From assembly GCA_024220505.1 (NCBI GenBank), contig JAKZZE010000003.1:2232001-2296000 (forward strand): a DNA stretch of 64,000 nucleotides, given 5' to 3'. Each line of letters starts with the position of its first letter. The first letter of the stretch is position 1. Shown here one piece after another: positions 1 through 64,000 of the stretch. Below the pieces are notes generated by a model, which did not search any database, was not told the DNA's origin, and was given only the letters and a program-made list of their open reading frames with translations. Both the position numbers and the translations under genes were made by a program. The DNA comes from Rhizopus arrhizus. Lineage: Eukaryota > Mucoromycota > Mucoromycetes > Mucorales > Rhizopodaceae.

Positions 1-243
1 TCTGTCATCTCTTGAGTTGTACACAGTATTTCTTGACAGAGTTGCCCCAAGCGATTCACTGTGATCCAAATCCTTTTTATTTCTGGGTTTATCTCGTCGC
101 GTTCAATGCGCCTTGGGTGATTGTAAGTCGAACAGGATGATGGGATAAAGCTAATGATTTCAAAGGTACCTCTTTTATGTCTTGTTCAATCTTATCAACA
201 TATCCATCAAGCCTTTGATCACGCTAGAATCAAGAATGAATAA
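1..243 (+). CDS. EBP-family (emopamil-binding, EXPERA-type) sterol isomerase, C-terminal part
   Basis: Only the 3' end is in the window. An open exon in frame 3 runs to 122, a 43-bp intron (123-165, GTAAGT donor, CTAAT branch point, AAG acceptor) follows, and the last exon 166-243 ends in TAA. The exon encodes YFLTE, then NPFYFWVYLVAFNAPWVIV, which matches the last two membrane segments and the conserved YFLTE and FYFW-Y-F-N-W pattern of EBP. EBP proteins are multi-pass ER membrane enzymes that move the sterol delta-8 double bond to delta-7. The tail after the last helix is short (about 20 residues, ending RIKNE) and charged, as in the family. The upstream exon border is not visible. An EBP-like paralogue without isomerase activity is possible because the catalytic residues lie outside the window. 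Confidence 0.72.
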
Positions 244-1570
244 AGTCGACTTTTTATTAGACACATTTATAAACAGAGCACTTTACTCAGATAGAATCCT
301 GTTTTTTTTTTTTTATTTATTTCAAACCTATCCCAACTTTATTCTACTCATCCGAGTTTGCTTTTATCCATTTTCAACTGGTTTGGTCACTGATCCTTTA
401 TCGCCAAAGACGATCGACCTCTCCCTGGCCTGAACTCACACAGGGGTAGCCATGTGCCCTGGGTCGATCTCTGCCCTTTGTTCGATGGATGGTGTGATAC
501 CATCCAAGGAGGATGTCTCAACCACGCCTGGACTTTGTGCAGATCAACCCCCCCAAAAAAAAAGAGATGGCATGGTGTCTTGTCCCCTTTGATCCGCCTG
601 TTTCGTGTCGACCGACGTCTTTTCCTACCGTTCTTTGTCATCCAAAAGATGGAATGCGTGTTCAGGAGGTGGAACAGGCCGTGACGTTTGGAATCAAGTG
701 ATGTTGTTGAGATAGGCACGGAGAGAGATGACTGAACGAGAGCTTTGTTCGACAGGGAGCCACAGGTGAATCGTATGAGGATCGATGTGTGGATGTCAGC
801 ATGGACCGTGAATTGGTAAAAAGTGGGGGGGGGATGGTCCACAGGGGCTTCAGGATGATCTCACTCGTCACAGCAACAAGAGGGAATACAAGTCAGAATG
901 GGTACGCGTCACGATGGACAGTGATGGCAAGCATCACAATCTACCAAACTGAGAAAAAGAGAGTCTGGTAAAGTGAGGGTGATTGAGATAAAATCAAGAC
1001 GATCCGTGGTCAAATTCATCTTTCTGTCGTCATGGCTTATTGTCAAGTGGAGGTTACACATTACGTGATGGACATTCATTTAGTAGGAATCTCTTCTTTT
1101 TGTTAAAGAGACGAAATAAATAGCATTTATGGAGGATACAAAGCTCTTTTTTTTGCATAGACTTTATTACAAGTTAAAGATATCTGATTGATGATGTGTC
1201 GCATAAAAACAAGTATCCAATGAAAAGGATTTGCTGAGTTTAATGAACAATAACAATCAAGCGAAATGATCAGTGATGTTTAAGGAGTGCAAGCAAAAAA
1301 AAAAAAAAAAGGTTGCTGCTGATCTTGTTTTATTAGGATAAATGAATTCATAAAAAAAAAAGCGTAAATCAATTTTATCCCTTTTCGTTTCATAAATCAT
1401 ACAAACATAAAAAAAGCAAGTAAATCAAATACATCCCAAAAAAAAAAAAAAAAAAATGGATGTGAAACTGTTCTTCCCACACACGTGATGTTATAAAAAT
1501 GTCATTTTTTTTCTCGCTCTTCTTTTTTTTTTTTAATTCTTTTTTTTTATAATTTTCCAATAAAAATAAT
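244..1570. other. Intergenic: EBP 3' UTR, unexplained GC-richer stretch, phosphatase promoter
   Basis: About 1.3 kb without a supportable gene. 400-1000 is clearly less AT-rich than the neighbouring gaps and contains overlapping open frames on both strands, but none shows a recognisable domain or a plausible exon chain. 1290-1560 is a poly-A/poly-T rich stretch directly upstream of the phosphatase start, which is typical for promoters in this window. Confidence 0.5.
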
Positions 1571-2932
1571 ATGGGAAATGTTAATTCTAAAAGAAGGAAG
1601 AGTGCTAGACCTAGTGTTGTAAGAACAGAGATACCAGATAATGAACTGTCCACAGCCACAGCCACCTCTGTCAATTCGATTCTTATTAATTCCAAACTCA
1701 ACAGTGAACCAGCCGAACCCGTCGTACACAGTCCAACGAACAACACGATCCATTCCCAAAACCAGTTGACAGCGACCTCACTCAGATCGATCGGTTGGAA
1801 CCTGGACATTGACGAATGTATCAATCGATTATTGGATATTGGCACAAAAACAAAAGTACCCAAATCGATTTGTTTTAGAAACTCAGAAATTGTAGCGATT
1901 TGTAGAGCAGCACAGCAAGTCTTCCTGAGTCAGCCTGTAAGGAGAATCCATCGTGTCTTCGTACCTAATGATCTTTAGAGTTTAATAGAATTAAATGCGC
2001 CTGTGAAGATATTGGGTGATATTCATGGTCAATTTCATGATTTGGTTCGATTGTTTGAAATGGTATTCATCTCTCTTACTTTTCTTATTCACTCACTTCT
2101 TTTTAGGGTGGATACCCACCTGATTCAAATTATTTATTCTTGGGTGATTATGTCGATCGAGGAAAACAAAGTCTGGAGACCATCTTGCTCCTCTTTTGTT
2201 ACAAGATCAAATATCCTGAAAATTTCTTCTTGTTACGTGGCAATCATGAGTGTGCTAATGTGACGCGCGTCTATGGATTTTACGATGAATGTAAACGGAG
2301 GACGAACACGAAGGTGTGGAAGACATTTATCGATGCCTTCAATACCCTTCCGATCGCTGCCCTCGTCGCCAGCAAGATATTCTGTGTTCACGGTGGACTC
2401 AGTCCTTCACTTCACTCGATGGATGATGTGAGAAACATCATGCGACCGACGGATGTGCCTGAATACGGTCTACTGAATGATCTCGTCTGGTCTGATCCAT
2501 CCGATACAGCGGTCGAGTGGGAAGATAACGAACGTGGTGTCTCGTATTGCTTTGGAAAGAAAATCGTGAATGAATTCTTGGCAAAACACGATTTGGATTT
2601 GGTCTGTAGAGCACACATGGTCGTAGAGGATGGTTATCAGTTCTTTAATGAACGTACCTTGGTCACCGTGTTCAGTGCCCCTAATTATTGTGGTGAATTT
2701 GATAATTTTGGTGCTATTATGAGTATCAATGAGGAACTTTTATGTAGTTTTGAATTGTTAACCCCACTCGAACATCCATCGACTGCAAAATTACAAGAAG
2801 CACAAAGAAACAGAGGAAGAAGACCAAGGTAAGAGTCAATTGTATCCTTGAAACATCTACTAATACACTCATAGTCCACCTATGATCATCACATCAACAG
2901 AAGAAGAAGAAGAAGAAGGCACACCTGTGTAA
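1571..2932 (+). CDS. PPZ-type serine/threonine protein phosphatase (PP1 superfamily)
   Basis: Four exons, 1571-1936, 1979-2062, 2107-2828 and 2875-2932, encode 409 aa. The catalytic domain has the metallophosphatase signatures [22 protein letters not shown] and HGG plus [11 protein letters not shown] near the end. The stretch [18 protein letters not shown] is typical of yeast Ppz1/Ppz2 rather than canonical PP1, which has [16 protein letters not shown]. The protein starts [10 protein letters not shown], an N-myristoylation consensus, also as in Ppz1. Ppz phosphatases regulate cation transport and salt tolerance at the plasma membrane. The regulatory N-terminal extension is only about 90 residues, far shorter than the several hundred residues in yeast. 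The C-terminus is a short acidic tail (E6-GTPV). The three introns are 42, 44 and 46 bp. Confidence 0.88.
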
Positions 2933-3257
2933 ATCTGATTCTCTCTCTCTCTCTTTTTTTTCCCTCCTTTTTTTTTTCTAGTGAATGTAATACATAGTAC
3001 ATATTAAACCTATCTTTATTCTCTCTTGTAAGCCAAATGATCTCTTAGGAGAGAGAGAGAGAGAGAAAGATTAAAATATGATCAAGAATAATGGGAGTCT
3101 CTAATCATCTATTCATTAGATAACCTTCATCATCACTCTTTCTCTCTCTCCTCTTTTCTTTATCCAATCACATCCTATCCTTTTCCTATAATCACCAAAG
3201 AGTTCAAGGAGGATTCTTCTTTTCTCAATATGATTTCTTACTGCAAATAATGCAGGG

Positions 3258-3297
<40 letters not shown>

Positions 3298-4257
3298 GGA
3301 AAAAGATGGATGGGATCCCAAGAGATGTCTGTCAATTTATCGTCTTAAGGAGTTTTTTTTTGATAGATAGTCCTGCAAGAAATAGCGCCAAAATAAATTT
3401 GCGAGTTATTGTACCCTATGATTTCCTTCTCTGGTCTAATCACTTTACTGAATCCTATATAAAATGATATATCTACTATTTTCCTTTTATGTTCATCTTC
3501 TTTGTTGTTGTTATCAAAGAAAGTGGACTTTATGCTTTTGCAGCTTATTTACAACATGTCCCGCAGCCGTATTTTTTTTTCTTCTTTCCTTATAAACTTG
3601 GTTATATCCGGTTTTAACCATTTTTGAATTCTCGTCCTGCCTATATTTTTTTTTGTCAAGCACACACTTTTTTTTTAGAAACCATTCTATTCTTTTGAAT
3701 TAGAGTAAGCCATAAAAAAAAAGGGAGAGATTACAAAATCCTTTTTTTGATGAATGTTTAATCCTCCTCCCCCTCCCCCTGCAGAATCCTTTTGATAAAT
3801 TCATCTGATTGTCAACATGTTGTTGTTCCACTATCCCCCAATGGTTTGAAATCATTTACACAATTCACTTTGTAATCCTAATAAAACTATTATTTTGACA
3901 ACTTTCTAAAAAAGAATAAAATAAATGAATAAAATAAAAAAATGAAATCAACAAATGGAGTTCAAAATAATCACTTGTAAATTTAGTGTTACTTTATTAT
4001 TTAATTCACTTTCAATCTTCTTTTCCTCTTTTTTTTTTTTTTCTTCTTTACACTTTTTCTTTTTTTTTTTTCTTTTTTTTATTTCTTTTAAATATATTTT
4101 ATTATTATTAATTCCTTTCTTTTTTTTATTTTTTTTTTTAATATTACGTCTAGAGTCACCACTCTCTATTTATTGAACGATTGACGATATCAAAAAAAAC
4201 ATTTTTTTTTTTTTTCCTTTCATTTTTTAATCAATATTATTTTAACTCACAATAATA
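2933..4257. other. Intergenic with long homopolymers
   Basis: No gene seen. It holds the phosphatase 3' region, CT/GA microsatellites near 2941 and 3050, a 36-nt A-run at 3258-3293, and from about 4020 to 4220 a T-rich promoter-like stretch upstream of the kinesin start. One open frame at 3955-4176 is low-complexity phenylalanine from the T-tract and is not a gene. Confidence 0.5.
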
Positions 4258-5159
4258 ATGAGTGGAGGTAATATTAAAGTTGTTGTTCGTTGTAGACCTT
4301 TAAACTCTCGAGGTAAATAGAATATATAATTTTAATGAACGCTTACAAATCATACAACAGAAAAGGCTCGAGGAGCTACAAGTCTGATTCGAATGGAAGG
4401 CAACAAGACGATCATCACAAAACCAGCAACTCAGGGACCAAAACCAATGCCAGAAGAAGTCAAGGCATTCACATTTGATGAATCTTATTGGTCTGCCGAT
4501 ATAAATGACCCAGATTATGCAGATCAAGAGCGTGTCTATAATGATCTTGGTAAAGAGTTATTGGATCATGCATTTCAAGGATATAATTGTTGTATTTTTG
4601 CTTGTCAGTGAATGAATAGAAACTCTTTATTTTTTTTTTATTAATTTTTTATTCTAGACGGTCAAACGGGTTCAGGAAAATCATATTCGATGGTAACCCA
4701 CACCATGCATTGTATTTAGATGCTAATAAATTAAATTAGGTAGGTTATGGTGAAGATAAAGGTATCATACCCAGAACATGTTCAGAACTATTCGATCGCG
4801 TAGTCCAAAACAAGACAGACACCACCGATTTTCGAGTGGAAGTGTCTTATATTGAAATTTACAATGAAAAAGTCAAGGATTTGCTGAATCCAAGCAATAA
4901 AGCCAATTTAAAAGTAAGAGAACATCCCGTCTTGGGACCTTATGTCCAAGATCTTTCTCGTCTCGCCGTGGGTTCCTTTGAAGACATTGATCAATTGATG
5001 GACGAAGGGAATAAGGCGAGAACAGTCGCCGCCACTCAGATGAACGCAACCTCTTCTCGTTCTCATGCCGTATTCACCATCTTTGTCACCCAACGTACTC
5101 AAGACCCAACCACAAAACAAACGGCTGAGAAAGTCGCTCGTATCAGGTAAACGATAGAA

Positions 5160-5191
<32 letters not shown>

Positions 5192-8100
5192 TAAGCCCAA
5201 AAAAAAAATACATAGTTTGGTTGATTTAGCAGGTAGTGAAAGAGCCAATAGTACAGGAGCCACCGGGGTTCGATTAAAAGAAGGTGCGAATATCAATAAA
5301 TCCCTTACTACGTTGGGTAAAGTCATTGCTGGTCTTGCTGAACAAGCCTCGGCTGAACCTAAAAAGGGATCCAAGAAAGCCAAAGATGCTTCCCATATCC
5401 CCTTTCGTGACTCTGTATGTATTCCGTTTTGAATCATCCAGCCACTCATGCCTTGTTTTCTATAGGTCTTGACTTGGTTACTCAAAGATTCCTTGGGGGG
5501 TAACTCAAAGACATGCATGATTGCCGCCATCTCACCAGCCGATTATGACGAAACGCTCAGTACGCTACGTTATGCCGATCAAGCCAAGAAGATCAAGACG
5601 AAGGCCGTGGTGAACGAAGACCCGAGTGCGAAGGCAATGCGTGAATTGAAGGACGAAGTGGAAGCGCTCCGTCAAGCCTTGATGGTCTACGCTCCTGCTG
5701 AAGTCGAAAAGATCACAGCCACAGCCAAGGGAAAGAAGGCACCAGCTGCCTCGACGACCGCACCCAGTGAAAATCATGCCAACCTGAAATCGCCTGTTGT
5801 TTTCACCGATGCCTCTGGAAAGACCACGCAGCTGACCAAGGAAGAAATGGTCGAACAGCTCCAGACGACCGAGAAGCTTTTGGGCGAATTGAATCAGACG
5901 TGGGAAGAAAAGCTGCAGAAGACGGAAGAGATTCATCAGGTGAGGGAAGACACGCTGAAGAACTTGGGCATCACGGTCGAAAAGAACCAGGTTGGACTGT
6001 ATACACCGAAAGAGATACCCTATTTGATCAATCTCAACGAAGATCCCTTGATGTCTGAATGTCTCATGTATAATCTCAAGCCAGGGACGACGTTTGTGGA
6101 TCGTTTCCATGAGAACCCAGAAGAGAACACGAGCACGCGACCGGACGGTGCTTATGTGATTCGACTGAGTGGCTCCAATATGGAAGAAGGTCACTGTTAC
6201 TTTGAGAATACCAATGACTCAGTCACGCTCTATCCTCGCGAGGGCTGTACGACGATGGTCAATGGCCTACGTGTCTCTGAACCCAAGAAACTCAAGAGTG
6301 GGTACCGTATCATCCTGGGCGACTACCATGTCTTTCGATTCAATAACCCAGGTGAAGCCAAGAAGGAGCGTGAGAGCATGATCATCACCGAAAGCATCAC
6401 TCGACCCGAAAGCAGAGGATCGCCTTCGCCTCTGCCTGAAGAAAGACCGATGTCTCCACCTTCGGAAGTCATGGATTGGAATTTTGCACGAAGAGAGGCG
6501 ATGCTGAATACGTACATCAATGACCCCAAATTCAATCAGTTCACAGACCAAGATCTGGACAAGTTGTTTGATGAAGTGGCCAAGGTGCGTGTGTTGCGCA
6601 AACGACAGTCGGCCGGATCGGACTCACTTTCCCGTCGAACCTCTTCTTCCTCTGTGCGTCGCAGTGTGTACTCAGCCACGGCCTCGTCTGTCTTTATGGA
6701 CGATGACGGATACTATACCACCGACACGAGCACCACGATTTCTTCACTGACCGAGGATGAATTGAACCAGATGGACAGCAAGCAGGTGCTCGAATACGAA
6801 CATCAGCGCAGAAAGTATGAGGCCAAGCTCCGTCGTCTCTCCCGTCGCATCTCCTCCGGTCCCACCCTGTCCCTTTCCCCACGCGAAGTGGCCCTTGGCA
6901 AAAAGGCCCTTGCTCACTGGAAACGCCAGAGGAAGGTCGCGATGGCCCAAGCGATCCTTCGGAATGACGCCTATGTCCAGCAAGCCAACCAACTCGCCAA
7001 GCAATCCCACAAGGACGTCTTTTATCAATTTGCCGTGGTCTATCAGGATGACATCATCTCTGCCTCGCACTGGGAAGCAGCCAATTCGCATCATCACCGA
7101 CACGGGATCGACACGGACCTGCTCAAGGAAAAGAAACCGTGTGTGGGGATCCAGGTGATTGACTACAAGCATCAATCGACCTACATCTGGTCCATCGACA
7201 AGTTCGTCACCCGTCTTCGACACCTTCAGGGTCTCAACTTTGTCACGGACGCCAAGAAGCATATCAAGGGGGACGATCTCTTTTATAACTCGGACGTGCC
7301 TTCCTATGTCTTGGTCGGTCTGGCCAAGATGCCCCTCCAGAACCTGGCGACCCAGGTCCCTGTCGAAAGTCAAATCTCGGTTCACTGCCGCAACTCGGGT
7401 CGTCTGATGGGTCAATTGAAGGTGGCGATCGCGCCCATCGCCCGATCGGTTCGAAACCCGGTGGACGAAGACGACGTGGTGTATGATGAAGAAAATCCTC
7501 GTGATTTGCTTCATATCGGACAGCAACTGGTGTTTGAAGTGTCGATGATCGAAATGACCGGGCTGGATTCGGATCTCTTCAGTCGTGTCCATGCTCAATT
7601 CCGTCTCTCCAACTTTGGCAGCAACCTCGAAGGCATCTTTGCTTCCGACTCTGTCGAGCACAGCAAGCAGCGTGCGCCGATCGTGTTTGATTATCATCAG
7701 ACGCTCTCCATGGCCGTCACGGAGGAGTTGTTGAACGTGATTCATCAAAAGGAAGTGGTCTTTGAAATCTATGGTAAACCAAAACAGGCCTATCTGGATT
7801 CACTCTTGATCGTCAAGGAAGTCACAGACCAGCCGCAGGAGGTCATCATTCCTCCCAAGCGATCTCAAGATGTCCTCGCACGTATCCAAGTCTGTGAAAT
7901 CACACCCGAAGGAGATTATAAGCCGGTGCCTGTCGAATCGGACGAAGGCATCTTTTCGCTTCAGCAAGGTCAGCAGCGACGTATCGTCTTGTCACTGGAA
8001 CACGCTACCACTCAGCCTGAACTGAATCTGGATAAAATTGTAGAGGTCAGGTTAGGACAAGTGCGTCTGGTGGATGCCAAGGGCAAGGTGATCGAAGCCC

Positions 8101-9194
8101 CACCCTCTGCCCAATCGGACATTCATCTCAAACTCATGGACTCCAAACGAAACTCAAGAGCAAGCCAAACAGACTATCAAACACTCAAGGCGGAATGCTC
8201 CTGGGACAGTTCGCTTCATGACACCTTACTCTTGAACGCTGTCACTCAAAACTCACACAAGGTCCTCTTGAACCTCAGCTGGGTGATTCGAAACGCGAGT
8301 CAGCGTGAAATCAAGTTTGAAAGAGAGATCGCGGTCCACATCAAGGATCAAACCAAGGCCGCGAGCATCAAGAAGAAGAAGGCGACGGGCAACAAACGAG
8401 CGTCGTCCCTCTTCAACATTTTCTCTAGCAAAGCAGGTCACATCAAGAACCACATTGCGTGCATCTATGTTGTTGAACATCATGCAGAGTTGTTTGGCAT
8501 TCAAGACATCTGCAAACAAGATTTGCCTTCTCGCATCCTCCGTGTCTATGATGAACATCGTGAGAGGATGCTGCATAGAGAACAAGTCGAAAAGATGGCC
8601 TACAGGCTCTATCTCGATGAGCAACTGGATCGTCTGTGTGATGAGCCGCCGACACGACTCGGAGTGAAACCAAACTTGGAGCACATTCTCAAGCTTTGGT
8701 CCAGTCCGACCAAAAAGGACGTCTTGCCGACCCCGGCCAATCCTACCCTTCGTCGATGGTCCCCGCATGTTCATCAGGTCCTGATCGATGATCATACGAT
8801 AGCCAAGAAGGGGTATTTACAACGCAAGAATGATTCAGAAGGCAAAGAGTGGGAAAAGTTTTGGTGTGTGCTTGTAGGGTAAAGTACTGGGAGATGGAAC
8901 GTGAACAGAGACTGACATTGCTATAGAAATTATATGTTTATGTATGAAGATCAATCGGAAACAAATGAAGTGGATGTGATTCATATAAGAAATGTACATA
9001 AGGAAGATGGCACGACAATGGTAAATGAATACATTCCTTTTTTTTTTAAAAATACTCACTGTAAACGATAGAAGTCAAAAACATTTTTTACAATTGATAC
9101 CCTCTATACTTCACATAAATTACAAGCACAAGATCATGCTAGTATGTTGAATTGGGTAGATATGATCGATAAGATATCAAGCTTTTATGGTTAA
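4258..9194 (+). CDS. Kinesin-3 motor (Unc104/KIF1A type)
   Basis: Eight exons: 4258-4312, 4361-4603, 4658-4692, 4740-5146, 5216-5414, 5466-8878, 8927-9020 and 9072-9194; 1,522 aa. The motor domain is N-terminal ([15 protein letters not shown]-loop [11 protein letters not shown] split by introns; switch [12 protein letters not shown]; switch [12 protein letters not shown]). An FHA domain follows at about residues 515-610 ([10 protein letters not shown], then NGLRV, then [17 protein letters not shown]). A kinesin-associated region comes next, and a C-terminal PH domain begins [20 protein letters not shown] and is completed only by the last two small exons. Unc104-type motors carry early endosomes and vesicles towards microtubule plus ends in hyphae; the PH domain binds phosphoinositides on cargo. 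The intron at 5147-5215 holds a long A-run. The big exon is much more GC-rich than its surroundings, which suggests codon selection. The donor at 4604 is GTCAGT. Confidence 0.93.
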
Positions 9195-9559
9195 GATTTT
9201 ATATATAATTTATTCTAGATATGCATGCCTATGTTTTGTATTTTTAACTCTCTCTCTCTCTCCCCTTTCCCCCTTTTTTTTTATTGAATACTTTTATTAT
9301 TATTAAAAAGTATAAAAGATGATATGACCCTCTATATCAAGTGTACTCTTCATTTTTTATTTGATTTCAAAAGTTACGTGTTACTCATTCCCCTCCCCCT
9401 TTCTTCTAATATTCTTTTTATACCAAAAAAATACATAAACATAAACTTTGCGCATTTATTTTGTTTTATTTATTCCTTGTTCCATAAATGAGTGTTCTTT
9501 TCTGATTCGGGAATAGACACAGAGATATTCTGTGGAATCTATCATTGGCTATCAAGACG
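9195..9559. other. Convergent intergenic region
   Basis: This 365-bp gap lies between the ends of two convergent genes. It is AT-rich with a CT run at 9249-9262, and nothing else is visible in it. Confidence 0.5.
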
Positions 9560-10574
9560 CTACATGGCCTCGTTCAACTCTTTGGTTACCTTTTTCTCTG
9601 ATGCTTGCTCGGGTTCATTCAGCTTTAAAGAGTAGGTTAGAAAAGCAAACAACGATCGACGCTCACCTTTCTACGCTTCTTTTGTAAAGGTTTTTCTTCG
9701 TCTTCCAAAGCGAGTTCATCCATCATCTCTCTTGTCACGTTCATCACCGGTGCCTTCGCTCCCCTCGCTCTCCCTCGGCTTGGGTTCGCGTTACTTTAAA
9801 GACACCCATCAGCTTTCGTGAAACAAAAAAAAATACCCTACCGTCTTTTTGGAGGCGCTGACGTTTTGGCTGAGGGGGTGTCTACGACGGGTGCCATCTG
9901 GGTTGGGGTTAACAGGTTGAAACATAAAGGAATAGTAGCTTACATTCATGTTTCTTTCGTTCATTTGCTTGCGCATCCTGCGAGTGACCGTGGTACGTTT
10001 GGGACCCTCGTTTTCTTGCTGAGCCATGGCTGAATGCTTTGTAATGACATCATCTAGAGAGAAATAAGTTCCAAGAGCACCATGCGGTGAAAAAAAAAAA
10101 AAAAAAGAATGTACGGTCTTGTGTTTCAAGTGCTTGGCGACTGTGATGGACGTCGCTTTCGAATCTATCGGGCGCATTAGCAGACAACCTCCCCTGACAC
10201 GCTTTTTCCCTTGTACTTTTGTTTATAGAGTCGATCTTTATAATTCAAAACGCTTATTTGATTAATAAGACGCTTTTGTTCTCTGGACCATTCTTCTCTT
10301 TCGATTTGATAGCTAATGCGTCACTTAGTGTTGCGTTCTGAAGAGACCGTCTTACCGGTTTCTCTCCTGCAAGAGGTCTTCACTTGTTTTCTAGTACGAG
10401 CAAGTCAGTACAGATGGATAACGAGGTTGGGAATCACCTCATTGTATTCTTGAAGCCTCTTGATAAGCTCTTTATCGTCTTTTGATATCTCATCGACAGC
10501 GACTCATAGACTGTTGATTACTCTTGTTATAAATACAAAAAAGACTTACCATTATCATTAAAATCACCAGCCAT
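9560..10574 (-). CDS. Small coiled-coil protein with basic C-terminal half, orphan
   Basis: A chain of about nine short exons on the minus strand, linked by introns of roughly 40-60 bp, gives about 208 aa from ATG at 10574 to TAG at 9560. Residues about 10-90 are a strongly charged coiled coil (for example KELIKRLQEYNE and YQIEREEWSREQKRLINQI). The second half is basic and proline/arginine-rich: TTVTRRMRKQMN, APPKRRNANPSRGRARGAK, and LQKKRRK after an acidic patch. The architecture (short N-terminal coiled coil, disordered middle, C-terminal basic motif) recalls shugoshin, but I do not see a certain SGO motif and this is a guess. The basic clusters predict nuclear localisation. Splice choices at 10132-10250 are the weakest part of the model. 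It is the last of three adjacent minus-strand genes. Confidence 0.55.
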
Positions 10575-10643
10575 TGTTTCGATATCTCGTATACTATTTT
10601 TAGTTTAGTAAAGCAAGCTAAGCTTGGTCTCTATTTTTTTTTT

Positions 10644-12109
10644 TCACCTTTCTAGAATTTTTTTCAGAGAGCTCTGTTGTACGTTGACAGCAGACTTGAT
10701 ATGCTGAACGCGTGTGCTTTTGTTGGATAAAGATGATGTATGTGCTTGTAAAACTTGAGAAACACTGTTGGCATTAGCCGCCATGTCATGAAAAATAAGT
10801 TTTTGATCTTGCAAAGAATCCTTTACGTTCGCTACAAGAAAAAAAAAGTCAGTTGATATGGATAGCACATAAAAAAAAGACATTACTCAACTGTTGACGA
10901 TGTTCATTCATAAGGTTGTTTAAGCTCGAAACTTGCTGTTGAATAACTAAACGACTTGTTGTCATGTTTTGTAATCCTTGATTGACCCACAGACTGTTTT
11001 TCTCTGCCAGCTGCTGCAGTCTCTGCCTAAGCTCGTTCACCTTTTTCGTTCTCGCCTTATCTCTCTCGATATTCAAAAGGCAAGCTTCACGAAGTTTCTC
11101 GTTACTTGTCTCTTGTATATTCCGAGCTTCTTCAATCTGCTTTAGCAACTCTTCCAAGCTATTAAAGATGCATTTGAATCTATCCATTCGAACCGTCACT
11201 TTTTCTAACCTAAAACACATGATTTAGAGTGATACTAACGGAAAGAGTGTATGCTTACTTTGATTGTATTTGATTATATCTAATCAAGCTTGCTTGAATC
11301 AAGTTTTCTGTTATCTGTCCCTTTCTTTCACAACCCTCCAGCCTGTATTGCTCTTCCTTTAATCGTCTCTTTAATTCTTCAACCTCTTCACACACTTTCA
11401 TGTATGCCTTTTCCTTTTCAGTAGCCTTTCTTCTGCACGAATCCGCCAGAAGCTCAATGGTGTTATCAAACTCCAGCTTGGGCAACTCTCTTATCTCTAG
11501 CGCTTTTTTCTTAAAGAGAGCTTCGCTTAGCTCATGACTGGGTAGCTTTTTTGATTTGACGACAATAGCATGGCTTTCTTGTGAATTTGTCTTGTATGGT
11601 TTTTTAATTATTTTTTTGAGATTTAATGCTTTCTCCATCGCATTTGAATCGTCATATACTTCCTCTTTCTATACACAAGAAATCAACACTTATTTTTACA
11701 GCAGCAAAAGGCATATATACTATTTTTTTCATCATGTTTGATGGATCCGTCGGCTTTGATGCCAAACCCATATCTTCTTATAGTACAACAGTTAGTCCTT
11801 TTCGCATTCATCTTCATCCTTACTTTTTTTTGTCTTATTCAAAGACAAATTTGAAAGATTGGGTGACAAGAAAGGATGCTGTGGAGGCGTCAGAAGCGTG
11901 TCTAGATCGAATCCTTTTCTTTTTCCTGTTGTAGGCTGAAAGATTTTATCTTTCCAAGACGACAACTTTTGTTTTAATTTATCATCAATCATCGTAGAGG
12001 GTATTATTTCTTTGTGAGGCATCGGCTTTATTTGACCTGCTATTTTGTTTGGCTTGAAAGTAAAATTTATATTATCTTTATTCTTTTTCTTGACCGTTTC
12101 GTTTGACAT
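10644..12109 (-). CDS. 420-aa coiled-coil protein, orphan
   Basis: Five exons (minus: 12109-11824, 11776-11721, 11668-11259, 11209-10887, 10831-10644) join in frame to 420 aa, ATG to TGA. The introns are 47, 52, 49 and 55 bp; the first has the branch point GACTAAC. The first 150 residues are lysine/proline-rich and probably disordered (KPNKIAGQIKPMPHKE, then LLTPPQHPFLSPN). From about residue 190 to the end it is a long alpha-helical coiled coil (EKAYMKVCEEVEELKRRLKE, then ELRQRLQQLAEKN, then HTSSLSNKSTRVQHI). I do not recognise the family. A disordered N-terminus plus C-terminal coiled coil is common in spindle-pole, kinetochore and septin-associated proteins, which is only an inference. Its start lies about 95 bp from the Elp3 stop, same strand. 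Confidence 0.68.
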
Positions 12110-12203
12110 TAAAAAAAAAGTAGATTTCTATTTATTAAGAAAGCGAAAAAAAAGAGAATGATATTTATGTACACATTTAAATATTTCGAGTAAAATGACT
12201 ACA

Positions 12204-14102
12204 TTAGACGAGCATCTTTGACATGTATGGGCCTATCAATATTTATTGTTAGCAAAATCAAATAAATATTCCCTTTTTTTTTCACATACCATCCAAATGA
12301 TAGCCAAGCTTGGCATAGTAGTGTCTTACACCAACACCAGAGATAACACTCAATTTGACACTTCCATGTTCTTCCCTTGCTATACGTTCTGCTTCTTCCA
12401 TCAGCAATGTACCAAAACCTTGATGTTGGAATTTAGTAGGATCACGATCATGCATAGGCACAACCGAACCATAGACGTGGAGTTCTCGTACAATTGATGA
12501 AGGACCTGCGGTCAATTCGGGTCTGAATGTCTGTGGTGAACACTTTCTTAAACGCAGCAAGCCGACCAAGATGTCCTGTTCGGGATCTTCATAGGACAAG
12601 AAGGTTTCCCAACCACCATTGGCCACATAATCACGACGAATCAATTCCACTTGATCGGGTTTGATCTTTTGATGAATTTCTGTGATACCGACTTCACGGG
12701 TACGTACATCACGACACTCTGTACCCAAGTCCTTCATACGATTCAAAGCCAACTCACGCAAGTTTCCATGTTCGACACCAGAGGTGACGAGAGGCATAGG
12801 GATATCACGTTGAACACGATAGACACGCGTCCATGGAGGCACAAGAGCCAAGATACGAGCGACAAGATCGACCAAGGCATTGGGTGTATAGTTTTGGTAT
12901 CTCTTGGTTCTCCAAAGTTCATAAAGACCAGTGCCACGAATGACGAGGGTAGGATAAATCTTGAGACCGTCAGATCTGAAGGCTGGGTTCTCAAAGTATT
13001 CCTTGAATTGCTCCATGTCTCTTTCCATACCCACATTGGGTAAATCGGGCATCATGTGTGACACGACCTTGAATCCGGCGTCTTTGGCCATCTGGAAAGA
13101 TTCTGTGACGGCCTTGACGGTGTGACCTCGATTGGTGTCTCTTGCCACATCCTCATACACACTCTGTACACCCACCTCCAGACGAGTACAGCCGTATCGA
13201 AGCATCTGACTCAAGTGAGGCTTCAGACAATAATCAGGTCTTGTCTCGATCGTGATACCAATACATTTTGTTTGACTCTGCTGTGAATATCGAACGGCCT
13301 CATCCAGGTTGTTACTCGTATGGCCCGAGAGTGCATCATGCAAGTTTTGAATAAACCAGTTTCTGTAATCCTCAGAGAGCGACATGAATGTACCGCCCAT
13401 GATGATATATTCTACTTTATCGACACTGTGCCCCAAGCTACGAAGTTGATCCACACGACCACGGGATTGTTCATAGGGATCATAGCGAGCACGGATCGCA
13501 CGCATCGAGGTGGGTTCGTATCCGGTATAGGATTGTGTAGAATATTCAAAATCAGAATCAGGGCCACCTGGGCAGTAGACGCAAATGTTTCCAGTCATGG
13601 CAATATGAGGACATCGATGGGGTTTACACATCACAGCCACGACGGCAATCTATACAGTTGGCAGTTAATCTCTCTGTTTTTTTTTTTTCTCTGCTCTCAA
13701 ATTGAACGTTACGCCTGAAGCTGTTCGAATAGGCTTTGCTTTTAATTTAGGTAAAAGAGCTGCCTTGTGTTGTTCAGGAATGGCTGCAATGATTTCTACT
13801 AGTTTGGGTTGATTTTGTAACTTGTTTCTTCGAGCAGCTCTGTTTTTGATACCGTTCAAGTTGACGTCTTTTCCTGATTCGATTGCTACAACAAGTTCAG
13901 CTACAATCTCGGAACATGTTCGAACTAAAAGCTCTGCCTGCGTATGCGTGTATATAGTACAAATAAGTCTATTACCCTAATTCTAAGCAAAACTCTATAC
14001 CTGAGAAGGGCCTAAAGAATTGTAAAGAGTTGAATACTACTGCAGAGTTATACACACAGTAGGGAAAATACTTAATGTACCTTTCTTGTTTTTAGTAGAC
14101 AT
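12204..14102 (-). CDS. ELP3: Elongator subunit Elp3 (radical-SAM/acetyltransferase tRNA-modifying enzyme)
   Basis: The large exon 13649-12290 carries the radical-SAM cluster motif [14 protein letters not shown] (C-x9-C-x2-C) and the GNAT part with [16 protein letters not shown]. The last exon (12232-12204) adds GPYMSKMLV after a 57-bp intron. The exon before it contains [20 protein letters not shown] and [11 protein letters not shown], which is diagnostic for Elp3. Further upstream the frame continues through [20 protein letters not shown], with two small first exons starting at ATG 14102. Elp3 is the catalytic subunit of Elongator and starts the cm5/mcm5/ncm5 modification of wobble uridine-34 using acetyl-CoA and a SAM radical. 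Identity with human and yeast Elp3 is high throughout. Only the first two exons (about 20 aa) are uncertain. Confidence 0.95.
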
Positions 14103-14385
14103 TTGTGTATTCTTTATTGCAATTGATTGAAGCAAGGATTTTTTATAAAAGTGACGGCTTTTAAATGGTGAGTCTAATCAAATCAAGCAGACTAATAAAA
14201 TGAAAATTGGTTGTCAAATCTTTCAGAAGCTGGTAAAAATGTTAGCATACTGTAGTTGCCTTTTGCACATTTATATTCATTGTTTCCATGAATAGATGTC
14301 GCGTTTACTTGTCGCTTTTTGTATACATTGTATTATAAAATTTGTAAAAATGCGACTTTACTTTTTGAAAATAATGTTTCTTAAA

Positions 14386-14416
<31 letters not shown>

Positions 14417-14865
14417 AGGCAAAAACTTGAGCTATAATGTTTTAAAATTTGCTATCACAGATAGAAAAAATCATTTACCATGCAAGAAAAGAAATTATGA
14501 CAACAGGGCACGCACACAGTATTTTTAATAACTATTGATGAACCGAGTTGAAATAATTGGAAATGAGGCAAGCAAAGACTGTTGAAGAAACGAAAGAATT
14601 CAGAATAAAGATTGACAAGAAAAGAAACCTGAATGGAAAGCAAAGAAAATTCCCAATAAATATCAATTGAAATAGAAGAAAATTAGATATGTCTTTGGTT
14701 GAATCGTTCAGAGCGCTTACATGAAAATAAGAATCTTTAGTATATGTATAGAGTTGAAAATGGTATAAAAAGAAGAAATGAGCAAGAACTCAAAAGCTAT
14801 TATTATGTTTATCGTTTACACTTAATACATGTAGATGTTGAACAGTAATAATTATTCAGGAGAAA
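14103..14865. other. AT-rich intergenic region
   Basis: No gene seen. It contains the Elp3 promoter side and an A-run of about 27 nt at 14387-14413. Weak open frames at 14455-14643 have no recognisable content. Confidence 0.45.
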
Positions 14866-15470
14866 TTACTGGTTTCTGAGACGGTAGGCTGAACATTGGT
14901 CTTGCAATTCTGCAGCATGCTCTCTGTGTGTTCTTAGTCGTTGAAAACCATCATATCTGAACCTTCTGGGAATCTGATCATTCTCACGAAAGGAAAGAAC
15001 AATATGCAACATGTTGAGGCAGGCAACAAAGTCACAATTCCAAAGGCAAAACTGTTCCCTATTGCCAACATTCTCGTTCTTATTAGCCATAGGCAATCGG
15101 CAGCTTTGATCTGTACATCTTAATAGGCTGTGTCTAATAATTTGAGGTAGGGTTTGTCTTCTCTAGGAGGTAAGGATTTGTGCCATCCGAAGGATCTTCA
15201 GGATCAATTCTTCAAAACATGGACAGCATTTACTTGTTCGAAATTCATCAATCAGGAGAATGTGTAAACCATTCTTTTAAAGGGGCCATCCAAAATATAC
15301 ACTACGCATGGGCTCATGAAACCTGGAGTTTGGAGAAGATCAGTTGCTTGGCTTCCTGACCTTCAAAGGGGCTCCAAAGGGTCACATCTCGGGCAAACCA
15401 CTTTTTGACGATCTCCTCATTACCAAGCTCGGGGTGTCCAGATACAATGCTTGCCTGTAAGAATATGCTC
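14866..15470 (-). pseudogene. Relic with TnpB/OrfB-like (Fanzor-like) C-terminal zinc ribbon
   Basis: Reading the minus strand from about 15300 to 14866 in one frame, interrupted by two stops, gives LLIDEFRTSKCCPCFEEL, then HSLLRCTDQSC, then LWNCDFVACLNMLHIV. This follows the layout of a TnpB/OrfB C-terminus: a conserved hydrophobic-E/D strand leading into TSKCCPxC, a second Cys pair, and a WNRD-x2-A-x-LN-like helix (here WNCDFVACLN, with the Arg changed to Cys). Similar modules occur in repeated ORFs of Mucorales. A separate open piece at 15470-15325 follows a splice-acceptor-like TTCTTACAG; it may be an upstream part of the same element or unrelated. No start, no long open frame and no element ends are visible, so it is a dead copy. 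Assignment to the Fanzor group as opposed to another zinc-ribbon transposase is not certain. Confidence 0.5.
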
Positions 15471-16075
15471 CTTAGAAGCGGAAGGACTATTGGGGCATTG
15501 AGCCAGAAACAAAATTTTTTTTTTTAAAAAATAATATATATATTTAATATTGCATCAACTTCATATCAATATATACCTTGAGTATGCGTTAAAAAAAACA
15601 ATCATACTTGTATGAGACAGTCGATCTCTAACATCTTTTAAAAAGAGTTTTAGGCTGTTGTTAAAAGGATTGAGATAAAAAGCTAAACAACTAAACGATT
15701 ATGTTTTAACTTATCTCAAATAAATAGATATAAGTTTAGGGAAAATCATATCAACAGATAAATAATCCTAAACATGCTATATAGCTTTTCTTAATAGCTC
15801 TACAGCATTTAGTTTAGAATAACATCAATTTACATACTTCAAGTTTGTGAGGAAATTTAAACATGCGCATTAAGTTTTGTTCATACAATATAGCTACACT
15901 TTTCTAGTTTCTCATTGTAAAGTTTGAACAAAATTTCAATCATGCTTTTTCAATATCACTACCAATCTTTTCTCAAGAAATGACTTGAATTTTTTGAGAA
16001 ATGCATGTTTTTTTTTATTTGTTAAAAGAAATTAATCAAAGTTTTTCTTCCAAAGTTAAACAACATTCAAAAGAC
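15471..16075. other. AT-rich transposon-associated gap
   Basis: About 600 bp of very AT-rich DNA between two transposon relics. I see no ORF, RNA or clear repeat in it. Confidence 0.4.
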
Positions 16076-17090
16076 GAAATAGAGTGTCTGATCCACCCTT
16101 GATAGTCTTTCAGAGATACCTCTGTACATGATTCCATGATTCTAGGAATTAAGGTATCTCCGTTAACAAAAAGTTCCCTCTTTATACTACATTTTACCTT
16201 TGACCATAACTCCTCAATAGGTTTTAAAAACAGATGGGTATGGTGGGAGATATATACACCTGTGTCCTCTATCCTCTATTCATTCTCTGATGGTAGCAGG
16301 CTTATAAATAGGAGCTGTTCATGGCAACATAATGCCCTTTCAAATCGTTCTTACTAAGGCTGTTAATAACGTATTGTAGGTAGCCCAAGAAGCACTCTAT
16401 TCTTGTTCCAATTGTGGCAGCAGCTCTAACAACAGTACCACCAGATTTTCTCTTCTTGCTGCTTGCTGTTGTAATTGATTTTTTCAAAGAGATGCTGATT
16501 CTTCCTTATGAAAAATAGCCTCAAAGACTGCAATCAAAGTTCCTCGAGAGGTAGGAACGATAGACTTGACAGGTCCACCTTTTTTGGACCAGCTTCAAGA
16601 ACAGTTGACGTGGAGGTTAAAACCTCCATCGTCAAAAGAAACAAAGCTCTTTTCAAAACATATGCTTTTACCTGACATCCATGCGAGCACTGCTACTTTT
16701 CGCTGGAGCTTTGCTTCTTCTGAATTTCTCTTAAGAATTTTTTCCAACCTTTTGAAACTCAGTACATAACGTACAAACATGATTGTAGGAGGTAGTTTTC
16801 TTAACTGTGAGATTAGGGAATTCAATCAAAAGCTGATGCCTCATTTGGTCCAAAGCCACTGGTGCATAATTATCTACAATTGCAACAACAAATTGGGTAT
16901 GTTGCTGCTTCATGTTAGCCACGATCCCTCTTTTTTTACTTGGGAGAATTATGCCCTCTTTCTTCCCATAGCTTTATGAGTCGAAATGTTAAACTAAGGC
17001 TGATACCCGTGTCAGCGGCAGCAGTTTTCACTGGAACTTTCTCAGCAGCTAAAAGCAAGAAACTGCCGATTTGATTTATATTGTAACTGC
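16076..17090 (-). pseudogene. Tc1/mariner-type transposase relic (HTH plus DDE)
   Basis: Pieces in shifting minus-strand frames follow the order of a Tc1-like transposase. An HTH-like part lies at 17070-16940, then QHTQFVVAIVDNYAPVALDQ at about 16910 (linker helix region). A DDE core follows: FDDGGFNLHVNCSWSKKGG near 16600, NDLKGHYVAMNSS near 16330, and PIEELWSKVKCSIKRELF with DTLIPRIMESC and VSLKDYQGWIRHSIS at 16250-16080. These match the DEAGFNLH, KGHYIVMDNA and NPIEELWSKVK motifs of Tc1/mariner DDE_3 proteins. In this copy the second aspartate region reads AMNSS, so a catalytic Asp is lost, and several stops and frameshifts are present. No terminal inverted repeats were identified. Confidence 0.8.
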
Positions 17091-18157
17091 AGTTCATATT
17101 CCTTTTCTAAGTTAGTTTTACTGGCGTGAGCAATTGAAAAGACTTTAATATTGGATTGAATAGGGGTATCACTGCTTTCATGAGATTATTCATATTCTCT
17201 TCTTCGCTGCTCTCAAAGCTCGAAGGCTCTTGAAAAAGTATTTCAGAAATTTTCATGATACCAGGGCCAAACTCATACCTTACTCTCATTATTGACATCA
17301 AGTTTGTCCTTACTTCTCCAGTTAATTTTTTGAAGATAATCTTGTTCGCTGAGAGATAGGTATTTAAAATTCATGTTATCAGCCATTATTTATTAATTGA
17401 GAAAAGAAAATCATTTTTATCAGAACCTGTAGAACATTTTCCAAAATTGTAGTTATTTTTACCAAAATCTGGTATATCACGCTGATTAGAAATAAACGTG
17501 AGCTTTACAAACAGCTGTATTTTTCAATGATGAATCAGTCTTTTATAATATTTGAATAAGAATATAGCATGACTGAAAAAAAAAAATCAATCAGTAGCAA
17601 TTGCACTTGAAAGTAATGTCAAATTTACTATCATCTTTGATACTATTTTACCACACTTTACTACACATATAAGAACAAGAAAGCCTTTAACCTCATTAAA
17701 AAGAAAAATATATTAGAGCTGCCAAAGGCACTGTAGCTGATCATTAGTATTTCTTTTGTCAGGAGTACATTAAACATTTTAGACAAAAACCATTTGATAT
17801 GAATATCATTCTTTTGCTTCTCTTTTTCTTTACTTTCTTTAGCTAAATTCTACCGAACAAATTTAGCTTATTATTAATAGTAAAATCGAAAAGGGAAAAA
17901 GCACCCTATAAAGAAAGCTCTTCAGGATTATCTAACATCTGAGTCTCTGTTTTAGTGATAGTTTGCAAATATTTAATTTTATGGTTAAAATACAAAACCA
18001 ACTTTGCTCATAAATGCGTAATTTTTTATATCTTTACTGTACTGTCTTTTTATTGGACAATAAATTTTGCTTGTTGTAACTTGCAACCTTTACTCCTTTT
18101 TTTTTTTTCTTTTTCCGAATAAAACCAATTTTCTTATACCCTCTCTCTCTCTCTTTT
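17091..18157. other. Intergenic, transposon edge and promoter of the next gene
   Basis: AT-rich. 17107-17301 has a weak open frame that could be a further fragment of the mariner element. 18097-18155 is a T/CT-rich promoter-like tract before the start at 18158. Confidence 0.4.
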
Positions 18158-19560
18158 ATGACTCAAGCGCCTGGTCTTCGTTTTTTAAACGGTTTTAAAG
18201 ATAAACAAAACAGTCCACCAAAGGAGCCCACCAACGACCCAGACAATGTTCAAGGCTGGCTGATGAATGTCCATTCGTTTCGAAAAGAAGATAAAAAAAA
18301 AGAAAACGGGGATGCCGACATATTAGTGAATATTGTGGATGCAGATAATAATTGGTAATATGCAAAGTGTATGTTTTTGTGCAGCCAAGTATATAATTTT
18401 TATACATGAACCATATTAGCATTTCAGTAGAAAAGACAAAGAGAAGTGACGGTCGACCAGAGAGTGTACATTCAGTGGATAGTGTTAATCTGGATGAACT
18501 TATTAATGCGAACTATACTGTGGACATGGACGATGAAACTGATTTGACTGATTTAGCTAATTTGGATATAATAGATGATTCAACAGAGGATTTTTGGAAT
18601 TTAAATCAAGTACTGAATAAAAAAAAAAAAAGTACATTGTAATAACTTCTTTATTTCACACATAGAATGAAGATATGCTTAACTCTTTTAATAATGGGTT
18701 TAATGAACTCATGACAAAGGTAATAAAAAATATATCAAATGTTATTTTTTTTTCTCAAAATGTTATTAGCCTCCTCAATTAGATTGGACTGCACCTACTA
18801 ATACCCAGATAAATGTACCAAAGCCAGTCAACAAAGGTAATATGAAAATGGTTCAAGAACATGGATAACTTACTGTCCTTAAGCAGAAATCGCCTTACGT
18901 AAAAGGTCAGATAGTTTAAGTAGTGATAATAGTTTAACTTCCCAGTCTACTGTCACTCAGTATGCTAAATATGGCATGACTCCAGTGATCTATCCATCTG
19001 AATCCTCTTCTTCATCTTCTCGTCCATTAAGTCGTCTAAGTAATTACTCTGCCAGTAGCCTTGCTTCATCTTCAGGTATTCCCCATCATCCACGACCTAA
19101 TGGAACAGGTATACCAACGCCAAGCCGATCATACACATCAAAAAAGGAAACAAGAGTACCAACCACTAACAACAACACAGCACGTACACAGCTTGCAAAG
19201 CGTGCATCTCATATTCCCGCACCTACCTCTCATCATCATTCCCCACCGGTACCCCAAAAGACGTTGTCTTCTTCGTCCTCTCCATCTGCTCCTACGACTA
19301 CTCGAAAAAGCAGAATACCAAATCAAAGAGCAAGCCACATACCAACTATTGGGAGACCTGCTTCTCCACAGACAGCTTCTCGCGTTAGCATAAGAAGCCC
19401 TACACCAAGATTGTTTCAAAAGACAGAAGAGAAAAAGAGAATATTGAGTCCTCCAACGACGACGACAACAACAACTTCCAGACCAAGTGGACTTCGTCCT
19501 CCTAATAGCAGTGGTAATGCAAGAAGTATGAGTAGGATTGGAACATATAAAAAATTGTAA
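18158..19560 (+). CDS. Serine/proline-rich protein with repeated S/T-x-I-P motifs, candidate microtubule plus-end tracking protein
   Basis: Five exons (18158-18354, 18420-18609, 18666-18719, 18770-18836, 18887-19560) make 393 aa. The N-terminal third has an acidic segment (YTVDMDDETDLTDLANLDI). The C-terminal half is Ser/Pro/Thr/Arg-rich, basic and predicted disordered. Within it are SGIP (codons 19072-19083), TGIP (19105-19116), SHIP (19207-19218), SRIP (19309-19320) and SHIP (19333-19344). S/T-x-I-P flanked by basic and proline residues is the ligand motif for the EB1 C-terminal domain. Five copies in about 90 residues is a strong pattern. No globular domain is visible. The donor at 18610 (GTACTG) was chosen over one 22 bp downstream because only it keeps the frame. 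Function as an EB1 partner is inferred. Confidence 0.78.
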
Positions 19561-20187
19561 ACATTCATATTACAAATCAAGATGTATACAGGATTATATC
19601 ATGCCTAAATACAGTTATGCCTTACGCAATCCTATTGGAAAAAAAGAATAAAGTGTAATTTATCAAAATTGACAGGATTCGTAATAATGTTACTTTAAAT
19701 GGAAAGTAGCCTTTTTGTTTGGTTCATATCCATTCGGAGATTGTAGTCGGTAGAACAATGAAAAGCGGATCAAAACAAGTTCCACCACTTTCTATTACAT
19801 TCTATTCTATCTAAAATATAGATTATTCATATCTAATTTGAAAGTTATTTATTTATCTACCCTAATTAGTTTCTTTTTTTTTGTTTCAACAAAAAATGGA
19901 AAAAGTAATTGAATGATTACTAATCTTTGACAAACCGATTCGGCGAGTGAATAATATCCACACAAACCTGCAGAAAAAACTATTTGATCTCCGTCATGCG
20001 ACATTTCTTTGCGGTTACCATAGCAACATCGTCATAGTAATTGGTTATCCGAAAAAGCGCTACTCGACGCCCCTCTAGATCGATGTTTCCATATTTGGTA
20101 ATGTTAAAAAAATATATAAAGCCTCTAAATTCTATCTCTTTTTTTTTTTTTTTATCTTCTTTTTAATTTATATTTATTTAATATACA
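19561..20187. other. Intergenic with zinc-finger gene promoter
   Basis: 627 bp. The proximal part has a GC-richer island at 19935-20095 with the X-box-like site listed separately, a TATATAAA at 20113-20120, then a T-run (20142-20154) before the start codon at 20188. Confidence 0.5.
20014..20027. promoter_or_regulatory. Candidate RFX-family X-box
   Basis: GTTACCATAGCAAC is an almost perfect inverted repeat and fits the RFX X-box consensus (RYYNYY-N1-3-RRNRAC). It lies about 160 bp upstream of the zinc-finger gene start. Fungal RFX proteins include Crt1/Rfx1 and Sak1. Binding is inferred from sequence only. Confidence 0.5.
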
Positions 20188-21111
20188 ATGTACACAGACT
20201 ATCAATCAAATATGGGAGCCTCTCCTATTGTCACTACACCCTTTCTGGATGAAAACATCGATACACCTTACTCACCACCTTTCTTTGATACATTTGATCT
20301 TCCTTCTTATGCCAATGCTTTGAATCAAGAGATTCTAGTTGGAAATTATTTGAATGACTGGCATGAGCATGGTGCTATTGCCCAATTCAATGGCGACCCA
20401 ACTGAGCTTTTAATTGATAAATCAAAGACACCTCAATTGTCAGTATCCAAGTTTTCTTTTACACCTGCTCAAAAGAGTGATCATGAAGGACTTTTCCCAC
20501 CTCTTCAAAGCTCAAAAAACACTATCGACATCAAGCCGGAACCAGTTGAAGATGAATTTAGAGATTTATTAGATCTTGGCTCTCCACTGAGTGAAGAAAT
20601 GGAGCCATTAGAAGAAGAGCAAGAACAAGAAGAACAAGAAGAACAAGAAGAACAAGAAGCTGTCAAAGAAGAAAAGCCAGTTAAAGAAGAAACCTTGTTA
20701 AAAGAGAATATACTGGTAGATGAGAACCCAATCGAAGAAAAGCCAAAGAAGCGCGGAAGGAAAAGAAAGCAACAAGATGATGAAGAGAAGCCTCCAAAGA
20801 AAAGGCCGTCTGCCAAGAAAAGCCCAGGCTCAAGATTATATCCTTGCCCCTACTGTGACCATGTTTCCAAACGTCGCTATAACCTTGGCACTCATATCAA
20901 GACACATGACAAAAATCGTACAAAGGAATTCGAATGTCCTCAATGTCTAAAGCGATTTGATAGACGTCATGATCGAGATCGTCATCTTGCTACTGTTCAT
21001 CGTGGTGAAAGATCCTTTACTTGCAAAGAATGCTCTGTTCATTTTAGTCGACGTGATGGGTTAAACCGTCATTTGGCAAGTCAGCATGAAGATAATGATG
21101 ACTATGATTAA
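20188..21111 (+). CDS. C2H2 zinc-finger transcription factor
   Basis: Single exon, 307 aa. Three C2H2 fingers sit at the C-terminus: CPYCDHVSKRRYNLGTHIKTH, then CPQCLKRFDRRHDRDRHLATVH, then CKECSVHFSRRDGLNRHLASQH. The fingers are preceded by a basic nuclear-localisation stretch (KKRGRKRK and PPKKRPSAKK) and by an acidic Glu/Gln repeat at about residues 145-155, encoded by a GAAGAACAA repeat. Residues 1-130 are acidic and proline-containing, consistent with an activation domain. The three-finger C-terminal arrangement resembles Crz1/Msn2-like fungal regulators, but the specific orthologue cannot be named. The upstream region has a TATA-like box and an RFX-like site. Confidence 0.85.
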   Translation: MYTDYQSNMGASPIVTTPFLDENIDTPYSPPFFDTFDLPSYANALNQEILVGNYLNDWHEHGAIAQFNGDPTELLIDKSKTPQLSVSKFSFTPAQKSDHEGLFPPLQSSKNTIDIKPEPVEDEFRDLLDLGSPLSEEMEPLEEEQEQEEQEEQEEQEAVKEEKPVKEETLLKENILVDENPIEEKPKKRGRKRKQQDDEEKPPKKRPSAKKSPGSRLYPCPYCDHVSKRRYNLGTHIKTHDKNRTKEFECPQCLKRFDRRHDRDRHLATVHRGERSFTCKECSVHFSRRDGLNRHLASQHEDNDDYD

Positions 21112-21333
21112 TGACAATTATGTGCTTCACTATATACTGAAGTGGCAAATACAAGAAATCAAGATTTCCCTTACTGGGAACAAACCATTCATCTTATGCA
21201 AAAGATACAAAATGCTTTACACATTCTTTCAATATTTCCTTCCTCTTACTTTTATGGTTGTCTATTGGGTTCAGTGTAGCCCCTCCCCCTTTTTGTATGT
21301 TTATTTTTATACTCATTTGATATGATATTTTCT

Positions 21334-22896
21334 TTATTGATAACGCTGAGCAATGACACTGTTTAATAAACCTGCTTCCTTAATCGTTTGATTGTTATCT
21401 TCCAATTGTTTTACAGGGAATGTAGTTTGAAGAATATATTGTCTATTATGACTGCTTGTATGATTACTAATAAAATGGAATTAATATTTTGTAATTTGTA
21501 ATTTTTTTTTTTTACGCTTCAATGTATTGGCGGATGTCTCCAATTGTATGAGTATGGTTTAATTTAGCAATCAACCTGACAAATACGTGAGTCTTTTTTT
21601 AAGAGTAATATTACACTTTACCTCGATCCATCTCCTAAACGAATCTGAATGGATGTCACAGGCTGACTTTCATCTACAGTAGGAGCAGAGTTCTGAGAAG
21701 ATGAGCTTGGGAAAGTGCAGGGTGTAGGACTAGGTTCTATGATGGGAGCAGGACTACCTAATCTGTGCCCAGTGCCTTCAAATGGCTTTGGTGCAGCCTT
21801 AGGAGGAGGCCTATAGTCCTCGTCTTGACGTTTGATGACACGCACTTCTACTGGTTGTCCGTGACGCACATTGAGTAAGGAAAGTGGGGCACGTCTTTAC
21901 AATAATGTTTTTAATAAATCCTTTTTTCAAAAAAATTCTTTTTCTTACCCGCTGTTAATGGCTGTCAACATTTCCTGATTTGCAGGATCAGTGTATTCAT
22001 ATAAACGTCCATCATCTACACTGAACCCATTACGCCAAAAAGTTAAATGACGAGTGACCTATAAAGAGAGATAAATAAGACACGAAAGACAGTTTGCATG
22101 ATTTTTACAGGTTCCAATTCTTCTTGTGCGGGTGTGGCAGTAGTGACCGGTCGAGAAACACTTGAAGGCTCATCTTCACTTCCCAATCGATAGCCAGCTC
22201 CAGTATAATAATTTGGCTTCTTCTTGGTTTCCATGCGTTCTTCGTGAGCTTGTCCACCTCTAAAGAAATTTGTGAATTGTTAAAGCGATTCGATAAAAAA
22301 AAAATAAAGCCAATTTACTCTGCTGCTTTTTTCAGAATATCATCCACTATATTGTTTCCCTTCTTATTGGGGCCTTGAACTACCATACCGCTGCATATCA
22401 CTTTGGTTAACAATATTATTCTACACACATGTCTGCTACTTACGATTTTTCTCCACCTGCATACAGGTTTTCGTGTTCATCATCTCCAGAATTACTCTCG
22501 TCATCCATATCATTACTAAGGTCTCTGAATGTACGGATTTTAGAACTAAATAGAGGAAAATATGAGACACACATTAAAATTATACGCAAAGATATTTACG
22601 AAGAACTACTGGCTTTTCCTTTTGTAGATCCATAAGGAGAAGAAGGAGTTGGAGCTGGTGAATTCGCTTGCTCTTCTAAATGTTCATCGAGCGTGTTTCC
22701 ATCCCCATTATTGCTTTCAAAATATTGAGTAATGGCAACCTACAAAAAGTACACGTAATCAGTCTATGTGCACATTTTTTTTTATCCCTACTTGTAAATC
22801 CCAGTTGCTCATTTCTAGAAAGAACTTAGCTTGAGATCCAGTTGCTTGTGTCAAGCTGACAAATTGATCAATGGCTTCACTTTGATTATCGCTCAT
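21334..22896 (-). CDS. p47/Shp1 (NSFL1C) UBA-SEP-UBX cofactor of Cdc48/p97
   Basis: Multi-exon minus-strand gene from ATG 22896 ([16 protein letters not shown], a UBA domain) to TAA 21334. The middle has the conserved linker with GGQAHEE and [11 protein letters not shown], followed by the SEP domain ([18 protein letters not shown], then [16 protein letters not shown], then GQPVEVRV). The UBX domain begins [20 protein letters not shown] and continues across the last intron into [17 protein letters not shown] and ends VIAQRYQ. Domain order and motifs match animal p47 and yeast Shp1. The protein links the AAA ATPase Cdc48 to ubiquitinated cargo and acts in membrane fusion, autophagosome biogenesis and PP1 regulation. 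Introns are short (about 50-70 bp). Confidence 0.93.
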
Positions 22897-24237
22897 GTTT
22901 AAAATTATTGAAAGAAATACAAGAGAGCAAGTTTACTTTTTTTTTATTCCTTTAAAGATATCGGAGTTAGTATGCTTGAGCCGTTTCTCCCAAATAAGGA
23001 CTGATTGATACTTATAACCGATGGCTTTTCTGCGCTAACCAAAGATAAAAACCACCTTCCAACAATCTTTAAGATTGAATGATTTTATTATAATCTTGCC
23101 TCAACGGAAATAAGAAGAACAGTTATGCTATTTCTTTCGATTGAGAGCAAATCTCTATGGAACTGAAAGCGAACACACCTCAGATGTACGCATACCAGGT
23201 ATCTGCCTGTATAGCCTATATATATATTTTGGCATTTGGTATGTTTCTGATTATACCTTCTCGTCAAACTGTTTTATGAGCTCTTTGCATATGACAATCT
23301 CTTTGTTTGCGTAGTTACTCTTTTTGTGTAAAAGCAAGCTATTGTAGCTGCAAAGCGACAACATGTAAAAAAAAAAATATAAAGATCCTTATGAAAAGCA
23401 AAGGCATGCATTCTGATCTCAATCTAGTCATTATTAGAAGACGATAGGTTCGCTTTGAATTCCAATTTTGCATGAAGAAATAGGCGGAGCATAAACAGAT
23501 TTGTTGGGAAACAAGAAAAACTGTATAGGATTATTTTAAATATCAAAGAGTAAAGAAAAGCAAGAGTTGTATAATTATTCGCCGATACGTCTTTGAAGTA
23601 AAACATATAGATTTGTATAATTGGTCTCCTTTTCTTGACTACTATGCCTGATAAGCTGATGTAAGCATCTCTAATAAAGAAAACGTGATAGTTAATGTAC
23701 TACCTTTATTGTACGCGTGTCGACTTCAAGAGTCTCTCAAAAAGTTTCACAAAGGATCAGAGGATTCTTTTATAAAGGAAAAAAAAATTTTATTGGTTAC
23801 TTTTTTATTTACATGAATAAAATGCTTGGTAAAAAAGAAAGATTTCCAGATGCTTTAAAGAGATGAAAAACTGATTTCTTCAGAAGATGATCAAAACAGT
23901 GTTTCAATGTAACGTCTTTTGATTCTTTAAGCGTGATCGTTTCACAAGCAGGTTTTTATTCTTTAAAATTACCAGTGGTAGTTGTACTCGGTACATCTTA
24001 TTCACAAGTTGATTTGTTAGAATGGATGAGGGTATATATAAGGCTAACTGTATTTATAGACAAGCGGGGGCTAATTCTTTATGATGAGGATGTTATGTAA
24101 AGTGCCTGACTGACGGAGTTTTAATAATACAATTGTATTATTTTTGCTTAAATTAAAAAGATGGGGTTACATAAATTTTCCTTTTCTTTTTTCTCTTGCT
24201 TTTTTATTTGTTTACAAAATAAAAAAAAACAAGTGAT
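22897..24237. other. Intergenic region
   Basis: 1.34 kb between divergently transcribed genes (p47 minus, coiled-coil gene plus). No supportable gene or RNA. 23217-23228 is a short TA-dinucleotide run. The stretch probably holds two promoters. Confidence 0.45.
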
Positions 24238-25821
24238 ATGATGCCAACAATAAACATTACTAAAGACACACTTCGTGTACCTTCTGGACCCCCTTCACCT
24301 ACACTTTCAACAACATCCTTCATGTCTTCCGTTTCTTGGATGGCAGAGAAAACATCTACAGAATTAATTCCAATGTTAAAGAATGCGTATACTGCTCTCA
24401 AAGACAAAGAAAAAGGTAAGAACAAGGGGTGTGCGAAAAATTGAGCCCTTGCTTACATGTGATTATCAACTCTGTATATAGATCTAGTGCTTGCAGCCGA
24501 AATAGGAAAGTCATTATTGGAACACAATTTACGCTTAAAGTCAAATTATGATTCGCTCTTACAGTCGACAACACCTCCTATCACGCCTTCATCATCCACT
24601 TCGAACAAATACATTCAAGAGCAGCCGATCATTGATATAAGTGAGGAGGAGCATACGATGCATTTTATACCTTCTCGCATTACGCGTGAAGCAATGATTG
24701 AAGTGCTCGAAAGAAAAAATGCAGATCTGACAAAGAAGCTGGAGCTGGCCATGGCAGAGCAAGATAAGCTTATGAAAAGCAATTCAAAAAATACCCGAAA
24801 ATTAGAGAATGAAATATCCCTTTTGAAAAGTAATCTAGATATTGCATCAACAAAGATGCAAGAGCTTGAAGAAATGAATGAAAGACAACGAAAGCAGGAA
24901 GAACTGATGGCCTCAAAGCAAACACAAAACAAAATGGATGAAGAGCTGGTGGAGGAACTCTATAATGAAATTGATAAAATGGAACAAGAAAAACAAAATA
25001 TGATCCAATCGAAATTGGAATTAGAAACAAAGTTGGCTGCAACTTTGAAGGATCTGGGTGAGTTAAAGGTACAATTTGAGAAGTTTGAATTCACCCAAAG
25101 TGACTTTGAGGAGCTCAAAGAAGCCTATGAGCGACAGTTTGCTCATATTGAAGAATTGAAAATCAGTCTAGAGGAACATAGAATCATCATTCAACGATTA
25201 AAGGAGCGTGGTATTAATGTGAGCACGGCCTATTCAACATCAGCATCAAGTGAACATGAAGGCACATCGAAAAAGCATACACTCCTGGGCGAACTAGAAT
25301 CTGAATGGTTAAAAACAAACAATAAATCTCCTGCTACTGCTCCTTCTCCTCCGCAAACATTTATGGAATTTACTGAAAAGTCCTTGTCTGCGATTTATAA
25401 TGCACCTTCTTTAATTGGGCTAGAAAGTGTACTATCAAAAGCAACTGGTATGGACCCTCAGTTAATAGATGACGCTATCAATCTTATTAATCAAATCGAG
25501 GCTGAGCATTTTCAAGAAAAAACCTTGGCACTTTATGAAAAGCATGGAAATTATGATGAGATAAGTGATGATGAGGGTGATTTTGGTATCTTTCAAGATC
25601 GCTACCCAGAGTCAGGTCTTTATCCTTCTTTGTCAAGGCCAGAGCAAATGCAGGTTCAGCGATTTGTTGACGAGCCAAAGACTTTTGTGGGAAAACTTCA
25701 AAATCACGTTCGAAAATTATTTACCTTGGTTTGGAAATGGTGCAGATTCTCAGTGATCCTTGCTACTGCTCTTATGATAAATGCGTATCAAGGCCCTGAT
25801 TCTTTATTAATAGCCTACTAA
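24238..25821 (+). CDS. Coiled-coil protein with CC1-box motif and hydrophobic C-terminus, candidate dynein cargo adaptor
   Basis: Two exons (24238-24415, 24482-25821) encode 505 aa; an alternative start lies one codon later. Right after the intron the protein reads DLVLAAEIGKSLLEHN (AA-x2-G-x2-LL at 24493-24519). This is the CC1-box consensus used by BICD, BICD-related, Spindly and TRAK/HAP1 adaptors to bind the dynein light intermediate chain. A long coiled coil follows (about residues 120-320, for example ERKNADLTKKLELAMAEQDK). After a Ser/Pro-rich linker there is an amphipathic/acidic segment. The end is LFTLVWKWCRFSVILATALM plus about 15 residues, a hydrophobic stretch that could be a tail anchor. 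The family is not recognised beyond this. Role as an activating adaptor for dynein on a membrane is inferred. Confidence 0.8.
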
Positions 25822-26282
25822 ACGTACAAACACATATATATATCCAACTATTTGTATAACCTTTTTCTTACCTTTTCTTATATTTACTTTCTTAAAATAA
25901 TGTATATAAAACATATAACGTATACACACCCGCTTCTTTCATACTTGTTTCATCACTATTTATGTCGTCGGTACACTTACAGTGTTGCCGAATGATTATT
26001 TAATACATAATCTCAAACCAGACATAATGCAATATCAGCTACATTCTTGTTCGTCATGCCTTACAAACTACAGGTATGGGGGATCATTTGAGGCTTTTAT
26101 ATATGAAACATCTCGTGATATTCTCTTGTTACAATCATTGGGTAGGACAGCTAATGAAGTACAGAAGAACAAAAAAAAAGATCTGAATGAACCTTGATGA
26201 CATAGCTTTATGTATTGAAAAAAAAAAGCAAGATGTATTATATTGAACATTATAAACAAAAGTAATTTGTAAAGCTTGTGTA
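25822..26282. other. Convergent intergenic region
   Basis: 460 bp of 3' UTRs of two convergent genes. Low-complexity TA and A tracts; no gene seen. Confidence 0.45.
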
Positions 26283-29200
26283 CTAAATATTGATCACTTC
26301 ACTTGAGCATCCACTGCACCTTGGCACTTCCATGAATGCGTTGAAAGATGGTTTTTCTAGAGGAGGTAATTTGCCAACTGCTGGTATAAATTCACCTACA
26401 GGTTCTTCTGTTTCTTCCTCTTCATGCTCAAAAACCTTCCAATCAAATCCGCTTTCGCTCACAGGGCTGTACCCATTCGCCATTAGTTTCATCTGTGCTG
26501 TATCTAACGCCACTCGTCCGGATAAAAGGTTATCTTCATGGTATTCTTTCTGGCGCCACATTCTTTCCAATTCTTCTTCATATTCACTTTTCAATCTTTC
26601 CATAGCTACTTTTAATTCCTGTCTTTCTCTATCAATTTGAGCCTTTTCTCTTTGCAACTTGGCTTCAGAATCAAATTGACGTTCACGTTGAGCAGTAAGT
26701 TCATTTCGAATGGTCGTAAAGGCTTCATATTGTCTTTGCAACTTGTGCTCAAGTTCTTCCTTTTCTGGAGTACTTGCACATTTGGCCTCCAATGCACGCA
26801 CCTTTTCTCTCAATTCCTTCATTCTTTGCTCAGTTTCTGTTGGATTTAATATCCTGTCGGATGCCTCTTCGACTGCTTCTTCCTTTGCTTTTGTTAACTC
26901 TTCTAATTTTTCTTCCTTTTGCTTCAAGTTCTCCTTCATCTGATCGTATTCATTCTCTATTTCTGAAAGCCTGACAATTTGCTGCTGCAGTTCTTCTATT
27001 TTTTTATCGCGTGTTTGGAGCTGTCTTTTGATATCTGCCTGCTGAATATCGGCCATTTTTCTTTCGGCATTACGGCCCTCTTTGCTCTCAAGCGAACGGA
27101 TTTTTTGTTTCAATTCTTCTACTTCTTTTGCCGATGCATTTTGTTTTGATTGGCGACTGTTTTGATCCTTGGCTAAGGCTAATTGACCTCGAAGCTTTTT
27201 AATTTCTTTTTTGCTATTTTTCAACTCTTCACTCAACTGCTCAGACTGTTCTGTCGTCTGACTGTTTGTTTTTGTCTTTAGAGCCTCAATCTCCGAACTC
27301 AGCTCCTTTGATCTGGCTTGTTCATCGGATATTTTCTCTTCATATTCGCGTTTCAATCGATCGATTTCTTCTCGATAGCATCTTTCTTTCTCTTCAAGTT
27401 CTTCTGTGGCAGCCTTATTGTTTGCTGATTGCTCTATTTTTTGGTTTTGCTCCAATTTGGCTGCATCTAATTCGTGATTAATAAGCTGAAGCCTTGACTC
27501 AAGATCCCTATTGGCTTGCTCGGCTTTTGTCAGTTTTTCTATTATCTCTTTCATGTGTGTCTGCTCTTCAGATAACTTGGTCTGCCATTCTTCTTTTTCC
27601 TTTTCTAATATGGATAGCTTTGACTCTTGCGTAGCAGATCGATCTTTGACTGTAGCCAATTCTTGATCTTTCATTTGTATATGGCCCTGGAATGCTTCAT
27701 CTTGCTGCTTCACTGTTTCCTCAAGTTTGGCAATCTTGCTTTCAAATGAGGTATTGGAAGTAGACAAAAGTTTTTCTTTTTCTTCAAGCTCAGTACGAAG
27801 ACGATGGATATCTATCTCGAGTGAAGAGGCGTTAGATTGATGCTGATCCTCTAATTCCTTAAGTTTTGACTGTAATTGTTTGGCATTTTCACGTTCAGAC
27901 TGAAGTGAATCCTGAAGCTCTTGAATCAATCTTTTATGATCACTCTCTTGTTCCTTCCATGCATCTACATTCTCCTGTTGCTGTTTGGCCCTTGTTCGCT
28001 CACCATCAAGCTCTGTCTGTAGAGCAGACAAGGTATCCTGGTGTTCCTTCTTTAATTTCTCAATGGCATCTTGCAATTCTGTCGATTTGGCACGTTCTAC
28101 CTCGACTTCAGCTTGCAAACTGTTTGTTGAGTTGTGGAGCTTCAACTTAATCTTACCTAAGGCTGAACTCTTTTGTTGTACTTTTTCACGTTCCACGTCC
28201 AGTTCATTTTGTAAGGCGGTGAGTGCTTGAGTATGCTCAGATTTTAGATTTTCAAAGTGTTCGATTTGTTGGTGCAGCTCGGATATTTTGGTGCGTTCAG
28301 CATCAAGTTCGCGCTGAGTGATGGATAAGGTGACATCATGCTCTTTCTTGAGTTTTTCAAGTGTGTTGATCATGTCTTGCAATCCTGCTGATTTTGCTCT
28401 TTCCGCGTCCAGTTCAGCTTTTAACCCACTCGATGTTGTATCGTGTTTTTCCTTCAATTGGTCGAGAGCATCCGTCTTCTCTTGCAGTTTCACCCGCTCT
28501 GCGTCAAGCTCCACTTGAAGGTTTTTTACAGAGGCTGTATGTTCTTCTTTAGACTGCTGGAGATGATCGATTGTTGCTTGCATTTCTGTTGATTTGTTGC
28601 GTTCTGACTCTATCTCTTTTTCAAGACGTTTGGCATTCTCAACATGTTCCTCTTTCATGTTTGTTATTTGGGATTCTAAATCAGTACATTTATCTTGTTT
28701 CTCTTTGAGCTCATTTTTGAGTGCGGCCATTTCATTTCTGAGCTGTGATTTACTATCATTAGATTCCTGCAGGACCTTTTGGTTTTCTTGCTTAAGCATA
28801 TTATTCTGCTTTTCAAGTTCTTTGATTTTGTTTTCTTCCATTTCAAGACGGTCTTTAATTGATTTCAATTCATTTCTGGCTTCATCAAGAGAGGTTTGCA
28901 TACCGTCTGAGCTCTTTTCTTTGTCTGATAGCTTTTCCTTTAATTCATTGATTTCTTTCTCAAATTCTTTTAATTTAACTTGATGCAATTCGGTTTCTTT
29001 TTCATTTGCGGACTGTAGTTCCTTTAGCTTCTTTTCCAACTCAATTGATTTAGTATGCTCATCATTTAACTCTTTCTTGGTGACTGTCACTTGATCTTCG
29101 AGTGTCTTTACTTTTTTCTCTGCCTTCTTTTTCAATTTCTCTTGTTCGTTCAGCGCTGTCTTTACTTCATCCACCTTGGTACGTTCACTAGTAACAAGAC

Positions 29201-30595
29201 CCTGTACAGAAGCCAGCTCTTGTTCAAGATCAGCAATCTTCGTAAAATGGCTTTCCTTCTCCTCTACATGAACTTTATGTTGCTCATGTATTTTCGCTTC
29301 CATATCATCCAGCTGTTTTGTGAAATCTTGTTCCACAGCTTTCAATTTGTCTTTAAATTCACTTGCCTTTTTTATTTCTAATTCAAGTTGACTTTTAGTC
29401 GCTGCAAACTCCTCCTCGAGCTCCTTTCTGCTAGATTCTATAGTTTGCTTTGCTTTCTCCGACTCTTCAAGTTTTGATTGAAGCTTTTTGGATACGTTAT
29501 GTTGCTCATTGAGTTGCTTTTTAATGGACGACAACTCCTGCGCAACATCCAAAGCTGATTTTTGATGTCCATTTAGCTCCTTTTTTAAAGCATCCAGTTC
29601 ATTCACTTGAGTCTCTAGGGATATCGATTTTTCCTTTTCAGTATCCAATTGATTTTTTATACTTTCTAATTCTTGCTGAAGATTTGCAACAGATGCTTCA
29701 CCTTTTTGCCTTTGATCTTCCAAATTATTTTGTAACTTGTTTGTCTTGGTACGTTCAGAATCCAGCTGCTTCTCAGCAATGGATAGATTCTCTTGCAGAC
29801 TAGCCGCTCTTGATTCATGATGAGCAAGATCCTTTCTCAGTTGCTCAAGTTCATCTATTTTGGCTTGAAGCCCCGAGGATTGTTTACGTTCTCGATCGAG
29901 TTCGTTCTTGATGGACTCCAGTGTTTCTCGAGCCTTGGCTGCCTCTGATTCGAGCTCCTGTTTCTCTTTTTCATAAAGCGCACGCAAATCGTTTGCTTTG
30001 GCCTCGAGTTCCTTAGCATGTGATTGCTCCTTTTGAAGTCTGTCTTTCACCAACGATAATTCCTCTCCGTTTTTCCGTTTTCTTTCCTCTTCTTTTTTTA
30101 ACTGGACCTCTAGTTCATTCTTTGCCTCACTGAGTCTCTTTTCTGTCTCGTCCTTTTGTTTTTGTAGTTCACTGCTGAACTGGTCAGAAAGTTGTTTGAT
30201 TTTGTTTTCGTGTGTTGCACGTGCGGACTCTGCCTCTGCCTGCAGTTGCTGAATCGTTTCTTTTGATTGCCTTAATTGTTCTTCAAACAACAAAGTCTAA
30301 TTCATGTTAGTGTCTCCTTTTTTTCTATTAATTTATCATTACCGTAGGCTTGGTTGATTCGGGTTCTTCTTCTTTTAGAGAGCTTATTTCTTCAGTTGTG
30401 GATTGACTGGTTTCCGTCAAATGACTTGTTGGTGGGCTTGATGGTTCAGCCACATTAGCATGGTCAGCCTTACTCTGAAACTTTTTTAACTGCCAAAAGA
30501 GTTTAGTATTCCTTTCTATTTCGTCAGATCTTCTTTACTTTTTTACGTGCAGCAAGGAGCTTTGCCTTTCTTTCTTGATCCTCAGGTGTAGACAT
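26283..30595 (-). CDS. Large golgin-like coiled-coil protein (GM130-type N-terminus)
   Basis: Three exons on the minus strand: the start exon at 30595 (MSTPEDQERKAKLLAARKK), a middle exon beginning LKKFQSKAD, and one giant exon ending at TAG 26283; about 1,400 aa in total. The N-terminus (basic, then AKLLAARKKLKKFQ) resembles GM130/GOLGA2, whose first residues bind the tether p115/Uso1. Nearly all the rest is coiled coil with repeated blocks of the type SELQDxIEKLKKEH and LQxELDxERxK, suggesting internal duplication of a roughly 40-50 residue unit. The C-terminus leaves the coiled coil at about the last 70 residues and ends PRCSGCSSEVINI: a CxxC followed by a hydrophobic tail, which recalls the GRASP-binding ends of golgin-45 and GM130. 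Expected at the cis-Golgi as a vesicle tether. A myosin- or Uso1-like protein is a less likely alternative. Confidence 0.8.
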
Positions 30596-31324
30596 GTTGA
30601 AGAAGAAAAAAAGCTGATTATTATAACCTGGTGTTTCCAAAGTCAGCTCATGTGCGTTATAATGCCGATTCAATCACTACATTTCTCAATCCTGTACGTC
30701 ATTTTTCACTTTATTTAATCTTGCCTTGTTTTTCACAAAATTAACACTTGTACCTTTGTAACCTTCAAAGACCGTCCTTTAATAAGGGTATTTATTTTTC
30801 CTGCAGCTGTCTTTTGTTATTTGAATGCATTGGTTCTTAAAAAGTAGACCAATTTTAAATGATCTAATCAACCAATCAAAAAGTTTAACGTTTTTCCCCT
30901 TTCCTATATAAAATGGACTTTTTCCTGTTTTAATGATTGAAATTGACAGCAGCTGCCTCGAACATACAGAAGACTACTGTGTATGATGTGAGCATACATT
31001 TGTACATTCGCTTTTTGGCCACACTATGCTTTCAAAAGGAATACTTTCGATTGTAGAATACTATATATGACGAGTGAGAAATGAACATGCCTTACATCTC
31101 TTTTGAATATTTCGCTCCAGCGTTTGTCAATGCCTTAAATATGTTTTGATTTGAGTTTACACCCTTTTAGAGAATCGATTGCATACATTCAGAAAACAAT
31201 TGCACAGTTGAAGTTTCCACTCTGCACAAATAAAATTTTTTAGATTGCAAGTTTACTTAACTCACTTTCGCATATCAAAAATAATATGATTGCAGAACTA
31301 TACGATCATTTACAAAGGTTCTTT
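30596..31324. other. AT-rich intergenic region
   Basis: Golgin promoter side and about 500 bp of featureless AT-rich DNA. No gene, RNA or repeat supported. Confidence 0.4.
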
Positions 31325-31960
31325 ATTCAAACAATCTTTGAAACTTAAATCCGAATAGTGGCAAACCCATTAAGATCCTCAAACGAACACTGTTGCAAGT
31401 TTCAGTGATCCTTGAGTTCAGAGTCTCCTCTTTCAGAAATCTTTCTCTTTTGATTTTACTTTCAACTGCAGACCAGAACTGTTCAATTAGGCTAAGCTCA
31501 AGGAGTTAATCCATCTTGCATAAACCTTTCGGTTACAAAACTTTCCTTGTTTACCGTCGATCAAAGTATACTCTCCATGTTCTTACAACGCTCAAAAAAA
31601 AAAAAGCTCTAAGAGTGTCAAATCCAGCCTTGACAGTCAGAGAGTACTTGACTTTTTCGATTGAAGAAATAGTTATTCCTATCGGCACAGTATTTACTCT
31701 TGGAACATGGCGCTGAATGCTGTTTTTGACCTTTAGCTAAAGCTCTTTGGTAGAGCTCAGGAAAGAAGCGTAAAGAGGAAGATAGAGACAATTAAGGCCT
31801 CTTTTCTCGATAAAATTTCTTACAGCAGAAGGTGCATAGATAGGTGTACTATCCATTCTTGATAATGCCCTTTTCACTTGGTGCTTTTATAGCACATCCA
31901 TAACGTTTAAAACAAATACTAAAAGATGCTCAGTGCGAGTGACCAATACGAGTATTGACA
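31325..31960 (-). pseudogene. Tc1/mariner-type transposase relic, second family
   Basis: Minus-strand fragments in several frames: MDSTPIYAPSAVRNFIEKRG and LNCLYLPLYASFLSS near 31850-31750 (the IH-T-x-AV-x-I and YLPPYSPFLNPIE region of Tc1 elements), and SLIEQFWSAVESKIKRERFL followed by EETLNSRITETCNSVRL near 31480-31370. The NPIEQFW-like block appears twice, so this is a nested or duplicated set of at least two degraded copies. Stops and frameshifts are frequent. The tail sequence is of the same subgroup as the fragments at 50.9 kb and 53.6 kb. Confidence 0.65.
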
Positions 31961-32051
31961 CTCTTGGACTCAGTTCTGTTGAGCTTTCTTTTCTTCTAGC
32001 AAAAAATAAAATAAAAAGCATTTTGTCGTAATCTAGTGTTTCATGTTATTT

Positions 32052-32222
32052 ACTCTTTGGTATAAAAGGGCTATGGTGTTACGTATCGATCTTCCTTTTA
32101 TCTCGCTCCCACAACTAAATAAGATGCATATCTCCAATCTACCAAGTGATATTTTGATGCTTATTAACTCAAAACTGAATCGAAAAGCGAAGTTCAACTT
32201 AGCCCTCACGTCAAAATCAATG
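32052..32222 (+). repeat. Left arm of 171-bp inverted duplication (F-box gene 5' end)
   Basis: This block is the reverse complement of 34022-34192 with a single mismatch seen (G at the GGCTATGG position, A in the partner). It contains TATAAAAG and the first about 50 codons of the F-box ORF (NLPSDILMLINSKLNRKAKF), after which a TAA follows at once, so this copy is a truncated gene start. Confidence 0.9.
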
Positions 32223-32642
32223 TAAGAGTGTATCTTAAGAATCCATTTTATTATGCATCAATATATGAATAATATCATTAAGCAACAATTTTGATTCCTT
32301 GGCTCATAATCATATTATCAGTAGCTGTCTTTAATGATTTATTTGATTGTATTGTATAAGTAGCTGTAGACATAGTCTTCCATTACAATCTGTGGCAGTT
32401 GAGTGATTTTTGGTTTTCTTTTTGAACATGTGCATTTAGTTTTGTGGAGAGATATACGATTAAAGAATAATTTTTTATTTGTAAAAATTTATAACCCAAA
32501 ATGAGCACATAATATTTGACACATTGTATTGCCCGGGCCAGTTCAAAGAAGTGCTAGAGAAACTAAAAACCTTTTTGATAGCCAAAAAGTTAAAAAGGAT
32601 AAAGAAGGGAAGATGATAGGAAGGGAGAGATATACAACTTTT
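32223..32642. other. Spacer between inverted arm and F-box ORF end
   Basis: 420 bp, AT-rich. 32490-32590 contains a block with loose similarity in base order to the 3' region of the LINE at 35640-35720, perhaps an old LINE tail. No gene seen. Confidence 0.4.
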
Positions 32643-34171
32643 TCAGTTGTAATCAACTCCAGTGGATTCCCGTTTCCTTTTTTTTACTTTACACATGTAT
32701 TCTGCTAGAATTATCAAATCTTTGTTTCCCTCGTTTGCAACCAGTCTTTTTTTGATTGTGGCGAAACTCTTGATTTGATTGCGGTTTGGCCAGCCCTTTA
32801 ACGTTCGTGAAGCTTTGAACAGCTTCAAAATCACCTCGTACTGTTCGTTCTCGAATTTTTTTTGATGAGAAATGTGATTTAGAATAACCGAAATCAGCGT
32901 CACCAACGGGGTACTATTTCTGATATTAAGAGGATTTACAGTGGCAAAGCCTTTTCTGTGGAATCGACTACTAATGCAGGTCAATTCGAATGATGATAAC
33001 GGTTTTGTCCAGTTTCTTAGACTTCTTACTTGAAAGTGTGCTTTCACGCCATCATCATGGCAATTTACATATATGTTCTCGCTTGTAAAAGAGTCACCTT
33101 CAACTAATTCCTTCAGCGGCACGTTTGATCCCAAAAAGGGAACAACATCATTCGACATCTTGCTACCACATATTCCGCCAGTCAACAGCATTTCAAACCT
33201 ACCCCAAAAGATTGATAATTCAAACCAGGACTTTCCTTTCTCTGTCTTGTTTTTTATCTTGGCGACAAGGTTAACTGGATACTTGTCCATCATAGTTGTC
33301 ATGGCAGATTCGTCAATGTATGAGTTGTTTCGGTAATAGGCTTCAAATTGTGTTGCAAATATCCAGTTTTTCTGGAAAACAATAACTGTTTCCAGTAACT
33401 TGGGTGATATGATGTTTTTGATATTATCTTCTGCATCTTGTTTACTTTGTACTTCTTTCAATAGCATATTACTATTCATATTGCTTAATTGGTACATCTT
33501 CTCGCTATTATATTGGTCAAGGGGGCAGGAATAACTTCACTTTTAGTACGGCCATTTTTTTCTTCTTGCTGTTCAAAATATAGTGTTTTCAATTTCTTTA
33601 CACTTTTTATCGCTTCTCTGATTGGCGAAGGGGTTCTTCTTTTTTTTCTGCTGTGTGTATTGCGACTTCTAACCCTTTTTACAACAATGTCTTTTCTGCT
33701 ATGAGAGCTGACTACTTGATCCATAACTACATTGTTATGCTTGGCTTCAACAAACAAATTGAGAGATGAATTGAACACGATTGGAATACTAGATAGAAAA
33801 GAATAGGCGATCTTTGCTGTAATTGGATCTGAGAACTTTACTGTCAAACTTGCCAAATAGTAGAAACGGTTTAATTGTGTATATAACGCGTTGTAATCAA
33901 TACAGTGGATGTTCAGATGGATGCTAACATTAATTATCATAGTGTGGAAAAAGCTTCCCAGTTGTTCCGTTAAGACTAAATCAAACACGTCGCCATTCTT
34001 AAAACGTCTACACTTTTCATGCATTGATTTTGACGTGAGGGCTAAGTTGAACTTCGCTTTTCGATTCAGTTTTGAGTTAATAAGCATCAAAATATCACTT
34101 GGTAGATTGGAGATATGCATCTTATTTAGTTGTGGGAGCGAGATAAAAGGAAGATCGATACGTAACACCAT
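32643..34171 (-). pseudogene. F-box-like protein ORF split by a one-base frameshift
   Basis: The first frame starts at ATG 34171 and runs 228 codons to a stop at 33485. It begins HISNLPSDILMLINSKLNRK, then FNLALTSKSMHEKC, which fits an F-box. It later has a basic stretch (RSRNTHSRKKRRTP). A second open frame of 284 codons overlaps the end and runs to 32643. A single missing C in the run at about 33524 (plus strand GGGGG) would join both into one protein of about 520 aa (SEVIPAP then LDQYNSEKMYQL). The second half has no domain I recognise. Either the gene is freshly broken or the base is an assembly error in a homopolymer. The gene sits inside a transposon-rich stretch and its 5' end is duplicated in inverse orientation at 32052-32222. 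Confidence 0.6.
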
Positions 34172-34192
34172 AGCTCTTTTATACCAAAGAGT
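34022..34192 (-). repeat. Right arm of 171-bp inverted duplication
   Basis: Reverse complement of 32052-32222; it includes the TATAAAAG upstream element and the first about 50 codons of the F-box ORF. It ends about 50 bp short of the DIRS-like inverted repeat at 34241. Confidence 0.9.
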
Positions 34193-34240
34193 ATACTATT
34201 TTCAGGATTAAATGTCGCATTCTTACAAAGTTTACAATAC

Positions 34241-35602
34241 AATTGTTGGTCGTTCCTTCAACAATCCTTGTTGACTGCGACTCGGACTCCAATGTGGTAT
34301 GTTCTCCTTGTGAAGACAAAATTGAGTTTGCTATATAGGTGCTATTGTTTTGCTGTGCAGATGGCTTGAAATAGTGCTTTTCAAATGTATTGGATCGATG
34401 ACTCCAATTGGCATGTTGTTTGACTTGATGAATAGTAATTCCATTCTCCACTGCTTTTATGCTGGAAGCCGAACGAATTGAACGTGGTTTATATTCTCTT
34501 GTGTCAACACCTGCTTTTTCCATTGCTCCAGAAATCCAGGAGGCTATTGTTGAAGGACTGGCCGACTTGACCTTATCCGGTTCGTTTATATACGCCAGGA
34601 ATAGGTGATGGTCTACCAGAAGATTACTCCTGAGGTGGCTTGACTGTTTCAGAAAGTGAAATAATGTTGATACCAGGCACATGTTGGTGTCTCCTACTAT
34701 CTCCTCGTACATTTCCTCTGGAGACAAATCCATTGCCTCTACCGCCTCCTCGACTTCCACTGGCTTGTTGAACAAGTTTCTGTTCAAAGTTTGCTTGGTG
34801 GAATTTGTTGAGAAATTCATCACTATAGGCATTCTTGGTTTTCGGATCCTCTTCGGCTGACTCCAGATGTCGGATGCTGATGGGGATGTTAAGGGCTTTG
34901 TCTGAATAATCTCTTGCTTCACTTTCTTGTGCTTTTGCTGTTGCAAGCCCAAAGACTGCCAAACGTCTGCTTTGCTCTCTACATTTATCAATAATTGTAG
35001 TTGCTTCTGCTTGAGAGGTTGCTTCTTGAAGCACGTATTGCAGCTGCTCAAAGATTTCCATTGCAACTCTGGCTTGGAATCTAGTGTTTTCTGTGATTTT
35101 GTATATTGTGTTGACAACCATTGCTGTTTCAGTTGTGTGTCTCTTGAGATAAGGTAGGATGGTTTTGTTGATTTTTTTCGGAGTTGTCCACTCATCCAAC
35201 GTGTATCGTTGAGTTTCTCTTCTGAACTTCTTAAACTTCTCCTGGAGTTGATACGATGGGGTGTTGGCCAACTCATTAGAAATGTCCAATGGTATTTCGT
35301 TTCCATTGGCTTTTTCTTCTTTTTCAACGTCCATTTGTCGAACGACGTTGCGTATAATTTCTTCATCTCATTTTTGTGTGTAGATTCGTTCATTGTTTTC
35401 AGTAAATTCGATATCACTCATAATCTAGTCCAAGAATGCGCGGCTTTTGAAGGTATGAAGGAAAAAGGGGGTTTCAAGGTACTTTTTTATTTTTAATATT
35501 ATTTTTATCTATAAAAGGAAAACAAAGCTCGTTTGGAGCTTGTTACCACATTGGAGTCCGAGTCGCAGTCAACAAGGATTGTTGAAGGAACGACCAACAA
35601 TT
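34241..35602 (-). mobile_element. Internally deleted DIRS-like retroelement (gag-like ORF plus tyrosine recombinase)
   Basis: Two perfect 58-bp inverted repeats bound the element: 34241-34298 and 35545-35602. Reading minus, a gag-like ORF (35334-34624, 236 aa) has a helical body and a glycine/arginine-rich end (SRGGGRGNG). In the adjoining frame, beginning near 34620, is the C-terminal part of a tyrosine recombinase: STIASWISGAMEKAGVDT, then YKPRSIRSASSIKAVENGI, then HQVKQHANWSHRSNTFEKHY. These provide the conserved Arg, the H-x-x-R-like region and the catalytic Tyr. The reverse transcriptase, RNase H and methyltransferase regions expected between gag and recombinase are absent, so the copy is non-autonomous. 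Inverted terminal repeats plus a tyrosine recombinase are the hallmark of DIRS rather than LTR elements. Confidence 0.75.
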
Positions 35603-35606
35603 CTGG

Positions 35607-36785
35607 GCTTTATTATTTTTTTGTATTTTTTTAAAATTTTATGTTAATGAGCATGTAGCAATAAAGTGTGCAATGTTGTCCGAGCCAGTTATGAATGTAA
35701 GAGAATAAAAAACCTTCTTAGGGGACAAGAAGGAAAAAAAGAGAAAGAAAAGGAAAAAGAAAAGAGCAAATTATTTGAAATATGAATAAATATAAGAGGA
35801 GGAAGAAAGAAAAAAGTAAATAGAAATAAAAATTTAATACAAACCAGATCAAGTACCAGAAAGACTTACACTATTACTTGGGCAGCCAATTCAACAGCTT
35901 GACACCAGGGTCAACAGGAGGAGGAGGGCATTCATCATGAAAATAATAATCCAGTTCATGGAAAATCGTACATAGGATAGGCCATAGAGTAAACCAGCTA
36001 TGAGAAGCAGTAGGACGAGGGTTATGTAATGGTAGCAAGTTAAGAAGGAAAGAGATTGGATCTTCAATTGAGCGAGGCAAGTACAGACGATGATGAACAT
36101 ATAGACAGTCAAAAGCATGTCGACGACTCCAGTTATGATAAGGATGAAAGATGCATTCTTTAGGTTTACCACCAGGTAGCCAACCAAGACGCCAGTGAAG
36201 AACACGATTACGTTCAGAACAAGTCATCAATAACCAAAGGATAGGACCCACTTGGATAGTAGGGCGAGTAGAGGTTAACAGGATGGAATCAGAGTTATTA
36301 TATAGATTTTGAAATTGATCAGCTAAGAATTTGGTGCGAAAAGAGAGAAACTTCTTCTTATCTAAAATATCAAGGATTGGTCCACAGAGAGATTTCCACA
36401 TTGGAGTATTAGCCAGTTTGTACCAGTGAGAGCGGCTAGTTGAAGATTGAATATATGGCAGCAGATGAGCAAGAAGAGCATCATCAAGTAAATGAGTACT
36501 ACGAAAAAGATACTGGGCTTGAAGGACTGCAACACGAGTTCGCATCGATGGGAGATTGACCAGATGAAGCATGACTTGAACTGAAGACCTAGAATGACCG
36601 CCGAAGATACGTCTAATACATTGGTTTTGGAAAGTATCAAGTTGATGGATAAATTTAGTTGTGAGAGGACTAATCGCAAGACTATAATCTAATTGAGCAC
36701 GGACCATTTGGCTGTAAAAACGACATGCTAATAAAGGTGGAAAACCTTTAGGATTGAGGCCAATAGCAGCAAGTTGGGTTCATTG
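35607..36785 (-). mobile_element. 5'-truncated non-LTR retrotransposon (LINE), C-terminal fragment
   Basis: An open frame from about 36780 to a stop at 35874 encodes the region after the RT of a LINE: TQLAAIGLNPKGFPPLLACR, then FYSQMVRAQLDYSLAISP, then FQNQCIRRIFGGHSRSSV, ending in a Cys/His cluster (KECIFHPYHNWSRRHAFDC). The 3' region runs down to T-rich DNA at about 35613-35632, that is, a poly-A tail on the element strand. It abuts the DIRS-like inverted repeat. It starts abruptly, as expected for 5' truncation during target-primed reverse transcription. The main frame from 36707 is intact. Confidence 0.8.
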
Positions 36786-36864
36786 TGAGAGATGCCTTAT
36801 TGATATTGTGCTGAATCATAGCAAGATAATTTAGTATAGACCAGGAACTGATCTGATCAGTAAA

Positions 36865-37853
36865 ATGGTGTTAACTGACAATCAAGCCATCAACATGTTA
36901 ATAAAAGTTCTCGTACCGGAAGTGGCAGAAGACCACTATGTTGCAACACCAACGGAGTTTATAAACAAGAACAAATGCGATGTCCTTTATGCTCCTCACG
37001 ATCCTTTAAGCGCATTTCCGCCCGTATTTATTGAAGTGGATGAAAAATTCCTCGTACGCGCCGTTCATTACAGTACACTCATATACCAACGGTACAAGAA
37101 ACACCCTATTTTAGTAATAATTGGAGTTGCAAATGCGACGACGCAATTTATGAGCATGATGGCACCAGATAGTGGCTTCCTCTTTGCCAGGCACATACCA
37201 TGTATAGATTGGGCAAAGCGATGCCTAGTGCTAACATCTTCAACGTTAAAAGTAAGCGAACAGAACGCCGATGAAGAATTACACCCTTTGCAAGCATTAG
37301 GTCACTTCGTTTGCTCACAATCGTTGTCAATGAGCACATTGGATTATGCAAAAAATGACAAGTGGGTGAAATTGCTGTATTCAATTGCACACGCCAATCT
37401 TAAGCAACTAAGTGGAGAAGAAAATGAAAAGTTGTAGGCAATTAGCAATATATGTAGCAGTAGTCAAATTCAACTCCACAAGATAAAAAGATGCCTCGAA
37501 AATGGAGATAAAGCTTCAATTGAAAAGGCATTAAGCTATGTGGACGATGCTTTAGAATTCTTACAATGACAAAAAAGAAAATATTGCGATGCTATAGAAA
37601 CAACGCCCATTGAAGAAGCTCCTCCATTAGTATATTTAAACAAAAACAGGAAGCTCACAAACTCTGTTGATCTCAATGATGAGAGGAATAAAACAGAGCC
37701 ACACCAATTTGTACAACGGTTCAAAAGTATCGAATCAGGAAGAATCAACTGGAAGAAGTGCTTTGAGCAAGGACATCTTAGTGACGTAAAAATAATCAAG
37801 CATTTTAATAGTAGTGAAAGTTTAAGATGCCACTATAACAGATTCTTTAAATA
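36865..37853 (+). pseudogene. Repeat-family ORF with two in-frame stops, possible PD-(D/E)XK-like fold
   Basis: One reading frame runs from ATG 36865 to TAA 37853, broken only by TAG at 37435 and TGA at 37567. With the stops ignored it is about 329 residues and no frameshift is seen. The N-terminal part has CDVLY, then PPVFIEVDEKFLVRAVHYS, then ILVIIGV, an alternating strand pattern with an Asp followed by an E-x-hydrophobic/Asp strand that could be a restriction-like nuclease core; this is only a suggestion. The C-terminus (SVDLNDERNK, then FKSIESGRINWKKCFEQGH) looks like a small DNA-binding helix bundle. A decayed copy of the start lies at 39580-39650, so the family is repeated. Function unknown. 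Confidence 0.55.
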
Positions 37854-39579
37854 AACAAAAAAATATTTTACTACTATCGTCAAAAAAATTACTGTTTAAA
37901 CATTTAAGTCATTATTGTTGTATAATGGTAGTAATGATTTAAGAAAAGATAAAAACAAAGATCAAGAAACAGTGTGAGTACTTTTTGAGACTGATCTTTA
38001 TTTCAGTTTAAGTTTCAAGTAAAAATTATTCTAATTGAAGGCAGGTATTTATATCTTATTGAGTGAATGGCTTGATATCTTCTATTGTAAGCGTTCTTCT
38101 AATATTTAGGTACTTTAACAAGTGTCATCTATAATTATGATTATGAAAGCTTTTCATTTGTTCTTTTGTATGTCTATCATAGATTATCTTTTTACTCTGG
38201 GAGTTCCACACTGATTTGAATAACGTTATATTACGCGTTATTTCAATTATATGAAAGATTAGCAATGCTCCTGACATTGGATTGGATTTTGTTAACTTAG
38301 TTGATCTTTCTTCTTATCAAAGAACTCTCATTAATACAAAACAAGTTCTTTTAGAACATGTTTAATTGGAATTGATTGTATGACCTTATTTAAATAAGTT
38401 TATATTTTATTTTATTTAATTATGATCTTGTATTAAGACTTATATTAATCCATGTCAACTACAATCAGTTACTGTTCTACAACAATTATTGCATAATATG
38501 GCTTTGTCATTGCTTGTAATAGCAATTGTAATTTCCAATAACGGGTGATATTTTAGTTTACTTTTGTTGATCCTACTATCCTTTGATGAAACTAATAAAT
38601 ACTACTTTGCCCAAATTGCACATGGTATTTCTCTAAGGAATGGGAGCTCTTGGTGTACCGAGCTTAGTTCATTGTTGCTCTCATCAAGTTGTTGGGCAAC
38701 AATAATCACGCAGATAGTGGCGATATTGTACAGTTCGAAAACGTTGGTGCATTGTTGGATGATTTGATTAAAATTTTGCGTCATCAAAAGTCTCAATAGT
38801 GTTGATAACTATAGGAGGTAAATTATTTGGAAGAATACACGGAACATATAGGACAGTAAATACATGTTATGTATAAACTCTAAAAGTTCAATAAAATATG
38901 AAGCTTTTGGTGCTTTGACAAGACTTGCAGTTATATTGTTAACGATTTGTCCGTCAGTCAAAATGATCTTGCTAATCAGGTCAATTCCAAGACAGTACTC
39001 AGTTGGTACAGCAAAATTATGAAAATGTTGATCTTCGTCTAAAATATTACTATAGATGTAAGAGAGAAAATACTAACATTTCACAAAAACACCGTATTAC
39101 TTTGGTGAAAGGAATTGAGAGAAAAGAACATAACTGGCTATTTACGACGCTAAATTCGTATCCGTATCCGTATGTCGACATTCGATAATTGACGTTCTAA
39201 TTTCTTGTCAAATATTTAAACACTGAAGAATTATAAACCATATAAATGTTCATATAATTATCAATGAATAAATGACATCCTTAAACATCTGAAATAACTT
39301 AGTCATTATCACGCAATGATTTAAGAGAAAAAGAAAAAATTCGTATCGTATCGGCCAATGACATCTAAAATTGGACGATCTCAAAAAAAAATTATAGTCG
39401 ATAGTTAATGTTTGGCTGGAAAGATTATAAGAGATAAATAATAAAGGTATTATTTAGAGTAAATAATCTATTTAACTAGATTGACTATTTTAGCAACAAA
39501 AAAAGTACGCGAATACATAATAGATTCATGAACACCCTTACGTAAAAGTATTTAAATTACTGTATAAGCACAGACCTAA
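37854..39579. other. AT-rich accessory DNA
   Basis: 1.7 kb without a supported gene. Short open frames at 38564-38796 and 39003-39188 show no domain. Short GTATCC motifs at 39161-39175 and 39341-39353 are small versions of the microsatellite at 39657. Confidence 0.4.
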
Positions 39580-39650
39580 TTAGCAAAATGATTTTAACAA
39601 ACAATCAATGAAATAATTAGTGCCAGATACGGCTGAGGAGTTATCTGTGG
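39580..39650 (+). pseudogene. Truncated second copy of the 36,865 ORF start
   Basis: AAAATGATTTTAACAAACAA, followed by GTGCCAGATACGGCTGAGGA, parallels AAAATGGTGTTAACTGACAA and GTACCGGAAGTGGCAGAAGA at 36862-36930. It carries stops after a few codons and is cut by the microsatellite that follows. Confidence 0.5.
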
Positions 39651-39656
39651 CTCTAA

Positions 39657-39767
39657 ATTCGTATCGTATCCGTATCGTATCCGTATCGTATCGTATCCGT
39701 ATCGTATCGTATCCGTATCGTATCGTATCCATATCGTATCGTATCCATATCGTATCGTATCCATATC
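39657..39767. repeat. GTATC-type microsatellite
   Basis: About 110 bp of variants of CGTATC and CGTATCC (later CATATC). An identical type of tract continues at 41438-41467 on the other side of a LINE, so the tract was split by the insertion. Confidence 0.9.
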
Positions 39768-41437
39768 TTTTTTTTTTAGGGGACAGCACTCATATTGAGT
39801 GTCCAATTTATTGAAGCGGAGTTATAGAATTGAAATATGAATGGGATTAGTGAAGGAGAAAGAGGGTTGAATAGTAATAATTAATGTGAAAGATTAGAAT
39901 TTCAGGCAATCATTATTTTTTTTTTTTCTTTTTTCTTTTTTCTTTTTTTTTTTTTTTTTTTTTTTTTTTTGTTAGAGGTCACACATCCTAAAGACTGTCA
40001 CCGAGGAGCAGAAATGGAATCAAAACGGTTTATAAGACGTTCGGCACATGTAAATACATAGTTGGCTGTAAAAGGGGTGACATGGAATAAGAACTGCCAT
40101 CGGCAAGTCCAAATAGCTTGCAAGGCACAAGCAACTAGTTGGAAGGAGGAGAGAGATGGAGCATCCGTCAGGGAGAGGTCTCGGGGTGGCATTGGACGCA
40201 TATATAAGACTGCGGAAGAGTAGTCTTTCAGGAAGAAGTATATATGAGAGGTCCATTGAGGCGCGAAAAACTTTGGAGCTACCATGGACCAAACAGCGGA
40301 AACAGCCGGACAGGTGAAGAAGAAATGCAACAGAGAGTCAGGCTCGATGGAGCAGAGGGGACAGATGTTGATAGGATATTTGGCGGGAGCAACATGGTGG
40401 AGGAAGCCCAGGTGAGGGATCCGTCGATGGAGGATTTTGTACCAAATGGTGCGCGAGAGGTGTGGTATTTTAGCAGACCATAACGCTAGCCAAGCTCGAG
40501 CTGGAAGGATTGGAGCGTGAGATAGGGAGTGGCGTGGTGGATGATCACGGGATGCCCGAAGAGTAGCGGGGTTATGGAGACGGTAAAGGTATTTGTACGC
40601 CTTAGGTGAGAGTACTAACAGTCTGGATGGTATGGCAGAAAGCGAAGGGGAGCCGAAGATCCGGGAGATGATTGGAGAGAGACTGAAAGGAGCGGAAGCG
40701 CTATTGAGTGTGGTGTTAGTCAAAATAGATGAGAGAGCCGAACACAGTTGGATTGTGCCAATCGAAAGTAGGTTTATGACTTGTTTGCTGGTGCGAGAGT
40801 AGTGAAAGATTTCGGTAGATGTGAAGTGACGGAAGCGAAGGTGGTGGTTGACTGGATCTAGCCTTAGGATGTGTGAACCGATCATTTTTTTAAAAGTACG
40901 AGAAGAGAAAATACGTGGTAATGGAGAAGATGTACAAGAAGGAGAGATAATAATTGACAAAGGTAAGCACAGATAAGTGGTAGGGGAAAGTACAATATCA
41001 TCAAGAGTAGAGGAGGTAATTGAATCAATAGATTTGAATAAAGTAGAAAAGCTATGCAAGGATTTAGTAGACAGATATGAAGACCGAAAGCTGGGAAACA
41101 ACAGTGGCCAAATGTATGATGATGGTAAGTCATCGGGCGCAGCAGATTGCAATTGTAAAAGATACTTACAGTAGGGAATGCTAGGTAAAGGAAAGTCAGT
41201 AACAGTACACTCAATGCCCAAAGGCTGTAGTAGATGCAAGAGCCATCTCCACTGTAGAGCTTTGTATTGGGATTCAGGATCAAGTAGCTTCACCCCACCG
41301 GCGGTCCTCGGTAGTATGAGTGTTGCATAGGAAATGCGAGGGAAAGAGCCCCCATTCATAAATCTGGACGAAATGCTGCGAATACGAGAAAGCTGAGACT
41401 TCGCTAGAGGTACCAATCGGAGAACATGCCACAGTCG
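39768..41437 (-). mobile_element. 5'-truncated LINE inserted in the microsatellite
   Basis: The minus-strand frame from 41436 to the stop at 39998 encodes the post-RT part of an L1-like protein: LWHVLRLVPLAKSQLSRIRS, then FPRISYATLILPRTAGGVKL, then IWYKILHRRIPHLGFLHH and CPLCSIEPDSLLHFFFTCP (a zf-RVT type CxxC-H-C module). A T10 run at 39768-39777 is the poly-A tail on the element strand. A long T-rich tract at 39919-39970 lies in the 3' UTR. The 16-bp sequence GTATCGTATCCATATC occurs at both borders (39752-39767 and 41438-41453) and is a probable target-site duplication, although it is also part of the repeat. The retained frame of about 480 codons is intact, so the insertion is young. Confidence 0.85.
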
Positions 41438-41467
41438 GTATCGTATCCATATCGTATCGTATCCATA
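41438..41467. repeat. GTATC microsatellite, right remnant
   Basis: Continuation of the repeat at 39657-39767 after the LINE. It is followed directly by an A-run and the 5' end of a plus-strand LINE. Confidence 0.85.
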
Positions 41468-43788
41468 TAAAAAAAAGACTGACTTTTAATTCAATTCACA
41501 CTGAATACTGAAAAAGATATAGCTATATTGAGTAATCTTCAAGAAATGGATACGGAAATGCCAGAAGAAGACAACAGTAAGCCCGACAGTACATCTGTAG
41601 CAGAAGACAAAGATGATTTCCAGGAGGCTATTTCTACTTTAGATTCAGTAGATGAAGGGAAAATTGATGGTAGTAACTTACCTATTCAAATTGATGAAGA
41701 TTCCAGTCAAAAGAAGACGGGCAGAAAAGAAGCCACCAAGAGGTTACTGTACCCACTTGTCACATTTAATAGCCTCTCTATGAATATACATAAACGTAAC
41801 AACTTGGAAGCGTTTACACCTACGCCAAGGAGACTCGATTTCACCTATACTTTTCAATCTTGCAATAGAACCATTCTTACCATCCATCCTTAACAATGAA
41901 ATCATTGATGGTTACTGTCTTAAAGCTAGGAGATCCAACCCTGACTTGCAATTGACAGCAGCAGGACCAGTCAAATTATTAGCCTATGCCGACGACATAC
42001 TCATATTTATCAATTCTAAGGAAGAATTTCTAGAATTACAAGAGTGTCTAAAAGTATATAATGGTGAATCTAACTCTCAAGTAAATTATTCCAAATCGGT
42101 AGCATTTCCTTTAGCCGGTAGATCCGCATTCAATAATCGAGAACTCAAAGAATTGATCAGTCATAATGGTCTCAGATGGTTCGACTCTCAATCATTAGGC
42201 TATATCAAGTACCTTGGATACCCAATATGATTCACCAACGACCAACGAACTATATTCTATAAAGAAACCATCAGCAAGCTTGAACGATCGGTTAACATTC
42301 ATTCACAGCGCCAACTTTCCATTTACGGCAGGGCACATCTTGCTAATACACTCATACTCTCCAAGTTGTGGCATTTTCTGCGAATTACAAGTCTTCCAAA
42401 AATCTTTTACAACAAGGTTTCTTCTATTGTGTATCAATTCGTGACTCACAACCTGTTTTCCAGGATTGCTCGTACAACTTTACGACAGCCGAAAAACAAA
42501 GGTGGTGTTTCATTATTGAATGTAGAAGTTCAGCAAAAGGTTTTCCAGTTCCGATATATCAATCCACTACTGTTAAGCTGTCGTCAAAGGATATTAGACT
42601 TTCTGTACAAGATGTTGATATTCACTCTGCAATCTTCATTCGATGCCCCCTTACACGTCATCTCTTTGATATTCAAACATTCCAGATCCTATGGTAACAT
42701 GAAAGGCCTCCATCCACTAATCCCTATGTTTAGTGCTTTGGACTCCTGTTCTCGTCTTCTTACCGAAAATGACCTGATAATATCATCACAAACTAATCTA
42801 CTCATTCCCTTCAAAGATATCTGCGAAGAAGACCCACAAGAAAACTTTAAGTTTAGCAAGTTTCTCCAAACACAAAAAGCATATCATTTCTTTGAACGAA
42901 ACTTCCTTTCAAATGGTATACAGTTCAAAAACAGGCGACGTTGTGGCTCTCCCAATCTTCTACAAAAAATCAAAAATGCCGTTCTTACTGGAAACCTTAC
43001 CTTCAAGTCGTATTTTGCATTTTTATTATCAGCTGAACAGCACGATCTTGAATTTGACAATGAAGATAATCCAATTGAATCAAGTATCAACTTTGACCCA
43101 TTCATTCAACAGATGAACTATGACTATATCAATATAACAGCATTGAAGGATCGTCAACTAAAGACAATGCTCAGCTTCAACTCAAACTCACAAATCATAA
43201 ACATAAGTCACAGCAACTGGAAAGCTTTTATCAGTAGCCCTATGCACCATATTCCTAGAAATGTATGGTACAGACTTCTTCATAAGAAATTATCCATTCG
43301 AGCCAATCTGCATAGAATCATACCAGCAAGGGTAGACGACGATTATTGCCAATTGTGCAAACTACCAGAAACAGAGCAGCATATGCTCTTTACTTGTATT
43401 CAAAAACACGACCTGTGGAACGCAGCCTTCAAGAAATACCTATCAAATCCTAAAGATCCCAACTGCAGCTTAATATTTGAGGACCTATCTACACTTAGAC
43501 TATCCAAGTGTTACATCTTACACTACCATGACAAGTTTACAATCTATGTTTTTTTTGCTACAATCATTCGATTCATTTGGAAAGCCCACTGACAACAATT
43601 CTTTGAACAGACTCCTGTCTTGGATGAGATTGTCCTCAATCAAATCCAGAAGGAACTATTGAAACTGTCCTTTTACAATTCTTTATTCTAATGCCTTTTG
43701 TATTTTTATAAGTCACTGTTTCATACACTTGTATCGCTCTTAACCTTTCTACTCTTTGATGAGTTTTAATAAATATTAAAAAAAAAAC
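41468..43788 (+). mobile_element. LINE with internal deletion and stop (RT YADD plus zf-RVT)
   Basis: Starts next to the microsatellite. ATG 41546 (or upstream at 41528) opens an acidic N-terminal ORF (MPEEDNSKPDSTSVAEDKDD) that runs in frame only to about 41,890. From about 41,800 a different frame carries the RT palm: LRQGDSISPILFNLAIEP, then LLAYADDILIFIN (YADD codons 41985-41996). It continues through an in-frame TGA at 42228 and on to a TGA at 43590, including the Cys/His module YCQLCKLPETEQHMLFTCIQ. The jump from an N-terminal ORF directly to RT motif B implies a deletion of the endonuclease and most of the RT fingers. The 3' end is an A10 run at 43779-43788. It is not functional. Confidence 0.8.
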
Positions 43789-43864
43789 TGAAATCCTGCA
43801 TTAAATTTATAGTTAACTCCGACCTTTACTTTTAAATCCCGATGACGTAGGCGTTTATCTTTTT

Positions 43865-43866
<2 letters not shown>

Positions 43867-43910
<44 letters not shown>

Positions 43911-43912
43911 TC
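43867..43912. repeat. TTTTTA microsatellite
   Basis: ATTTTT-type hexanucleotide repeat, about seven units, just downstream of the LINE poly-A tail; it could derive from an element tail. Confidence 0.8.
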
Positions 43913-43928
43913 TTCCACCTCAAAATCT

Positions 43929-44066
43929 TTATTCTGTGAAGGTGACCACGCAAGTAAAAGAAACACGTTGATCTTGTACACATGAACCCTGCCCTTCGTC
44001 GGAGAAATTCACCGGCTGCTTGATAACTCTGGTAGTTGTCCCCAGCTGGGAGTGGGAAGTTGTCAT
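43929..44066 (-). CDS. Small ORF, 45 aa, hypothetical
   Basis: ATG at 44066 to TAA at 43929 encodes MTTSHSQLGTTTRVIKQPVN and a further 25 residues ending VSFTCVVTFTE. It lies in a locally GC-rich island inside AT-rich DNA, which is the feature that distinguishes it from the many random short frames here. The alternating hydrophobic C-terminus could be two beta strands. No family recognised; it may be the last exon of a longer gene or a remnant. Confidence 0.3.
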   Translation of the reverse strand: MTTSHSQLGTTTRVIKQPVNFSDEGQGSCVQDQRVSFTCVVTFTE

Positions 44067-44593
44067 CTTTCTCTTTTGCTTTGCGTTAAAAAAAAATTAA
44101 ATGGTATGTGCAACTGATTTGTTAGACATGCTACACTATTTTTTTTTTTCTAGGTGAAGATGTTTCATTATGTCTGGATCTGGATCTTTTATTATTGTCT
44201 AATTGGTGTTTAACAAGAGAAAACTTCTAGTAATCTAATAATCCAAAGCTACCTATACTTTCTAAACGAACCTTTATTAAATAAACATTGTTTTTATTTT
44301 ATACAGACTCATAGCATAACTTCTAGCCAGTTATACGCAACTGATTTGCGTCGCTGCTATTTTACCTTTTATCTCTTTTCACATTCCAGCTGTAAACTCT
44401 AGCTGAGTAACTGTGATATATACTACACTTTAGAACATTCTTTCTATTTACCACAAGCATTTCAGTATTATCTGGTGTACATGACTTAACTTCTCTTTCA
44501 TTAGTTTAACATTATTAGTAAATAAAACATTATCTTTTACAACTTTGTTAATAAACTTTAATAATTTATTACTACTATATTAAAAAAATAATA
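44067..44593. other. AT-rich intergenic region
   Basis: About 530 bp. No gene or RNA seen. Confidence 0.4.
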
Positions 44594-45705
44594 CTAAAAC
44601 GAAGAGCTAGGGCTTTGTGGACCTTCTTCGGCCACTTCATCCTTATGCTTGTTCTCATTTAATCGAACAAGAACAGGATTAAGAAAGTCAGGTAAAGAGA
44701 CATGGGTATTGTCATCGGTTCCGAAGTAGGTCTCCCTCAATACTTTGTCATGCTCTTTACTCAAAGCTGACAAAGCGTTCATTGTTTCGTCCAAAGATAC
44801 CTAGTGTGATTCTCAAGTTAGTCGTTTCCTCAATATACTTAATAATAAAAAAATAAAGATGCATATACCCCTAAATTAATAATAAAATTCATGAAAGGAA
44901 TAACACCTTCAGATTTTCTTTCAAAATCCTTGATAATATCCACCTTTTGTTCTTTGTTCATGAGATACCATCCGGGGTAAGGAGTGGACATACTCCAATG
45001 TCGGATTGCATGATCTATGTATATAAGGTATTTAGCAAGCATATAATGAGTTTGTCAATTTTACTTACTATGAATGTGAATAAAATGAACTTTCAAGTTC
45101 TTAAAACTATTAAGCTAGCATATTTATATTTTCTAGCAAAAGTACGAAGCATCATTAATAAACCAAACATCGCTTTGTAATGGTCAAAGCTAGTTTTTCC
45201 TTTGTTGTTTTCAGCAAATGCTGAAGATACTTCAGACAGTAAGACTTCAGTTGCAATGCTATTACATAAAATCGTTCCATCTGCATTGTATCTGAGACGT
45301 TTATCTGTAATGCCTTGGTCTTTGAGTTGAACTGTCATGGCTTTAAGTTCTATTTCACCTGGATAAAAGGTGACATTATGACCAAGATCCTTGAGATATT
45401 TGTTACATGCTTGCAATAAAGGATCAATGACATAATATCGCAAGCAACTTTCAGAAGAAGATAAAGTTTCTGAGGCACCATCAAAAAGATTAGAACTACA
45501 AAAATGGTTATTTTTTTGGTGTAATGAAAACTTAAATTTTGATGCAACTTACAACATATTAAAGATACATGTCATTAAATCTCTTTTAGCAATCAAATCG
45601 ACTGTAATACTGCAATTTCGAAGCATCTTAACTTTATCAAGCCATTCTTCTTTGTTAGCCTGTTATCATTTTGAATATAAGCTGTATTGTTCTCCACATT
45701 TAAAT

Positions 45706-45750
<45 letters not shown>

Positions 45751-46478
45751 CAACTTACTGTATCGAGCGCCTCCAATAACAACTGTTTAAAAATATGATC
45801 AGCCCGTTGCATTTTGATGTTTGGAACTTGCTTGTTTAGTTCTTGGAAAAGCTCTACAGGGAGCACTGGTCTACGAAGAACTTTTTGACCACACCAAATT
45901 ACATTGTGTGATTCAGGACTAAAAATCAAACCAGGTTTTAATTATTAATTATTAAATAATGCAAAGTTATTATGTTACCTTAAGGCTGGTAAAACAGTGG
46001 ATTCTCTTATACTTTTTAATAATCTTTTCCAGGATTCTCAAATAGCATCAACATCATTTTCGTCATCTTCTTCGCCACTATTGTTGGGAATGTCTTGAGT
46101 TTCACCCTCATCTTCTTCGCCTTCTACTCCGTTGCTCTCGAACAATTGCGTAGCTTGTACTCTTTGTCTCTTCCTACTTCTACTTTCGCCTTCATCGACA
46201 ACTTCTTCGGCCATTTGTCCTCGTAATTGGTACTATACAGGCATTTTAGGTTAATTTTTTTAATAGTCAACTAAGAGAATAATGTAACTTACCTTTGATT
46301 TTTCATAATTAATAGAGGTTGAAGCAATAGTAGTAGAGTTTTTCCAGAACTCACTAATAGCTGCTTTTCCTTTTGCAGACTAAACAAACTTTATTATTAG
46401 CTCTTCTCTACAATTTTTCTTTATACCTATTCTTACTTTCAAAGCACCTTCCATTTGATGCAGATATTTGATGGCCAT
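44594..46478 (-). pseudogene. Multi-exon orphan of a repeated fungal family, with an in-frame stop
   Basis: A chain of minus-strand exons joined by short introns: MAIKYLHQMEGALKSAKGKA from ATG 46478; FWKNSTTIASTSINYEKSK; then a nuclear-signal and acidic exon (SRSRKRQRV, then EEDEGETQDIPNNSGEEDDE) that reads into TGA (codon after DVDAI, near 46040) and continues in frame as ESWKRLLKSIRESTVLPAL. Later exons give WCGQKVLRRPVLPVELFQEL, CLRYYVIDPLLQACNKYLKD, and HAIRHWSMSTPYPGWYLMNK through DFERKSEGVIPFMNFIINLG to a stop at 44594. One intron has a T-run of about 38 nt at 45712-45750. Conserved splice sites and frame argue that it was a gene until recently. I recall no named domain; its surroundings and repeated feel suggest an expanded Mucorales family. 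Either one nonsense mutation or a missed micro-intron explains the TGA. Confidence 0.55.
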
Positions 46479-46879
46479 CCTCTTTTTTGGTCAGTTTAAG
46501 AATATTGGTTTTTGACTGTAAATTTGCGAATAACTTTTTTTTCTTGCTTGAGCTTGGCTTTGGTAGATATAAAAACAAAAGTGTTAAACCCAATATAATT
46601 CTTATAGTTAAAAATAATAAAGCTTACCTCACTTGTAAATTATACTTGATAATTGGCGATAGTATTGTTGTTCCAAGTAGGAATTCCTTAAACAAACATA
46701 TATTACAGCCGTCACACCTCAATGCATATTTTTGATTTATCAATTACCTTACTGACTACAATATATAAAATGTCGTCAACTTCATCTATCAACATTTCTC
46801 AATAACTTTTTGTTCAAAGAAACGTTTCCTGAATATGCTAATGAATATTTGGCCAATATCCCAGTTTGCAGATAAAATA
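46479..46879. other. Upstream of the orphan; possible additional decayed exons
   Basis: 46500-46690 contains further splice-like signals and short minus-strand open pieces that could be earlier exons of the orphan, but none joins convincingly. Confidence 0.3.
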
Positions 46880-47187
46880 TGATTTGACGCTTAATAGCCA
46901 ATATTGCTATTCATCATGCCGGTTGGATCAAACATCGGACTTCTGTTAATAAGAAAAATGCTATTACTGTTTTCCATGTGTCCGAAGAGGCATCGGAAGC
47001 TTGTCTATTGCCAAAGGAGACGCAGTATTTCATGTGTGAGCACCGTGAAACAAAAAAGGTAGAGAGGCAACCCAACGTGTCAGCATCAGAAGGTAAACGT
47101 TCTGGTGAAGCAGTTGAATCAAATGAAACAACTATTAAAAAAAAAGAGAATAACAAAAAAAAGGCCTTTGATTTTTATTTTAAATGA
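46880..47187 (+). pseudogene. Decayed ORF fragment
   Basis: An open frame from LIANIAIHHAGWIKHRTSVN to a stop at 47187, with a charged C-terminus (ERQPNVSASEGKRSGEAVES, then a lysine-rich end). It has no start codon of its own before the MSEEAS at 46978. Family unknown; the position among other element debris suggests a transposon-derived piece. Confidence 0.3.
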
Positions 47188-47806
47188 ATAATAAATAGAT
47201 GAAGTCACGTGTATAACAGCGGTGAGCTCCTGATTAACAAAAAGTAACATAAAAGAGAAGCGAGGTAATGTATAAGAAAAAAGGCCTTTGATTAAGTCTT
47301 AAAAAATCGTGACTGCTGCAGTATACGATTGTTTCAAGAGGTTCTCTTTCAGATAGCACACAGGTTAATAGACAACTTAATAAAGGCTGTTGGTACATAT
47401 TATGATTAAATATATTATTTGATTCTCAAAAAAAGGTCTGTAAGAGGTCGCTACCTTTTTTATCTCACATAAGCTCCTACATTGTGTTATATTTCGTCTT
47501 TCTTGCGCTTATTCAATAAATATATAGCTATCTCTTTCAGATATATGAAAACATATGACTGTACTAAAATAATTTAACTCGGATCGTAAGTATACTTTTA
47601 CTCTGTTTACGCAAACTACGTTAATCTTTGGGATCACATTCCAACTTGAGTCTGTGACTTTAACTGTAACAGTCACTGTCTGTCAACTTTTTTTTTTTTT
47701 TTTTTCGAAAAAAAAAGGGGAAAAAAGCTACACTTTTTCTTTTTTTCTAGAAGTGCCTCTGTCAATACTAAATCAACTTAAAAACAACTCTTGCTTACTG
47801 TCTAAT
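47188..47806. other. Intergenic, promoter of the transglycosylase gene
   Basis: AT-rich. A T/A-rich promoter tract at 47688-47750 precedes the start. No gene seen. Confidence 0.45.
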
Positions 47807-49248
47807 ATGAAGAGTGCACTTACTTTTGAAACCATAGCTAAATGTTCTACTACAAAAGCTAGAGTTTCCAACTTGACTTTACCTCATGGTCCAGTGGACA
47901 CACCTGTATTTATGCCTGTTGGTACTCAAGGTACCATGAAGGGTATGTTACCTGATCAGCTTGAAGAGTTAAACTGTCAAATTATGCTAAATAATACTTA
48001 TCACCTTGTAAAATACTCTCTTGTTATTATCATTTTTGTGCTAACATGTTCCTAGGGGCTGAAACCAGGAAAGGAAACTCTGGATCTTATTGGTGGAGCA
48101 CACAAGTTTCAAAGCTGGAGACGAAATCTTTTGACAGTAATAAGAAGAACAAGTCAGTGTGTGTGTATTGATGACGATTTTTATAGGACAGTGGTGGATT
48201 TCAAATGGTTTCACTCTTAAAACTCGCCAAAATAACTGAGGAAGGCGTTGAATTCCAATCACCTCACGATGGTTCACTGATGATGCTTACACCAGAACAT
48301 TCAATGGAACTTCAAAATACAATTGGAGCTGATATCATGATGCAATTGGACGATGTCATCTCTTCCTTAACGACAGGACCCCGTGTAGAGGAAGCCATGT
48401 GGAGATCGATTCGATGGCTTGATCGATGTATTAAGGCACACAAGAACCCAGACACCCAAAATTTGTTTGCTATCATTCAGGGTGGTTTGGATCTTGATTT
48501 GAGAAAGAAATGTATAGAAGAGATGGTCAAGAGAGATACACCCGGATATGCAGTAGGTGGATTAAGTGGAGGTGAAGAAAAGGACGTTTTTTGGAGAGTG
48601 TAAGTTGATGAAGACAGGCGAATGAAAAAGAAACTGATGGATATCATTTTAGTGTCACATCTTGCACAGATATGCTACCAAAGAATAAACCCATTTATTG
48701 TATGGGTGTTGGGTAAAGTTATAAAAGCAAAGAAGAAAAGAATGTGAGCTGATATTTATTATGTAGATACGCTGAAGATTTAGTTGTCTGTGTTGCTTTA
48801 GGTGTGGATATGTTTGATTGTGTCTTTCCAACAAGAACAGCTGTAAGTGTCAAGTTTTATTACAGATGGACGGCTGATAGTAATTTCTTTTTAATAGCGA
48901 TTTGGTAATGCTTTAACCATGAAGGGCATTGTTTCATTAAAATCAGGGAAATATGCAACTGACTTTGGACCCATTGAAGAAGGCTGTGATTGTTCAACCT
49001 GTAAAAACTATACACGATCCTACACTCATCTAAATATAATAACAAAAGACACTGTGGGCTGCCATCTTGTATCTATTCATAACATAGCTTTTCAATTGAG
49101 ATTGATGCGTGAAATGAGAGAAGCAATCAAGAAAGATGTGTTCCCAGAATGGATCAAGGAGTTCTTTAACGGATATTTTGGTGACAAGTCAAAGTATCCA
49201 GCTTGGGCTGTGAATGCATTAAAGAGTGTGAATGTTAATTTACTGTAA
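47807..49248 (+). CDS. Queuine tRNA-ribosyltransferase catalytic subunit (TGT/QTRT1)
   Basis: Six exons (47807-48007, 48056-48136, 48187-48599, 48653-48712, 48767-48842, 48898-49248), 393 aa. Motifs in order: [27 protein letters not shown] (carrying the general-base Asp), [39 protein letters not shown] (carrying the nucleophile Asp) and the zinc site CDCSTC plus the later His of LVSIHN. The enzyme exchanges guanine-34 for queuine in GUN-anticodon tRNAs and works as a heterodimer with QTRT2. The start was chosen at 47807 because it gives the usual family N-terminus; an upstream in-frame ATG would add a phenylalanine/lysine low-complexity leader. It is convergent with the HEN1 gene, 24 bp apart. 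Confidence 0.93.
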
Positions 49249-49272
49249 TAATAATAATAAAAAATTGTTTTA

Positions 49273-50611
49273 TTAATCTTCTGTTACTTCATAAGCCTTA
49301 TTTACAATTAATCTATCTTCATCTATTGTATATATTACAGTATCTTGGTTGATTGCCAGCAACTCTTTTAATCTTTCTATCGTCTTGCACAGTTGACGGA
49401 TCCTTGATATGTCCCATATATGAAGGATTGGTATTTCTAGTGGTGTTATCGTAAAACTTTGTTGTTGTTTATTATCCTCATGTACGTCTTTGGTAATAAA
49501 TAAATATTCCTTTTCTTTTATATCAAATGTATTCCAATCGACTGTAGCATCAAGGTCAAATGTGTCCTCGCTCTTCTTTGGTTGACAACGATTTCTTTCT
49601 GTGTGAGCATAATAGTCTGCTTTACACAACACCTCAATGAATGAATATATTTCTTGTAAAATTTCCTCTTCTGATTTAGGCGGCTCATCATAATAAGGAA
49701 ATTCAATATGCTTCAACAGTTCATGTCTTTCACCTGCGCTTTCAGTATCTATCCTGTTATTGCCACGCCTTATGAATATACATGCTTGCGTACAGTGCCC
49801 GTTCTCTAAACTGTTTTGTTTATTATTTAAAAGACCTATTCCATGCAATTTCATTTCATAATCATATTTTGTTGCTCCTTCTAAGCACCTATTTAAAATG
49901 AACATCGATTTGTGTATTTTTTTTTTTTAGATTTACTTTACCAATTTTGAAACTGCTGGCGTGTCCACTCAAATTTATGATCGTCGTGTCGAAATATTGC
50001 CTTTTCTGTTCCATACTGAAGATCTGGAAAATTGACATTATATTCACAATTTGGGGTGGTTACGATGAGTACGCGTGGTCTATAAAAGCCCAAAGTAACT
50101 TCAAAGAATGGTTTCAGGTCCTCTTCATAAAGATGTTCAATTACTTCACTGCATACAATGGCTTCATATGCCTTTAGGCGATCATCTGGTACACCAACAG
50201 ATCCTACATGTATTTTTTAACAACATTTAGCTGAAATAACGTATAACTTGCTACCTTTGTAAATATCAATTTCAAGTGGATGTATCCTTTTTTGCTTATA
50301 GTCAGAAGGCCAAGGTAGACAAGCCTCAATAGCCTCCTCCAAAATTTGACTACAAATGTCAATTCCTGCCATTTTCTTGATGCCATCACTTTCTGAAGAA
50401 GAAATCAAGAACGAAAGAACTGATGCTTCTCCACAACCATAATCCAAAACCTAAGCGTTTTTCTTTATTTAAAAAAATCTTAGTGATATTGAATAGCTTT
50501 TATTACTGATTGCACTTGAAATTGCCTTAGAGTATCTAGTATAAATAATCTTCTTTGTCTCCAAAGAGGTGGACAAAAGCATTGCTCGTTTTCTTCCACA
50601 TAGTCTTTCAT
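49273..50611 (-). CDS. HEN1: HEN1-type small-RNA 3'-terminal 2'-O-methyltransferase
   Basis: Four exons (50611-50507, 50450-50255, 50203-49942, 49888-49273), 392 aa. The N-terminus has FCPPLWRQRRLFILDTL leading to the SAM-binding motif VLDYGCGEASVLSFL. The catalytic/metal site is seen as CSEVIEHLYEEDL and FRHDDHKFEWTRQQFQNW, which is the E-x-x-E-H plus H arrangement specific to HEN1, followed by TTPNCEYN just upstream. HEN1 methylates the 2'-OH of the 3' end of siRNAs, miRNAs or piRNAs and protects them from tailing and decay. The C-terminal 200 residues are lineage-specific. It lacks the N-terminal dsRNA-binding domains of plant HEN1, so it resembles the animal/bacterial single-domain form. 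Confidence 0.88.
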
Positions 50612-50896
50612 ATCGATAATAATAAAGCGAAGAAAAAAAGCAAGATGTCTTCACTCTTTATTTTTTCTTTATATATGTCTTTGCTTTATTTTATTTTATT
50701 TTATTTTTTTTGTAAAAAATGTTTATTCAAGTGCCGCTGACACCTTTGTTATACACATTATTTCCAGAAACTGTTGGGATCATCTTGGAACGTAAAAATA
50801 AATCAAATTGAAACACAGATCGAAAATGTTTTAGAACAAAAATGAAAATTGAATTGGCACAAACCTTGTTCCAAATGTACCAAATCTTTATCTATA

Positions 50897-51061
50897 TTAG
50901 ATGGGTCTTTTTTCTAAGCAGTCAGAGAACTTAGCTACAGAGTACTTACAAAAGCCACGCAAATCGCTGATCAGCACATTGTTGCAAGCAACTTTGATTC
51001 TGGAAGTCAAAGTTTCTTTTTCCAAACGAGCTTCTTTCTTAAGCTTGTCGTGTTTGGTCAT
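50897..51061 (-). pseudogene. Tc1/mariner transposase C-terminal fragment
   Basis: An open frame of 54 codons contains ARLEKETLTSRIKVACNNVL followed by ISDLRGFCKYSVAKFSDCL. This is the last part of a DDE_3 transposase (LTSRIAEACN, then SDLxGF). It is an isolated tail with no catalytic core nearby. It belongs to the same subgroup as the relics at 31.4 kb and 53.6 kb. Confidence 0.6.
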
Positions 51062-51079
51062 TAATAATGTCTTTATTTA

Positions 51080-51720
51080 TTATTTTATTATTGATCTCAG
51101 TCCAGCATAAAATTCATTCCGATAATCAAATATGTATAATATCTTTTGGTCATTTTGTAAATTTTGAGCAACAAAAATAAAGACTTCATTGTTCTCAATT
51201 GCAATTTTCTTGATGGCGGGATTATCTTCAATTAAATTCACTAAATCAATGCTTCTTGTTGTCAATCCAGCAAAGCCTATTGAAACTAGACAAATATCAT
51301 GATCACAAGAATTCATATACCCCAAAAGGTCTTGAGTGTTCCCATTAACATTTTCCAAGCTTTCCATTACTTTGCTATCAGGTTTTAAATCACGCTTTGC
51401 AAAATTTGTGGAAGCCCAACTTGATGTAGATACATATACTCTTGTAGCAAAAGATCGTCCCTTTAAATTTCCAACCATCAATTGTATCAATCGAGTTTTA
51501 TTTTCAACGTCATCGTCAGTTGGAGACTTGCGGGCATAGCCCACAAGCTCCATCCCATCACGTATAAGCGCCTTCAAAGAGCCTTGGTATCTTGGTAGGT
51601 AGGTGGTAATGGAGGCCATGAGTTCATCTACAAATAAAAAGGTTAGAAGTTTCTTTTTTTTTTTTTTATTTTGGTTTACCATAAGTTGAGTTCAAGACAG
51701 ATCATTCTCTATTAACTCGC

Positions 51721-51765
<45 letters not shown>

Positions 51766-52163
51766 CCTTTGCATTTAAAAAATATACTTTCTTGATTCGA
51801 CACCAAGCAGCAAATGATTGTGTGGTATCTGTACCAAAAACCGATGTGTATTGCTTAACGACTGTATACACATCACTAGTTGCCAATGTTTGTTGAGAGT
51901 ATAACACGCTATTGTCACGTTTTCTCGAGCAAAACACTTCATTTAAAAATTGCTTGACTTGTCCTTTGGTAACAAGTTCAACTTCTTTTTCTCTTTTTTC
52001 CAACTGATTCTTCACTTGGTGGAATGCTATCTGCATATTTTATGTACCCAAGAGGATCACTGCGAATTCTGTTAATGGAAACAAGAACTGGCTCATTTTC
52101 CTTGACATTCCAACAAATGTCAAATGTTTCCAAGTCTTCCGTGTAGTCGACATAAAAAGCCAT
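51080..52163 (-). pseudogene. Serine-recombinase-like ORF, frameshifted
   Basis: The minus-strand start exon (ATG 52163, MAFYVDYTEDLETFDICWNV) runs to a basic stretch GKKRKRS and a stop. One base off, the frame continues KREKEVELVTKGQVKQFLNE through SVLYSQQTLATSDVYTVVKQ and SFAAWCRIKKVYFLNAKE into an A-run (a T-run of about 35 nt on the plus strand at 51728-51765). After a further shift come DELMASITTYLPRYQGSLKA and the core ELVGYARKS, RLIQLMVGNLKGRS, STSSWAST, DICLVSIGFAGLTTRSIDLV to the end at 51080. YARKS matches the YARVS catalytic-serine motif of resolvase/IS607-type recombinases, and LVSIGFAGLTTRSIDLV the LVVxxLDRLSRSxxDL strand-helix. The DRLSR arginines are replaced, so activity is doubtful. 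An HTH-like segment in the middle fits DNA binding. Confidence 0.5.
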
Positions 52164-53439
52164 GCATATTGAGATATTTGGTACTTATAATATGAAAACA
52201 GTAAGAATAGCTAACAACTACTATTTATTAAGTAAGAAGAAAGGAGAGGAACTAATAATTTAGAATGAACCCTGGATCATATCGTCTGAGATCAATAGTA
52301 AAATAATAAAGACATCATTAATGATCAAATACGACAACAGTGGAAAAAGCCAAATTTAGTACAATAAACAGTTAAACCAGAAAAAAAAAACAACACCATT
52401 CTTAGAGCTTCATGCTTTAAACTTAGATTACCTAAACCACATGGTCTAGATTAATATCTACATTAGATAAGTCGCAATGATTTTGATTCAATAGCAGCTG
52501 CATTAATAATATGATTTATCAAATACAACAACTTAAATGAGATTTGAATGAAAGATGGATGCATAGGCAATACACCCTCGGCCAATTAAAGCATAGTATT
52601 TTCTCACAGATGGATGGAATTAGCCTGTAAAGCAGTGTATGCTCATAAAGATGGATGAAACTGTGGTGATCCAGCTATGCTTTTGCCATATAAATGTACA
52701 TATATCTAAGTAGTTTAGTCACTATTAACTTGGCTATACAGTATGTACATCATTAATGATTAAAGTTAATCATGCCAATAATAAATATAGTTAGTACTAG
52801 GGGGTTATTTAGTGATTTAGTATAAATATGTGTGATAATTTAAGCAGCAGTATGGTTCTTTCTACTGTTTTTAACTAATAAAAACAAGCCCTGCATTTCT
52901 TACTCATTAAATCCTTTTTGTTATATTTTCAAATATTGACCAAAGTCCACAAACTGCCCTTTGGAATAAAAAAAAACTCCCGCCTTTTGAAAAAATTAAA
53001 ACCGCCCTTTGGCGTTGGAACGACGGTAAATTCTCCATCTTCTGCAGGAACATTAAGAGCCGAAAAATGACAGAACAGAAATGATAAAATTAAAAAACTT
53101 TTTTAAATAGAAGCTTTTAATCTTTGACAATTGTTTCATACAGTCAGTACGATGTATTTTGTCGGTTCGCTAAAATATTATTGGCAGTTACAGAAAAGTA
53201 ATTGTCAGTTGATGAAGAACTTAAATATCGATAATTGAACAATAAATGTCGAAAAATACACTGATCTCTGAACCCTTAGCTGCTGTATGCCCTCCGTTAT
53301 CTGGCATGCTCATTGAAGATTTACCATTAATAGCTTTTATTATTTAAAGCTAACTTTGTTTTGTCTTGAAAATATTTGTTTTCAGAGACCTATTTTCCAC
53401 ATTCTCCATTTGCACTGTCATTATAACTTGTGTCCAAAT
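52164..53439. other. AT-rich intergenic region
   Basis: 1.3 kb with no supported gene. 52960-53060 is slightly GC-richer with CCGCC-type words. No RNA gene recognised. Confidence 0.4.
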
Positions 53440-53921
53440 TATACAAAATTCGCAAATCCATCTTTCTGCTTGTCTTTTCTGGCACATATGAAATCGCATC
53501 TCCACTACATAGATGGTAAAAGAGCTAGTGCAATCATTCCTAAAAAGGATCTTCTTGAGTTTACCAGTTGATTAGAGGGACAACTACTGTTTACTTTATC
53601 AAACTCATAAATGAGCTTCTTGACGTGATGGATCTTGATGAAAGCCTAAAGGGAAGCAATATTGCTATGGATGATCGTTCAATCCATTAAGCAAGCCAAT
53701 GATTAAGAAAATTGAAAGTAGGATTATAAAATGATGTACCCACTCCCTTGTTTGCCTGTCAAACCCTGCTGAGCAACCTTAGTCTATAGTAAAGGGAAAA
53801 TTTGTCAAGCAAAATCGCCAAAGTTTGAAATAATATTCCTATGAATGATCTTTATGCCTTCTCTATTCACTCTAAACGTCAAATTATTAACTGCTACAAC
53901 AAATCACTATCCTCAACATAA
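53440..53921 (+). pseudogene. Tc1/mariner transposase relic, plus strand
   Basis: A plus-strand frame with several stops reads VYFIKLINELLDVMDLDESL followed by KGSNIAMDDRSIH (the KGxxIVMDNAxIH motif, with the DDE Asp present), and later LSSKIAKV, then IPMNDLYAFSIHSKRQIINC. These match the second half of a DDE_3 transposase. The part between (YLPPYSPELNPIE region) is frameshifted. Upstream fragments around 53,470-53,570 may be earlier pieces of the same protein. Confidence 0.65.
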
Positions 53922-54432
53922 ACTATTCAAACAAACGTCTTTTTTTGAACAAAAAGCAATGTGCTTGTATGAAAAACTGGCAAAATAAGACTTTCAAAAC
54001 CGCCGGTTTGATTTTTTGAAAATGACAAACACTTTGGCTTGAACTGACAGGTACACAGTAGATTTATGACAATTATTTTCAACAAAACGACATTTATTTT
54101 TCTCAAAAGGCCACAATTAACCGGTCGCACTATATTTCAAGTCTCGATTCTTGACATGACTCTCTGTTTTTAAATTGTTTAAAGGAAAAGAAGAGATTTG
54201 TAAAAGAAGATAATAAGAAGCTGCTTAATTTTTCTGTGAGGATCAGCACCAGTTTAAAGAATGAAAGCGACTGCGAACACGTTGGAAAATATACTAAATT
54301 CATCTACACTAATTTATTCGTTTGGCTGCCAATTCAATGTCGGTGACTGCTTGTACCTTTTTGCGGCTTATTATTTGCATTTATCTAGTGATTTGCCCTT
54401 TATTTTTTTTTTTTTTCCTAGATCTATACATC
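53922..54432. other. Intergenic, SDA1 promoter side
   Basis: No gene seen. A T-rich tract at 54403-54416 precedes the SDA1 start. Confidence 0.4.
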
Positions 54433-56803
54433 ATGGGAAAACGTAACAGAGCTGCACTTTTGCCTACTCACTTGCCTCAACTTCAAAATTTGATAAAGCG
54501 TGATCCCAAGTCTTATGAAGCTGAATTCCTTCAGCAGTGGCGACACTTTCAATCCACACTGTCTATCTTTTGCTTAAAGCCAGACGAAGAATCGAAGGAA
54601 CTTTCGGAATTGGTTACATTCATTAGTCAAGTGGCTCAATGCTATACAGAGATTACAAAGGATTTCCCTCAACAAATTGTCGATTTACTACAAGAACACT
54701 GCATGTCACTTCATCCTGAAGTAAGAAAGAGTTTGGTGCAAGCACTTATTCTTTTAAGAAACAAAGGCATTTTGGATAACACTCGGTAAACTATAAGAAG
54801 TATAATATGGCAAAGGATATAATGACTAACATGGGGTGGTGTAGACTTTTGCCTTTGTTCTTTACTTTATTTAAATGTAGGGATAAACAACTGAGAGAGA
54901 TGCTTTACAGTCATATTGTGAATGATATCAAGAATTCAAATGCCAAAGTGAAAAACAACAAATTGAACAAGACCTTGCAATCCTTTATGTTTACCATGTT
55001 GGAATCAGCTACAACGGGAAATAGTGATGAAAATGCGATTGCTGCTAAAAAGAGTGTGGATGTCTGTATTGATTTATATCATAAAAATGTTTGGAACGAT
55101 GCCAAAACAGTCAATGTGATTGCTGAAGCCTGCTTCTCTCCTGTGACAAAGATTTCAGTGACTGCAGTCAAGTTCTTTTTGAATAGTAATGAAAATAATG
55201 AAGAAGAGGAGGACGATGATGATGTAAGGGAAAGAAATAAGGGAGGAGAATAGGGTGTTGATCTTGTTTGTGATAGATTCCCGATTTGAAAAAGATGCAA
55301 ATGGCCAACTTACACAGCAAAAAGACCAAGGCAAAAGATCGCAAGTTAGAAGCTGCCAAAAAGAAAATCAAGAGAAAATCGAAATCCAAAGAAAAGGCCG
55401 AGAACTTCAATTTCTCTGCTCTCCACCTCATCAATGACCCTCAAGGTTTTGCCGAAAAGTTATATTCCAAACTCAACACCAAGGAAGATCGATGGGAGGT
55501 ACGATTGATGAAGATGAACCTTGTTTCGCGTGTGGTTGGTATTCACCAACTGACCATCCTTGGCTTTTATCCACTCTTGATCAAATACTTGCAACCCACA
55601 CAACGTGATGTGACCATGGTCCTTGTCTGTGCCGCTCAAGCCTCTCACTCCTTGGTCCCTCCTGATGTACTCGAGCCTGTCCTGAAGGCGATCGCAAACA
55701 ACTTTGTGACAGATCGTGTGGCTAACGAAGTGATGGCAGTCGGTATCAATGGTATTCGTGAAATCTGTGTTCGACAACCATTAGCGATCGATGCTACCCT
55801 GCTGCAAGATTTAACACAGTACAAGCAGCATCGTGATAAGGGTGTCTTGATGGCCGCACGTTCCTTGATTGCCCTTTTCCGTGAGATCAATCCCGAAATG
55901 CTCTTGCGTAAGGATCGTGGCAAGTCAGCTTCTATTCGTTTGAAGGATGGAAGTGTCAGAGCTGCTCAATATGGTCAATTGGGTAACAATGTCGATGCTT
56001 TGGAGGGACTTGAACTTCTTGATCAAGAAGCCAAAGAAGATGATTGGGCAGAGTGGGAAGTCGAGGAAGATTCAGAAGAAGAAAGCGACGAAGAAGGCTG
56101 GATTAACCTTCCAAGTGATGATGAAGACTTTGTTAATGTTGCTTTGGATGATGATGAAAAGGAGGAGGATAAGGAAGAAGACAAGGAAGAAGATGAAAAG
56201 AAAAAGAAGGTACAATACAAACTTGGAGAAAATGGTGAAATCATCAAGGCTCGTCGTATTGGTAAACGTCAATTGAAGAAGATGCAAGAAGCAGAGGATC
56301 GCGCAGAGATCACTGATGAACAGCGTCAGAAATTGTTGGAAGCTGTTAGAGCTCGTGAAGCAGAAGAAAAGGTCAAGCAAGAAGCGAAACTCAAGTTGGC
56401 TACTACACGTATCTTGACACCTGCTGATTTTGCTCGTCTGAATGAACTTCGAACCAACAAGGAAATCGAGGTTGCTCAAGGAAAGAAACGTGGTTTTGAT
56501 GAAGGTCAAAACGAATCCGAAGTGAACGAGTCCACAATTCTTGGACCTCGTAAGAAGACCAAACAAGATTATCAACAAAGAATGGCATCTATTCAAGAAG
56601 GTCGTGAAGGCCGTGAGAAGTTTGGATCAAATAAGGGCAAGAAGGATAGAGGAAGTACGACTAACCGTGAAAAGGCTAGAAATAAGAACTTTATGATGAT
56701 TGCACACAAACAATCCGTTGTTTCAAAATCAAAACGTAGTTTGTTTGAAAAACAAAAGCAACTTAGAGCAGCCATTACCAAGCAAAAGAAACTTAAGCAT
56801 TAG
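54433..56803 (+). CDS. SDA1: SDA1, 60S ribosome biogenesis and nuclear export factor
   Basis: Three exons (54433-54785, 54845-55223, 55277-56803), 752 aa, close to yeast Sda1 (767 aa). The N-terminal part ([30 protein letters not shown]) and the middle ([13 protein letters not shown], then [20 protein letters not shown], then [18 protein letters not shown], then [16 protein letters not shown]) are the conserved SDA1 domain. An acidic stretch follows (about residues 490-540, rich in Asp/Glu), then a basic C-terminus (NFMMIAHK, then [20 protein letters not shown]). Sda1 is a nucleolar/nuclear pre-60S factor. An ATG upstream at 54261 is not in a supported frame. Confidence 0.95.
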
Positions 56804-57298
56804 ACTTGTAACATTATTTATCAATAAATAGCATTCGTTATACACTTTTCCTGATTCTTTTATATCCTTGTAAAATCCAATAGTACTTCTTTATCTCACT
56901 GCTTGAGGTTTTGTTAAATATATAAATGACGCGATTGGCGCATAAAATAGTGTCATATGAAAGACTTATACTGCAATTTAAAAGACCCAATGTATTCATC
57001 ATCATCTTTATTCAACCATTGTGCTTATTCTTCTTGGACACAAAAGAAACAATGACAATAAATGAGATAAAAGGCACCTGGCCTGAAAGAGACTTCATCG
57101 TCCATGACTCTTCCCCAAAGTTTTAAACCCATGTTCGTTTGATTGTCCGCTGGATTTTTGCCCCTGCTCACAATGGATTTTTTTTTTATTCTACTTTAAC
57201 TTATTTTATAAGGTAACGAAACCAGTCGACCCTTTTCACAGTATTTTCCCGTTCTAGACCAATAACTAAACTTTTTCTTTTATAATCTACACTAAAAG
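56804..57298. other. Intergenic, VDAC promoter
   Basis: About 500 bp. T/A-rich; no other gene supported. Confidence 0.45.
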
Positions 57299-58486
57299 AT
57301 GTCTGTTCCTGGTAAGTTTTGTCTAATGTAAAAAAAGGCGTAGAATGTTTACCTTTTTTTTTTCTTCTATTTCAGTTGCTTTCAATGATATCGGCAAGTC
57401 TGCCAAGGACCTTTTGTCCAAGGACTACCCTGTTGGTGGCGTCAAGCTCGAAGTCAAGACCACTGCTCCTAACGGTGTTGTAAGTTCGAAAGATGTTTAC
57501 ACAAACACGTCAATTCTGACTTGTTGTCTATAGACCTTCAAGGTAAATGGTCAACGCGATAACAAGAGCGGTACCATTGTTGGTGATCTTGAAACCAAGT
57601 ATGCTGACAAGAAGAACGGTCTTACATTCACTGAAGCCTGGACTACTTCCAACCATTTGAACGGAAAGATTGAGTTGGAAAATAACCTTGCCAGTAAGTT
57701 TTATTGTAGTGAAAGAGAACCGTTAGATTGTTAACAGGAAACAATAGAGGGCCTCAAGCTCGAACTCTTGACTTCTCTTCTTCCTTCCGTTAATGAAAAG
57801 GCTGCCAAGATCAACGCTACCTACAAGAAGCCCAATGTTCACACCGTTGCTACCCTCGATGTCTTCAAGGTAAAGAGAAAAAAAGGGGAGATTGAAAGAA
57901 AAGGAGCCTAACGCTCGTGGTAGACCAACTTTAGTGTTAACTCTGTCTTTGGTCAAAACGGTTTCCTTGCTGGTGCTGAAGTAGCCTACAATGTTTTGGA
58001 TGGCAAGGTAAACAAAAAAAAACAGTATTGCTGATCATTTTTGTAAACTAAAATGTATCATCTGCAGATTGGTCGTTACAATGCCGCTCTTGGCTACTCT
58101 GCTCTTGAATACGGTGTTGCTGTTCACGCCACCAACAACTTGAGCCAATATGCTGCTTCTTACTACCACCGTGTCAACAGTGACCTTGAAGCTTCTGGTA
58201 AGGCCTCTTGGGACTCCAAGGGTTCCAATGCTGTTGCTCTTGAAGTCGGTGCCAAACTCAAGTTGGACTCCTCTGCCTTTGTTAAGGCCAAGATCTCCAA
58301 CTCTGGTGTCCTCGGTCTTGCGTAAGTTTTTTATATTTCATCATGTCCTCCTTTACTCATCATTCGTTTAGTTACACTCAATCTCTTCGTCCTGGTGTCA
58401 AGGTTAACCTTGGTGCTTCCATTGATACCACTCGTCTCAATGAAAACGCTCACAAGCTCGGTCTTGCTTTCACTTTGGAAAACTAA
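57299..58486 (+). CDS. Mitochondrial outer-membrane porin (VDAC)
   Basis: Seven exons (57299-57311, 57376-57479, 57534-57693, 57748-57869, 57924-58007, 58068-58321, 58372-58486) give 283 aa, the normal VDAC length. The N-terminal helix reads VAFNDIGKSAKDLLSKDYPV, followed by beta strands including KLEVKTTAPNGVTFKVNG, the family GLKLE-type strand, and LRPGVKVNLGAS at the end. The protein forms the voltage-dependent anion channel for ATP, ADP and metabolites. The first exon is only 13 nt long. Codon use is strongly biased to C-ending codons, as in highly expressed genes. At 57747 an acceptor (CAATAG) only 9 bp downstream of another AG was chosen because it keeps the frame (NNLAKGLKLEL). Confidence 0.95.
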
Positions 58487-58729
58487 ATCCATTATAGCTT
58501 TTAATATACTGTTTCCTATACATACAATAACAAAAGTCTAGTGTTGTCTTTTTTTTTTTGTAAATTAAAAGCTCTTTATAGATGGAGTACTTGAACCTTA
58601 CATGTCTTGACTTTATGTTTTGAATCTGCATGTTTCAACATGACTACATCATTTTTTATGAAAGACATCATGCTTCTTTTTGAAAAAAAATACAGCTACA
58701 GTCACTTGTCTCGATTACGATAACACATG
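58487..58729. other. VDAC 3' region
   Basis: 3' UTR and spacer; AATAA signals at 58527-58531; no gene. Confidence 0.4.
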
Positions 58730-59035
58730 CAGAGACTTCAAAAGATTTGATGCACCGTCATGGATCCCTTTGTATAAACGTAAGCCATAAGCAAGTAGCT
58801 AGAGAATGGATTCAAAAATCAATAGAAACCAACAAGCACGCTTTTTTTGCATGGCACAAAATATTATGAGCTTCTTTGGTTCATACACTTTGATTTTGTC
58901 ATGTTTGCTGTTGTGAACCCAGCAATGTATACCTTGGTACAACCAAAGAAATGCTGACCATTTGGTGTACGATGATGATAGACAGAGAATCCATGCTGCT
59001 ATGAAGAAGATGATTATGGAAGCGAAAAGTATTTA
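58730..59035 (+). pseudogene. Decayed ORF, unknown repeated family
   Basis: A plus-strand frame with a single stop reads IMSFFGSYTLILSCLLL, stop, TQQCIPWYNQRNADHLVYDD, then MKKMIMEAKSI to a TAG near 59035. An upstream frame (QVAREWIQKSIETNKHAFFA) is shifted. The mix of hydrophobic helix and charged end with preserved frame suggests a transposon-derived ORF, but I cannot name the family. Confidence 0.3.
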
Positions 59036-59713
59036 GCTGTCCGTTAGATATGATTCATCCTCTTTGATTCGCCAGATGAGACCACCTGTGAATCGAATTC
59101 TGTCATTTGAAGGTTGATGGGTGGAAGGTCCGAGTGACTTTCATGGCAAAGGTGTTGCTGCTAATAAGGTTCGATCAATGCTTATATAAACATTGGTTGA
59201 AGCTTACGGATGTAACTATTTTAATTATCTTTCCTCTTCAATATCCTCACAGATTCTCCTTTTCTCAATTCAATCGACAAAATATTGACCCTGTTCACTC
59301 ATTTATACTGCCTTGTATATTTATTCACTTGATCCTAAAGGAAATTTTTAACTCTTGAAGTTGAACTGGTCTGGATAGTTTAGGTTTAGTTTAAAAAAGG
59401 CACCTTAATTGCAGCATCCTATATGGCTGTTCTAACACTTCTTCATATAAAACACTCTATTTATCTATACCTAATAAAAGTTCATTACAAAAATGAAAGT
59501 TTAATTTCAGTATGACATTGTTCCTAAAAGACATTTTTATTTTTTGAGTATATAAAAATATATACATTTAATGAGTATTGTTTAGCGAGGATATATCTAA
59601 ACATTCACAGCCATTAACAGAGAAAAAAAAATTGAAAGTTTGGAAAGTGCAAAGTATGTTGGAGACATAACTTCTAGCTAGTGAGCTTTGGTGATGATGC
59701 GTCGTCAAATTGC

Positions 59714-59746
<33 letters not shown>

Positions 59747-61363
59747 GCCATCCAGCAGCCTACAAAACCATTTTATTTTTCTATTACAATCTGCTTTCCT
59801 ATTTTGGTAAGAATAAAATATGAAGCTACTTTTGAACTCAGTAAAAATGCAACAGTTTGTGTAATGCTTCTTCATTCTTTTGATTGGCAAATGAGTCATT
59901 GTGATCTTCATCCAATTATGTTCAAGTAACAATTTAGTTTAATAATTTTTTATTATTATTCCTTCTACTCATCATAAGTTTCTTATATATTTATTACAAA
60001 GTGAATCAAAATAATATATTATACATTGTTTATTTGCTTAAAGAATCCTTTAAAGCTTAAATGTATTTATCATACTTTGAAATAAATAGTACCAAGCTCA
60101 TGAACGAGCGGTAAAATTAATTATATTGGCCACATCCTTTAAATCGTAAATGTTTAAGCGAGACTGACGGTGAAATTGAAAAGGATGAACATCATATAGA
60201 GATATTCTCAATAATCTTGAGTCGCAGAAGACTCATATTCTACACACTACATTTTCGATGTCTAGAAGCAAGGCATTTAAAGTATAGAACGAAGGGAAAA
60301 AGATGCCACTTGTAATAGAATATACAACTTGGCCATAAAAACAGTTTTATAAATCTGCCCTTCTCTTTCACACTTGGCTCAACTGTAAAAGAATGATGCC
60401 GTCATTGGACGTGCTTTAATATAAAAATAGTATACTACAAAATATCATATCGAAAGGCTAAGACCTTTATAGAATACATATTGATTCAAAAGTTGAAATA
60501 ACTAATAAATTCAATTTCTTTATACTTCCACTGATGATGAAGTCAACAACCATTGTTGATTGTAGTCAGACGCTCTATGAAAGCATTTCAACCTCCTTCT
60601 TTTTGGCTGCGCAATAAGTGATAGAAATTCCAGATTGACTTGACTTTGATAACTGGTAAATTCATTTACCTGTAAACTAAATATTTGCATGATTGCTATT
60701 GAAGTCTAAAGTAACTATTGTTTTAGCTCATTACTATTTCTAAATCTTGTATCTTTAGCCTGTTATAGTAAATATAATTCACACGCTTGTAAGAAATCTG
60801 TAAATATCTTTAGGAAAAACTACAGCCGTCCCTTAAATAAGACTAGGATGATCGTGTGAAAATAGAAAATATTTGTACAATTAGGTAACATAGCGTAATT
60901 TCATACATTCAGTTTACTTATTTCAGTAGACATTAGCGAGACATATCCCTTGCTGAAAGCTTTGAAGCCACAGGTTTCTGATTAAGCTAACAATGGTTAG
61001 AATTTGCTATATAAAATGACGTTATTTTTCTTTTTTTTCCCTGGTACTTTATTTCCCTGTCTATATCTCATTATTCCAAACACCAGAACCATTTCAATTT
61101 ATTGAATTGTTACAAAAAGGTCACTGCTAAAATCATGGTCCAAAGCTCCACTGGCAAGAAGAGATTGTTTTCGATAGATCTGCTCTCTAAACTAAGGTGT
61201 CTTTTTAAAAATACAGACCTCCAAACGAAGAATGTCGAGTATGATTATATATTGGCTTTTGGGAGCCAAATCTAGCTCATGTATTGAATCAACCATGTCA
61301 CATTCAATCATTTCATACTCCATGAATAAATCAGGAAAGTAGCACAAACCTTAATTTTTCTGT
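59036..61363. other. Long AT-rich gap
   Basis: 2.3 kb with no supported gene, RNA or element. T-run of about 27 nt at 59714-59740. Several weak open frames have no recognisable content. Confidence 0.4.
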
Positions 61364-61396
61364 ATGCCGTACAAAAAAATTTTTTTTGTACGGCAT
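61364..61396. repeat. 33-nt palindrome
   Basis: ATGCCGTAC, seven A, eight T, GTACGGCAT: both nine-base ends are exact reverse complements and the A/T core pairs, so a perfect hairpin or cruciform is possible. It lies about 200 bp upstream of the transporter gene. Options are joined transposon ends (for example a MITE remnant), a Rho-independent-like hairpin, or a binding site. The sequence alone does not decide. Confidence 0.7.
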
Positions 61397-61598
61397 GGTT
61401 TCTAAAAACGGATAATTTCTTTTGAATGATTGGATTAATAACCCATTTCATAAATGAAACTAAGAGCTCTAAAAAGTATGAAATAATAAAAAAAAAAAAT
61501 ATTCTTTATAAAAGTAACTTGAGCCCAAAAAAATTCTCCGTTTTTTTTTTTTTTTTTTTTTCTTTTTTTATTTTTTTACATTTGAAACTTTATTTATC

Positions 61599-63008
61599 AT
61601 GTCAAAAGAGTCAATAGAGATGGATCAAAAGGGAGGAGACCTTCAGGAGGGAGAGGATGCCTACAGTGGTAAAATAGAGATACGATTGAATTCAAAACAC
61701 AAATCAACACATTCATTTAGAGGCTGAATTGGAGTACAATAGGCATGGCATTGTTGATGTGAATCGTCAGCATGCCGGTTCATCTTTCCTTGCGTATTTT
61801 AATGTGGTTTGTGTGGTTGCCGGTACGGGCACCCTTGGTCTGCCCTACGCACTTCGTTTAGGTGGATGGATCGGCATCTTGATCATTTTCCTAGCTTGGT
61901 CCATGTCAATCGTAAGCGTTTTCTATGAGCGTGTTCTTTAAGACTGATTGATGTATAGTATACTGGTATTATTCTTATTCGATGTCTCTATGCGAATGGA
62001 AAACGACGTTTGATATCCTATAAAGAGGTCGCAACCGAATGCTTTGGTATGATCGGTGGCTGGATCACCTTTTTCTTTAGTTCATGGACCACGCTCGGTG
62101 CGCCTGTCCTCTACACAGTCCTTGCAGGAAGCAACCTGAACGAACTCTGCAAGGGCACGTCCGGTGAACTCGGCAGTGTCAAATGGGGCATCATCAGCTG
62201 TGCGATCGTCGCGGTTCCCTTCATCTTGGTCAAGTCGATGAAAGAAGTGGCCTGGATGAGTGCATGTGGCGCTCTGGCCACAGTGATCGTTGTCTTCATC
62301 GTGCTCGTCGTCTCCTGTATCGATCTACAGCACATGGCTCCTGCTCATCATGACCCGGTGATCTGGAACAAGTTTCCGATCGCACTCAGTACGATCTCGT
62401 TCAGCTTTGGTGGTAACGTTGTCTATTCACACGTCGAGGCCTCGATGAAGAAGCCCAGTCAGTGGCCAAGGGCGGTTGCGGGAGGCCTCAGTACATGCGC
62501 TGTGCTCTATTTCCTCTCCGCCGTCCCGGGTTATTACATCTATGGTGATCAAGCTCAATCCCCCATCTATAGCTCCATCTCTGACGGTGTGCCCAAGATC
62601 ATTGCTATCGTCATCATGACCCTTCACGTCTTGACGGCCGCGCCTATCCTGTTGACTTCTTTTGCACTGGACGTGGAAGAAATGTTGAACGTGACAGTAA
62701 AGCGGTTTGGAAAGATCAACGAATTCTTGATCCGTGCTTTCATCCGTATCCTAGTGATGGTGGTCGTCGGAGTGATTGGGGCTGTTGTTCCTCATTTTGA
62801 TGACTTGATGGCCTTGATCGGTGCCTTTGCTAACTGTGCCTTGATCTTCATTTTCCCTGTCGTGTTCTATATTCGATTGACTGGATTTCGTAATAAGCCT
62901 ATTTATGAACTTGCGTGGTGTGGCCTTATCGTCCTGCTGGGCATCGTTGGTCTTATCTTTGGTACGATTGACGCTATAGAATCTCTGATTACAGATTTTA
63001 AAAAATAA
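61599..63008 (+). CDS. AVT/AAAP-family amino-acid transporter
   Basis: Three exons (61599-61668, 61721-61911, 61959-63008) encode 436 aa. After a hydrophilic N-terminus the first helix region contains SFLAYFNVVCVVAGTGTLGL, the family hallmark, with PYALRLGGW. About 11 membrane segments follow, including ITFFFSSWTTLGAPVLYTVL, ISFSFGGNVVYSHVEASMKK and ALIGAFANCALIFIFPVVFY. AVT proteins export or import amino acids across the vacuolar or plasma membrane by proton coupling; the substrate cannot be told. The main exon is much richer in GC than its surroundings. Confidence 0.88.
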
Positions 63009-63140
63009 TATGTAATTCTTCCCTGTAAATAAAACGATGTAGTAAATAGAAGATAATTTATAGAAATCATACCATGTCTCTTTCAAAAAAAAAAAGTAAT
63101 AAATGATACGAGTTTTATTAAATTAATTTTTGCTTCACTT

Positions 63141-64000
63141 TTACCACAAGAAACGTAAATCGATTCCCCCTTCATTTTCATCTGACTTGACCGTACTTGC
63201 GATATGAGCAGCCAACGCCCGACGCCAGTGGGCCGCATTGGTTTCATCATCACAATAAAAAAACGCTTTTCCATTCAAAGGCTCGCCTTCATCGAAATGA
63301 ACGTCTTCACTAAAAACTGCTTTCAATCTGTCAAACTGCAGCATGACGCCCATCTTTCTTGCGATGCCAACCTGTTCACAATCATCCAAAGAAGGCTTAC
63401 CCACCCATCGTAATGGCATCAACGATAGTGTGCTCAGTGGCACTCGGTTCGTCTTTAGAAACAGTTAGCCGTCGTCAAATCATCCCCACTCTGGTTACCT
63501 TGTATGTAAAATCATACAGCACCAAACGCGTGCCCTCCAACGAGGCCCAGTATCGTTTCCATGCCTTTTTTCAGAGAGTTATAAAAACATGAGATGCAAA
63601 GGGGGATTTATATATACCGGATGAGCGATGCCTCGGGTATACAACGTCAGATAATCGCCAGAGACACAATGCTGCAGAGAGAGTTGAACTTGAGCCGGGT
63701 CCTGAAGGATGGCATCCGGTTGGCCTTGACTGGCGACAGGTTCTGTCAGGGTATAAGCCCACGGGAACTTTTGAACCGTCTCTGGTAGTTCTTCGATCAC
63801 CTTCAGGTCCACCACGAGCTCAACATGAAACCATGTCGAAAACGTCTTGCGTTGCTCATCGGCCTTGGTCAACTTGAACCGGGTGATCCCGTGATGTTGG
63901 GTGTTTTGCTTGCTTTCAAAGGTGAGGACGGAAAAGCCGGCGGGAGATAGGTTTCTGCGACCGGGTGATTTGGCCTGGGCGGTCCAGAGGCCCATCTTGG
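63141..64000 (-). CDS. PH-domain protein, anillin/Mid-like C-terminal part (partial)
   Basis: The gene enters from the right edge; visible exons are 64000-63618, 63564-63499 and 63452-63141 (stop). They give RKTFSTWFHVELVVDLKVIE, then SGDYLTLYTRGIAHP, AWKRYWASLEGTRLVLYDFT, YKTNRVPLSTLSL, DDCEQVGIARKMGVMLQFDR, and AAHWRRALAAHIASTV, ending GGIDLRFLW. The PH domain with a preceding GDYLTLYTRG-type strand and an IDLRFLW end is like anillin-homology plus PH regions (anillin ends its PH with VDIRLW). Anillin-type proteins organise the contractile ring and septum. The N-terminal part needed for a firm call is outside the window. Confidence 0.6.

What the first reader, a model, noticed from the sequence alone, without database searches (positions are those of the whole stretch)
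24238..25821. Candidate membrane-anchored dynein adaptor with a CC1 box
LAAEIGKSLL matches AA-x2-G-x2-LL exactly, is followed directly by a long coiled coil, and the protein ends in a hydrophobic segment. CC1-box adaptors (BICD, Spindly, TRAK, CDR2) are known mostly from animals; filamentous fungi are mainly known to use Hook. A tail-anchored version would be a new kind of cargo link.
Basis: partly seen in the sequence, partly recalled or inferred. Interest (0 to 1): 0.75.

Follow-up and report, generated by a model that had tools for sequence, protein, structure and literature searches.

The report
Fungal membrane-anchored candidate dynein adaptor
A mould gene encodes a conserved protein that looks like an animal-type dynein adaptor joined to its own membrane anchor, a combination I did not find described for fungi; that it really binds the motor has not been shown.

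Summary
The gene (24238-25821, +) has one 66-base intron and encodes 505 aa in a Rhizopus delemar-like genome. A family profile against PDB sequences ranks two dynein adaptors first, BICDR1 (3.9e-9) and TRAK2 (1.2e-5). The three dynein light intermediate chain (LIC) loci found here carry ANFFQSLLSKK, matching the LIC1 peptide that CC1 boxes bind. The C-terminal WxWCRF...GP stretch has the highest information content, but its membrane prediction is marginal in Rhizopus and strong only in Glomeromycotina- and Agaricomycete-type rows. Best reading: a CC1-box adaptor with its own membrane anchor that hands an endomembrane (ER or nuclear envelope is a guess) to dynein-dynactin. Transmembrane adaptors are known (KASH5, ZYG-12), but in the EF-hand and Hook classes. 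Listed Agaricomycete-type relatives lack the canonical box; two of four Rhizopus copies have an A-to-V change. No binding, motility or localisation was shown.

The parts
24238..24415 (+). exon 1 (aa 1-59 and the first base of codon 60; start ATG at 24238 or 24241)
   Evidence: frame and GT donor read from the sequence; matches annotated 505-aa protein P0001
24416..24481 (+). phase-1 intron, 66 bases, GT...AG, two in-frame stops; sits directly before the CC1 box
   Evidence: in all four copies of this genome the frame upstream of the box loses likeness at the same place, which suggests a shared intron site (inference)
24482..25821 (+). exon 2 (rest of codon 60 to aa 505 and stop)
24482..24528 (+). 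CC1 box block DLVLAAEIGKSLLEHN (aa 60-75; AAEIGKSLL = 24493-24519); the first base of D60 is 24415
   Evidence: AAxxGxxLL in 121 of 126 rows covering the region; aligns to BICDR1 and TRAK2
24676..25206 (+). main predicted coil helices (aa 125-260 and 265-301, with a break at 261-264)
   Evidence: AlphaFold2 model m096e030ce7e8
25279..25308 (+). Spindly-type motif TLLGELESEW (aa 326-335); a modelled helix of low confidence starts at it (aa 327-339)
   Evidence: model (block pLDDT 49 and 67); consensus from PMC9481740 (passages)
25684..25788 (+). C-terminal helix aa 461-495, hydrophobic in its second half: proposed membrane anchor
   Evidence: block pLDDT 93-94 in its middle; hydropathy
25732..25797 (+). 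WKWCRFSVILATALMINAYQGP, the stretch with the highest information content in the family
   Evidence: GP kept in 126 of 133 rows

Best explanation
The gene encodes a dynein-dynactin adaptor of the CC1-box class that carries its own membrane anchor. Proposed working: the C-terminal helix inserts into an organelle membrane with the rest of the protein in the cytosol; [quoted passage not shown] the coil lies along dynactin; the LLxELE motif docks on dynactin's pointed end; the membrane is thereby pulled towards microtubule minus ends without a Rab, Miro or FTS-FHIP receptor. Shown here by computation: conservation, order and spacing of the motifs, presence of the LIC helix and of p62, and a conserved C-terminal hydrophobic helix. 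Inferred: dimerisation, LIC and dynactin binding, motor activation, membrane insertion, orientation and cargo. My guess for cargo is ER or nuclear envelope (about 0.45), because the short tail after the anchor is neutral to acidic in Mucoromycota-type rows (sorting rule recalled).
For: CC1 box exact in 121 of 126 covered rows, with a Spindly-type motif too in 114 of these. Mean share of the commonest residue in 33 aligned members: CC1 box 0.91, Spindly block 0.79, membrane stretch 0.72, helix before the box 0.73, all other segments 0.36-0.58 (segment limits are mine). Spacing from CC1 box to Spindly motif 263 residues here, median 276 (234-398) in 119 rows. A profile of 34 members against all PDB sequences: BICDR1 3.9e-9 and TRAK2 1.2e-5 come first; the first non-adaptor is crescentin at 0.0092. 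The TRAK2 alignment lays SLAAEIEG on the Spindly block. The three LIC loci found each carry ANFFQSLLSKK; best PDB match is the LIC1 peptide of 6b9h/6pse (E 0.021). Dynactin p62 is present (0 of 14 controls) and probably p25.
Against: No binding or motility data. The window protein is below Pfam HAP1_N's cut-off (20.4 against 33.9 bits), and 0 of 9 members rescanned reached it. The coil is broken by a disordered 90-121 stretch, so the HBS1 site that follows the box in animal adaptors is not evident. The minimal Spindly pattern is cheap: 47% of shuffles hold it, and its modelled helix has low confidence. TRAK2's stretch with the Spindly motif scores only i-E 0.24 by itself. Two of four Rhizopus copies have VAEIG, 0 of 120 Agaricomycete-type rows keep AAxxGxxLL, and only 2 of 120 match the strict Spindly pattern, so the family survives without them. 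The p25 search also rang in 4 of 14 prokaryote controls. The membrane segment is marginal in Rhizopus (recalled scale).
Confidence: 0.75

Rival explanations
1. A KASH-like outer nuclear membrane protein: the same CC1-box adaptor, but held at the nucleus through a SUN protein and moving nuclei in coenocytic hyphae (a fungal counterpart of KASH5 or ZYG-12). This is a special case of the main reading, so the two odds overlap.
For: One hydrophobic helix near the C-terminus with a conserved GP after it; two SUN-domain places in the genome. Plant KASH domains are shorter and end differently from animal ones (PMC13200780, start of abstract in the listing), so a short odd tail is not fatal.
Against: Only about 10-13 residues follow the helix in Mucoromycota-type rows and their ends vary; rust and Agaricomycete-type tails are longer (medians 97 in 4 rows and 22 in 120 rows). 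The strongest conservation is in the helix, not at the C-terminus (C-tail share 0.36).
Confidence: 0.2
2. A membrane-anchored coiled-coil tether (golgin-like or contact-site protein) whose N-terminal helix resembles a CC1 box but binds a kinesin or another partner rather than dynein.
For: Long coil plus C-terminal anchor is a golgin-like layout (recalled); Agaricomycete-type homologues keep the anchor while the box reads for example TTAVCKSLY.
Against: Exact conservation of AAxxG and of the Spindly block over the Mucoromycota-type rows; the profile's best PDB matches are dynein adaptors.
Confidence: 0.15
3. The C-terminal helix is an amphipathic, peripheral membrane or protein-binding helix, so the protein is a soluble CC1-box adaptor.
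For: Rhizopus and rust segments score as marginal: recalled Hessa sum +3.1 for the window, below 0 in 1 of 97 non-Glomeromycotina Mucoromycota-type rows and 0 of 4 rust rows; W, K/R and C lie in its first turns.
Against: The best C-terminal segment is below 0 (strongly hydrophobic) in 21 of 25 Glomeromycotina-type and 119 of 120 Agaricomycete-type rows.
Confidence: 0.15

Closest known systems
BICDR1 (BICD family-like cargo adaptor 1)
   Same: CC1-box segment aligns as KEKDLVLAA.GK.LLE.N; best PDB match of the family profile (3.9e-9); its printed sequence shows SLLSEIE after the coil, although the profile alignment does not lay that on the Spindly block.
   Different: No membrane anchor (recalled); in the profile alignment the linker after the box is much shorter than here.
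TRAK1/2 and HAP1 (Pfam HAP1_N)
   Same: TRAK has a CC1 box and a Spindly motif, both needed for activation (PMC10011603, passages); TRAK2 is the second PDB match (1.2e-5); some fungal members carry a precomputed PF04849 label.
   Different: TRAK reaches mitochondria through Miro, a separate membrane protein; the window protein has its own C-terminal hydrophobic helix and misses the Pfam cut-off.
KASH5 and C. elegans ZYG-12
   Same: Transmembrane dynein-binding proteins with long coils; KASH5 is a proven activating adaptor (PMC10071310, passages).
   Different: They carry EF-hands or a Hook domain; the window protein matches neither in Pfam and has a CC1 box.
Nesprin-2
   Different: There the motifs are atypical, in reversed order, and need BicD2; here the order is canonical.
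HookA and the FTS-Hook-FHIP complex of filamentous fungi
   Same: Fungal dynein-to-membrane linkers; four HOOK_N places exist in this genome.
   Different: Hook protein rather than CC1 box, with cargo recognition by FHIP on Rab5 endosomes (PMC8730729, passages).

Membership tests
CC1-box dynein activating adaptors | AAXXG CC1 box in an N-terminal helix | tested here: met
   Exact in the window; 121 of 126 covered rows; inside modelled helix 40-89, pLDDT about 93
CC1-box dynein activating adaptors | LIC C-terminal helix partner present in the same organism | tested here: met
   ANFFQSLLSKK at each of the 3 LIC places found; matches the LIC1 peptide of 6b9h/6pse, E 0.021
CC1-box dynein activating adaptors | Spindly motif after the coil | tested here: met
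   Present in the window; 114 of 126 covered rows keep both motifs; 0 of 6 rust-type rows and 2 of 120 Agaricomycete-type rows met the strict pattern
CC1-box dynein activating adaptors | Dynactin pointed end present to receive the motif | tested here: met
   p62 found, 0 of 14 controls ring; p25 likely from four collinear pieces, but 4 of 14 prokaryote controls also ring; p27 and Arp11 not searched
CC1-box dynein activating adaptors | Uninterrupted coil of about 35-39 nm between the motifs | tested here: inconclusive
   263 residues separate them, but 90-121 is modelled disordered and 261-264 is a break
CC1-box dynein activating adaptors | HBS1 (CC2 box) adjacent to the CC1 box | tested here: inconclusive
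   No motif search was made; the modelled helix ends 17 residues after AAEIGKSLL
CC1-box dynein activating adaptors | Binds LIC and activates dynein-dynactin motility | not testable with these tools
   Needs protein biochemistry
HAP1_N (PF04849: HAP1, TRAK) | Score above the family's curated cut-off | tested here: not met
   20.4 against 33.9 bits for the window; highest of 9 members rescanned 31.6
KASH / LINC proteins | C-terminal membrane helix | tested here: inconclusive
   Helix 461-495, 10 residues from the end; hydrophobicity marginal in Rhizopus, strong in Glomeromycotina-type rows
KASH / LINC proteins | C-terminal SUN-binding peptide | tested here: inconclusive
   C-tail is weakly conserved (0.36) and of varied length; SUN binding itself was not tested
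Hook or EF-hand dynein adaptors | Hook domain or EF-hands at the N-terminus | tested here: not met
   No such Pfam match at E up to 1

The most novel reading that the evidence does not exclude
CC1-box adaptors predate the split of animals and fungi, and Mucoromycota still use one that is itself a membrane protein: a one-piece organelle-to-dynein link for ER or nuclei in coenocytic hyphae, duplicated and perhaps tuned down (A-to-V box) in Rhizopus, and replaced by a non-canonical box in mushrooms while the anchor was kept.
Probability: 0.35. Interest if true: 0.85.

Novelty: new variant of a known kind. Interest (0 to 1): 0.68.

Why it matters
In the papers I saw, fungal dynein-to-cargo adaptors are of the Hook type. 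A conserved CC1-box adaptor in Mucoromycota, with relatives in rusts and mushrooms, would argue that this adaptor class is older than animals and show that the motor link and the membrane anchor can be one polypeptide. It gives a ready test: natural paralogues with and without an intact box in one genome.

Tried and rejected
Considered and rejected: (1) Chance motif: rejected by conservation and profile hits. (2) A co-loss argument (paralogues that lose the CC1 box also lose the Spindly motif): dropped, because P0084 and P0085 still fit the minimal Spindly pattern (NLMHEL) while their box reads VAEIG; the tree of 69 chosen rows puts P0084, P0085 and P0090 in one clade, 100/100. (3) Rust Spindly motif: P0135 and P0136 hold RTLLSEM and RTLLSEI and P0138 RTLHSEI, while P0134, P0137 and P0139 gave none; only P0134, P0135 and P0138 were aligned. 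(4) A six-frame search of the own genome with PF04849 found 0 matches, not even the window gene, so it says nothing. (5) Of the five places found with P0001 in the own genome I count four as copies; C25:415465-415980 (22% identity, E 8.6e-5, coil only) was dropped. (6) Hits P0140-P0203 (64 rows, coiled coils of 558-562 aa, E 8.8e-7 to 1.9e-4) were dropped as coiled-coil look-alikes. 20 further hits and 126 of 246 were not listed, and each search scored only the candidates sharing most words, so absence from Ascomycota, chytrids or Mortierella was not tested. (7) Many rows come from unnamed metagenomes; '-type' groupings rest on similarity and on recalled taxonomy of the named hits. (8) Foldseek was not run because the model is a single chain of helices with pTM 0.23. 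(9) My notebook says 91 of 97; the correct count is 91 of 98 rows including the window protein. (10) The Hessa and Kyte-Doolittle values and the tail-charge rule are recalled.

Literature: ten searches. In their listings (titles, starts of abstracts) and in the passages I opened of nine papers, I saw none that describes a CC1-box adaptor in fungi or this family. The library lacks most subscription papers, and I read only section 13 of PMC8047447 as a whole. PMC10886578 and PMC10897228 (passages) gave nothing used. The UniRef name of one Puccinia sorghi member (P0138, cut short) already begins 'HAP1 N-terminal domain-containing'.

Full report
What is there. The window belongs to a 50.3 Mb genome of 41 contigs whose protein here is 98% identical to R. 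delemar P0001. The finding's frame holds two stops that vanish when a 66-base GT...AG intron (24416-24481) is removed, giving 505 aa. The CC1 box starts at the second exon. Four family copies were found in the genome (C23 twice, C40, C41); in all four the likeness breaks just before the box, consistent with a shared intron site.

Is the motif more than chance. AAxxGxxLL turned up in 111 of 200,000 shuffles of the protein. In the first homologue search 91 of 98 rows (window included) carry it exactly. After a second search, an alignment of 133 Mucoromycota-type rows (the window protein and 132 homologues) gave: 7 rows lacking the region; of the other 126, 114 with the exact box and a Spindly-type pattern, 7 with the box only, 3 with the Spindly pattern only, 2 with neither. 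Some misses are small changes (LLGDLE in P0062 and P0069); others are gaps or truncated rows (P0043, P0133).

The block [ST]LL[GS]ELExEW lies 263 residues after the box in the window and a median of 276 after it in 119 rows. It fits the published pattern: L, aliphatic or aromatic, any, E, aliphatic or aromatic (PMC9481740, passages). Alone this pattern is cheap (47% of shuffles). Its weight comes from conservation (mean top-residue share 0.79, against 0.47 and 0.37 in the linkers on either side, in 33 members chosen from 97) and from its place after a coil break, where that paper puts it in animal adaptors. In the model a short helix starts at it, with low confidence (block pLDDT 49 and 67).

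Relation to known adaptors. With the single sequence, Pfam HAP1_N is below cut-off (20.4 of 33.9 bits) and BICDR1 is the best PDB sequence, at 0.016. With a profile of 34 of the 97 homologues, PDB sequences rank BICDR1 (3.9e-9) and TRAK2 (1.2e-5) first, then another BICDR1 construct (0.00099) and, as the first non-adaptor, crescentin at 0.0092. The match is carried mainly by about 36 residues round the box (domain i-E 3.5e-7); TRAK2's first stretch scores 0.0052 and its second, which lays SLAAEIEG on the Spindly block, only 0.24.

Machinery in the same genome. Three LIC places, each with ANFFQSLLSKK, matching the LIC1 peptide of 6b9h and 6pse (E 0.021 for a short peptide); 6PSE is a LIC peptide on a CC1 box (PMC9481740, passages). 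Dynactin p62 (0 of 14 controls). Probable p25 in four collinear pieces on C21, one over the cut-off, in a search that also rang in 4 of 14 prokaryote controls. Four HOOK_N places and two SUN-domain places. A published survey already noted dynactin1 duplications in Rhizopus and Mucor (PMC3583065, passages).

The anchor. The ten-residue window with the highest information content in the protein is WKWCRFSVIL, and GP is kept in 126 of 133 rows. Hydrophobicity is uneven: recalled Hessa sums are below 0 in 21 of 25 Glomeromycotina-type and 119 of 120 Agaricomycete-type rows, but in only 1 of 97 other Mucoromycota-type rows (43 of 97 are below 2) and 0 of 4 rust rows. I take it as a membrane helix because the segment is plainly one in relatives; the Rhizopus copy is marginal alone. 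The 12 residues after it have median net charge -1 (other Mucoromycota-type), -2 (Glomeromycotina-type), -2 (rust) and +2 (Agaricomycete-type). By a recalled rule this mildly favours ER or nuclear envelope over mitochondria in Mucoromycota and leaves the cargo open.

Evolution. Named hits span Mucorales, Umbelopsis, Jimgerdemannia and Glomeromycotina, rusts and Agaricomycetes (higher taxa recalled). Rust-type rows keep the box (6 of 6) in proteins of 933-1112 aa. Agaricomycete-type rows keep a hydrophobic segment in their last third (best mean over 1.6 in 120 of 120; WLWLQF in 18 of the 21 printed), but 0 of 120 keep AAxxGxxLL. The 120 are those listed of 246. In the genome of the window two copies have AAEIG or AAELG and two have VAEIG. 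A double AA-to-VV change in Spindly inhibits LIC binding (PMC9481740, passage), so the VAEIG copies may bind LIC less well; that is inference.

Mechanism, with status. (1) Membrane insertion by the C-terminal helix: inferred from hydropathy and model. (2) LIC binding by the CC1 box: inferred from motif, profile and partner. (3) Dynactin docking by coil and Spindly motif: inferred. (4) Minus-end pulling of the membrane: inferred. TRAK needs both motifs for activation (PMC10011603, passages).

Known or new. Transmembrane adaptors are known: the KASH5 paper says that KASH5 and ZYG-12, unlike other adaptors identified so far, are transmembrane (PMC10071310, passages). Nesprin-2 has atypical, reversed motifs that need BicD2 (PMC11310688, passages). 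Fungal adaptors in the papers seen are Hook-type (PMC8730729, passages; PMC8047447, section 13). A CC1-box adaptor with its own anchor, in fungi, was not found in ten searches (named under Tried and rejected). I file it as a new variant of the CC1-box adaptor kind: well supported by sequence, unproven by biochemistry.

Noticed in passing
G000 C40:1190283-1191626, C23:1762634-1764026, C41:144308-145312 (L010-L015): Three paralogues of the gene. The C40 copy keeps AAELG and stops right after the GP; the other two have VAEIG in place of AAEIG, close to the AA-to-VV change that inhibits LIC binding in Spindly.
   Followed up: partly
window 26283-29303 and upstream, minus strand: The neighbouring gene encodes a very long coiled-coil protein; its frame stays open from the listed ATG back to at least 30200. 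The listed part has no Pfam match at E 0.001.
   Followed up: no
window 5517-8882, plus strand: Kinesin gene part with Kinesin_assoc and DUF3694 domains (kinesin-3 type by recall), about 15 kb from the adaptor gene; probably coincidence.
   Followed up: no
P0097 and P0204-P0322 (Agaricomycete-type): Homologues keep the anchor helix but have another sequence at the CC1 box (for example TTAVCKSLY); 91 of 119 hold a [KR]xS[VL][VIL]xL[FL] pattern, typically SVVGLFD, which in P0097 aligns with the Spindly block. The motor link may have been changed or lost.
   Followed up: partly
window aa 385-414 (about 25456-25545): A modelled helix (block pLDDT about 77-88 over aa 381-410) between the Spindly motif and the anchor, of unknown role; possibly a regulatory or cargo site.
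   Followed up: no
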